Positions 1-41,040 of a stretch of DNA of 41,040 bases are shown here, in pieces. The number at the start of each line of letters is the position of its first letter. Position 1 is the first letter of the stretch. Position numbers and translations under genes: made by a program. The stretch comes from Sphingobacteriaceae bacterium (GTDB taxonomy: Bacteria; Bacteroidota; Bacteroidia; B-17B0; Aurantibacillaceae): assembly GCA_947453445.1 (NCBI GenBank), contig CANGGP010000027.1, positions 1 to 41,040 of the forward strand, written 5' to 3'. A model generated the notes under the pieces. The model made no database searches and was not told the origin of the DNA. It was given only the letters and a program-made list of their open reading frames with translations.

Positions 1-270
1 AAAAAATTGCAAGCTTTTTTACAAAAAAATGCCTCTATCAAAATTGAAATCAGCGGTCATACTGATAACAGTGGTGATAAAAAATTAAACATAACACTAT
101 CAGCAAATCGTGCCAAAGCAGTTTATGATTATTTGATCAATACCGGAGGCATTGCCGCTTCACGATTAACTTATAAAGGTTTTGGCGACAGCAAACCAAA
201 AGTGCCAAACGACAGTGCTGAAAACATGGCCAAGAATCGTCGTACTGAATTTAAGGTAACAGCAAAATAA
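1..270 (+). CDS. OmpA-like C-terminal domain protein (5' end outside window)
   Basis: This is the last 89 codons of a gene that begins before the window; the frame is open to base 1, so the TTG at 7 is not taken as a start. The residues match the OmpA/MotB peptidoglycan-binding fold: ISGHTDNSGD, then LSANRAKAVYDYL, GFGDSKP and the closing NRRTEF. The Asp at 64-66 and the Arg of NRA are the pair that in this family contacts diaminopimelate in peptidoglycan, so the protein probably anchors an outer-membrane or periplasmic assembly to the wall. What precedes the domain (barrel, TPR or propeller) cannot be seen. It converges on asnB with only three bases between the stop codons, leaving no room for a separate terminator. 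Confidence 0.9.
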   Translation, partial: KKLQAFLQKNASIKIEISGHTDNSGDKKLNITLSANRAKAVYDYLINTGGIAASRLTYKGFGDSKPKVPNDSAENMAKNRRTEFKVTAK

Positions 271-273
271 ATT

Positions 274-2187
274 TTAGGCAAAAACTTTACGCCACTTACT
301 CAATACAAATAATTTAAAGAGTAGTTTATTTTGGTAGGCGTTATTAGGATTGGTGAGGTGTAATTGGGCATTATTCACAAATTCAAAATTGGCAGATTTT
401 ATTTCGCTCAACATTTGGGGATGAATTTTTTTCATCCAGTCTTGCATGGGTGTTTCAAAACCTACTTTGTCGTACCTTGTATAAATTTCATTGGGCAATT
501 GCTTTTTAAAAGCCTCCCGCAATAAGTATTTTGAAATGCCATGTTGTATTTTTCGGTTGCCGTTAAATGAGAACATAAAATTCATTAAATCTACATCGTC
601 GCTAAAGGGAGTTCGGCTCTCAACACTGTGCCACATGCCGCAGCGGTCTTCACACTTTAAAAAGGTTTTTAAGCGTGTATTGTAAATATCATCTAATAAA
701 ACCCCATTTACATTGTTTGGCTTTGTGATGATGTGCCGATTATCTGATTGTATAAAATCTTTTTTTAGAATTTGTGACTGCTGCGAATTTTTAAATGTGT
801 GTTTTTGTTTTATTTTTTCTTTGATGAAAAATAGAAATGGATGTTGAATGGTTTTTGAAGCGGCATGCATTTCTTTGTAGGCTTCCACAATTTTATTTTG
901 TGAAATTAAGTTTTGCCATTTGGCGAAAAAATGATGGTGATAACCGCCAAATAATTCGTCGGCACCTTGGCCATCGAGTACTACTTTAATGCCATTCTGT
1001 TTTGCCAGTTCCATCACTTTGTATTGTGCATAAGTGCTGGTATCCCATATGGGTGCATCTTGTGAGTAAATTAAGGTGTCGACTTCTTTTAAAAAGCCTT
1101 CTAAGCTTGGCTCTGTTTTTATGCTTTTGGCATGAATTTTTTGATTCACCAAATCGGCAAAGTTTTCTTCACTAATGCTGTTGTTGCGAAATACGGAGGT
1201 GAAGGTGTACACCTGTTTTTTTGCATTGGCTGCAATTACAGCGGCAATGATGCTGCTGTCGATTCCGCCACTGAGGCAAGTGCCCACTTCAACATCACTT
1301 CTTAAACGCAATTGTATGGCTTTTTCTAAGAGTGTCTCAATTTTATCAATGAGTTCAATGTCGCTGAGGTGATCGTTCGACAAGTGGTTGTTGTTCTTTA
1401 GATGATAGTATTCTGATTGTTTGAATGCATGTGTTTTTAAATCATAAATCAATTGTTGTCCGGGCCAAAGTTCAATGATGTTCTCAAAAAAATTATTGTG
1501 GTCATTTTCAATCAGGCCATGCAATAAATAATCATGAATGGCTTTGTTGTTATTTTTGGCCTTTACAAAACCAGCTTTCACCAAGGCTTTTTGTTCGCTG
1601 GCAAAAGCAAAACAATTGTTGTTTTCAAAATAATAAAAAGGTTTAACGCCAAGGCGATCGCGCGACATAAAACAAATTTGTTTTGCGGTATCATAAATAC
1701 AAAAGGCCCACATGCCGTTAAAGCGTGAGGTGCATTCAGCGCCCCAGGCAGCATAAGCAGCAATTACAACTTCGGTGTCGGTTTCTGAATGAAATTTATA
1801 GCCGAGTAATTGTAATTCTTTTTTTAATTCAATGTAGTTGTATAATTCGCCATTGTATGTAATCCAATATTTTTTTTCAACGTCACACAAAGGTTGATGT
1901 CCGCTTTCAGTTAAATCGATAATGGAAAGACGGCGGTGTGCAAGCAGCAATTGCGTGTTGTCGTTTTGTTGAATCGTTAAAATGTTGGTTTGGGGGGCGT
2001 AAGGCAATGTTGAATTGGTTTGAACATTTTGTGCAAGGCTGCAAGTGATGTTGCCTTGTTTTGTGGCGATTAAAAAACCTTCTCCGTCGGGACCGCGGTG
2101 CTGAATGGCTTGACTTAATTGAATGATTTTTTCAATGGCATTGAAAGACTGATTGTTTTTTAAAATTATTCCGGCAATGCCACACAT
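274..2187 (-). CDS. asnB: Asparagine synthase (glutamine-hydrolysing)
   Basis: AsnB makes asparagine from aspartate, glutamine and ATP in the cytoplasm. The 637-residue protein begins MCGIAGII, which gives the class II glutaminase nucleophile Cys2 once Met is removed. RGPDG follows at 31-35, and the glutamine-site loop YNGELYNY is at 111-118. The synthetase half has the ATP-pyrophosphatase loop SGGIDSS at 306-312 and DGQGADELFGGY further on. Length is as expected for the family. The ATG at 2187 is fixed by the need for Cys at position 2. It lies eight bases after the TM2 gene on the same strand and is probably co-transcribed with it. Some members of this family act in surface-polysaccharide clusters on other acceptors, but nothing next to it here argues for that. 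Confidence 0.95.
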   Translation of the reverse strand: MCGIAGIILKNNQSFNAIEKIIQLSQAIQHRGPDGEGFLIATKQGNITCSLAQNVQTNSTLPYAPQTNILTIQQNDNTQLLLAHRRLSIIDLTESGHQPLCDVEKKYWITYNGELYNYIELKKELQLLGYKFHSETDTEVVIAAYAAWGAECTSRFNGMWAFCIYDTAKQICFMSRDRLGVKPFYYFENNNCFAFASEQKALVKAGFVKAKNNNKAIHDYLLHGLIENDHNNFFENIIELWPGQQLIYDLKTHAFKQSEYYHLKNNNHLSNDHLSDIELIDKIETLLEKAIQLRLRSDVEVGTCLSGGIDSSIIAAVIAANAKKQVYTFTSVFRNNSISEENFADLVNQKIHAKSIKTEPSLEGFLKEVDTLIYSQDAPIWDTSTYAQYKVMELAKQNGIKVVLDGQGADELFGGYHHHFFAKWQNLISQNKIVEAYKEMHAASKTIQHPFLFFIKEKIKQKHTFKNSQQSQILKKDFIQSDNRHIITKPNNVNGVLLDDIYNTRLKTFLKCEDRCGMWHSVESRTPFSDDVDLMNFMFSFNGNRKIQHGISKYLLREAFKKQLPNEIYTRYDKVGFETPMQDWMKKIHPQMLSEIKSANFEFVNNAQLHLTNPNNAYQNKLLFKLFVLSKWRKVFA

Positions 2188-2196
2188 AAAAAAATA

Positions 2197-2625
2197 TTAT
2201 TCAACCCACATGAACACCTGATCGCTATTATTAAACTTAGAAATATCTTCTTCTTTTAGAATGACAAAGAAATCAATTAATGGCAATATACCAAAGGCGC
2301 CACCTAAACTTGCAATATATACTACCGGCACAAATGGCGCACAGCCCATGTAAATGCGGTGTAGACCAACGATTCCAAAGGGTAATGGAAAAGCCAAGAT
2401 GGCAGCTGTTATTTTTTTGTTTTTGCTTTTGTGTTTGTTGAAAATAAGATGAAGTGGATTTGGTCTTGACGATACCCGCGAATTATTTTCCAAGTCAGAT
2501 AATTGTATCAAGTTTAATTGTTGATTTTGAATTACCGCATTATTTGATTTGCTTGACAAACTTATGAAGCAAAAAAAAGTGCAAGCGCTAATGCATAAAA
2601 TCTGACGAATTACTTTAATGTCCAT
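2197..2625 (-). CDS. TM2 domain-containing membrane protein
   Basis: A 142-residue protein of unknown function. It has a hydrophobic N-terminus (about 8-24) that could be a signal peptide or first membrane segment, then a charged stretch (50-70). A TM2 domain follows at about 70-123, with two membrane spans separated by GLHRIYMG and GGAFGILPLIDFFVIL. The G-hHRhYhG and hhhLIDhhhhL patterns define this family; what TM2 proteins do in bacteria is not settled. It is the first gene of a probable two-gene unit with asnB. The family call is good, a function cannot be given. Confidence 0.75.
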   Translation of the reverse strand: MDIKVIRQILCISACTFFCFISLSSKSNNAVIQNQQLNLIQLSDLENNSRVSSRPNPLHLIFNKHKSKNKKITAAILAFPLPFGIVGLHRIYMGCAPFVPVVYIASLGGAFGILPLIDFFVILKEEDISKFNNSDQVFMWVE

Positions 2626-2642
2626 TGCTGAGGTTCAAGGTC

Positions 2643-2650
2643 CAAAATTA
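2643..2650 (-). promoter_or_regulatory. Candidate -7 element for the TM2-asnB unit
   Basis: Read on the minus strand this is TAATTTTG, an exact match to the Bacteroidota -7 consensus TAnnTTTG. It lies 17 bases before the TM2 start codon, giving a very short leader. No TTG sits at the usual 17-23 base spacing upstream, so the match could be chance in AT-rich DNA. A perfect 10-base palindrome, AACAATTGTT, lies just upstream at 2661-2670. Confidence 0.25.
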
Positions 2651-2729
2651 TAATATTAAAAACAATTGTTGATAATAATTCAATACTGTGGCGCATGATT
2701 TTTTAATTTAGAAGCCCAAAACAAAGTTT

Positions 2730-4121
2730 GTGACGTTAATAAAAAGTATTTCAGGAATTAGGGGCACCATCGGCGGATTGCCTGATGAAGGTTTAACACC
2801 TTTGGATATTGTAAAATTTAGTTCAGCCTATGCTGCTTGGATCAAAAGCAATAACAGCGCACAGGTTAAGCATAAAGTTGTAATAGGAAGAGATGCCAGG
2901 ATGAGTGGAACGATGTTGACCAATATTGTGTCGGGCACATTGATGGGCATGGGTGTAGATGTAATTGATTTGGGTTTAAGCACAACACCAACAGTTGAGA
3001 TGGCGGTAACAGCTTTTGCAGCCTCAGGCGGTGTTATTCTAACGGCATCGCATAATCCAAAGCAATGGAATGCCTTAAAGTTACTCAATAATAAAGGGGA
3101 GTTTATCAGCGAGCAAGAAGGTAAATTAATTTTGGAAATGGCAGGTGATAGTCAATTTGATTATGCAGAAGTTGATTATTTAGGACAATACGAGGTTCAG
3201 GATGATTTTCTTTCGAAACATATTCAAAAAATTATTGACTTACCCTATGTAGATTTAAAAAGTATTGCGGCTGCAAATTTTAGCGTGGTTGTTGATGCCA
3301 TCAATTCATCAGGTAGTTTCGCTGTGCCGGCCTTGTTGAAAGCTTTGGGCGTGCAGCGTGTGAAGGTGATACATGGTGAGGTGGATGGTAATTTTGCACA
3401 CAATCCTGAACCTTTGCCTGAGCATTTAATTGATTTGAGTGAAACAGTTGTGAAAGAAAAGGCGCATTTGGGTATCAGTGTAGATCCGGATGTTGATCGT
3501 TTGGCTTTTGTTTGTGAGGACGGAAAAATGTTCGGTGAAGAGTACACCTTGGTGGCTGTGGCGGATTATGTTTTAAAACAGCATAGCAAGGCGAATACCG
3601 TTAGTAATTTATCGAGCACAAGAGCTTTGCGTGATGTAACTGAAGCCGCGGGTGGTGAATATTCGGCTTCAGCGGTGGGTGAAGTAAATGTGGTGAAAAT
3701 GATGAAGTTGAGCAAGGCGGTGATTGGTGGTGAGGGCAATGGCGGGATCATTTTACCGGAATTACATTATGGAAGAGACGCCTTGGTGGGAATTGCCATC
3801 TTTTTGACCCATTTGGCCAAATTTGGTCAGTCAATTTCTGCTTTGCGGAAATCTTATCCTGATTATTTTATTTCGAAGAATAAGATTGAATTAACCCCAA
3901 AAATTGATGTTGATCAGGTATTGTTGAAAATCAAGGCGAAATACAAAGATCAGCCGATCAATGATGTTGACGGGCTTAAAATTGAGTTTGAAAAAGAATG
4001 GGTGCATTTGCGTAAAAGCAATACTGAGCCCATTATTCGCATTTACAGCGAAAGTTCGAATGCTGAAAAGGCGGATGCCTTGGCGAAGAAAATAATTTCG
4101 GATATTCAGGCCATCATTTAA
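2730..4121 (+). CDS. glmM: Phosphoglucosamine mutase / phosphomannomutase family
   Basis: An alpha-D-phosphohexomutase of 463 residues, most likely GlmM, which converts glucosamine-6-phosphate to glucosamine-1-phosphate for UDP-GlcNAc and peptidoglycan synthesis. All four active-site loops are present: the catalytic phosphoserine loop TASHNP (105-110, Ser107), the metal-binding DPDVDR (252-257), the sugar-specificity loop GEGNGG (334-339) and the phosphate-binding RKSNTEP (428-434). The N-terminus LIKSISGIRGTIGG is typical of the Bacteroidota version. The start is GTG at 2730; no ATG is available upstream of the conserved ISGIRGT. It is divergent from TM2-asnB and ends in a hairpin terminator. 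Phosphomannomutase or phosphoglucomutase activity cannot be excluded from sequence. Confidence 0.93.
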   Translation: MTLIKSISGIRGTIGGLPDEGLTPLDIVKFSSAYAAWIKSNNSAQVKHKVVIGRDARMSGTMLTNIVSGTLMGMGVDVIDLGLSTTPTVEMAVTAFAASGGVILTASHNPKQWNALKLLNNKGEFISEQEGKLILEMAGDSQFDYAEVDYLGQYEVQDDFLSKHIQKIIDLPYVDLKSIAAANFSVVVDAINSSGSFAVPALLKALGVQRVKVIHGEVDGNFAHNPEPLPEHLIDLSETVVKEKAHLGISVDPDVDRLAFVCEDGKMFGEEYTLVAVADYVLKQHSKANTVSNLSSTRALRDVTEAAGGEYSASAVGEVNVVKMMKLSKAVIGGEGNGGIILPELHYGRDALVGIAIFLTHLAKFGQSISALRKSYPDYFISKNKIELTPKIDVDQVLLKIKAKYKDQPINDVDGLKIEFEKEWVHLRKSNTEPIIRIYSESSNAEKADALAKKIISDIQAII

Positions 4122-4160
4122 GACTGTTCGTCATTTATTTTTGATATTTTCTCTGATCAT

Positions 4161-4189
4161 TGTCAGTTTTTGACATGTTTTTTTTAGAT
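4161..4189 (+). terminator. Rho-independent terminator after glmM
   Basis: TGTCA and TGACA form a five-base-pair stem around GTTTT, followed after TG by an uninterrupted run of T. The stem is short, but it sits 40 bases after the glmM stop and before the next gene. Confidence 0.5.
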
Positions 4190-4233
4190 TTTCATAAGGC
4201 TTTTTTTATTACCTTTAATTCAAATTACAATTT

Positions 4234-7200
4234 ATGAAAAAGTTACTTTTATTGGCGTTAAGCTTGATTTTTCTGTCAAATTCAAAGGTTAAAAGTCAGT
4301 CTGAGATTTGGGGAGTAGCACCATTGGGCGGTAACGGCTTTGGTGCGATATTCGGTATGCCAACGGGCAGCACCGGCATTGCTAATCAATACAATTTTGT
4401 AGGGGCACATGGAAATAATCCTCAACAAACCCATTTAATGTTGGCTTCAAATGGCAAATTTTACGGTACAACATTGCAAGGTGGGGCCAATAATTTGGGT
4501 GTAATTTTTGAGTATGATGCCAGTACCAATACCTATGTTAAGAAATGGGATTTTGCCACTGCTACCGGTGCTCAGCCAAGAGGGCCATTGATGCAGGCTT
4601 CTAATGGAAAATTGTATGGAATGACTGTGAATGGCGGAACAAATAATGTTGGTGTGATTTATGAATATGATATTACTTCAGGTACTTATACAAAAAAGGT
4701 TGATTTGTCGACAGCAAACGGAAGTTTGCCTTTTGGAACTTTGATGGAATTATCTACACCGAATGGCAAATTGTATGGTTTGACGCGCTCAGGTGGTGTG
4801 AATAGTGTTGGAACTATTTTTGAGTATGATATTGCTACAGCTGCCTATACAAAGAAAATTGATTTAAGTACTACTTTAGGAGGAAATCCAGGTGGTGAGT
4901 TTGTACAATCCGGCAGTTTACTTTATGCATTATGTCAAACCGGTGGTACCGCTAGTGTAGGAAGTATTGTTGAATACGATTATACAACCGGCACTGCTAC
5001 AAAAAAAATTGATTTAAATTCTACCTTGGGTAGTTCTCCGCAAGGCTCATTGTTTAAAGCAAGTGATGGTAATTTATACGGACTTACAACCACAGGTGGA
5101 ACCAATAATTTAGGGGTAATTTTTCAGTATAGTATAAGTACGAATGCTTATACTAAAATGTTTGATTTGTCTACTGCCAATGGTTCATCGGCGCCCGGCG
5201 ACATTGTTCAGTCGTCTTCAAACGGTAAATTATATGGCTTAACGCGATTGGGCGGAGTCAATAATCAAGGTGTTATTTTTGAATTCGATTATACAACAAG
5301 TACATATACCAAGAAATTCGACCTTTCCTCTACGAATCCATTAATTGGAGGGGCACCTTTTTGTAGCCCAATTTTTGGCAGTAATGGTAAATTATATGGC
5401 CCATTAACAACAGGTGGATTGGGTTCAGGTGGTGTGATTTTTGAATTTGATATCAGCACTTCTACTTATGTGAAAAAAATTGATTTGAATTATGCACCTA
5501 CCGGTGGCAATGCTTATGGGGGAATGGTTTACGCTTCAAATAATAAATTGTACGGCACTACCATAGCCGGGGGAGCAAATAATGCAGGTGTTATTTTTGA
5601 ATATGACAAATCCACTTCAACTTACACTAAGAAGTTTGATATGCTGGCCGCAACCGGTTCTGCGCCTTATGGCGCCATGATTGAAGCGTCGAATTCAAAG
5701 TTATATGGCATGACTAATCTTGGTGGTACGAATTCTTTGGGGACAATTTATGAATATAATTATAGCACAAATTCATACACTAAGAAAATAGATTTAGCCA
5801 GTGCAACCGGTTCAAGTCCTTTTGGAAAACTATTACAAGCTTCAAACGGAAAGTTGTATGGATTAACAAAAACAGGTGGTGCTAATGGATTGGGTGTACT
5901 CTTCGAATATGATTATTCAACAAATACATACATCGACAAGGTAGATTTTGCCGGATCGTCAAACGGTCAAAATCCTAGCGGATCATTGATTGAAGCACCA
6001 AACGGAAAGTTATACGGATTAACTGAATTGGGTGGAGCCAATAATTTAGGTGTTGTATTTGAATATAACCCAAGTACCGGAGTACTTACCAATAAATATG
6101 ATTTGAATGCTACAAGCGGTAGCCAACCTATGGGTTCTTTTGCACTCGCAAATGATGGCAACCTTTATGCAATTACAAAACTTGGGGGTACGAATAGCCT
6201 TGGAACCGTAATTCAGTATGATTTTACGAATAATGTTTTAACAAAGAAATTAGATTTAATCGCTTCAAGCGGCGGTTCGCCAAATAGTTCGTTAATCAAA
6301 GCAGCAAATGGTAAATTATATGCACCATATACATTAGGCGGTACAAACAACCAAGGGACCATTTCAGAATATGATGTTACAAGTGCAACATTAACAAAAT
6401 TGTTTGACTTGAGTGCAAGCACAAGTTACTCTCCTGCATACGCCAGTTTGGTTGAAATTTGTCCTCGCCCTGCAGCAGCAGGTGCAATCGCAGTTTCAAC
6501 AAACAGTGTTTGTCGTTCAAATTCATCCACCTTTAATTTTAGCATTGCAACCATACCAACAGCAAGTTCTTATTCATGGAATTTACCAAGTGGCGCTTCA
6601 ATTGTTTCCGGTAGTTTAACAAATAATATCGGTGTTGATTTTAGTGGGGTGGCACAAGGTGTTTTCACTTATAGTGTAGGCGGGGTGAATCTTTGTGGAA
6701 TGGGTACCGTTGCGGTGGCAAATATTACGGTTGTTCCCCTTCCAACTGTTACTGTGAATAATGGTACAATATGTTCAGGTAATTCATTTACGATGGTTCC
6801 TTCAGGAGCAACATCTTACACTTATTCAAGCGGTAGCGCTGTAGTTTCACCAATAACCAATACAACATACGTTGTTACAGGAGCCAGTTTGGGCTGTGTG
6901 TCAACAGCCACCAGTAATGTTACCGTTAATTTAACGCCAACAATTTCAGTGAACAGCGGCAGTATTTGTACCGGTAATTCATTTACCATGGTTCCAAACG
7001 GAGCAAGCACCTATACTTATTCTAGTGGTTCATCAGTGGTTTCTCCTTTAACAAATACGTCCTATACAGTAACAGGTACCAGTGCCTTGGGTTGTGTTGG
7101 AACTAATTCGGCTGTAAGTAACGTTACAGTGAATATTACACCAACTGTGTCGGTGAATAGCGGTACTTTGTGTACAGGGCTTTCATTCACCATGGTGCCT

Positions 7201-10200
7201 GGTGGTGCAAGTACATATACCTATTCAAGCGGATCAGCCATTGTTTCTCCGCTCACAAATACCTCTTACAGTGTTACCGGTACGAGTGCTCAGGGTTGTG
7301 TTTCAACGAATACAGCAGTTAGTAACTTAACGGTTTACGTAAGTCCATTTATTGCATCCAATAGTGGTAGTATTTGTTCAGGACAATCATTTATTATTTT
7401 AACAGCAGGAGCCAGTACATACACTTATTCAAGCGGTACACCTTTTGTAACTCCAGCAACTTCTACCAATTATAGTATTACCGGAACAAGCGCTCAAGGG
7501 TGTTTGTCAACCAATACAGCCATAAGTAGTGTAACGGTTAACATTACACCAACATTATCGGTTAACAGTGGTAGTATTTGTACAGGCAATTCATTCACCA
7601 TGGTGCCAAGTGGTGCCAGCACATATACTTATTCAAGCGGCTCGGCCATTGTTTCTCCATTGGTAAATACCAATTACAGTGTAACCGGAACCAGTGCCCA
7701 AGGTTGTGCTGCCACAAACACAGCTGTAAGCAATGTAACAGTGAATATTACGCCAACTGTTTCAGTGAACAGCGGCAGCATTTGTTCGGGTAATGCCTTT
7801 ACAATGGTACCGGGTGGCGCGAGTACTTATACTTATTCAAGCGGCTCGGCTATTGTGTCGCCTATAGTAAATACCAATTACAGTGTAACAGGAACCAGCG
7901 CGCAAGGATGTGTTTCAAATAACACAGCAGTGAGCACCGTAACAGTTTATATTACACCAACAGTGGCAGTAAACAGCGGCAGTATTTGTACAGGAAAGTC
8001 CTTTACAATGGTGCCAAGCGGTGCTAATTCATATACCTATTCAAGCGGCTCGGCAATTGTTTCTCCTTTGGTGAACACCAATTACAGTGTAACCGGTACC
8101 AGCGCCCAAGGTTGTGTGGCAACAAACACAGCAGTGAGCAATGTAACAGTAAACATCACACCAACATTAGCAGTTAACAGTGGTAGTATTTGTACCGGTA
8201 ATTCATTTACCATGGTGCCAAGCGGTGCAAGTACATATACTTATTCAAGTGGATCAGCGATTGTTTCTCCACTCACCAATACTTCTTATAGTGTAACAGG
8301 CACCAGTGCTCAGGGTTGTGTGGCAACCAATACAGCAGTGAGTAATGTAACAGTGTTTATCACGCCAACAGTATCAGTAAACAGCGGCAGTATTTGTACA
8401 GGTAATTCATTTACCATGGTTCCAAGCGGTGCAAGCACATATACCTATTCAAGCGGCTCGGCAATTGTTTCACCATTGGTAAATACCAATTACAGTGTAA
8501 CAGCAACGAGTGCCCAAGGTTGTGTGGCGACCAATACAGCGGTGAGTAATGTAACAGTGAATATCACGCCAACATTATCGGTTAACAGTGGAAGCATTTG
8601 TACCGGTAATTCATTCACCATGGTGCCAAGTGGTGCCAGCACTTATACATATTCAAGCGGCTCGGCAATTGTTTCGCCATTGGTTAACACCAATTACAGC
8701 GTAACCGGAACCAGTGCCCAAGGTTGTGTGGCAACAAACACAGCAGTGAGCAATGTTACCGTATATATTACGCCAACAATTTCAGTGAACAGCGGCAGCA
8801 TTTGTTCGGGTAATTCATTTACAATGGTACCGGGCGGAGCGAGTACCTATACTTATTCAAGCGGATCGGCAATTGTCGCTCCACTTTTAAATACTAATTA
8901 CAGTGTAACAGGAACCAGCGCACAAGGTTGTGTTTCAAATAATACAGCAGTTAGTACAGTAACGGTTTACGTTACACCAACAGTGGCAGTGAACAGCGGC
9001 AGTATTTGTTTTGGAAATTCAATTACCTTAACACCTAGTGTGAATCCTTCAGGCACTGCAACTTACACCATTACCGGTGGTAACTTTGTGGTTTCACCTT
9101 CAAGCAATAATTCATACACTGTAATTGCTACAAGTTCTATGGGTTGTGTTTCGGCCAATCAAGCGGTTGCGAATGTTACCGTTATAGCCTTGCCGAATGT
9201 TACTGCTGCAAGTGGTTCAGTTTGTTTGGGTTTACCTTTTACACCAACTGTAACAGGCGCCAATACTTATACTTATTCAGCATTATTGCCTCTTACTCCT
9301 TCAGTGAATACCACTTATTCGGTGATTGGAACCAATGCATTAACCGGTTGTATTTCGAATCCGGCTTCTACATTTGCTGTGATCGTGAATGCAAGGCCTT
9401 CTATTACAATAGCAGGTAACAACACCTTGTGTTTAGGCGGAACTACTACATTAACGGCAAATGGTGCGGTTTCTTATTCATGGAGCACAGTTACCGGACC
9501 TAGTGTTTCTGTTTCTCCATCCGTAACAACTAACTATAGTGTTTTTGGTACAAGTGCAGCAGGATGTAATTCAGTGGCTGTGATGGCAGTTTCAGTAATG
9601 CCAAATCCAAGTATCACTGTGTCGAGCGGTGGAATTTGTTTCGGTGATACATTCACACTTAGTCCAAACGGCGCAAGTAATTATACATTCTTGCCAAATG
9701 GACCAGTGGTAACACCATCTGCCACCACAGTATACTCAGTAAATGGTGTGAATGCCTTTGGATGTTCGATGCTTGTACCTGTTACAGCAACAGTTTCAGT
9801 TGGAAACTCACTAACAGTTACAATAACAGGAAATACCATGATTTGTAGCGGTGAAACTGTGAACTTAACAGCCAATGGCGCGTCTACTTATTCATGGAAT
9901 ACAGGTTCAAACCAAAACAATATTAGTGCAACACCAAGTGTGAACACAACCTATACTGTTTTGGGTTCAAGCGGAACATGTTCTGCAAATGCCATTGTGA
10001 ATGTAACTGTGAATCCATTACCGATTATTAATGTAAGCAGCAGTAGAACCTTGATTTGTATTGGCGAAAGTGCAAGTTTAACAGCAAGTGGTGCAAATAA
10101 TTATACATGGTCGGTGGTGAATCAACCTACTGCCAGCGTTTTGGTTATTAATCCAATTGTTACTACAGTGTATTCAGTAACCGGCGTTGATATTAATGGT

Positions 10201-10494
10201 TGTTCGAATGTTGGCACAATCAATCAATTGGTTCAAAATTGTGATGCTATTCACGAGCAGCAATCAACTGCTGCGGTAATCATCTATCCGAATCCAAGCA
10301 CCGGCATTTTTGCCATTGAAACACCGAATCAAATTTCGATTGAAGTTTACAATCCAATTGGTGAGTTGGTGATTCAAGAAAGCATTCAAGCGGGCACTTA
10401 TAAAATTAATTTGAATGAAAAGGCCAATGGTATTTATATCATTAAGGTACAAAACGGCAATAGCGTTAAATTCATGAAATTGATTAAGGAATAA
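4234..10494 (+). CDS. Giant T9SS-secreted protein: GloVer propeller repeats plus Ig-like repeat array
   Basis: A 2086-residue secreted surface protein. Residues 1-21 form a signal peptide (MKKLLLLALSLIFLSNS). Residues about 68-743 hold 13 units of about 51 residues, each with S-NGKLYG-T--GG--N-GVIFEYD, matching the choice-of-anchor GloVer repeat usually taken as propeller-like. A PKD-like segment (744-836) follows. From residue 837 come 17 Ig-like units, typically 68 residues. Each carries one Cys in the S-IC-G motif and a second 42 residues later in QGC, suggesting one disulfide per unit. The C-terminus from IYPNPSTG (about 2015-2086) is a T9SS type A sorting domain, so export and surface attachment are expected. 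Function is unknown; an adhesin or stalk-like protein is an inference. It stands alone between two terminators. Confidence 0.9.
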   Translation: MKKLLLLALSLIFLSNSKVKSQSEIWGVAPLGGNGFGAIFGMPTGSTGIANQYNFVGAHGNNPQQTHLMLASNGKFYGTTLQGGANNLGVIFEYDASTNTYVKKWDFATATGAQPRGPLMQASNGKLYGMTVNGGTNNVGVIYEYDITSGTYTKKVDLSTANGSLPFGTLMELSTPNGKLYGLTRSGGVNSVGTIFEYDIATAAYTKKIDLSTTLGGNPGGEFVQSGSLLYALCQTGGTASVGSIVEYDYTTGTATKKIDLNSTLGSSPQGSLFKASDGNLYGLTTTGGTNNLGVIFQYSISTNAYTKMFDLSTANGSSAPGDIVQSSSNGKLYGLTRLGGVNNQGVIFEFDYTTSTYTKKFDLSSTNPLIGGAPFCSPIFGSNGKLYGPLTTGGLGSGGVIFEFDISTSTYVKKIDLNYAPTGGNAYGGMVYASNNKLYGTTIAGGANNAGVIFEYDKSTSTYTKKFDMLAATGSAPYGAMIEASNSKLYGMTNLGGTNSLGTIYEYNYSTNSYTKKIDLASATGSSPFGKLLQASNGKLYGLTKTGGANGLGVLFEYDYSTNTYIDKVDFAGSSNGQNPSGSLIEAPNGKLYGLTELGGANNLGVVFEYNPSTGVLTNKYDLNATSGSQPMGSFALANDGNLYAITKLGGTNSLGTVIQYDFTNNVLTKKLDLIASSGGSPNSSLIKAANGKLYAPYTLGGTNNQGTISEYDVTSATLTKLFDLSASTSYSPAYASLVEICPRPAAAGAIAVSTNSVCRSNSSTFNFSIATIPTASSYSWNLPSGASIVSGSLTNNIGVDFSGVAQGVFTYSVGGVNLCGMGTVAVANITVVPLPTVTVNNGTICSGNSFTMVPSGATSYTYSSGSAVVSPITNTTYVVTGASLGCVSTATSNVTVNLTPTISVNSGSICTGNSFTMVPNGASTYTYSSGSSVVSPLTNTSYTVTGTSALGCVGTNSAVSNVTVNITPTVSVNSGTLCTGLSFTMVPGGASTYTYSSGSAIVSPLTNTSYSVTGTSAQGCVSTNTAVSNLTVYVSPFIASNSGSICSGQSFIILTAGASTYTYSSGTPFVTPATSTNYSITGTSAQGCLSTNTAISSVTVNITPTLSVNSGSICTGNSFTMVPSGASTYTYSSGSAIVSPLVNTNYSVTGTSAQGCAATNTAVSNVTVNITPTVSVNSGSICSGNAFTMVPGGASTYTYSSGSAIVSPIVNTNYSVTGTSAQGCVSNNTAVSTVTVYITPTVAVNSGSICTGKSFTMVPSGANSYTYSSGSAIVSPLVNTNYSVTGTSAQGCVATNTAVSNVTVNITPTLAVNSGSICTGNSFTMVPSGASTYTYSSGSAIVSPLTNTSYSVTGTSAQGCVATNTAVSNVTVFITPTVSVNSGSICTGNSFTMVPSGASTYTYSSGSAIVSPLVNTNYSVTATSAQGCVATNTAVSNVTVNITPTLSVNSGSICTGNSFTMVPSGASTYTYSSGSAIVSPLVNTNYSVTGTSAQGCVATNTAVSNVTVYITPTISVNSGSICSGNSFTMVPGGASTYTYSSGSAIVAPLLNTNYSVTGTSAQGCVSNNTAVSTVTVYVTPTVAVNSGSICFGNSITLTPSVNPSGTATYTITGGNFVVSPSSNNSYTVIATSSMGCVSANQAVANVTVIALPNVTAASGSVCLGLPFTPTVTGANTYTYSALLPLTPSVNTTYSVIGTNALTGCISNPASTFAVIVNARPSITIAGNNTLCLGGTTTLTANGAVSYSWSTVTGPSVSVSPSVTTNYSVFGTSAAGCNSVAVMAVSVMPNPSITVSSGGICFGDTFTLSPNGASNYTFLPNGPVVTPSATTVYSVNGVNAFGCSMLVPVTATVSVGNSLTVTITGNTMICSGETVNLTANGASTYSWNTGSNQNNISATPSVNTTYTVLGSSGTCSANAIVNVTVNPLPIINVSSSRTLICIGESASLTASGANNYTWSVVNQPTASVLVINPIVTTVYSVTGVDINGCSNVGTINQLVQNCDAIHEQQSTAAVIIYPNPSTGIFAIETPNQISIEVYNPIGELVIQESIQAGTYKINLNEKANGIYIIKVQNGNSVKFMKLIKE
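4435..6462 (+). repeat. In-gene array of 13 GloVer-type repeats (about 153 bases each)
   Basis: Thirteen diverged units, each with an NGKLYG-type strand, a GG and an IFEYD-type strand, are encoded here. Spacing varies slightly (153 then 159 bases between the first GG codons), unlike the exact spacing of the Ig-like array downstream. Nucleotide divergence between units is much greater than in that array, so this part looks older or less recombined. Confidence 0.75.
6742..8976 (+). repeat. In-gene tandem array: 204-base Ig-like repeats
   Basis: Units begin at CCA codons at 6742, 6937, 7141, 7345, 7549, 7753, 7957, 8161, 8365, 8569 and 8773. The next unit begins at 8977. The first unit is 195 bases and the following ten are exactly 204 bases (68 codons). 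Several units differ by few bases. Units downstream of 8977 belong to the same family but vary in length and are more diverged. The exact period and near-identity point to recent expansion by recombination, and copy number may be misassembled from short reads. Confidence 0.92.
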
Positions 10495-10510
10495 TACCAC
10501 ATCAATCATT

Positions 10511-10539
10511 AAAAAGCGGGCTAAAAACCCGCTTTTTTT
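10511..10539 (+). terminator. Rho-independent terminator after the giant gene
   Basis: A ten-base-pair stem (AAAAAGCGGG with CCCGCTTTTT) encloses a seven-base loop and continues into a T run. It lies 17 bases after the stop codon at 10494. The A-rich 5' arm means it could also terminate from the other side. Confidence 0.9.
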
Positions 10540-10588
10540 GTTTTCTGAATAATCAAAGTAAATAACTAATTTTACCAACCAATATAAA

Positions 10589-11725
10589 ATGAAAGTTTAT
10601 TTAGATAATGCTGCCACCACCAAGATGGATGAAGCAGTTTTAGCAGCCATGATGCCTTTGTTTGCAGAGGATTTTGGCAATCCGTCTTCGATACATGCCT
10701 TTGGCAGAAAAACGCGTTCTTCGATTGAAAATGCAAGGAAAACAGTGGCAAAATTGCTCAATGTTTCTCCGGCTGAAATATTTTTCACCTCCGGTGGAAC
10801 TGAAGCCGATAACATGGCCATTGTTCAAAGTGTTGCCACGTTTGGTATTCAACACATTATTTCAAGTCCTATTGAACACCATGCAGTTGAACACACCATC
10901 AAGGTATTAGAGCAAGAAGGAAAAGTGAAGGCAAGTTGGCTTAAAGTAGACCAAAGAGGAAACATCGATTTGACTGAATTGGAAACATTACTTCAATCCC
11001 ATCCAAAAAGTATGGTGGCCTTGATGCATGCCAACAATGAAATAGGTACTTTATTGCCAATTGAAAAGGTGGGCGAACTGTGCGAAAAATACAATGCTAT
11101 TTTTCACAGCGACACCGTTCAAACCATGGGGCATTACCCGATGGATCTTCAAAAAATGAAAGTGCATTTTGTGGCTTGTGCAGCGCATAAATTTCACGGA
11201 CCAAAGGGTGTTGGTTTCTTATATATCAATCATGCCCATAAAATTAGTCCGTTTATTCATGGCGGGTCACAAGAACGTAACATGCGCGGGGGAACTGAAA
11301 ACGTAGCGGGTATTGTTGGTTTGGCGAAAGCATTAGAAATGTGCTATTCGCATATGGAGGAACATCAGAAATTAATTTTCGGTTTAAAAGATTATATGCG
11401 CAGTCAATTGATGGAGAAAATTCCAGGCATTGATTTTAATGGAGAAACGAGCTTCGATAAATCATTGTACACTGTATTAAATTGTCGTTTTCCTGCGCAT
11501 CCGGACGCCGAAATGATTTTGTTTAATTTAGACATTGCCGGTATTGCAGCCAGTGGCGGAAGTGCCTGTAGCAGTGGAAGCAACCAAGGCAGTCATGTGC
11601 TCAGGGGTTTGGGCATAGAAATGGAGAGACCATCGGTGCGTTTTAGTTTTAGTAAGTTTAACACCAAAGAAGAAATTGATTTTGTAGTAAAAAAATTGGT
11701 GGAATTGTTTCAGGTAAAAGTTTAA
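10589..11725 (+). CDS. Cysteine desulfurase (NifS/IscS class)
   Basis: A PLP enzyme that removes sulfur from cysteine as a protein persulfide, supplying Fe-S clusters and thiolated tRNA. The 378-residue protein starts MKVYLDNAATT, the usual N-terminus of class V aminotransferase-fold desulfurases. Further motifs are TSGGTEADN (68-75) and HANNEIGT (148-154). The PLP lysine is Lys201 in AAHKFHGPKG, and the catalytic Cys327 lies in GSACSSGS on the mobile loop, which places it in the NifS/IscS group rather than SufS. No scaffold gene (iscU, sufU) is adjacent. It is followed after 17 bases by frr and is probably co-transcribed with it. Its target, clusters or tRNA thiolation, cannot be decided here. 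Confidence 0.93.
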   Translation: MKVYLDNAATTKMDEAVLAAMMPLFAEDFGNPSSIHAFGRKTRSSIENARKTVAKLLNVSPAEIFFTSGGTEADNMAIVQSVATFGIQHIISSPIEHHAVEHTIKVLEQEGKVKASWLKVDQRGNIDLTELETLLQSHPKSMVALMHANNEIGTLLPIEKVGELCEKYNAIFHSDTVQTMGHYPMDLQKMKVHFVACAAHKFHGPKGVGFLYINHAHKISPFIHGGSQERNMRGGTENVAGIVGLAKALEMCYSHMEEHQKLIFGLKDYMRSQLMEKIPGIDFNGETSFDKSLYTVLNCRFPAHPDAEMILFNLDIAGIAASGGSACSSGSNQGSHVLRGLGIEMERPSVRFSFSKFNTKEEIDFVVKKLVELFQVKV

Positions 11726-11742
11726 TATTTAGAATAAAAAAT

Positions 11743-12303
11743 ATGTCAGAAATAAAAAGTGTTTTAGATCAAGCCAAATCCTTAATGGAAAAAGCGATTT
11801 CGCATTTAGAACTTGAATTGCAAAAAGTACGTGCCGGTAAAGCCAATCCGGTGATGTTAGAAAATGTAATGGTAGATTATTATGGCAGTAAAGTGCCAAT
11901 TAGTAATACAGCGAGTGTAAATACTCAAGATTCGAGGACTTTGTTGATTCAGCCATGGGAAAAATCGATGTTAACGCCAATTGAGAAAGCGATTCAAATG
12001 GCCAATTTGGGTTTAAATCCGCAAAACGACGGGGTTATTATCCGCATTATCGTTCCACCATTAACTGAAGAAAGACGTAAAGATTTAACCAAATCGGCGA
12101 AAAACTTAGGCGAGGAAGCAAAAGTGGCCATTCGCACCATTCGTAAAGATACCATGGAGAAAATTAAAAAACTTCAAAAGGATGGTTTGCCTGAAGATGA
12201 AGCCAAAGACGGCGAAACAAAAGCGCAACAATTAACTGATACACATGTGTCAAAAGTGGATAAACACATTGAACAAAAAGAAAAAGAAATAATGACTGTT
12301 TAA
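11743..12303 (+). CDS. frr: Ribosome recycling factor
   Basis: RRF, with EF-G, splits the post-termination ribosome in the cytoplasm. The 186-residue protein matches the family length and pattern throughout: KVRAGKANP (28-36), the hinge and domain II region around VPISNTASVNTQDSRTLLIQPW, NDGVIIRIIVPPLTEERR, and the C-terminal helix KKLQKDGLPEDEAK. The start is the ATG at 11743. It sits directly after the desulfurase gene and ends in a strong hairpin terminator, so the two form a short operon. Confidence 0.97.
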   Translation: MSEIKSVLDQAKSLMEKAISHLELELQKVRAGKANPVMLENVMVDYYGSKVPISNTASVNTQDSRTLLIQPWEKSMLTPIEKAIQMANLGLNPQNDGVIIRIIVPPLTEERRKDLTKSAKNLGEEAKVAIRTIRKDTMEKIKKLQKDGLPEDEAKDGETKAQQLTDTHVSKVDKHIEQKEKEIMTV

Positions 12304-12309
12304 TAAATG

Positions 12310-12339
12310 AAAAACCCGCCAAAGAGCGGGTTTTTTTTT
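12310..12339 (+). terminator. Rho-independent terminator after frr
   Basis: AAAAACCCGC pairs with GCGGGTTTTT around a six-base loop, and the T run continues to 12339. The stem has the same GC core as the terminator at 10511 but in the opposite orientation, so the desulfurase-frr unit is bracketed by mirror-image hairpins. Confidence 0.9.
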
Positions 12340-12443
12340 AAGTATTAAATTGATTTTGATTTAATATTTATAAGTCAACTTTAAATTCTATACTATATAT
12401 AAATAATTTTTAGAAACCTTAATCATTTAATTTACCAGAGGAA

Positions 12444-12635
12444 TTAAGCTAACTTTACGTTAACAGCGTTAGGGCCTTTTTTTCCTTCTTGGATATCAAA
12501 CATTACTTCGTCGTTTTCACGAATTTCGTCTTTTAAACCCGACACGTGAACAAAAACTTCTTTTCCGGAACCTTCAACTTTAATGAATCCGAAACCTTTT
12601 GTTTGATTGAAAAATTTTACTGTACCTTTTTCCAT
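12444..12635 (-). CDS. Cold-shock domain protein (CspA family)
   Basis: A 63-residue single-stranded nucleic-acid-binding protein that acts as an RNA chaperone. It has RNP1 KGFGFI (13-18) and RNP2 VFVHV (27-31) on a five-stranded OB fold. I start it at the ATG at 12635 because the family begins MxKGTVKFF. The frame is open to an ATG at 12686, but that would add 17 lysine-rich residues (with KKIKKNK) with no counterpart in the family, encoded by what looks like leader sequence. The upstream region is long and A/T-rich, as expected for a cold-shock mRNA leader. Confidence 0.93.
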   Translation of the reverse strand: MEKGTVKFFNQTKGFGFIKVEGSGKEVFVHVSGLKDEIRENDEVMFDIQEGKKGPNAVNVKLA

Positions 12636-12962
12636 TTTGTTTTTTTTAATTTTTTTCCCTTTTTGTATTGCTTTATAACCCGGCATGTAAAAAGGGGATG
12701 AACATGCATGGCTAATCTTTATTCAAAAAACACATAAAAATCAAGAATCCTAATGTTGTTGCTGAATGATTAATTAAAATTTTGGGAAATCGAATTAAAC
12801 GAAGGGCAATCTGATATTGGGAGTAATGACTTTATTATATATTAATTTCGTTTAAAGACAATTCAAAAATAACTAAAAAAAATAAACTTCCAAAAAAATT
12901 TCAAATGGGCCTATTTTGGGCCGTAAAGGCCTGTTTTATAAGCTAATTACTATGTGTAATGA
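12636..12962 (-). other. Intergenic region: csp leader and upstream sequence
   Basis: These 327 bases hold no convincing gene. The csp-proximal half looks like a long 5' leader with A- and T-runs. A candidate promoter lies at 12864-12894. Nearer the glycosyltransferase, three GGCC motifs between 12908 and 12931 can pair with one another in alternative small hairpins, possibly the 3' end signal of the glycosyltransferase transcript. Confidence 0.5.
12864..12894 (-). promoter_or_regulatory. Candidate csp promoter
   Basis: On the minus strand, TTTG (12894-12891) is followed after 19 bases by TATTTTTG (12871-12864), matching both parts of the Bacteroidota housekeeping promoter at the normal spacing. 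Transcription would begin near 12857, giving a leader of about 220 bases before the csp ATG. AT-rich sequence makes chance matches common. Confidence 0.4.
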
Positions 12963-13679
12963 TTAGGATGCGCGAAACAATCCATATTTAAGAATGCAAT
13001 AAATGGCCCTAAATCCATCTTTCCAGCCTATTTTTTTGCCTTCTTCATAGGTTCTGCCGTAATATGAAATACCCACCTCATATATTCTGATGTTGGGAAT
13101 CCTGGCAATTTTAGCGGTTACTTCAGGTTCAAAGCCAAAGCGTTCTTCTTTTAAATTAATTGCTTTAATTATTTCGGCGTTAAACAATTTATAACATGTT
13201 TCCATGTCGGTTAAATTTAAATTGGTAAACATGTTACTCAAAAAGGTGAGTAATTTATTGCCAATGGAATGCCAGAAAAACAAAATGCGATGCGGTTGAT
13301 TACCCACAAACCTGCTGCCATAAACAATGTCGGCCATGCCTCTAATAATGGGTTTTAAAAGGGCATTGTATTCTTCCGGATCGTATTCCAAATCTGCATC
13401 TTGAATCACAATATACTCTCCTGAGGCATGTTGAATGCCGGTGTGCAAAGCGGCGCCCTTGCCTTTGTTGAAAGGGTGTTTGTAGTATTGAATGTTTAAA
13501 TCAGGATTATTGCTCATGTATCGGTGTACAGATTCCTCAGTATCATCTTTGGAGTAATCATTTACAATAATCACTTCCTTTTCAAAGTTACCGTCCAATT
13601 TTACACTTTTTACCTTGTCTAAAATAAGGTGAATGGTTTTCCCTTCGTTATAAGCGGGTATGACAATTGAGAGTTTCAT
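12963..13679 (-). CDS. Glycosyltransferase family 2 (dolichol-phosphate mannosyltransferase-like)
   Basis: A 238-residue cytoplasmic-face transferase with the GT-A fold. [13 protein letters not shown] opens the nucleotide-binding half, [14 protein letters not shown] (68-81) is the characteristic loop, and DAD at 94-96 is the metal-binding DxD. The C-terminal half, with GSRFVGN and [14 protein letters not shown], resembles DPM1-like enzymes that load a sugar on a polyprenyl phosphate. No transmembrane tail is present. The minus strand carries an exact -7 match (TATCTTTG) at 13747-13740. It is divergent from a second glycosyltransferase at 13796, so both may serve surface glycan or glycoprotein synthesis. 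The sugar and acceptor cannot be inferred. Confidence 0.88.
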
Positions 13680-13739
13680 TGGTAAATTTTATATTGGTTA
13701 GCAGACAATTTGATTAAAACACTGTCATAATAACTCGGG

Positions 13740-13747
13740 CAAAGATA
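13740..13747 (-). promoter_or_regulatory. Candidate -7 element for the family 2 glycosyltransferase
   Basis: Minus-strand TATCTTTG matches TAnnTTTG exactly. A TTTG lies 24 bases upstream (13775-13772), slightly further than usual. The leader would be about 55 bases. Confidence 0.3.
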
Positions 13748-13795
13748 ATTTATTATTTGTGTTTATGGTATCAAACCTATAGTTTTACATTGCCC

Positions 13796-15118
13796 ATGAA
13801 AAAAGTACTTATTCTCACGTATTATTGGCCACCCAGCGGCGGAGCAGGGGTGCAGCGTTGGCTTAAATTTGTAAAATATTTGAGAGATTTTGGTTGGGAA
13901 CCAATCGTTTATACTGCGAATAATGGCGAAATGCCTGTTGTGGATGAAAGTTTATTAAACGAAGTACCGGCAGGCATTCAGGTTATAAAGACCGATATTT
14001 GGGAGCCTTACCATGTTTACAAGCGCTTTATCGGTCGTAAAAAGGACGATAAAATCAACGCTTCGTTTTTAAGTGAAAATAAAAAAGCAGGACTGACAGA
14101 AAAAATTTCGGTATGGATTAGGGGTAATTTTTTTATCCCCGATGCCAGGAAATTTTGGATTAAACCAAGCATACAGCATTTAAAATCACTCATTCAAAAG
14201 GAAGACATCCGCTTTGTGATTAGTTCCGGTCCGCCGCACAGCATGCATTTAATTGCCTTGGGATTAAAGAAAGAATTTCACAAACTTAAATGGATTGCTG
14301 ATTTTAGGGATCCCTGGACCAATATTGATTTTTATGAAAAATTAATGCTGAGTCATTTTGCCGATAAAAAGCATCATCGTTTAGAACTAGAAGTGCTCAA
14401 AAAGGCTGATTTGGTTTTAAGTATTGGTCAAACCATGAATGATGAGTTTGTTGAAATGCTTAATAATTCAGGCTTACCGAACGAATCTAAATTTAAAGTG
14501 ATTTCTAACGGTTATGATGAAAGCGATTTGGTAAAACACGCTGTGCAGAAAGATGAAAAATTTTCTTTGGCCCATATTGGCACCTTGGTGAAAGATCGTA
14601 ATCCGCATTTGCTTTGGAAAGTATTGAAAAAACTGGTCGACAGCAATGCCCAATTTAAAATGCAACTCGAAATAAAATTGGTAGGAAAGGTTGATATTGC
14701 AGTGAAAGAGGAGCTAAAAGCCTTGGGGCTTGAAGCATATGTGAATAAAATTGATTACCTCGATCACGATAAAGTGATTGAAGAACAACAGAAATCGCGG
14801 GTACTGCTTTTATTGGTGAACAATACCAAAAACGCAAAAGGAATTTTAACCGGCAAGTTTTTTGAATACATGGCTTCAGGCACACCTATTTTGGCCATTG
14901 GTCCTGTTGATGGCGAATTGGCAGCCTTGATGCAACAAACCGGAAGTGGCTTAATAACCGGTTTTGATGATGAAGCAGGATTAGAAAAAAACATCATGGC
15001 TTATTTTGAAGGAAAAAGCACCTTACGAAAGGAGCAGGAAATTGCAAAATACAGTCGGCGAAATTTAACCCGTAATTTGGCTGAATTGCTGAACCTTTTA
15101 AACGGTGAGCTGCATTAA
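13796..15118 (+). CDS. Glycosyltransferase, GT4-like
   Basis: A 440-residue protein with the GT-B architecture. The N-terminal MKKVLILTYYWPPSGGAGVQ is typical of GT4-type enzymes, with an acceptor-binding glycine-rich loop. The C-terminal half carries the donor-site region GKFFEYMASGTPILAIGP followed by DGELAAL. I start it at the ATG at 13796, directly before the conserved first strand; an earlier in-frame TTG at 13757 would add 13 residues that do not resemble the family. Its 3' end overlaps the convergent aminotransferase gene by 21 bases (15098-15118). Sugar specificity is unknown. Confidence 0.88.
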   Translation: MKKVLILTYYWPPSGGAGVQRWLKFVKYLRDFGWEPIVYTANNGEMPVVDESLLNEVPAGIQVIKTDIWEPYHVYKRFIGRKKDDKINASFLSENKKAGLTEKISVWIRGNFFIPDARKFWIKPSIQHLKSLIQKEDIRFVISSGPPHSMHLIALGLKKEFHKLKWIADFRDPWTNIDFYEKLMLSHFADKKHHRLELEVLKKADLVLSIGQTMNDEFVEMLNNSGLPNESKFKVISNGYDESDLVKHAVQKDEKFSLAHIGTLVKDRNPHLLWKVLKKLVDSNAQFKMQLEIKLVGKVDIAVKEELKALGLEAYVNKIDYLDHDKVIEEQQKSRVLLLLVNNTKNAKGILTGKFFEYMASGTPILAIGPVDGELAALMQQTGSGLITGFDDEAGLEKNIMAYFEGKSTLRKEQEIAKYSRRNLTRNLAELLNLLNGELH

Positions 15119-15952
15119 TTTATCATGAAAAAACTGGGCCATTTTATTGGTGTAGAATTTTTCCCTGAATTGCCCAACCCATTTTACCCCATTTACACTG
15201 TTACATAAAAACACTTCGTCGCCGTTTAAAATGGTGTAATTTGATAATGGACTTTCGAAAACCAAAATTTTATTTTCATGCGCTAAATGCATGATTTGTT
15301 TGCGCATAATGCCGGCCACACAACCTTCGGTTAATGGCGGTGTATAAAGGGTTCCGTTTTTTACAACAAAAACATTTGAGCTGATGGATTCACATACTGC
15401 GCCTGTTTCATTTAGTATAAAACACTCATCGAGTTTCATGCTTTGTTTGGCAATACCCGCCATTACGTATAACAGGGCGTTGGCTGTTTTTATATTCGAT
15501 AATTTATTGACCGGTTTTTTTAAATCGCCAAATAAATCAATCCAATAACCTTTTTGATTTAATTCGTAGGTATGTGTCATTTCTTCGCTTTCAATTAAGA
15601 AAGAAATGTCGTTGGTTTCGGGGCTGTAGTAACCACCTTCGTTTCTAAACACGGTTAAACGAATTCTGGCATTGGGTGCATGGGTGTTGTGTTTTAGCAA
15701 TTGAATGATAAATTCATAAATGTTTTCGCTGTTGAACTCGGCCGGTAAATTCATGCGCAAAACTGTCATGCCAATTTTTAAGCGATTTAAATGGTCTTTC
15801 AGAAACATCAATTTGTTATTGCAAAGTCTGATGGTTTCGAAAAGGGCATCGCCGTATCTGAATGCTCTGTTGTTAAAAGCAATGCTAGGCTCGTAAATAC
15901 TAATTAAATGCCCGTTGTATATGCAGTATTTATCTTTAGGCATACCAAGCAT
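15098..15952 (-). CDS. Aminotransferase class IV (PabC/branched-chain/D-amino acid group)
   Basis: A 284-residue fold type IV PLP enzyme. FRYGDALFETIR (31-42) is the signature N-terminal strand, Lys155 in NIKTANALLY is the expected PLP lysine, and CESISSNVFVV (187-197) is the conserved cofactor-phosphate and carboxylate segment. TPPLTEGCVAGIMR (204-217) completes the pattern. The GDALFETIR wording is common in 4-amino-4-deoxychorismate lyases, but branched-chain and D-amino acid transaminases share it, so the substrate is left open. The start is the ATG at 15952; an ATG three codons later (MPKD) is equally possible. It overlaps the convergent glycosyltransferase and is divergent from clpP, sharing an intergenic region that holds an inverted repeat. 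Confidence 0.85.
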   Translation of the reverse strand: MLGMPKDKYCIYNGHLISIYEPSIAFNNRAFRYGDALFETIRLCNNKLMFLKDHLNRLKIGMTVLRMNLPAEFNSENIYEFIIQLLKHNTHAPNARIRLTVFRNEGGYYSPETNDISFLIESEEMTHTYELNQKGYWIDLFGDLKKPVNKLSNIKTANALLYVMAGIAKQSMKLDECFILNETGAVCESISSNVFVVKNGTLYTPPLTEGCVAGIMRKQIMHLAHENKILVFESPLSNYTILNGDEVFLCNSVNGVKWVGQFREKFYTNKMAQFFHDKLMQLTV

Positions 15953-16007
15953 AAAGATGCTAATTTTTTGAGCATGATAATCCCGAAAGCTTTACTTTTT
16001 AATAACA

Positions 16008-16035
16008 TTGCCCGTTTCTGTTTAAAACTAATTTG
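16008..16035 (+). promoter_or_regulatory. Possible clpP promoter
   Basis: TTG at 16008-16010 and TAATTTG at 16029-16035 are 18 bases apart. The second element lacks one base of the TAnnTTTG spacing, so this is a weak match. It overlaps the left arm of the inverted repeat at 16028-16054. Confidence 0.25.
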
Positions 16036-16054
16036 TTTAAACATGACAAATTAG
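16028..16054. repeat. Perfect inverted repeat between divergent aminotransferase and clpP genes
   Basis: CTAATTTG (16028-16035) and CAAATTAG (16047-16054) are perfect eight-base complements separated by 11 bases. Arm length and spacing are those of a dimeric repressor site, and the position between two divergent starts suits an operator. No regulator is identified. Confidence 0.5.
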
Positions 16055-16130
16055 CGTTCATAATTATTTAGCATTGCTTTTGATATAATTGTTCTAAAAA
16101 CTACATTTGGTAATTACTAAAAACACAACT

Positions 16131-16802
16131 ATGTTCGATAAAGATGAATTCAGAAAATATGCCACCAAGCATGTTGGCATTAGCAGCTTAACTTACGATC
16201 GTTATACCTCGCGTGTACAATCGTCGTTAACCCCTTATATTATTGAGGAAAGAACCCTTAATGTGGCACAAATGGACGTGTTTTCACGTTTGATGATGGA
16301 CCGTATTATATTTTTAGGCACCGGTATTAACGACCAAGTGGCCAATATTGTGCAAGCCCAATTGCTATTTTTAGAAAGTGTGGATGCCAAAAAAGACATT
16401 CAGATTTACATGAATTCGCCGGGAGGCAGTGTTTATGCCGGTTTAGGGATATACGACACCATGCAAATTATTAAACCCGATGTGGCCACCATTTGTACAG
16501 GTATGGCTGCCAGTATGGGTGCCGTACTTCAATGTGCCGGTGCAAAAGGAAAACGCACGGCCTTAAAACACGCGCGCATCATGATTCACCAACCATTGGG
16601 CGGTGCCGAAGGACAAGCCAGCGACATTGAAATTACAGCCCGTGAGATTCAAAAATTGAAAAAAGAATTGTACGAAATTATTGCGTTTCATAGTGGACAA
16701 ACCTTTGAAAAGGTATGGGCCGACAGCGATAGAGATTATTGGATGATAGCCTCAGAAGCCAAGGAATATGGTATGATTGACGAAGTGTTGGAAAGAAAAT
16801 AG
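16131..16802 (+). CDS. clpP: ATP-dependent Clp protease proteolytic subunit
   Basis: The serine protease chamber of ClpXP/ClpAP. The protein has 223 residues from the ATG at 16131. The catalytic triad is Ser128 in TGMAASMGAV, His153 in MIHQPLGG and Asp202 in DSDRDYW, with family spacing. MNSPGGSVYAG (94-104) is the oxyanion and substrate strand. The N-terminus is about 30 residues longer than in E. coli ClpP, as is common in Bacteroidota. An in-frame TTG at 16107 is rejected because MFDKDEF is the usual beginning. clpX is not adjacent. A hairpin terminator follows. Confidence 0.96.
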   Translation: MFDKDEFRKYATKHVGISSLTYDRYTSRVQSSLTPYIIEERTLNVAQMDVFSRLMMDRIIFLGTGINDQVANIVQAQLLFLESVDAKKDIQIYMNSPGGSVYAGLGIYDTMQIIKPDVATICTGMAASMGAVLQCAGAKGKRTALKHARIMIHQPLGGAEGQASDIEITAREIQKLKKELYEIIAFHSGQTFEKVWADSDRDYWMIASEAKEYGMIDEVLERK

Positions 16803-16819
16803 AACCATTTTTTAAGTAG

Positions 16820-16854
16820 AAGGCTCTCGTTGCATGAACGGGGGCCTTTTCTTT
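16820..16854 (+). terminator. Rho-independent terminator after clpP
   Basis: AAGGCTCTCGTT pairs with AACGGGGGCCTT through 12 base pairs, two of them G-U, around a five-base loop, followed by a T-rich tail. Confidence 0.85.
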
Positions 16855-16858
16855 AAAT

Positions 16859-16890
16859 AATCACAAAATAAAAATTTCAATTTTGTGATT
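16859..16890. repeat. Perfect 11-base inverted repeat overlapping a promoter
   Basis: AATCACAAAAT (16859-16869) and ATTTTGTGATT (16880-16890) are exact reverse complements separated by ten bases. The right arm contains the TTTG (-33) element of the promoter at 16882-16912, the geometry of a repressor operator. Confidence 0.6.
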
Positions 16891-16912
16891 CGAATGCGAA
16901 TAAATATATTTG
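16882..16912 (+). promoter_or_regulatory. Bacteroidota-type promoter for the secreted protein at 16930
   Basis: TTTG (16882-16885), then 19 bases, then TATATTTG (16905-16912): exact matches to both consensus elements at the preferred spacing. Transcription would start near 16919, about ten bases before the ATG at 16930. This is the clearest promoter in the window. Confidence 0.6.
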
Positions 16913-16929
16913 ACTATTGTATAAATAAT

Positions 16930-17541
16930 ATGAAAAAGATTCTCTCGATGATTTTGGTTGGTGCCGGATTTGTAATGGCTGCACAACCCAAGAAAGCCCC
17001 TAAAATGGCTCCGGTTTTAGAAGTAGGTTATTACTTAAATGGTAAAGGTGATACTGTAAAAGGTGAAATTCAAACCAATCCTGAAGACGAATTAAGCATG
17101 TACCATACTTTTGGTTTTAAGCCTGCCAAGGGTGGCAAGGTAATGCCGGTGGATACTAAAAAGGCGAAGGCTTATGCTTACGGTGATAAACAATTTGAAC
17201 GCATCATTTTTGATGGTGTAGAATTGTTTGTTGAAGTGTTGGCAAAAGGTCGATTGAATTTTTATGAAATTCGCGACCATGGTAAAATTGATGGCAATGA
17301 TGCCATTGTAGCTGATTATTTTATTCAAGATAACAGGGCAGAAGGTGAAGATATTGGTTTAAGAGAAGTGAAACGATTGAACCACCGCTTCTATAAAAAA
17401 GATTTAAAACCTTATATGAAAGACCAAATTAATCTTTGGAATGATTTAGACAAATACACTTTTAATAAGCAAGCTGTAACTGCCGCCATTATTGAATTTA
17501 ATAAATTCTACCGCATTGGTGACAGTAAGGATAAAGAATAA
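16930..17541 (+). CDS. Small secreted protein of unknown function
   Basis: A 203-residue protein I do not recognise. Residues 1-18 (MKKILSMILVGAGFVMAA) form a signal peptide. The mature part begins with PKKAPKMAPVLEVGYY and contains GDTVKGEIQTNPED, a pattern seen in Bacteroidota proteins that describe a cell-surface or turnover-like domain, then a basic C-terminal region with aromatic residues. There is no sorting domain, lipobox or membrane helix beyond the signal, so a periplasmic location is likely. The ATG at 16930 is chosen because it starts the signal peptide and lies just after a strong promoter; the frame is open further upstream to 16885. It is transcribed alone, with its own promoter and terminator. 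Confidence 0.75.
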   Translation: MKKILSMILVGAGFVMAAQPKKAPKMAPVLEVGYYLNGKGDTVKGEIQTNPEDELSMYHTFGFKPAKGGKVMPVDTKKAKAYAYGDKQFERIIFDGVELFVEVLAKGRLNFYEIRDHGKIDGNDAIVADYFIQDNRAEGEDIGLREVKRLNHRFYKKDLKPYMKDQINLWNDLDKYTFNKQAVTAAIIEFNKFYRIGDSKDKE

Positions 17542-17559
17542 AAAATTGTTTTAAAATAA

Positions 17560-17590
17560 AAAAGGAAGCCCGAAGAATCGGGCTTTTTTT
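17560..17590. terminator. Bidirectional terminator between convergent genes
   Basis: AGCCCGA (17567-17573) and TCGGGCT (17578-17584) form a perfect stem with a four-base loop. A T run follows on the plus strand and an A-rich run precedes it, which is a T run on the minus strand. It therefore serves both the gene at 16930 and the Omp28-like gene ending at 17589, whose stop codon overlaps the T run. Confidence 0.88.
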
Positions 17591-17882
17591 ATTTGATAAT
17601 GTTGAGTTTTTTGCAGACCAATTTATCTTCCGTTTCAATGATTACCTGGTACATGCCTGTAGGAAATGTGCTTACATCGACACCCATTTTGTTGTTTCCG
17701 GAATCCAAAACTTTTGATTCATCAAACATTAATTGATTCAAAGCATTTAATAAGCGCATATGAACTGTTGCTTGCTTCTTTGATTCCATCAGTACTTCGA
17801 CATAATTTGAACTAGGATTTGGAAATAATTGGATGTTGTCGGCAGTTGATTCACGATTTGTTAAACCAACTTGATTGCTTTG
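17589..17882 (-). repeat. Near-identical duplicated segment, copy A (with 19553-19846)
   Basis: This segment and 19553-19846 align without gaps at an offset of 1964 bases and differ at about five positions by eye. They encode the sorting domains of the two Omp28-like genes. Beyond 17882 the two genes diverge, first at GAGTC versus GTATT. Confidence 0.88.
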
Positions 17883-19541
17883 AGTCAAATTCACATTGTC
17901 GATGTGAAGTAGACCATTAGCAGCTGATACCGTAACAAATTTTATTAAAACCTTAGGCGAGAGGTTAGCGTTTAAATAAAACATTACCTGCTTCCATTCA
18001 GAACCGTTAACAGGATGTGTTGAGGCGTTAGAGAGCTCATAGGTGATTAAGTCGTCACCTGAATTCTCGTAAAGTAAATTCCATGTTTGTCCGCAATCTT
18101 GCGAAAATAATACACGAAGGGTATCTTGGTAATTTTGTGGATTGATATTTACTTTTGCATAAGCATAGTCGAAAGAAAAACTGATGTTATTTGAAGCACC
18201 CGATAAATCAAGTGGAGGTAACAAAAGTTCGTCGACTTGACCTTGAATATTGCTCAAATTCAATTCAGCACAGGAATGGCTATACATAAAACCACCACAG
18301 GATGCATTTTTCGACCAAGTAATTTGTTTTTTCTCGATGTTTAAAATGGTCCACATGTTGGGTGGAAAGTTTCCTTCAAATCCCTCCATGATTACTTTGT
18401 TTTGGTATTGAAGGATATTCATGAAAGTGAAGGAATTGTTTACGACATTTTGTTGAAACTGATTGAAGCCATTTACTTTTGTAAGGGAAACTGAAAATGA
18501 ATGTTTGCCTGCATTTAAAGCAGGTATTGGATAAGTGAAAAAAGCCACAGAGTCAGGCGATAGATTTGTTGCATAAAATTGCTGAGCCTGCGCAATCCCA
18601 TCAATATAAGGAGTGATGTTGATGGAGTTGATCAAATTACTTCCTGTATTCTTAACGCCAAATCTTGTGATTAATGATCCACAAGCGGTTTCAGGAATCA
18701 GAACCGAAACTATTTTGGCGTCGTCAATTATTTTGGCTTTATCACATAAAGCAGTTTGCCAAACTTTTTGAGTACCATCATCTTGAATAAATCCCACAAA
18801 AGCAACTTCGCTTTTGCTCCTTACATAAGCAGGTATTGGACAATTGATGGTAAAGGTTTGAGACTGGCCCGGTGCCCATGTGCTGCTTAATAATGTGCCT
18901 TGTTGTAATGTTGGGAAGGATTTTACAGCCACATTTTCAAAGTCTTTTTGGCCGTTGGTGCCTGGTGGAGTCGTAAAGTGAATTTCTCTTTCAACCATTA
19001 CCAATCTAAAACGTAAAGGTCCTGATGTCGTAAAATTTGCTGAGGCATTTATTGAAACCGTTAAGTTTACTGCACCTTGTGAGCTGTTCCATTCACGTGT
19101 CATGCCTATTGAAAAAGGAGTTGTAAACGATTGGGCTGTTGCAATCACTTGACTGTTTAAATTAACTGCCTGGTCATTGCTAGCGCCAAACAAAGTTTGG
19201 GCTTGTCCATCAATTTTCCCAAAAGGAACATAGGTAATGGGAGGATTGTATCCGTAACCACCTCCTGATATTGATCTATAACGCCAATCACATTCACTGT
19301 TATTTGTTCGGTACAAGGACCATGTATTGCTAGGTGCAGATGGTATGGGGGTTTCCCATTCAATAGAAATTATTTTTGGGGTGTTGGTTGGGCTCGATAA
19401 CAAAGCATACAAAGGCGGGGCTGTTGTGGCGCAAGGTGGACAATTCTCTCCGCAAAAATATTCATACAAACATGTGCGGCTAGATTGTGCGGTAATGTTT
19501 CCAAAAAAAACAAGACCAAGAAAGAATAGTAATTTTCTCAT
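17589..19541 (-). CDS. Omp28-like T9SS cargo protein, downstream copy
   Basis: A 650-residue secreted protein. Residues 1-18 are a signal peptide. Residues about 23-250 resemble Omp28-related outer membrane proteins, with a thioredoxin-type CPPC motif (Cys34, Cys37) in FCGENCPPCATTAPP. A strand-rich region follows (about 285-370). Residues about 385-555 form a jelly-roll of the choice-of-anchor J/MAM kind, with EGFEGNFPPNMW, ISFSFDYAYA and LHIDNVNL. The T9SS type A sorting domain is at 569-650 (LFPNPSS). It is the last of three genes on this strand, 11 bases after its paralogue at 19553. The sorting domain is almost identical to the paralogue's, while the middle differs substantially. Function is unknown; CPPC suggests, but does not prove, thiol chemistry at the cell surface. 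Confidence 0.88.
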   Translation of the reverse strand: MRKLLFFLGLVFFGNITAQSSRTCLYEYFCGENCPPCATTAPPLYALLSSPTNTPKIISIEWETPIPSAPSNTWSLYRTNNSECDWRYRSISGGGYGYNPPITYVPFGKIDGQAQTLFGASNDQAVNLNSQVIATAQSFTTPFSIGMTREWNSSQGAVNLTVSINASANFTTSGPLRFRLVMVEREIHFTTPPGTNGQKDFENVAVKSFPTLQQGTLLSSTWAPGQSQTFTINCPIPAYVRSKSEVAFVGFIQDDGTQKVWQTALCDKAKIIDDAKIVSVLIPETACGSLITRFGVKNTGSNLINSINITPYIDGIAQAQQFYATNLSPDSVAFFTYPIPALNAGKHSFSVSLTKVNGFNQFQQNVVNNSFTFMNILQYQNKVIMEGFEGNFPPNMWTILNIEKKQITWSKNASCGGFMYSHSCAELNLSNIQGQVDELLLPPLDLSGASNNISFSFDYAYAKVNINPQNYQDTLRVLFSQDCGQTWNLLYENSGDDLITYELSNASTHPVNGSEWKQVMFYLNANLSPKVLIKFVTVSAANGLLHIDNVNLTQSNQVGLTNRESTADNIQLFPNPSSNYVEVLMESKKQATVHMRLLNALNQLMFDESKVLDSGNNKMGVDVSTFPTGMYQVIIETEDKLVCKKLNIIK

Positions 19542-19552
19542 GAATCGTTTTT

Positions 19553-19846
19553 TTATTTGATAATGTTGAGCTTTTTGCAGACCAATTTATCTTCTGTTTC
19601 AATGATTACCTGGTACATGCCTGTAGGAAATGTGCTTACATCGACACCCATTTTGTTGTTTCCGGAATCCAAAACTTTTGATTCATCAAACATTGTTTGA
19701 TTCAAGGCATTTAATAAGCGCATATGAACTGTTGCTTGCTTCTTTGATTCCATCAGTACTTCGACATAATTTGAACTAGGATTTGGAAATAATTGGATGT
19801 TGTCGGCAGTTGATTCACGATTTGTTAAACCAACTTGATTGCTTTG
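19553..19846 (-). repeat. Near-identical duplicated segment, copy B (with 17589-17882)
   Basis: Partner of the segment at 17589-17882, covering the end of the upstream Omp28-like gene. The two direct copies could recombine to delete 1964 bases and leave one chimeric gene of normal length. Confidence 0.88.
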
Positions 19847-21505
19847 TATTAAATTCACATTGTCGATGTGAAGTAAACCTTTCGCACCTGAAACCGTTAC
19901 AAATTTCATTAAAACATTTGGCGAGTTAAGACCGTTTAAGTAAAACATTACTTTTTTCCAATCACCATTGTAAATGGGAAGTAAATTACTGTAGGCGAAG
20001 TCGTATGTTATTAAACCGTCACCGGAATTCTCAAATAATAGATTCCATGTTTGCCCACAATCGTCGGAAAATAATACACGAAGGGTATCACTGTAATTTT
20101 GAGAATTGTAATTCACTTTTGTATAGGCATAGTCGAATGAAAAATTGATACTATTTGAGCCACCTGATAAGTCTATAGCCGGTAAGAAAAATTCGTCCAC
20201 TTGGCCTAAAATATTTCTAAAATCCAATTCCGCTGACGAAAGGCTCTTCATGAAGCCGCCACAGGATGCGGTTTTTGACCATGTTATGAATTTTTTCTCA
20301 ACATTCAGTATGTACCAATTGCTCGGTGGGAAATAGCCTTCAAATTCTTCAATAATGGGTTTATTTTGGTAAAGAAAGTTGTTAATAAAAGTATAAGTAT
20401 TGTTCAAGGGATTTGACGGCGATTGACTATGACCATTCACTCGCACTAAGGAGATAGAAAATGTATGTTTTCCCTGCAGCAAATGTGGTAATTGAAATGT
20501 AATTATTTTTGATGAATCAGCCGGTAAATTTGTCCAAAAAAATTGCTGTGCTTGTGCAATGCCATCAATGTAAGGAATAATATTAATTGAACTTATGGTA
20601 TTGTTTCCTGTGTTCTTAATAGTTAAGTTGGCGTTCAATGTTCCACAAGTAGTTTGAGGAATTTGAACAGATACTATTTTAGCATCGTCCATTAATTTCA
20701 CCTTTTCACACAATGCAGTTTGCCAAACTTTTTGAGTACCATCATCTTGAATAAATCCCACAAAGGCCACTTCGCTTTTGCTCCTTACATAAGCAGGTAT
20801 TGGACAATTGATGGTAAAGGTTTGTGATTGACCATTGAACCAGGTACTACTTAATGAAGTGCCTTGTTGAATATTAGGAAAAGATTTAATGGCCACATTC
20901 TCAAAGTCTTTTTGGCCATTGGTGCCGGGTTGAGTAGGAAAGTGTATTTCTCTTTCAATCATCACCAGTCTAAATCGTAAATTACCAACAGCATTAAAGT
21001 TTGCCGAAGCATTAACGTTCACTGTAACGTTTACCGAACTTGCGGTAGAATCCCATGCACGCGACATGTTAATGGAAAATGGGGTTGTATATGATTGCGC
21101 TGTTACGATAATTGAATTGGATAAAAGAGCGGGATGATCACTATAAGCGCCAAATGCGGTTTGTGCTTGCCCATCGATTTTACCATGTGGCACTGAATTA
21201 ATGGGAGGGTAATATCCATATCCACCTCCAGCAATAGATTTCCAACGCCAGTCACTTTCAATTTTATTTGTTTGGTATAATGACCAGGTATTTGTAGGGG
21301 CAGAAGGTATAGGCGTTTCCCATTCAATTGAAATTATTTTTGGGGTGTTGGTTGGGCTTGATAATAATGCATACAAAGGCGGAGCTGTGGTGGCGCAGGG
21401 TGGACAAGTTTCTCCGCAAAAATATTCATACAAACATGTGCGGGTTGATTGTGCATTTAAAATGCCCGATAAAAAAATACTTAAAACGAGGATGTGTTTT
21501 TTCAT
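19553..21505 (-). CDS. Omp28-like T9SS cargo protein, upstream copy
   Basis: A 650-residue paralogue of the gene at 17589, equal in length, with the same domain order: signal peptide (1-18), Omp28-like region with CPPC (Cys34, Cys37), strand-rich region, choice-of-anchor J-type jelly-roll, T9SS type A sorting domain (569-650). Blocks that are identical or nearly so, such as TFTINCPIPAYVRSKSEVAF and the whole C-terminus, alternate with diverged ones, especially residues 285-560. It begins 13 bases after the half-propeller gene at 21519, so three secreted proteins appear to share a transcript. Tandem duplication followed by local gene conversion is the simplest history. Confidence 0.88.
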   Translation of the reverse strand: MKKHILVLSIFLSGILNAQSTRTCLYEYFCGETCPPCATTAPPLYALLSSPTNTPKIISIEWETPIPSAPTNTWSLYQTNKIESDWRWKSIAGGGYGYYPPINSVPHGKIDGQAQTAFGAYSDHPALLSNSIIVTAQSYTTPFSINMSRAWDSTASSVNVTVNVNASANFNAVGNLRFRLVMIEREIHFPTQPGTNGQKDFENVAIKSFPNIQQGTSLSSTWFNGQSQTFTINCPIPAYVRSKSEVAFVGFIQDDGTQKVWQTALCEKVKLMDDAKIVSVQIPQTTCGTLNANLTIKNTGNNTISSINIIPYIDGIAQAQQFFWTNLPADSSKIITFQLPHLLQGKHTFSISLVRVNGHSQSPSNPLNNTYTFINNFLYQNKPIIEEFEGYFPPSNWYILNVEKKFITWSKTASCGGFMKSLSSAELDFRNILGQVDEFFLPAIDLSGGSNSINFSFDYAYTKVNYNSQNYSDTLRVLFSDDCGQTWNLLFENSGDGLITYDFAYSNLLPIYNGDWKKVMFYLNGLNSPNVLMKFVTVSGAKGLLHIDNVNLIQSNQVGLTNRESTADNIQLFPNPSSNYVEVLMESKKQATVHMRLLNALNQTMFDESKVLDSGNNKMGVDVSTFPTGMYQVIIETEDKLVCKKLNIIK

Positions 21506-21518
21506 GGTGTTTTGGGTT

Positions 21519-22118
21519 TTATCGGTTTGATTTAATGGCCTCTAATGGAATATTTTTTTGGGAATTGGTGATCACCAATAGTCCACCGTTGTTTTCAGCT
21601 ACTATCTCCTTTATATTGTTGCAAGGCAAATTCGAGTTGAAGTAAGTGAACATTTTAAAATGATTGTTTTGTTTTTTTAATAATCCATGGTTTGATGTGC
21701 CAATCCAAACCGTCTCATTGTTATCTTCTACAATGCTTGTAATGCGATTATCCGTTAAATCGCTGTTTTCCATGTTAATGGTATACATGTAAAAACCATC
21801 GTAAACAATAATGCCTTGCTCAGTGCCAAACCAAACATGTCCGTTTTTGCGCACACAAATGCTATTAATTGTTGTATTGGGATTTGCTGAAACTGTAGTA
21901 GGAAAGTGTTTTTTCTTGCCGTTTTTATTTTGAATTTTAATGATACCATGATTGGTTCCGATATAAGTGAATTCTTTACCGCGACCAATGCAAGTAATTA
22001 CTTTCGCACCATCGATGGTGTCATTTATTTTGTAATTGGCATTTTGTGCAAAGTTGAACTCTACAACAAATAATAATAGGATTAAATAAATAGAAACAGG
22101 GTTTTGTAATTTTTTCAT
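21519..22118 (-). CDS. Secreted two-component-regulator-propeller (Reg_prop) protein, short
   Basis: A 199-residue protein with a signal peptide (1-24, ending FNFAQ) and three to four Reg_prop-type units: FTYIGTNHGIIKI, HVWFGTEQGIIVYD, TVWIGTSNHGLLKK and a last one ending in GGLLVIT. In most known proteins these repeats form complete sensor propellers in hybrid two-component systems; here there are too few blades for a closed propeller and no transmembrane or kinase part. It also lacks a T9SS sorting domain. It is first in a run with the two Omp28-like genes. It may oligomerise, or be a remnant of a larger gene; no frameshifted continuation is visible downstream. Confidence 0.75.
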   Translation of the reverse strand: MKKLQNPVSIYLILLLFVVEFNFAQNANYKINDTIDGAKVITCIGRGKEFTYIGTNHGIIKIQNKNGKKKHFPTTVSANPNTTINSICVRKNGHVWFGTEQGIIVYDGFYMYTINMENSDLTDNRITSIVEDNNETVWIGTSNHGLLKKQNNHFKMFTYFNSNLPCNNIKEIVAENNGGLLVITNSQKNIPLEAIKSNR

Positions 22119-22144
22119 CGATTTTGGTTTTAATTTGATATTAC

Positions 22145-22174
22145 AAACTACCGTGAAAATAAAAGCCTTTTCAA
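22145..22174 (-). promoter_or_regulatory. Possible promoter of the Reg_prop/Omp28-like run
   Basis: On the minus strand, TTG (22174-22172) is followed after 20 bases by TAGTTTG (22151-22145), one base short of the TAnnTTTG spacing. It lies 27 bases before the ATG at 22118. A short inverted repeat, CTACAT-ATTG-ATGTAG (22175-22190), adjoins the upstream element. Confidence 0.3.
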
Positions 22175-22267
22175 CTACATATTGATGTAGCTATACTCAG
22201 ATACGGATCAAAAATGGAAAATGATGTAGGTTTTTGCCTTCAGAGGGCTTAAATAGCGCCGTCTTGC

Positions 22268-23014
22268 TTATTTTTTTAAGCCGGTTTTCACTTCTTTCCA
22301 TGATACCAGGTCTCTGATTACCACTGAAGCGCAGGTTAAACCAAATGCAGCCGGCAAATAAGAAATGGTACCATAAGCCGATTTTTTGTATTTGCTGCCA
22401 TCGGTATGCATAATAGAATATTTGGCGGGTAATTCGGTGCTGTAAACCGATTTTATGCCTTTGTAGATGTTCATGTAACGGAGCCGTTTGCGCAGGTATT
22501 GGGCCATCGGACAAATGTTTGTTTGTGAAATGTCTACCACTTGTATTTTGGTTGGATCCATTTTGCCGCCCGCACCCATGCTCGAAATAATGCGTTGATT
22601 GTTGTAATATGCAGTTTGAAGTAAATACAGTTTTGGTGAAATGCTGTCGATGGCATCAATCACATAAGAAAATTTCTGGGACATAAACAACTTCATGTCA
22701 TCAGGATTCTTAAAATTTTCAATCACATCCAAATCAATATCAGGATTGATTAATTTTAAACGTTCGCCCATTAACACCGCTTTGTTTTGTCCGTGGGTGC
22801 TGGTTAAGGCTTGTAATTGTCGGTTGCGGTTGGTTGGGTCAACAGTATCGCCATCAATAATGGTCATTTTACCAACACCGCTTCTGCCAATGGCTTCGGC
22901 CGCATAAGAACCAACGCCCCCCAAACCAACAATTAATACATGCGCGTTGTTCAATTTTTCCAATCCCTTTTGACCAATCAAAAGCGCCGTGCGTTCCATC
23001 CAAGCAGTGTCCAT
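22268..23014 (-). CDS. tcdA: tRNA threonylcarbamoyladenosine dehydratase
   Basis: TcdA (formerly CsdL/YgdL) is an E1-like enzyme that uses ATP to cyclise t6A to ct6A at position 37 of ANN-decoding tRNAs. The 248-residue protein opens with WMERTALLIGQKGLEKL, then the nucleotide-binding GLGGVGSYAAE (30-40), DGDTVDPTNRNRQ (54-66) with the conserved NRQ, and SSMGAGGKMDP followed by a CP-containing segment, all of which fit TcdA better than ThiF or MoeB. No zinc-binding CxxC pairs are evident. It follows the TatD gene by five bases, a pairing I recall from other Bacteroidota. Confidence 0.9.
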   Translation of the reverse strand: MDTAWMERTALLIGQKGLEKLNNAHVLIVGLGGVGSYAAEAIGRSGVGKMTIIDGDTVDPTNRNRQLQALTSTHGQNKAVLMGERLKLINPDIDLDVIENFKNPDDMKLFMSQKFSYVIDAIDSISPKLYLLQTAYYNNQRIISSMGAGGKMDPTKIQVVDISQTNICPMAQYLRKRLRYMNIYKGIKSVYSTELPAKYSIMHTDGSKYKKSAYGTISYLPAAFGLTCASVVIRDLVSWKEVKTGLKK

Positions 23015-23019
23015 TTGTA

Positions 23020-23670
23020 TTAAGCTATTTTTAATTTAAACACCTGTTCAAAGTTATGCTGCAATTGCAATTGCAAAAATTCTTCCTCAATGCCCAAAAG
23101 ATCAGCTGCTTTTTTGTAAACGTATTTGATTGATAAATCCGCATCATCTGTTTCTAAAAAGAACTGTTTTCTTCCCACCGATTTAATGGCTTTAGAGGCA
23201 TTGGATTCGTAGTTCAACAAGGCTTTTCCAAATGAAAAATAATAACCATGGTCTACCATCACACGGGCAATGTTTTCGTTGTTATTAAAACCATGTACCA
23301 CCACCGGTACATTGTTATCACTCAAGTTTAAGCAATTGATTAATTCATTAAAGGCCTTCACGCAGTGAATAATTAGGGGCTTCTTTACGCGGTTGGCAAT
23401 TTTAATCTGGGCTTCAAAAGCTTGCACTTGCAAACTAAAATCTACAGTACTCAATTTATCTAAACCACATTCACCAATGGCCAAACAATGGCTTTCGTGT
23501 GCTTTTAATTCAAGCAATCGCAGTTGTTCATCCAAGGTAGATGCCTCAATGTACCAAGGGTGCAGTCCGTATGAATAATGTTTTGTTTGTTCGCTATTTT
23601 CCAATGGAAGATTCACCAATTCAATTTGGGCATCGTATATTTGGCTGTGTGTATGTGTGTTGATAAACAG
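23020..23670 (-). CDS. TatD family metal-dependent hydrolase (non-standard or damaged start)
   Basis: A TatD-type metallohydrolase (reported as a DNase and in D-Tyr-tRNA or RNA turnover). Metal-binding elements are visible: GECGLDK, PLIIHC, VVVHGF and LETDD. The essential N-terminal His-x-His is encoded too, as FINTHTHS at 23667-23644, but upstream of the first usual start codon in frame, a TTG at 23619. Between the in-frame stop near 23697 and 23619 there is no ATG, GTG or TTG. I extend the gene to a CTG at 23670, which would give 216 residues, the family's usual length. Alternatives are another rare start codon, a sequencing error, or a real frameshift in the A/T runs at 23681-23700. It forms an operon with tcdA. 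Confidence 0.8.
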   Translation of the reverse strand: MFINTHTHSQIYDAQIELVNLPLENSEQTKHYSYGLHPWYIEASTLDEQLRLLELKAHESHCLAIGECGLDKLSTVDFSLQVQAFEAQIKIANRVKKPLIIHCVKAFNELINCLNLSDNNVPVVVHGFNNNENIARVMVDHGYYFSFGKALLNYESNASKAIKSVGRKQFFLETDDADLSIKYVYKKAADLLGIEEEFLQLQLQHNFEQVFKLKIA

Positions 23671-23701
23671 AAGCGGAAGCGTTTTATAAAATTTTTAATT
23701 T

Positions 23702-23709
23702 CAAACTTA
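23702..23709 (-). promoter_or_regulatory. Candidate -7 element for tatD-tcdA
   Basis: Minus-strand TAAGTTTG matches TAnnTTTG exactly. A TTG lies 15 bases upstream (23727-23725), shorter than usual. Transcription would begin near 23695, so the mRNA would contain only about 25 bases before a CTG at 23670. This bears on the missing start codon of the TatD gene. Confidence 0.35.
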
Positions 23710-23734
23710 GATAAATAAAAAACCCAATAAGCTT

Positions 23735-25150
23735 ATGACAAAATTTAATTATAACAAAGTACAGTCAATAACCTTACAGGGTTTAGAAAGCATTGTTGGT
23801 TCAGATTATATTAGCACGGCTTCGGAGGAAGTAGAGCGTTACGGACAGGATGAAACGGAGGACCTGTTGTATCGCGCTGAAGTAATTGTAAAACCACAAA
23901 CGGTTGAGCAGGTGAGTGCCATTGCGAAATTGTGTCACACTGAAAAAATTCCATTAACAGTTCGGGGTGCGGGCACAGGACTCAGCGGCGGCGCATTGCC
24001 CATAGCCGGCGGTGTGCTGATGAGCATGGAATATTTTAATAAAATATTGTCGATTGATGAACGCAATCTACAAGCCACAGTAGAACCCGGCTTAATTAAT
24101 TACCATTTGCAAGAGGCCGTTAAAAAGGTGGGTTTGTTTTATCCGCCTGATCCTGCTAGTTGGGGCAGCTGCTCATTGGGCGGTAACATTGCACACAGCA
24201 GCGGTGGTCCTAAAGCCGTTAAATACGGCACCACCCGTGATTATGTGTTAAACTTGGAAGTGGTGTTGCCTTCGGGTGAAATCATTTGGACCGGCGCCAA
24301 TACTTTAAAATATTCAACAGGATACAACCTCACACATTTGATGATAGGTTCAGAAGGCACCTTGGGAATTGTGACCAAAATTGTGTTCAAACTCATTCCT
24401 TTTCCCCAACATGATTTGTTGATGCTGGTACCCTTTAAGAGTGCTGAAGATGCCTGTAAATCTGTGGCAGAAGTATTTAAAAGGGGCATTGTGCCAAGTG
24501 CCATGGAATTTATGGAACGTGATGCCATTGATTGGAGTATGAAATTTTCGGGCGGTGTAAATTTTGACATCAAAGCCGATTGGGAAGCCCTGTTATTGGT
24601 GGAAGTAGATGGCAATAACATGGATGTATTGCTCAAGGATTGTGAGATGATTTCGGAAGTGATGCAAAACAACCATTGCGATGAAATTTTGTTTGCCGAC
24701 AGTGCCGATCAAAAAAATGCCCTTTGGAAAATTAGAAGAAAAGTAGGGGAGGCTGTAAAAAGTAATAGTGTTTATAAAGAAGAAGACACAGTGGTGCCAA
24801 GGGCTGAATTGCCTCAGCTATTAAAGGGTGTAAAGGACATTGGAAAAAAATACGGCTTTAAATCGGTGTGTTACGGGCATGCAGGCGACGGTAATTTACA
24901 TGTGAACATTATTAAAGGTGATTTAAGTGATGCCGTTTGGCACAATGATTTGCCGGTGGCCATCACCGAAATATTTGAATTGTGTAAAGCATTGGGTGGC
25001 ACCATTAGCGGTGAACACGGCATTGGTTTGGTGCAAAAACCATACATGCCCATTGTTTTTCCTGAAGCACAATTGGCCTTGATGCGCGGCATTAAAAAAG
25101 TATTTGATCCACATTATATTTTAAATCCCGGAAAAATCTTTGAATCCTAA
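23735..25150 (+). CDS. FAD-binding oxidoreductase, glycolate oxidase GlcD / D-lactate dehydrogenase type
   Basis: A 471-residue flavoprotein that oxidises a 2-hydroxy acid, probably D-lactate or glycolate. The PCMH-type FAD domain has RGAGTGLSGGALP (77-89), DPASWGSCSLGGNIA and GGPKAVKYGTTRDYVL; the C-terminal oxidase domain ends with CYGHAGDGNLHVNI and GGTISGEHGIGL, the histidine-containing active-site segments of GlcD-like enzymes, then NPGKIFE. It lacks the Fe-S domain fused in some relatives, and no glcE/glcF gene is adjacent. The start is the ATG at 23735. The following acetyltransferase gene overlaps its last 11 bases. Substrate choice cannot be read from sequence. Confidence 0.92.
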   Translation: MTKFNYNKVQSITLQGLESIVGSDYISTASEEVERYGQDETEDLLYRAEVIVKPQTVEQVSAIAKLCHTEKIPLTVRGAGTGLSGGALPIAGGVLMSMEYFNKILSIDERNLQATVEPGLINYHLQEAVKKVGLFYPPDPASWGSCSLGGNIAHSSGGPKAVKYGTTRDYVLNLEVVLPSGEIIWTGANTLKYSTGYNLTHLMIGSEGTLGIVTKIVFKLIPFPQHDLLMLVPFKSAEDACKSVAEVFKRGIVPSAMEFMERDAIDWSMKFSGGVNFDIKADWEALLLVEVDGNNMDVLLKDCEMISEVMQNNHCDEILFADSADQKNALWKIRRKVGEAVKSNSVYKEEDTVVPRAELPQLLKGVKDIGKKYGFKSVCYGHAGDGNLHVNIIKGDLSDAVWHNDLPVAITEIFELCKALGGTISGEHGIGLVQKPYMPIVFPEAQLALMRGIKKVFDPHYILNPGKIFES

Positions 25151-25706
25151 TCACCACATTCACATCGAAACACCAAGACTCCTCATTCGGGCCTTATTAA
25201 CTGAAGATGCGGATGGCATGTTTATCATGGATTCTGACCCGGAGGTGCACCGTTATGTTGGAAAAACACCGCTTACAAAACTTGAACAAACCAAAGCAGT
25301 GATTGAAATGGTTCGCCAACAATACATTGATAACGGTATTGGCCGTTGGGCAATGATTGAAAAAACAACAAATGAATTTGTGGGTTGGACAGGTTTTAAA
25401 TTGATGAAAGAAAAAATCAATGGCCATCAAAATTTTATTGATTTTGGTTACCGACTCAGTAGGAAGTTTTGGGGCAAGGGTTATGCCACCGAAGCCGGAA
25501 AGTCAGTGATGGCTTATGGTTTAAAGCATTTGAACTTGAAGGAAATTTATGGCATGACAGATCTCGACAACCTGGCTTCCCGCAGGGTGCTTGAAAAATG
25601 TGGCTTTCAATTCATTCATGTTTTTCCTTACGACGGTGATTCCACCTGGCGCGAGGCTTTGCAGGATACGACTTGGTATCAATACCAAACTGAAAAAGAG
25701 AAATAG
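25140..25706 (+). CDS. GNAT family N-acetyltransferase (RimJ/RimL-like)
   Basis: A 188-residue acetyltransferase. It starts with ETPRLLIRALLTEDAD (10-25), the usual opening of the RimJ/RimL group. The acetyl-CoA pyrophosphate loop is in SRKFWGKGYATEAG (107-120), and NLASRRVLEKCGF (144-156) is the conserved last helix. The start is a TTG at 25140, inside the end of the upstream oxidase gene (11-base overlap), because no ATG occurs before the conserved ETPRL; translational coupling is likely. Acceptor, protein or small molecule, is unknown. Confidence 0.88.
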   Translation: MNPNHHIHIETPRLLIRALLTEDADGMFIMDSDPEVHRYVGKTPLTKLEQTKAVIEMVRQQYIDNGIGRWAMIEKTTNEFVGWTGFKLMKEKINGHQNFIDFGYRLSRKFWGKGYATEAGKSVMAYGLKHLNLKEIYGMTDLDNLASRRVLEKCGFQFIHVFPYDGDSTWREALQDTTWYQYQTEKEK

Positions 25707-25714
25707 GCTGATTA

Positions 25715-25733
25715 ATTCTTTATTCAAAAGAAT
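25715..25733. terminator. Weak AT-rich hairpin between convergent genes
   Basis: ATTCTTT and AAAGAAT form a seven-base stem with a five-base loop between the acetyltransferase stop and the stop of the T9SS gene at 25757. The stem has little GC and no clear T run, so its role is uncertain. Confidence 0.25.
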
Positions 25734-25756
25734 CAAAATCACTTCTGAAAGGGGAT

Positions 25757-27838
25757 CTATTTTGATATAATCATTTTAAAGATTTGTGTATCGTTCAGAT
25801 TCAGGGATTTTAAAACATAAACATTGTCTCTCAAATAGCTTAAATCAATTTCTGTGTCGCCTATCTCAATAACCGTTTCATAAATTAATTCCCCCATTAA
25901 ATTATAAACTAGAATTTTTGTGCTGCAGGTAGAGCTAATGATAAAGCGGCCATTATTAGGATTTGGTTTTATTTTTATTGGTTGATTATCGCCTTTAAAT
26001 TGGCTTATACTTGCGCAATACGAAACAATGGGTTTAAATGTGCTTGTGTAATCACAGCCGTTGAGGTCTTTTGCCGTAAGGGTGAAGTTTTGTCCGGGCA
26101 TTGGCGATAAGGCAACATTACTTCCTGTGAGTGCTCCCGGGTTCCATGTATAACTGGATGCACCGGAAGCTAAAAGACTGAGCGTTTCGCCGGTGCATGT
26201 TAAGGTACGGCTTGGCGAAATAACAACACTTGCATTTGGAAACACCGTTACTAAAATTGTTTGACTGCTTACGCAATTATTACTTGAGCCAGTAGCTGAA
26301 AGATTGTAAATAGTGCTGAGTGTTGGCGATAAAATTTGTGTTGCTGCATTTGAATTGTTGCTCCAGGTATATGAACCCGCACCACTTGCCGTTAAGGTGG
26401 CGCTTTGACCAAGGCAAATGGAATAGTTGCCACTGATGAATAAGTTAGGTGAAAAGTTTGGGATGTTGATGACTTGATTAAGCGTATCGGTATAACAATT
26501 AAAATGGATGATGCATTGAACGCTATAATTGCCGGGATTGGGGTAGGAATGGCTTGCGTTAAGAAAAGTAGAAAAATTATTATTGCCGGAGGCAGCATCA
26601 CCAAAATTCCATTGAACACTTTGTACCGGGGGTGAAGCATATGGACAAGGCACTGCGACAAAACTCGGCGTAAGGCAATTGGCGGTGGGTCCGTAATTAT
26701 AATCAAATTGTTTTGCCTGCCTAAAATAGCTGCAAACAAAATTCGGTAAATTAGCAGTGTTGGTATTTGTGCCGCAGGATTGTATTTCCTGGCTATAATT
26801 TATACTCGACCCATAGTTGTTAGGGTTAGTAATGACACTCAGCGAATAGGAACCGTTATCGCTGTGATAAATTTTACCGTTACTTGCCAATTGTAATTCC
26901 CCAAAATAATTAGTTGATAGGGTATAGTGCGAATTTACAATGCCACTGTTGCTATTGTTGCATAAGTCCCATTGATGCAAGATTTTAGCAGTGTTTGGAT
27001 AACTGCCTAATCCAAAAAACTTAGTGCCATCCGGCGAAAATTCACAGGATTGAATAGGAATGTTACTCGCCAAAATTAAGGAATTTGAAACCACACCTGT
27101 TGAATTATCAAAATCGTACAATTCATAATTTCCTATATAATTACTATTGATTTGAATGCCAAGACCTAATTTTTTTCCATTTGGTGATACTTTCATAGTG
27201 AAATAATCATTATTATGTATGGTGCCAATTGTTGATAACACCGGTGTGGTATTAATGCCTGCCGAAGTAAGCAGGAAGCATCGAAATGTGGCTGAAAACA
27301 AATCATGGGTGATTATCCAATAATCTTGACCATTACAGTGTTTCACGCCAGTTATTTTTCCGGTACTCATATTGAACAATGGCACGTTTTTAATGGTTAC
27401 CGAACCCATGCCTGCAGCCAGCGACATGTCAATTTTTGAGTAATAAATTACATTGGTTGAGGTACCTGCTGGCGCAGTTATTACAAAATATTGATTCACC
27501 GTGCCGGGTTGTTTTAGTATTAATGCACATTGATATCCAACGCCTATTCCAGGTACACCAATCCCTCCCAATAATCCGGTGCCATTTGCCATGGGGGCGT
27601 TTAGTTGATTCCAAACCGTAACCCCATCGGTGTAAAATAATAAATTACCATTGTTATCGGCCATGCTCGCACTGCCTTCAAATGAAAATAATGCACTGCC
27701 ATTAATAATCGTTGGTGGATTGGTATTAAAATCTAAGGCTTGATGGTTTCCGAAATACCATTTATTGGTTTCTTTTTGTGAATATAAAAAGAAGAAACTG
27801 AAGACAAAATATATAAATGTGAAAAATCTATACCGCAT
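25757..27838 (-). CDS. T9SS cargo protein with propeller-like N-terminus, PKD and Ig-like domains
   Basis: A 693-residue secreted protein. Residues 1-20 are a signal peptide (ends FFFLYSQ). The N-terminal part (about 25-385), starting NKWYFGNHQALDFN and continuing with ADNNGNLLFYTDGVTVW, matches a widespread Bacteroidota family with a WD40-like propeller. A PKD domain follows (about 390-470, VQWNFGDAASG), then two Ig-like units with SICLGQSATLTASGAGSYTW and TCTGETLSLLASGASSYTW, closely related to the last units of the giant protein at 4234. The T9SS type A sorting domain is at about 625-693 (IKPNPNNGRF). Function is unknown. It lies 72 bases after rluD on the same strand and may be transcribed with it or separately. 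Confidence 0.88.
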   Translation of the reverse strand: MRYRFFTFIYFVFSFFFLYSQKETNKWYFGNHQALDFNTNPPTIINGSALFSFEGSASMADNNGNLLFYTDGVTVWNQLNAPMANGTGLLGGIGVPGIGVGYQCALILKQPGTVNQYFVITAPAGTSTNVIYYSKIDMSLAAGMGSVTIKNVPLFNMSTGKITGVKHCNGQDYWIITHDLFSATFRCFLLTSAGINTTPVLSTIGTIHNNDYFTMKVSPNGKKLGLGIQINSNYIGNYELYDFDNSTGVVSNSLILASNIPIQSCEFSPDGTKFFGLGSYPNTAKILHQWDLCNNSNSGIVNSHYTLSTNYFGELQLASNGKIYHSDNGSYSLSVITNPNNYGSSINYSQEIQSCGTNTNTANLPNFVCSYFRQAKQFDYNYGPTANCLTPSFVAVPCPYASPPVQSVQWNFGDAASGNNNFSTFLNASHSYPNPGNYSVQCIIHFNCYTDTLNQVINIPNFSPNLFISGNYSICLGQSATLTASGAGSYTWSNNSNAATQILSPTLSTIYNLSATGSSNNCVSSQTILVTVFPNASVVISPSRTLTCTGETLSLLASGASSYTWNPGALTGSNVALSPMPGQNFTLTAKDLNGCDYTSTFKPIVSYCASISQFKGDNQPIKIKPNPNNGRFIISSTCSTKILVYNLMGELIYETVIEIGDTEIDLSYLRDNVYVLKSLNLNDTQIFKMIISK

Positions 27839-27910
27839 TTCTTTTTCTAAATAGCTAATTTAAATAAAAATCATGCAAATTGTTTCTCAAGGTGTAACTT
27901 CTATAACTAG

Positions 27911-28981
27911 CTACAATTCCTTATCCTTCATAAATCTTCTAAACTTTTCAATCACCGCTTGCATATCCGCAGGCACTTCACTGTCGAAGAATAATTTTAC
28001 ACCGCTGATGGGATGGGTAATGCCCAGTGTTTTGGCATGCAGGGCCTGACGAGGCAACAGATCAAAACAATTTTGTATAAATTGTTTGTATTTGGCAGTG
28101 TTTAATCCTTTTAAAATAGAATTGCCTCCATATTCATTGTCGTTAAACAATGGATGACCAATGCTTTTAAAATGCACGCGTATTTGGTGCGTGCGTCCGG
28201 TTTCTAATTTACATTCCACAACGGTTACGTATCCCAAACGTTCAATGACCTTGTAATGGGTCACCGCATGTTTGCCATATTCACTGCCTTCGGGAAAGGT
28301 GAACATTTTTTTTCTGTCTTTTAAATCCCTGCCAACATTACCAACAATGGTGCCTTCATCTTCTTTTAAATCGCCCCAACAAATGGCCACATATTTGCGG
28401 TCCATGGTGCGGTCGTAAAAGTCTTTGGCCAAGCGGGTCATGGCTAATTCGGTTTTGGCAATAATAATAATGCCCGAGGTATTTTTATCGATGCGGTGCA
28501 CCAAACCCGGACGTTCGAGGTATAAATCGTTGTTTAATTTTGTTTTGGTGGTGGGCAAATTATCAAAATGATAAGCCAAGGCATTCACCAAAGTACCGGT
28601 GTAATTGCCATAAGCAGGATGCACCACCATGCCCGGTTTTTTATTCACGATTAATAAATAATCGTCTTCGTAAGTAATGTCAATCGGAATATTTTCGGGT
28701 AACACTTCTACGCTGCGCGGTGGCACCGTAAGCATAATCGAAATTTCATCCAATGGTTTTATTTTGTAATTCGATTTGGTGGGTTTGCCGTTAACCAGCA
28801 CCATGCCTGCATCGCAAGCGTTTTGAATTTTGGTGCGGGTGGTATTGGCCACGCGTATCATGATAAATTTATCAATGCGCATGGTCACCTGACCTTTTTC
28901 TACCTTGATGTTGTGGTGTTCGTATAAGCCCTGTTCTTCGTCGAGTGTTTGTTCGTCGATGTCTTCATTCAACTCTTGCAT
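27911..28981 (-). CDS. rluD: RluA-family 23S rRNA pseudouridine synthase, RluD-like
   Basis: A pseudouridine synthase acting on 23S rRNA (RluD modifies the helix 69 loop). The 356-residue protein has an acidic N-terminus, an S4 RNA-binding domain (about 33-95, RIDKFIMIRV and GMVLVNGKPTKSNYKI), then the catalytic domain with the invariant Asp165 in HRIDKNTSG, followed by RKYVAICWG and ETGRTHQIRVH. The S4 plus RluA architecture supports RluD or RluC over RluA. It follows the T9SS gene at 28984 by two bases and ends a four-gene run with PASTA and membrane proteins, an arrangement familiar from other Bacteroidota. Which uridines are modified cannot be proved here. Confidence 0.92.
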   Translation of the reverse strand: MQELNEDIDEQTLDEEQGLYEHHNIKVEKGQVTMRIDKFIMIRVANTTRTKIQNACDAGMVLVNGKPTKSNYKIKPLDEISIMLTVPPRSVEVLPENIPIDITYEDDYLLIVNKKPGMVVHPAYGNYTGTLVNALAYHFDNLPTTKTKLNNDLYLERPGLVHRIDKNTSGIIIIAKTELAMTRLAKDFYDRTMDRKYVAICWGDLKEDEGTIVGNVGRDLKDRKKMFTFPEGSEYGKHAVTHYKVIERLGYVTVVECKLETGRTHQIRVHFKSIGHPLFNDNEYGGNSILKGLNTAKYKQFIQNCFDLLPRQALHAKTLGITHPISGVKLFFDSEVPADMQAVIEKFRRFMKDKEL

Positions 28982-28983
28982 GT

Positions 28984-30969
28984 TTAATTGTGTTGAATGA
29001 TTAATTTTTGTTGGTGCACAATATCTGTTCCTTCAAACACCGTGATAAAATAAATGCCATTGGCAATGTTTGCGGTTTGAATTTGACTTTCGTTGGATTG
29101 AAAATAATCGCTCGCCACGGTACGTCCTAAGGCATCTAACAATTGATAGCTGTAATTACCTTGTTTGCTGTTACTTAAATGAATCACATCATTGGATGGA
29201 TTTGGATACACCGTAAACATTAAATTGTTTTTGCTGCGCTCAGAAACAGAAACCGGTGCTGCTACTTTTTTACCGAATACCGGGTGTATCATAATGGAAC
29301 CGGGTATTGAAGATTGTGTCCATCCGCTGCCGGAGTCATAATACAATCTATCCTTATGGTCGATGTTTTTATCAAATCCAACGGTAATACCTGAGGCAAT
29401 TTTTTGTTGGAAGCCGATGTAATATGAACCGGGACCTAATTTTCTCAAACCCGGACTAACCGTTAGTCGGTATTCGGGATGCTCTCTAAAGCCTGTTTTG
29501 AAATAAGTAGGGTACATCACTTTGTCGGTGAAGATGAGTGTTCCCGGACCATTGCCACCATCAGACCAAAGCATGATGTTAAAACTGTAAGAGCTTGCCG
29601 CAGTGGGTACAGAGCCAACCGGATCAAAATAAATGCGTACAGCTTGCAAAGTATCGAAATAGTTCACTTTAAATTTCATGGCCATTTTTCCGCCGGTGCC
29701 ATTTACATAATAACCACCCTCGGCATTACCATCATCCAAGGCATAATAATTTCTAAATTTTTGGTATTGGAAAATGGTGTCGTTGGCGGTAAAAATTTCG
29801 TTAGGAGGAGGGTTGCTGCTAACTGTACTTCCGTCGGGTGTGAGGATGTGTTTAATTTTAAAATCAGTGCTATCTGTCATAGCAGCGAAGGTATAGTTGA
29901 GTGGAGGATTGGCATGTACTTGCTCAGTACTATAGCCGCTGAAGTTGCCGCAACCCGGGTAGTTTGAAGGTTTAAAGGGGCAAAGGTTTTTATATCCGCC
30001 TGAAAATGAATTTATGAGTTGTGAAGAAGGATTGTACATGAATAAATCATAAGCATAATTCAATTTTTTAATGCTGTTATTTTTGATACGTACTGAAATT
30101 CTCTTGGCCATTTCAGTGCTGTCGTATTGTTCATAAGGCATTGCCGAATAATTTTTAAGCAATGGCGTAGGTATATTGGCAAAAGTGATGTCGTTATAAT
30201 AAGCTGAATCACCAAGAAGGCTTCTGTTTTTATCGAGGATAATATAATCCACATGCCAATGGTCAAAATCTCCGGCGGTGGTAGCGGTGTTTCGGATTCT
30301 GAATTTAAAACCATCTTTAATATAAGCCGTGTCTTTAATCCAAATAAACACACGTTTAAACACGGTATCGTTGGTGTTTGAATTGGCGCTGCCTTTGCTA
30401 TACCAAATGCCATTGTTCCATGCTTTTTGTGAAGGCATGTAAAAATCCAATAACAGGGAATCATTCGATTCAGGCGGTTCGCCATTGCCACGGGCTTGGT
30501 AAAAGAAACTCAATGCCAAACTGTCAGATGGCTGTAAACTGGCGCTGGATGCTGTTTGCGCCAAATTGATAGGACGTGATGTTAAAGTGTCGGCTGAAAG
30601 TGATTGGCTTAGGTTCAGTAAATTGGGGGTATAGGGATAACCATGTTTGTTTAAGCCATCGAATGTGGCTACACCAATACTTGGCGGGGCAATGGGGTAA
30701 CCGGTATTTACATATACATTCGAATCAGCCCAAAGATTCATGTTGGGGTAAATGTTGTTATAGGCGTAATAAAAATCCTCCTTAAATGGTAAATAAAGCG
30801 ATTGACTGGTGCCTTTTGCTTGTTGTGAAATTTCAGGTTTTGTAATTTGTGTGTGTTCGATGGTTTTGTAGTAGTAGCTAAGATTGCCATGCAGCGGACG
30901 AATGCCTTCTTGACTGATTGACAATAAACAAGCCAATATAAAAGCGCTACTGAGAATGGATTTTTTCAT
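28984..30969 (-). CDS. T9SS type A sorting domain protein, between PASTA and rluD
   Basis: A 661-residue secreted protein with signal peptide (1-19, MKKSILSSAFILACLLSIS). The large middle region is strand-rich, with LPFKEDFYYAYNNIYPNMNLWADSNVYVN near 60-85 (a jelly-roll-like opening), HWHVDYIILD near 238, and YYALDDGNAEGGYYVNG near 410. No enzymatic motif is seen. The last 75 residues, from FTVYPNPSNDVIHLS, form a T9SS type A sorting domain. Its start codon overlaps the stop of the PASTA gene by one base (ATGA type), and rluD begins two bases after its stop, so expression is tightly coupled to both. Its role is unknown, but this position between PASTA and rluD is one I associate with many Flavobacteriia. 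Confidence 0.87.
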   Translation of the reverse strand: MKKSILSSAFILACLLSISQEGIRPLHGNLSYYYKTIEHTQITKPEISQQAKGTSQSLYLPFKEDFYYAYNNIYPNMNLWADSNVYVNTGYPIAPPSIGVATFDGLNKHGYPYTPNLLNLSQSLSADTLTSRPINLAQTASSASLQPSDSLALSFFYQARGNGEPPESNDSLLLDFYMPSQKAWNNGIWYSKGSANSNTNDTVFKRVFIWIKDTAYIKDGFKFRIRNTATTAGDFDHWHVDYIILDKNRSLLGDSAYYNDITFANIPTPLLKNYSAMPYEQYDSTEMAKRISVRIKNNSIKKLNYAYDLFMYNPSSQLINSFSGGYKNLCPFKPSNYPGCGNFSGYSTEQVHANPPLNYTFAAMTDSTDFKIKHILTPDGSTVSSNPPPNEIFTANDTIFQYQKFRNYYALDDGNAEGGYYVNGTGGKMAMKFKVNYFDTLQAVRIYFDPVGSVPTAASSYSFNIMLWSDGGNGPGTLIFTDKVMYPTYFKTGFREHPEYRLTVSPGLRKLGPGSYYIGFQQKIASGITVGFDKNIDHKDRLYYDSGSGWTQSSIPGSIMIHPVFGKKVAAPVSVSERSKNNLMFTVYPNPSNDVIHLSNSKQGNYSYQLLDALGRTVASDYFQSNESQIQTANIANGIYFITVFEGTDIVHQQKLIIQHN

Positions 30970-31577
30970 TAATCGAAATTAGGATTGTTTTCAACCCGGC
31001 TTGAATCGCTTGAAGCTTCGGTTGGTAGATTGTTATCGTCGCCAACCACAAGATTAATGGTACTGCCTTTTTTAACTGATACTTCGGCTGCAATTTCTTT
31101 GCCATTAATGCTTTGCGATAATACACAGCCTTTGCAATCGCCCTTTTTATAGGTGATTCGTCCAACCTTAAAACCATAGGTTTCAATGATTAAACGTGCT
31201 TGTCTTTCGCTTCTATCAATTAGTTTTGGCATTTTTATCTGTGGTGGAACCATCCCTGTAACGTACAAATAGATGTTTCTATTGTGTTTTACTTTGCTGC
31301 CGGGTTCAGGGTCTTGGCGAATCACCTTACCAAAATCTTCATTGGGATCGTAAATGCTGTCGATAATTTGGTATTTCACGCCGGTGGTATCCACAAAAGC
31401 GTCGAGGTTTTGAATCGTTTGTCCTTTAAAATCGGGTACCGATACAAATTCACCATGCCCCGTGTGATGTGCCAGCCATTTGGTTAATAAAAAAACAAGA
31501 AGGAAAACAGAAACAAGGATAATGCTTAGGTGAATAAAAAACTGTTTTGATTTAAGGAATTGCCCCAATGAATTCAT
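30969..31577 (-). CDS. PASTA domain membrane protein
   Basis: A 202-residue protein with a short cytoplasmic N-terminus, one membrane helix (about 13-33) and a periplasmic part with two PASTA domains: about 44-110 (VSVPDFKGQTIQNLD, VIRQDPEPGSKVKHNRNIYLYV) and about 112-180 (IKMPKLIDRSERQARLIIE, VLSQSINGKEIAAEVSVKKG, INLVVG). PASTA domains bind peptidoglycan fragments in kinases and PBPs; here there is no kinase or transpeptidase domain. The tail is acidic and low-complexity. It is usually found near ddl, which is absent here. A link to wall sensing or assembly is an inference. Confidence 0.9.
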   Translation of the reverse strand: MNSLGQFLKSKQFFIHLSIILVSVFLLVFLLTKWLAHHTGHGEFVSVPDFKGQTIQNLDAFVDTTGVKYQIIDSIYDPNEDFGKVIRQDPEPGSKVKHNRNIYLYVTGMVPPQIKMPKLIDRSERQARLIIETYGFKVGRITYKKGDCKGCVLSQSINGKEIAAEVSVKKGSTINLVVGDDNNLPTEASSDSSRVENNPNFD

Positions 31578-31600
31578 TTAGATTGAATTTGGCCTAAGGT

Positions 31601-32026
31601 TTAGGCGTGTTCTAATTCCGGTTCGTGGATTAATATTTTTAAAATAACAATCACCATGCTACCGATAACCTGTTCGCTTATTTGCCAAACGCAATCAATC
31701 ATTAAATGTTGAGCGCTGAGGTGTTTGGTTAAAGAAATATTTACGATGGTGGCTACCATAAAGAGTGAAAAACCTGCAATTAAGCCACAAATTAAGCCAC
31801 GCACGAAAAAATTCTTGAAGCGTTTCATGACTGAAGCCTCGAACAAAAAGTAGGTACCGGCGCCTAATATTAAATAGGTAACAGCTGCAAAAGTAACAAA
31901 CCACGAAAGGGGAAATTGAATACGTTTAAAATCGTTTAAGAAAATGCCATGCCAAACATAAAACAATGTGAACATCACCACCGCCGATACAATCCAAGAG
32001 AGGAAAAACCTTAGCCCTATTTTCAT
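31601..32026 (-). CDS. Four-helix membrane protein of unknown function
   Basis: A 141-residue hydrophobic protein with predicted membrane segments at about 5-27, 41-63, 76-98 and 113-134. Charged residues lie in short loops (SVMKRFKNFFVRG, LTKHLSAQH) and a short acidic tail (EPELEHA). I do not recognise the family. It is first in the run with PASTA, T9SS and rluD genes, 23 bases before the PASTA gene, so it may act in the envelope. The start is the ATG at 32026. Confidence 0.72.
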   Translation of the reverse strand: MKIGLRFFLSWIVSAVVMFTLFYVWHGIFLNDFKRIQFPLSWFVTFAAVTYLILGAGTYFLFEASVMKRFKNFFVRGLICGLIAGFSLFMVATIVNISLTKHLSAQHLMIDCVWQISEQVIGSMVIVILKILIHEPELEHA

Positions 32027-32103
32027 GTTTTATTAATTGGTTCCTTTGCTCGTTTTTTACCCAAGGTGTTAATACCATTCGATAGATGAGCAATATTTGT
32101 AGA

Positions 32104-32111
32104 CAAATGTA
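32104..32111 (-). promoter_or_regulatory. Candidate -7 element for the PASTA-rluD run
   Basis: Minus-strand TACATTTG is an exact TAnnTTTG match 78 bases before the ATG at 32026. No TTG is found at the usual upstream spacing, so support is limited. Confidence 0.25.
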
Positions 32112-32196
32112 GGTAAAAATTCGCAATTTTAAACGCGATTTACATACAATTTTGAACAGAACACCGCTTAAAAATGTAATAAAAACAGAATAATTC

Positions 32197-32225
32197 TTGA
32201 ATATGAAAATTAGGTTGTATTTTTA
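32197..32225 (+). promoter_or_regulatory. Candidate promoter of the five-gene run at 32259
   Basis: TTG (32197-32199), then 18 bases, then TATTTTTA (32218-32225), which matches TAnnTTTG in all but the last base. Transcription would start near 32232, 27 bases before the ATG at 32259. Confidence 0.3.
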
Positions 32226-32258
32226 TCAATCTACAAAAGCAAAGCCTAAAAAAGATAC

Positions 32259-33848
32259 ATGGTTAAAAGATTTGGATTATTTGTTCTTGGATTGATTGTA
32301 TTATTATCCTGTCGCAAGGCCACTACCTCAAATTGGGATGTTGATTTGGTTCTGCCCGTCACCAATAGCAGTTTAAACATTAGTAATTACTTGGGCGACT
32401 CCATTTTAAAAGCCGATGAAACGGGTCTTTTTCACCTCAAAGTAAACCGCGAATTGGCGGCCCTTACCATTGACTCTTTGTTGCATTTGCCCGATACAAC
32501 CTTTGTGCAAAGTTTTACCATCCCCGCAATAGGCGATCCAACCGTTAGTCCGGGTCAAATTATTCCCATTGCAGCAGCCAACGAAACCAAATTCGATTTA
32601 CCCAATGGCATACAATTAAAAAATGTAGAAATTAGAAAAAGTACTCTGCACATTAAATTTTCGAACAGCATTTCTCAGCCAATGGATGTGGTGATTACTT
32701 TGCCCGGATTGAAAAAAGACGGTCAGCCCTTAAACATTGTTGAAACCATTCCAACAGGGACAAATTCCTTGATAAAGGACATCAACCTGGCAGGCTATAA
32801 GCTCGATTTAACGGGATTAAGCGGCAAGGTGTATAACACAGTGGTGCAAAATGTGAGTATGAAAGTGAATCCGAATGCAAGTAGCGCGGTAATTAAGTAC
32901 GGCCAAGGCATTACCATCGAATTGGGATACACAGATATTGTTCCCCAATTTGTGGAAGGTTATTTTGGTCAGCAAAAACTTGATTTGCCAAGTGATACCA
33001 GCAAGTTAGACATCTACAAAAATTTTTCAGCTGAGAACTTTTTACTCAGCGATGCCAGTTTAAAGTTTTCAATTGTCAACGATATAGGTGCAGATTTTTC
33101 AGGAAGTATTAGCAAATTAAGTTCGTTTAATTCAAGTAACAAAAAGGTTGTGTTGATGAACAATAACCAATTAAACCGTTTGTTTATTAATGCTGCGCAA
33201 CGGGTGAATACAAACATCAATTCAAGCACATTGGCAGTTACGTTTAATACGGTGAATAGCAATGTAACCGGATTTATTTCGAATTTACCTGACAAATTAA
33301 GTTATTCGGGCAGTGTTACCATTAACCCTTTGGGGGATGAAGTTAAAAATTACAGCCAGTTTGCATTTTACAATACCGGTATTCATGTGTTGGCAGATAT
33401 AGATATACCTGTTAGGTTTAGTGCCACGGCATTTAATTTATTTACTGAATCAAAAGTTGATTTTTCGGGGGTTCGTCAATTGAATGATTTTAATTACGGC
33501 AATTTTGTGATACACATCACAAATTCATTTCCATTTGCTACACAGGTTCAAGCCTACATGTTGGATGAAAATAAACAAGTACTTGATTCATTGCTTTTGC
33601 CCGGTGGAAATACCATTACTTATGGGGAGTTGAACAGTCAGAACATTGTGGTAAAAGCTGCTGAATCTACACTAAACATTGCATTTGATAAAGCTAAAAT
33701 TGCAAAATTAAATTCAACCAAATATTTTAAAATAAAGAGCAGGGTGTTGTTGCCGCCAAATCCGCCTGATGTTCAGATACTGGAAAACTATCAGGTGAAG
33801 GTGAACATTGTTGCCGAATTAAATTACAATGCCAAAATTGGTCGCTAA
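32259..33848 (+). CDS. Outer-membrane or periplasmic lipoprotein of unknown function
   Basis: A 529-residue predicted lipoprotein. The signal peptide ends in the lipobox VLLSC, with the lipidated Cys at position 18. The mature part begins RKATTSNWDVDLVLPV and continues as a long strand-rich, soluble region with repeated PLP- and GDE-type turns; no catalytic motif is visible. I recall similar lipoproteins in Bacteroidota paired with a beta-barrel protein gene, as here with 33859, ten bases downstream. The first of five close-packed genes on this strand. Function is unknown. Confidence 0.8.
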   Translation: MVKRFGLFVLGLIVLLSCRKATTSNWDVDLVLPVTNSSLNISNYLGDSILKADETGLFHLKVNRELAALTIDSLLHLPDTTFVQSFTIPAIGDPTVSPGQIIPIAAANETKFDLPNGIQLKNVEIRKSTLHIKFSNSISQPMDVVITLPGLKKDGQPLNIVETIPTGTNSLIKDINLAGYKLDLTGLSGKVYNTVVQNVSMKVNPNASSAVIKYGQGITIELGYTDIVPQFVEGYFGQQKLDLPSDTSKLDIYKNFSAENFLLSDASLKFSIVNDIGADFSGSISKLSSFNSSNKKVVLMNNNQLNRLFINAAQRVNTNINSSTLAVTFNTVNSNVTGFISNLPDKLSYSGSVTINPLGDEVKNYSQFAFYNTGIHVLADIDIPVRFSATAFNLFTESKVDFSGVRQLNDFNYGNFVIHITNSFPFATQVQAYMLDENKQVLDSLLLPGGNTITYGELNSQNIVVKAAESTLNIAFDKAKIAKLNSTKYFKIKSRVLLPPNPPDVQILENYQVKVNIVAELNYNAKIGR

Positions 33849-33858
33849 GAAATAAGAA

Positions 33859-35112
33859 TTGAAAAAAAATATTTTAAAATATTTGATGTTGTTTGTTTGT
33901 GTGATGAGCCTTTATGTTCAGGCACAGTACAATACCAATTTTATGAATTACAGTCAAACCGGACGATCGGTATCGGCGAATTTAGACTTTGAAGCGGGCA
34001 GCAATGGCATGAGCAGTAAATTGGTAGATAAGTTGGTGATGGGCGGGTATATTGATGACGAATTAAAAAAGGAATCCACCAAACATTTAAGGGGTTATAA
34101 TAATTTTGGCATCAATTTAAATTATGATGTGTCGGCTTTTTTAAAGGGCAATAAAAATTTTGATTTTTTAATCGGTGTAAAAAATCAAGCCATTTTAAAC
34201 GCCACTTACAGCAAAGATTTTTTTAATTTAATGTTTTATGGCAACGCGCCATATCGTGGACAAACCGCCAACATTGGCAATTGTAATGTAAATGCTTTGC
34301 GTTTTCAGGAAATAAAATTTGGCGCCATCATGCATTCAGTTGATTCGGTAGGTAAAATTGGCATATCGGTATCCTTTATAAAAGGTGAGCAATTATTTTA
34401 CATTAAAACAAAGGCCAATTCTAATTTATACACCTCAATGTCGGGTGATGAATTAATTTTTAATTCAAACTTTAACATGGCATTGAGTGATACCACCAAG
34501 AAGAATTTTAAAAGTTTTAATGGTGTAGGGGCCAGCGCCGATATTTTTTTCGAAACCACTTATAAAAGTAAAATTGGCAAAAAAAGTGTTTTAATTGTGA
34601 ATGCCAATAACATTGGTTTTATTCATTGGTTGAATAACAGTGTGCAGTACAGCAGTACAGAAACATACAAGTATACAGGCTATCAGGTAAACAGTATCAC
34701 TGATTTAAAAGATTCTACATTAAACCGCATTAACCGCGACACCTTATTAACGAATTTATCGAATGCACATAAAGAAAATTTTAATGTGAACATTCCAACA
34801 AATTTGGTGATCATCAATAAAATTTATTTCGATAAAATGAAATTTTGTTTAGGCACAGGTTTTCGCTATATTTTTAATGCCAATTACAAGGGTTACGTTT
34901 TTATTGAACCCGAATACAAATACAAAAAGGTAAGTTTTTCGCTACATGCAGGTTACGGCGGTTATGTGCGTTTAAATATAGGCCTGTGGATGATGTGGAA
35001 CAACAAAGACTGGTATTTGCGTTTGGGCAGCAACAGTTTACAGGGTTATATACTGCCCAAATCAGCCTATGGGCAAGCCTTATTTTTTAGTTTAGCCAAA
35101 AAATTTAAGTAG
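33859..35112 (+). CDS. Predicted outer-membrane beta-barrel protein (resembles DUF5723)
   Basis: A 417-residue protein with a signal peptide (1-22, ends YVQA) and a pattern of alternating polar and aromatic or hydrophobic residues typical of outer-membrane barrel strands, ending in ALFFSLAKKFK. Segments such as ANNIGFIHWLNNSVQYSS resemble DUF5723 proteins, a call I make with moderate confidence. The start is TTG at 33859; no ATG fits the signal peptide. It follows the lipoprotein gene by ten bases and its stop codon directly abuts the ATG of the next gene, so the three likely act or are at least expressed together. Confidence 0.7.
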   Translation: MKKNILKYLMLFVCVMSLYVQAQYNTNFMNYSQTGRSVSANLDFEAGSNGMSSKLVDKLVMGGYIDDELKKESTKHLRGYNNFGINLNYDVSAFLKGNKNFDFLIGVKNQAILNATYSKDFFNLMFYGNAPYRGQTANIGNCNVNALRFQEIKFGAIMHSVDSVGKIGISVSFIKGEQLFYIKTKANSNLYTSMSGDELIFNSNFNMALSDTTKKNFKSFNGVGASADIFFETTYKSKIGKKSVLIVNANNIGFIHWLNNSVQYSSTETYKYTGYQVNSITDLKDSTLNRINRDTLLTNLSNAHKENFNVNIPTNLVIINKIYFDKMKFCLGTGFRYIFNANYKGYVFIEPEYKYKKVSFSLHAGYGGYVRLNIGLWMMWNNKDWYLRLGSNSLQGYILPKSAYGQALFFSLAKKFK

Positions 35113-36552
35113 ATGAGAAGTTTATTTGTCATATTCATTTTAGTACAAGTCTTTTTAATAGATGCACAGCCGCCTCAAAAATTTTATTGCCGTTATGGAG
35201 GAGAAGGAGTTGATATAGGATATTCAGTTAAAGAAACATATAACCGAAGTTATATTATAATTGGTTCAACATCAAGTTTTGGTGCTGGTGGTACTGATGC
35301 ATTTATGTTATTAGTTGATAGCATGGGCAATTTAACTTGGCAGAAAACTTTTGGAGGTCTAGGTAATGATGTTGGTAAAAGCATAATTATTAATCCTGTT
35401 GACAGTGGTTTTGTTTTTGCCGGATATACAAGTTCCTTTGGAAGTGGAGGTTACGATTTTTACTTAGTAAGGACAGATAAAAATGGAAATAAGATTTGGG
35501 AGAGAAATTATGGTGGAAATGATTGGGATTTTGGAGTTGACGTTTGTCTAGCAAGTGATGGTGATATAGTAATTGGTGGAAATTCTCCAAATCCTCTTAA
35601 TAATCTAAGTAATGATTGTTTGATTTTAAAAGTAAAATCACAAACCGGCGATATAGTTTGGCAGAAAAAAATTGGCGGGCAGGAGGAAGAGAATTTTCAG
35701 AAAATAAAAAGAACATCAGATGGGTTATTTACAATTTTGTTTAATAGCAAGAGTTATGGTGATTTAAACGGAGATATTGTTCTTTATAAATTAGGTGTTA
35801 ATTCCGACTCAATTGCATCCAAGATAATCGGAAAATTGAATAAAACAGAAGTTGGTTACGATTTTATTGAAGATAAAAATAATGATTTAGTTGTTTGCGG
35901 GGCAATAGATACGAGCAAAACAAATTGGGGATCTTATCAGTGTTATGTTTTAAAGACTAAAATGACAGGAACTTTAATTGCTGAACAACAATTTGGAGGG
36001 GCTGGAAATGAGGATAGATTTTTTTCGATTACAGACTTCAAGAAGAGAAACAAATATTATTTTTCAAGGAGAGTATTTCATCCTTCTTTTGGCATAGATA
36101 TACAACCAGTAGTCTTGGATTATTTTTTTGTATATAATGCATCGGTTACATATGGTTTTGAAGGGAATGATGAAGCATTTCAAATTATTTCAACAATTGA
36201 CAATGGTGCTGTTATGATTGGATCCGCGAAACAAAATTCCGGTTCGAATAGTGATGTTTTTTTGGTGAAATTAGATAGTACAGGATATAATACAAATGAG
36301 ATTACGAGTTCGAAACAGATTGAAATGTTAAGCAACGACAAGGCAAAATTATATTACAATAACTTTAAACTTTTTTTTGATAAAAGCCTAAGAAATCACG
36401 CAATAGAAATTATAAATCAATTAGGAGAAGTTGTTCAAAGGGAGACATTAAATGATACACCATTGAATTTGAAAGGATTAAAATCAAAAGAAATATATTT
36501 TATTGTGATTGATGATGAAGAACCTATAAGATTAAAATTTGTTACAGAATAA
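35113..36552 (+). CDS. Secreted propeller-repeat protein with reduced T9SS-like C-terminus
   Basis: A 479-residue protein with signal peptide (1-18, ends IDAQ). Units of about 50 residues repeat GG-GND-G-S------GGFV--G-T-SFG-GG-D-(F/A)-LV--D-GN--W-K-(F/Y)GG, seen at about 28, 79 and 131 and more weakly after, suggesting a beta-propeller. The last 65 residues (LYYNNFKLFFDKSLRN, IINQLGEVVQ, YFIVI) resemble a T9SS type A sorting domain, but the usual PNP turn is missing. Base composition drops sharply here: ATA, AGA and GGA codons are frequent, unlike the preceding gene. The ATG directly follows the upstream stop. Function is unknown. Confidence 0.8.
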   Translation: MRSLFVIFILVQVFLIDAQPPQKFYCRYGGEGVDIGYSVKETYNRSYIIIGSTSSFGAGGTDAFMLLVDSMGNLTWQKTFGGLGNDVGKSIIINPVDSGFVFAGYTSSFGSGGYDFYLVRTDKNGNKIWERNYGGNDWDFGVDVCLASDGDIVIGGNSPNPLNNLSNDCLILKVKSQTGDIVWQKKIGGQEEENFQKIKRTSDGLFTILFNSKSYGDLNGDIVLYKLGVNSDSIASKIIGKLNKTEVGYDFIEDKNNDLVVCGAIDTSKTNWGSYQCYVLKTKMTGTLIAEQQFGGAGNEDRFFSITDFKKRNKYYFSRRVFHPSFGIDIQPVVLDYFFVYNASVTYGFEGNDEAFQIISTIDNGAVMIGSAKQNSGSNSDVFLVKLDSTGYNTNEITSSKQIEMLSNDKAKLYYNNFKLFFDKSLRNHAIEIINQLGEVVQRETLNDTPLNLKGLKSKEIYFIVIDDEEPIRLKFVTE

Positions 36553-36553
36553 A

Positions 36554-38014
36554 ATGAAGGGTTATATGGTAAATAAGCAGTGGGTGTTTTTGTTGTTTAT
36601 TTTTCTTATCAATTTCTTATTTAAATTGGTTTATATCGCAGAGCCATCACTTTGGTATGATGAAATAATCAGTGTTAAGGACACACTTTTGGATTTTGGT
36701 CATATAAAACATGAAGCAGAATGGGATAAAAACCCGCCTTTTTACCACTATGTTTTATGGGTTTGGTGTAAAATATTTGGCATAAGTGTTTTCGCTGTTC
36801 GATCGATGAGTGCTTTTTTTAGTGCTTTAACTGCTTGTCTTATTTACAGTTTTACCACTCGGGTTTCAGATAAATCCAAAGGAATATTTGCTGTAATTGT
36901 ATTTACATTACACCCTTATTTATTTTATTATGCTCAAGAAGCACGTTGTTACTCGATGCTAATCTTCTTGATAATGATAGATTTATTTTTATTATTACGA
37001 CTTGTTGAAAAGCCAAGTAATGTCAATGCTATCTTATTAGGCATGGTGAATTTTTTAATTTTTTACACACACTATATTGCCGGAATTGTTCTGTTTTGTC
37101 AATTTTTGTATTTGCTTTTCATATTCAAAGTTAACTTTAAGCATCTCTTACTTACATACTTGACTCCAGTTTTATTAGTTTTAGTTCGTTTCACGGCTAA
37201 ACAATACAAGGTTATTTTTTTATCAGGAGAGTCAAGTAGACAAAAAGCAAATGTGCCATTGTCAAGTTTTGACGGACTTTTCAATGCATTACCAAAATTG
37301 TTCTTTTCAAACCTTATTTTCATAATTCTTTTAATAATGATAATCTACTTTTTGTACACGCAAAAGGATAAAATTAGAAGCATTAATTCTATGCTTTATT
37401 TCATTTTTCTCACGCCTTTTCTTTCTTTGTTTATACTTTTCACGTTAGGTTTTATAACAAATGTATTTGATGCTAGATATTTAATTTTTACCACGCCTTT
37501 CATTGTAATTTCAATGAGTCAAATTTTTCCTACTCGTTCAATTGCAATTGGTTTTTTAATTTTAATAATGTGTTTTGAACTTTTGGAGTTAAAATTCATT
37601 AGTTCAAAAAAGATGGATTATAAATTTGCTGCTAATCTCGCTCGTGATATTGAAGGCAAAAAGAAAATGCCTATTTATATCCAATCAGAAGATGTTGTTA
37701 CTCTCTTTATGTATTATTACGATTTTCAAGCATTTAAATTGTATCATAACAATGAACAATTAGAAAAAATGAATTTGAGTAAAGGAGATTTGTTGAAGGC
37801 CCTCAACATGACTGTAATTAATACAGCTTCAGATATAGATATCGGTCAGTTAAGCATGAAATCTAGTTTTTTATTGTTTCAAACTTATCAGAAAAAGGAT
37901 GACGAATTAAAAATAGAAAAGATTATAACAGATTTAGGGTTCGATGTTTTTAAAACAAGAAGCATTGAAGGCGTTAAGTTTAGCTATTACTATAAAAACA
38001 CAAGAAAGAATTGA
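36554..38014 (+). CDS. Glycosyltransferase family 39-like membrane protein
   Basis: A 486-residue GT-C-type transferase that would use a polyprenyl-phosphate sugar at the periplasmic face. About ten to twelve membrane segments are visible. The first periplasmic loop has PSLWYDEIIS with the acidic pair Asp36-Glu37, and the next conserved region is WDKNPPFYHYVLWVW (57-71), both typical of PMT/ArnT-like enzymes. A soluble C-terminal part (about 360-486) follows. I start at the ATG at 36554, one base after the upstream stop; an in-frame TTG at 36539 is possible. It is AT-rich like its neighbour. The acceptor is unknown; surface protein O-glycosylation, known in Bacteroidota, is one possibility. 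Confidence 0.85.
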   Translation: MKGYMVNKQWVFLLFIFLINFLFKLVYIAEPSLWYDEIISVKDTLLDFGHIKHEAEWDKNPPFYHYVLWVWCKIFGISVFAVRSMSAFFSALTACLIYSFTTRVSDKSKGIFAVIVFTLHPYLFYYAQEARCYSMLIFLIMIDLFLLLRLVEKPSNVNAILLGMVNFLIFYTHYIAGIVLFCQFLYLLFIFKVNFKHLLLTYLTPVLLVLVRFTAKQYKVIFLSGESSRQKANVPLSSFDGLFNALPKLFFSNLIFIILLIMIIYFLYTQKDKIRSINSMLYFIFLTPFLSLFILFTLGFITNVFDARYLIFTTPFIVISMSQIFPTRSIAIGFLILIMCFELLELKFISSKKMDYKFAANLARDIEGKKKMPIYIQSEDVVTLFMYYYDFQAFKLYHNNEQLEKMNLSKGDLLKALNMTVINTASDIDIGQLSMKSSFLLFQTYQKKDDELKIEKIITDLGFDVFKTRSIEGVKFSYYYKNTRKN

Positions 38015-38036
38015 TTGAACATTAAAAAATTTGTGA

Positions 38037-39500
38037 ATGAGGTTAAAGGAAAAGTATTTATTACTATTAATATTAATTTTATTCTTGTTTGTTTATTCAA
38101 TCGTAAGTTTATTCAATCACCTCGTTTTTCGAACATACGCACTTGACTTGGGTTTGTATACCAATGCCTTATATCAGTATTCGCATTTCAATTTGGCAAA
38201 TTGTAATGTTTTTAAAAATGATTACGCCTTGTTATTATCAGATCATTTTGATTTATACCTAGTTTTATTTTCTCCTCTGGTTTATTTGTTTGGATCCTTT
38301 ACATTATTGATTATACAAATTCTGTTTATTGTTTTTGGTGCATACGGTGTATTTCTTTATTTTAAAGACGCTGAGCTAAATCACAGCAAAGTAGCATTGC
38401 TTTCAATGTTGTATTTTCTCACTTTTTTTGGTGTTTTTTCTGCCTTGTCATTCGACTATCATAGTAATGTAATAGCAGCATCTGTTGTGCCATGGTTTTT
38501 ATATTTTCTAAAACAAGGGAAAAGGAGTAAGGCATTTTATTTGTTTATCTTCATTTTAATCGCCAAAGAAAATATGGCCATTTGGCTGGTGTTTGTGTGT
38601 TTGGGTTTATTATTACAAGAGCGAAGGAATAAGTTAAATTCTACTTTTTTGATTTACTTAATACTGATAGCGCTTATTTATTTTGTGACGGTGGTTGGCT
38701 ATGTAATGCCTCATTTTTCGGTGTCGGGAAAGTATGATGGCTTCAAATATTCTTCAATCGGCACTAATCCTTTACAAGCGTTACAAACAATTTTAACACG
38801 ACCATTTTATTCATTAAAACTTTTATTCATTAATCCAACTGAAAACCAAAGTTTAGATTGGATTAAATGTGAGTTTCATTTTTTTGTGCTTCTTTCAGGT
38901 TTATATTTATTACTGTTTCGACCTTCTTATCTGATTATGTTAATACCAATCTACATGCAAAAAATGTATCACAATGATTCAAGTATGTGGGGTATTGCTA
39001 AGCAATATAGTATAGAGTTTGTTCCAATTTTAACGATTGGTATATTTTCGGTGATTACTGAATTTAAATCCACCGGCTTCAGTAAGTTTATGAAATATTT
39101 TGTCTTGATAAGTTCTGTTGTGGTCACCATCAGAAGTATGGATCATACGATGACTTACACAAAGAAGTCTACAGTGCGATTCTACCAAGAGGTACATTAT
39201 AAAAACACATTTAATGTATCGAATGCCCAAATGGCATTGAAATTGTTGCCGGAAAATGCTAAAATTAGTGCGCTCTCTTTTTTTGTTCCACATTTGGCTT
39301 TGCGAAAAAATATTTACCAGTTTCCAATCGTTAAAGATGCAGAGTATATTGTATTTAATTATTCGGATGATTTTTACCCCCTTAACTCGCCGAAATTCAT
39401 CAGCGAAATTGCCGACTACTTAAGCAGTGGCAATTGGACTTATTTGCTCAATTCACCTGACATTGCAATTTTAAAACGTAATCAAGCAGGCCGTCATTAA
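38037..39500 (+). CDS. DUF2079 family polytopic membrane protein
   Basis: A 487-residue membrane protein with about ten hydrophobic segments, first at 7-27. RTYALDLGLYTNALYQYSH (32-50) with Asp37 is the conserved first loop of DUF2079 proteins, which are related to GT-C glycosyltransferases, and LSDHFDLYLVLFSPLVYLF and SFDYHSNVIAASVVPW fit as well. A soluble tail (about 375-487) carries no recognised motif. It follows the GT39-like gene by 22 bases; two GT-C-like proteins in a row suggest related steps in surface glycan transfer. The family's activity is not established. The last of the five-gene run. Confidence 0.83.
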   Translation: MRLKEKYLLLLILILFLFVYSIVSLFNHLVFRTYALDLGLYTNALYQYSHFNLANCNVFKNDYALLLSDHFDLYLVLFSPLVYLFGSFTLLIIQILFIVFGAYGVFLYFKDAELNHSKVALLSMLYFLTFFGVFSALSFDYHSNVIAASVVPWFLYFLKQGKRSKAFYLFIFILIAKENMAIWLVFVCLGLLLQERRNKLNSTFLIYLILIALIYFVTVVGYVMPHFSVSGKYDGFKYSSIGTNPLQALQTILTRPFYSLKLLFINPTENQSLDWIKCEFHFFVLLSGLYLLLFRPSYLIMLIPIYMQKMYHNDSSMWGIAKQYSIEFVPILTIGIFSVITEFKSTGFSKFMKYFVLISSVVVTIRSMDHTMTYTKKSTVRFYQEVHYKNTFNVSNAQMALKLLPENAKISALSFFVPHLALRKNIYQFPIVKDAEYIVFNYSDDFYPLNSPKFISEIADYLSSGNWTYLLNSPDIAILKRNQAGRH

Positions 39501-39575
39501 CAGGCTTAGGTAATTTAAATTCAATCACTGTTGAAAATTTTAAAGCACCGCAATTTGCGCCAGCGATTGAATGGA

Positions 39576-39676
39576 AAGCCCCCTGTAAAAATTGCGTGAT
39601 GTTTTGCAGGCGAGGAGGCTGCGTAAGTATGTAGCAGACCCCGCAGCTGCAAAAACATAGCAATTTACAGGGGCTT
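39576..39676. repeat. Long imperfect inverted repeat, candidate palindromic element or structured RNA
   Basis: The left arm (39576-39609) starts AAGCCCCCTGTAAAAATTGC and ends TTTTGCAG. The right arm (39647-39676) reads, as its reverse complement, AAGCCCCTGTAAATTGCTAT then GTTTTTGCAG. The arms therefore match over about 30 bases with a few small gaps. The centre (39610-39646) has its own short GC-rich pairing (GGCTGC with GCAGACC). An RNA from either strand would fold into a long hairpin. Confidence 0.7.
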
Positions 39677-39685
39677 GAAATGAAA

Positions 39686-39738
39686 GCGCGTTTAGCCTGC
39701 CTGTCAAAGAATGTCTATCGCAAAGGCAGGCGGGGCGC
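39686..39738. repeat. Second GC-rich hairpin beside the long inverted repeat
   Basis: CCTGCCT (39696-39702) and AGGCAGG (39724-39730) are perfect complements with a 21-base loop. GCGC at 39686-39689 and 39735-39738 can extend the stem past an internal loop. It lies ten bases after the long inverted repeat and probably belongs to the same element. Confidence 0.55.
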
Positions 39739-39844
39739 CCAAAAAATAGAAAATTACGGATTGCGCTATGGTGATCTTAATTTCCGTTTTCTTTTTTTTT
39801 AAAAACCCAAACATTTCAACAGCCCCTTGTGAACTGTAAATAAC

Positions 39845-39868
39845 CTTTGCATAAAAAGAAATGCAAAG
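39845..39868. repeat. Perfect inverted repeat upstream of the TPR/PD40 gene
   Basis: CTTTGCAT (39845-39852) and ATGCAAAG (39861-39868) are exact complements separated by eight bases, 41 bases before the ATG at 39910. Position and symmetry suit a dimeric regulator site; no regulator is identified. Confidence 0.45.
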
Positions 39869-39909
39869 CCGCATTAATTTTATTCTCAGCTTTATCTTTA
39901 GCCATTGTG

Positions 39910-41040
39910 ATGCGTGTAATTTTAAATCAATTATTGTTAGTGCTGCTGTTGTTTGGTTCTGCCCAAGCCCAGTTGCTTAATCAACGCAATTGGCGGGCCT
40001 CTGAAAAGGATTCATTGAACAAAGCATTGAATTTAATTGATGAACAAAATTACAGCGCCGCATTTGCATCGGTGCAAAACATATACGCCCATCACCCTCA
40101 GGAGGATTTTCTTAAATATGCTTACGTTAAATGTGCCATTGAATTTGACGACAGGGTAGAAGAGGCCTATAAAAAACTCAATGAACTTTTCGAAAAAAAT
40201 GCAAATACCGCCGACATTCAATATTATTTGGCGAAAGGCGCTTATAAATTATCCCTGTTCGATGAAGCTTTGAGTTACATGAATGTGTTTTTAGGTAGCA
40301 CTAAAGTATCCTTCCAATTATTACCTGTTGCCCAACAATTAAAAAACCGAATCAACCACGCCCGTTATTATGCTACACACACAGGCAGTGCGCGCCTGCA
40401 GGCACTCGGTCCTTTGTTCAACGACGAGGGTAATCAAGTTTCGCCGGTAATTAATTTAGCAGCCTCTCAATTGTTTTATACTGATGTTCAAAATAACCTG
40501 CGTTTGCCTTCTCAAAAAATAAACCAAAGTTTGGGCAAAATGATGTATAGCAAAAGCATCGACGAAAATTGGTTGGCCCCCGACAGTTATAAAAACTGGT
40601 TTGAAAAGGAGCATGCCCGCATTGCTGCCATTAGTGCCGATGCCAAGCACCTATTGCTGATTAAAGAAAACTGCGGACAAAACGATATTTTTATTTGTAG
40701 TGTTGTTGCTGATAAGTTTAGCAAGGCCAAACGTTTAAAGGGTAGTATTAATTCACTCTTCAATGAAAATGCTTGTTGTTTTTCGCCCGATGGCAGAAGT
40801 ATTTATTTTAGTAGTAATCGTCCGGGTGGCTTTGGTGGTTATGATCTTTACCGCGCCGATTTAGAGAATGATTCAACTTGGTCGCATGTAAAAAATCTCG
40901 GGGCCTTAGTTAATTCAGATAAGGATGAAGACAGTCCATGCATGCAAGCCGATGGTAGCAGCTTTTTCTTTAGTTCGGAGGGATTTGAATCTTGTGGCGG
41001 ATTTGATGTTTTTAAAGCCATTTATATTGCAGGTGATTCG
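39910..41040 (+). CDS. Secreted TPR/PD40-repeat protein, 3' end outside window
   Basis: The first 377 codons of a gene running past the right edge. A signal peptide (1-20, ends FGSAQA) is followed by a helical region with TPR-like spacing (about 30-145, DSLNKALNLIDEQNYSAAF, ADIQYYLAKGAYKLSLFDEA). A WD40-like PD40 propeller region follows: VSPVINLAASQLFYTD, then CCFSPDGRSIYFSSNRPGG and GFGGYDLYRADL (289-320), then QADGSSFFFSSEGFESCGGF. TPR plus PD40 at the N-terminus is the layout of Bacteroidota OmpA-family envelope proteins, including PorE of the T9SS, which end in an OmpA domain. Whether an OmpA domain follows cannot be seen. The start is the ATG at 39910, which begins the signal peptide. 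Confidence 0.85.
   Translation, partial: MRVILNQLLLVLLLFGSAQAQLLNQRNWRASEKDSLNKALNLIDEQNYSAAFASVQNIYAHHPQEDFLKYAYVKCAIEFDDRVEEAYKKLNELFEKNANTADIQYYLAKGAYKLSLFDEALSYMNVFLGSTKVSFQLLPVAQQLKNRINHARYYATHTGSARLQALGPLFNDEGNQVSPVINLAASQLFYTDVQNNLRLPSQKINQSLGKMMYSKSIDENWLAPDSYKNWFEKEHARIAAISADAKHLLLIKENCGQNDIFICSVVADKFSKAKRLKGSINSLFNENACCFSPDGRSIYFSSNRPGGFGGYDLYRADLENDSTWSHVKNLGALVNSDKDEDSPCMQADGSSFFFSSEGFESCGGFDVFKAIYIAGDS

Follow-up and report, generated by a model that had tools for sequence, protein, structure and literature searches.

A GC-rich block interrupts an AT-rich intergenic region near the end of the window, the 41,040-nucleotide stretch of Sphingobacteriaceae DNA analyzed here, and the question is what kind of element it is. 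A preliminary description had seen two hairpins in it and had offered two readings, a dispersed palindromic repeat (REP/MITE-like) or an RNA processed from the end of a five-gene transcript. Both hairpins lie where they had been placed (arms at 39576-39609 and 39647-39676; second hairpin at 39696-39730), and the difference in composition was borne out (the element has a GC content of 0.53 and its flanks 0.30 and 0.31; across the 41,040 nt, the element's value is attained by 0.05% of 184-bp segments). Folded as RNA, positions 39560-39745 reached -71.6 kcal/mol versus a shuffle mean of -54.7 (z = -4.3), and none of 200 shuffles folded as well. The reverse strand gave a comparable RNA fold (z = -4.5), and positions 39557-39742 folded as single-stranded DNA gave z = -4.8. 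In this DNA fold, an outer stem (GCGCC/GGCGC) closes a junction, and both hairpins become its branches. Positions 39557-39740 thus form one element, a three-way junction composed of the outer stem, the long arm, whose tip is conserved, and the second hairpin (Table 1). Its ends follow the family consensus GCG..CGCCC and are slightly wider than first reported.

Table 1. Features of the structured element and its upstream neighbor in the window
Feature	Positions	Strand	Basis
Whole element, long-arm Flavo-1-like structured repeat	39557..39740	+	Family consensus ends; R1 match; fold
Outer stem P0, 5' half GCGCC	39557..39561	+	P0 positions 4 and 5 covary, 73 copies
Outer stem P0, 3' half GGCGC, then CC and A-run	39734..39738	+	Covariation, composition, fold
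P1, 5' half GCG	39563..39565	+	P1 pairing across 81 copies
P1, 3' half CGC	39687..39689	+	P1 pairing across copies
Twin motif, 5' copy TTGAATGGAAA, UUGNARYGGAAA minus one base	39567..39577	+	Motif and pairing as in Flavo-1 consensus
Twin motif, 3' copy TTGAAATGAAA, opposite base missing	39675..39685	+	Coordinated loss, Fisher P = 2.6e-6, 45 parsed copies
Long arm, 5' strand	39578..39609	+	Fold and covariation
Long arm, 3' strand	39648..39674	+	Fold and covariation
Conserved tip module GCGAGGAGGC..GCAGACCCCGCAGC	39610..39647	+	Conserved columns in A1 and A2
Second hairpin, nested copy of GCCTGCC..GGCAGGC palindrome family	39695..39731		Pattern search of own genome
Upstream neighbor only: gene for a DUF2079 membrane protein, fifth in a same-strand run of five	38037..39500	+	Frames, domain match

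The element starts 57 bases past the stop of the DUF2079 gene and ends about 107 bases upstream of the next same-strand frame, which matches the PD40 repeat. Five same-strand genes lie upstream, as had been noted; the second matches DUF5723 and the fourth a PMT_2 glycosyltransferase. Between 39400 and 39950, no terminator-like site was found on the forward strand, and one weak site was found on the reverse strand, outside the element. An intrinsic terminator, which would be a GC-rich hairpin running into T residues on the reading strand, was rejected; an A-run follows the element instead. Rfam at its gathering thresholds gave no match anywhere in the window. The tip, CCGAAGGAAGC, may resemble signal recognition particle RNA; this candidate was also rejected, since no such Rfam match appeared for the window copy at E ≤ 10 or for 15 loci at E ≤ 1.

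The suggestion of a dispersed repeat was upheld in the genome of origin. BLAST returned divergent copies, the top one 79% identical across most of the query. From ten copies in this genome we built a covariance model, R1; in their alignment, 18 of 27 predicted pairs had changed on both sides in some sequence. R1 gave 48 matches in the same genome at E ≤ 10, at least two of which are reverse-strand echoes of listed copies, and 34 at E < 1e-8. These 34 include the window copy (39557-39690, 125.5 bits), a match that holds by construction because this copy is among the ten sequences behind R1. Element length ranged from about 140 to 220 nt. Two copies, L027 and L045, are near-identical, and L045 is cut by a contig end, so such repeats may break assembly.

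Related genomes also held copies, and the search that the preliminary description had proposed recovered many with a conserved base. R1 matched 15 of 41 genomes at E ≤ 1e-3, the genome of origin included, and the remaining 26 had none. Counts at this threshold were 41 in the genome of origin, 40 in G017 (mostly near-identical short copies), 16 in G009, 13 in G012, and 11 in G008. A sample of the class yielded matches at E ≤ 1e-5 in 23 of 295 genomes; among the matches listed, 17 of these genomes had at least one long-form match (>100 bases) and 6 had short matches only. The relatives recovered with R1 span several families of the class. Searched as an exact pattern, the alternative form of the tip module was found in 37 stretches, each with a title that names a group within Bacteroidota. 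Tip-pattern matches occurred twice about 640 bases apart on opposite strands in L303 and twice about 3.4 kb apart on one strand in L316. Viral-contig matches of a 16-base pattern were left unused because, by estimate and among the matches listed, chance could yield as many.

We next consider whether the predicted fold is maintained. Across 84 matches, 91.9% of cells were paired (63.3% when shuffled), and double-change cells numbered 566 versus 149.7 in shuffles, so the covariance check that had been proposed came out in favor of structure. The covariation score was 0.681 and fell to 0.164 or less once partners were slid by one to three columns. The comparison is tilted toward structure, since the structure itself was derived from ten of the 84 sequences and the model guided their alignment; the outer stem (P0) and the RY step of the twin motif lie outside R1 and are independent of its fitting. 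The P0, P1, and twin-motif counts left out 3 of the 84 matches (one reverse-strand self match and two short copies). A motif rule, wrong for at least one copy (L077), located the P0 partner in 73 of 81 copies, and positions 4 and 5 were paired in 68/73 and 64/73 copies, respectively, values that none of 2,000 shuffles reached. These two positions took the forms CC/GG, UG/CA, CA/UG, CU/AG, AU/AU, and AG/CU. The most variable position of P1 was paired in 78/81 copies (shuffle mean, 39.4).

The twin motif was parsed in 45 of 103 copies, a recognizable motif being needed on both sides. Its RY/RY step was paired in all 45 (shuffle mean, 32.0; maximum of 39 in 5,000), as GU/AC in 18, GC/GC in 15, AU/AU in 3, AC/GU in 2, and wobble forms in 7. 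In one internal loop of the motif, the opposite bases were both present in 35 copies, both absent in 7, and discordant in 3 (Fisher P = 2.6e-6); the other loop was invariant in the parsed copies. The window copy carries such paired losses, giving a 2x2-like loop. Because copies are related, all of these shuffle counts overstate independence. Departures from Watson-Crick pairing in the twin motif were 7 G-U versus 0 A-C. The arms, read in 39 of 81 copies, held 520 Watson-Crick, 8 G-U, and 4 A-C pairs; because G-U and A-C do not differ (P = 0.39), the arms name no acting strand.

The block is therefore not a single copy lacking compensatory change. A chance structure or an assembly artifact is refuted by the dozens of copies, which are spread over many genomes and carry compensatory changes; nothing was found in favor of either, and we regard both as virtually impossible.

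What the conserved base resembles is Flavo-1 (RF01705), whose model has 76 positions and a gathering cutoff of 42 bits. The Flavo-1 section of Weinberg et al. 2010 (PMC2864571) lists the class as probably RNA and not cis-regulatory. In the part of a transcriptome study of another species that treats it (PMC9723704), Flavo-1 matches lie sense or antisense, many of them in untranscribed regions. Later literature, in so far as the post-2010 sources covered here extend, gives no function for Flavo-1, and the portions consulted of PMC2864571, PMC9723704, PMC9029176, PMC12306157, PMC3733652, and PMC3049150, supplementary files aside, contain neither a long-arm form nor a dispersed-repeat reading of it.

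P1 and a paired twin UUGNARYGGAAA motif with 3x3 purine loops are present in both the Flavo-1 consensus and the long copies. A free hairpin arm, many copies per genome, and occurrence in Bacteroidota are further points of likeness. In contrast to Flavo-1, the window copy has an arm of about 30 pairs with a conserved tip module, as well as an outer stem and a third branch that are both missing from the 76-position model. It gave no RF01705 match at E ≤ 10, and four other long copies (L027, L060, L072, and L101) gave none at E ≤ 1. Across 15 loci searched with Rfam at E ≤ 1, all twelve matches were to Flavo-1, at 26 to 38 bits and thus below the cutoff; they fell in short copies of this and other genomes and in long copies L053 and L115 of G008. 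L053, which lay outside the R1 training set, scored 121 bits with R1 and 37 bits with RF01705. Conversely, R1, built from long copies, also recovers short copies that RF01705 matches. In the genome of origin, two copies exceed the RF01705 cutoff (62.3 and 59 bits), and 8 more match at E < 0.003. At E ≤ 10, RF01705 matched 10 of the 14 control genomes, and weak matches were therefore discounted; at E ≤ 1e-5, there were none in the controls, and 94 of 295 genomes in the class sample had matches, 69 of them above the cutoff. The window copy is thus built like Flavo-1 and linked to it via intermediates, and it is not a member by Rfam's rule. Because short and long copies grade into one another, we consider it an arm-extended Flavo-1 relative.

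The second hairpin has a different origin. The pattern GCCTGCC-N(12-40)-GGCAGGC gave 31 forward matches in the genome of origin and 0 in the backward control; the matches represent 24 distinct hairpins spread over 18 contigs. The hairpin belongs to a separate dispersed palindrome family and is a guest in the element. Another member occupies the same place in the element of C32 (L036), and one lies inside the 5' motif of the element of C67 (L047); in other elements, the place holds an unrelated hairpin or about four bases. Near position 84000 of C3 (L014, L020), a run of GCCTGCC/GGCGGGCAGG palindromes stands without an element match in L014. An intact tRNA-Arg gene lies a few hundred bases from this run, and the surrounding tRNA-like pieces were not called as a gene. 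By eye, a further small palindrome (e.g., AAGCC-GTGGCTT, then GAGCCAG..TGTG) is nested in several elements; carriers of this type are L035, L049, L102, L103, L119, and some G017 copies.

Copies in the genome of origin were biased toward convergent gene ends. Genes were called by a simple longest-frame rule, and both neighbors were called for 26 of 30 fetched loci: 12 copies lay between convergent genes, 13 between tandem genes, and 1 between divergent genes. Background gaps of at least 30 bases in 360 kb of this genome (n = 164) were 18 convergent, 109 tandem, and 37 divergent, so that copies were enriched at convergent ends (Fisher P = 6e-5) and depleted at divergent ones (P = 0.03). Nine tandem copies were on the genes' strand and 4 on the opposite strand. 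Among proteins flanking the fetched loci, apart from overlapping stretches of one locus and the G017 repeats, the only shared ones were a few pairs at 50 to 64% identity (L048 with L116 and L113, L055 with L116, and L049 with L098). Flank motifs, CTAAAAAT..TTTAAAAT upstream and ACTTTTTGAG downstream, were seen by eye in 20 hand-picked loci. At least 4 of the 6 bases 3' of CGCCC were A in 26 of 29 own copies, under an end-picking rule that favors A/T; this A-rich stretch was absent from the GC-rich copies of family f9 that were inspected.

Individual copies can also be retained in place. The window locus is not comparable across species because its upstream protein lacks a close relative (≤39% identity). 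We compared instead a Flavo-1 copy of another genus (G244) with the best 30 matching loci among 81 genomes of that genus. The same two genes flanked 24 of the 30 loci, and the remaining six had a different neighbor. Twelve of the 24 conserved gaps held a copy, one (G321) held its ends only, and 11 held none by eye, although one of the latter (G331) may hold a trace. The lowest-energy fold gave the Flavo-1 pairing in 9 of the 12 copies; in the other three (G244, G343, and G317), the P1 letters are complementary despite an alternative lowest-energy fold. All 12 arms are hairpins, several of them quite different in sequence, and one P1 pair takes all four Watson-Crick states (T-A in 7 species, A-T in 2, C-G in 2, and G-C in 1). 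Relative to the operon, the copies here lie with their Flavo-1 strand antisense. Recurrent insertion at this locus, or copying from elsewhere, may have occurred. For long-arm copies, a comparison of orthologs in G295 and G272 covered 51 pairs, of which 42 were unchanged, 4 had double-sided changes, 2 had single-sided changes, and 3 were broken as counted in the first species' register.

These observations bear on an RNA reading, in which the element would work in 3' untranslated regions, for example by guarding mRNA ends or slowing transcription, and copies would be kept for their transcript fold. The covaried fold, the excess of G-U over A-C in the twin motif, the enrichment at convergent gene ends, the retention in 12 of 24 gaps, and the listing of Flavo-1 as a probable RNA in that section of PMC2864571 are all consistent with it. 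However, the orientation of tandem copies is weak (9 versus 4, of the 26 called), the 12-species locus is antisense to its operon, arm wobbles seem few (8 G-U against 520 Watson-Crick pairs in 39 copies), and the published Flavo-1 matches in the part of PMC9723704 concerned occur in either orientation, many of them untranscribed. We consider this reading possible but unlikely. The narrower suggestion, that the block may be an RNA processed from the five-gene transcript, agrees with the five genes upstream and may hold; nevertheless, copies occur on either strand relative to genes, and the same published matches lie in both orientations and often outside transcribed regions (PMC9723704, in that part).

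Of the dispersed palindromic (REP/MITE-like) reading, the many copies, the conserved base, and the compensatory changes stood, and both labels fell. MITEs are short, non-autonomous, dispersed elements, and the element shares these traits. In G017, moreover, a short module lies inside a 228- to 360-bp unit with both terminal-repeat ends in 17 of 20 loci, and 8-bp duplications around the unit were seen by eye, as expected if an insertion sequence had produced a conventional MITE, complete with terminal inverted repeats and target duplications. Yet in 250 bases on each side of 51 other copies, terminal repeats with 8-bp duplications were no better than in mismatched flanks (best score, 4 versus 6 in 60 mismatched-flank controls), so that these features were not above chance at the tested copies, and the G017 case looks like capture of a module. 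A MITE origin is very improbable. The G017 units themselves (L080 to L099) have ends GGATCAATCGGAATTG.. and ..CGCTTGACCC and carry a short Flavo-1-like module; duplications are visible in, e.g., L085, L088, and L092, and the side hairpin takes at least three unrelated forms.

Mobilization as a REP-type palindrome by a RAYT (Y1) transposase of the same genome would fit the two Y1 transposase matches above the family cutoff and the palindromic, extragenic character of the element, a likeness to the many-copy extragenic palindromes described in the relevant part of PMC3733652. However, both Y1 genes are flanked by other hairpins that look unrelated (by eye, 1.5 kb on each side), and a three-way junction of about 140 to 220 nt with conserved internal loops is longer than, and unlike, a 20- to 40-bp palindrome. 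We likewise hold this origin to be very improbable. The hairpins at the Y1 matches (L021, L022) are of the TTTTGCCTCTCTGAGGCAAA and GGTTCCAAA..TTTGGAACC types.

An IS200/IS605-like single-strand transposon is disfavored as well. Such an element, transposing from the lagging strand, would be biased toward one replication strand, and 94 Flavo-1 copies in two genomes showed no such bias (46 leading, 48 lagging; origin placed from noisy GC skew, 20 samples in each genome, long-arm copies left out), which is evidence against an IS605-like route. A parallel is offered by BOX, RUP, and SPRITE of Streptococcus pneumoniae, presented in the section of PMC3049150 that concerns them as small, extensively structured interspersed repeats that move slowly and are interpreted as parasitic elements; they belong to another phylum, and the comparison carries no claim of homology.

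Taken together, these data make it probable that the block, an arm-extended Flavo-1 relative, is a structured repeat of Bacteroidota that codes for nothing, is dispersed, and moves slowly, and that its folded strand is recognized. The conserved part is the base of a folded single strand, made of the outer stem, P1, and the twin UUGNARYGGAAA motif pairing with itself through purine-rich 3x3 loops, with the tip module conserved in addition in the long form. Arm sequence and the extra hairpin are free to change while pairing is maintained, and a constant base with a free arm suggests that the base is what is recognized, presumably by some host or mobile-element protein. Because the copies yielded neither an autonomous partner nor an insertion site or target duplication, we infer spread from copy number and near-identical pairs; it would most likely be rare and in trans, as a non-autonomous element. 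The element would be tolerated at gene 3' ends; after insertion, compensatory changes and the exchange of hairpin tips would preserve its fold. The persistence of a copy at one site across 12 species goes beyond what a purely selfish element requires and counts against this explanation.

The acting form may be DNA rather than RNA. In favor of DNA are the low number of G-U pairs in the arms, the weak orientation, and the either-strand and untranscribed Flavo-1 matches (PMC9723704, in the part that treats them). In favor of RNA are Rfam's view and the 7 G-U versus 0 A-C departures in the twin motif, which suit a folded RNA no less than DNA. Integron attC sites have a conserved base, a variable hairpin end, and a strand asymmetry that arises from unpaired bases, features to which the element may be compared by functional analogy only. 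A more specific and speculative proposal, which we rate as rather doubtful, is that Flavo-1, along with its long-arm form, serves as a folded single-stranded DNA substrate of a Bacteroidota recombinase or nucleoid protein rather than as an RNA gene. The base would be the recognition site, strand choice would fall to the asymmetric purine loops, and other palindromes would land at the arm tip and the side hairpin as free cargo positions.

Flavo-1, listed since 2010 as a probable structured RNA, thus emerges as the central part of a broader group of dispersed elements. To the known motif this group adds an outer stem, a third branch, and a long-arm form whose tip is conserved in its own right, and it shows compensatory changes at fixed places. 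It poses a testable question, whether folded DNA or RNA is the form that is read, and by which protein, for an element matched in 94 of 295 genomes of the class.
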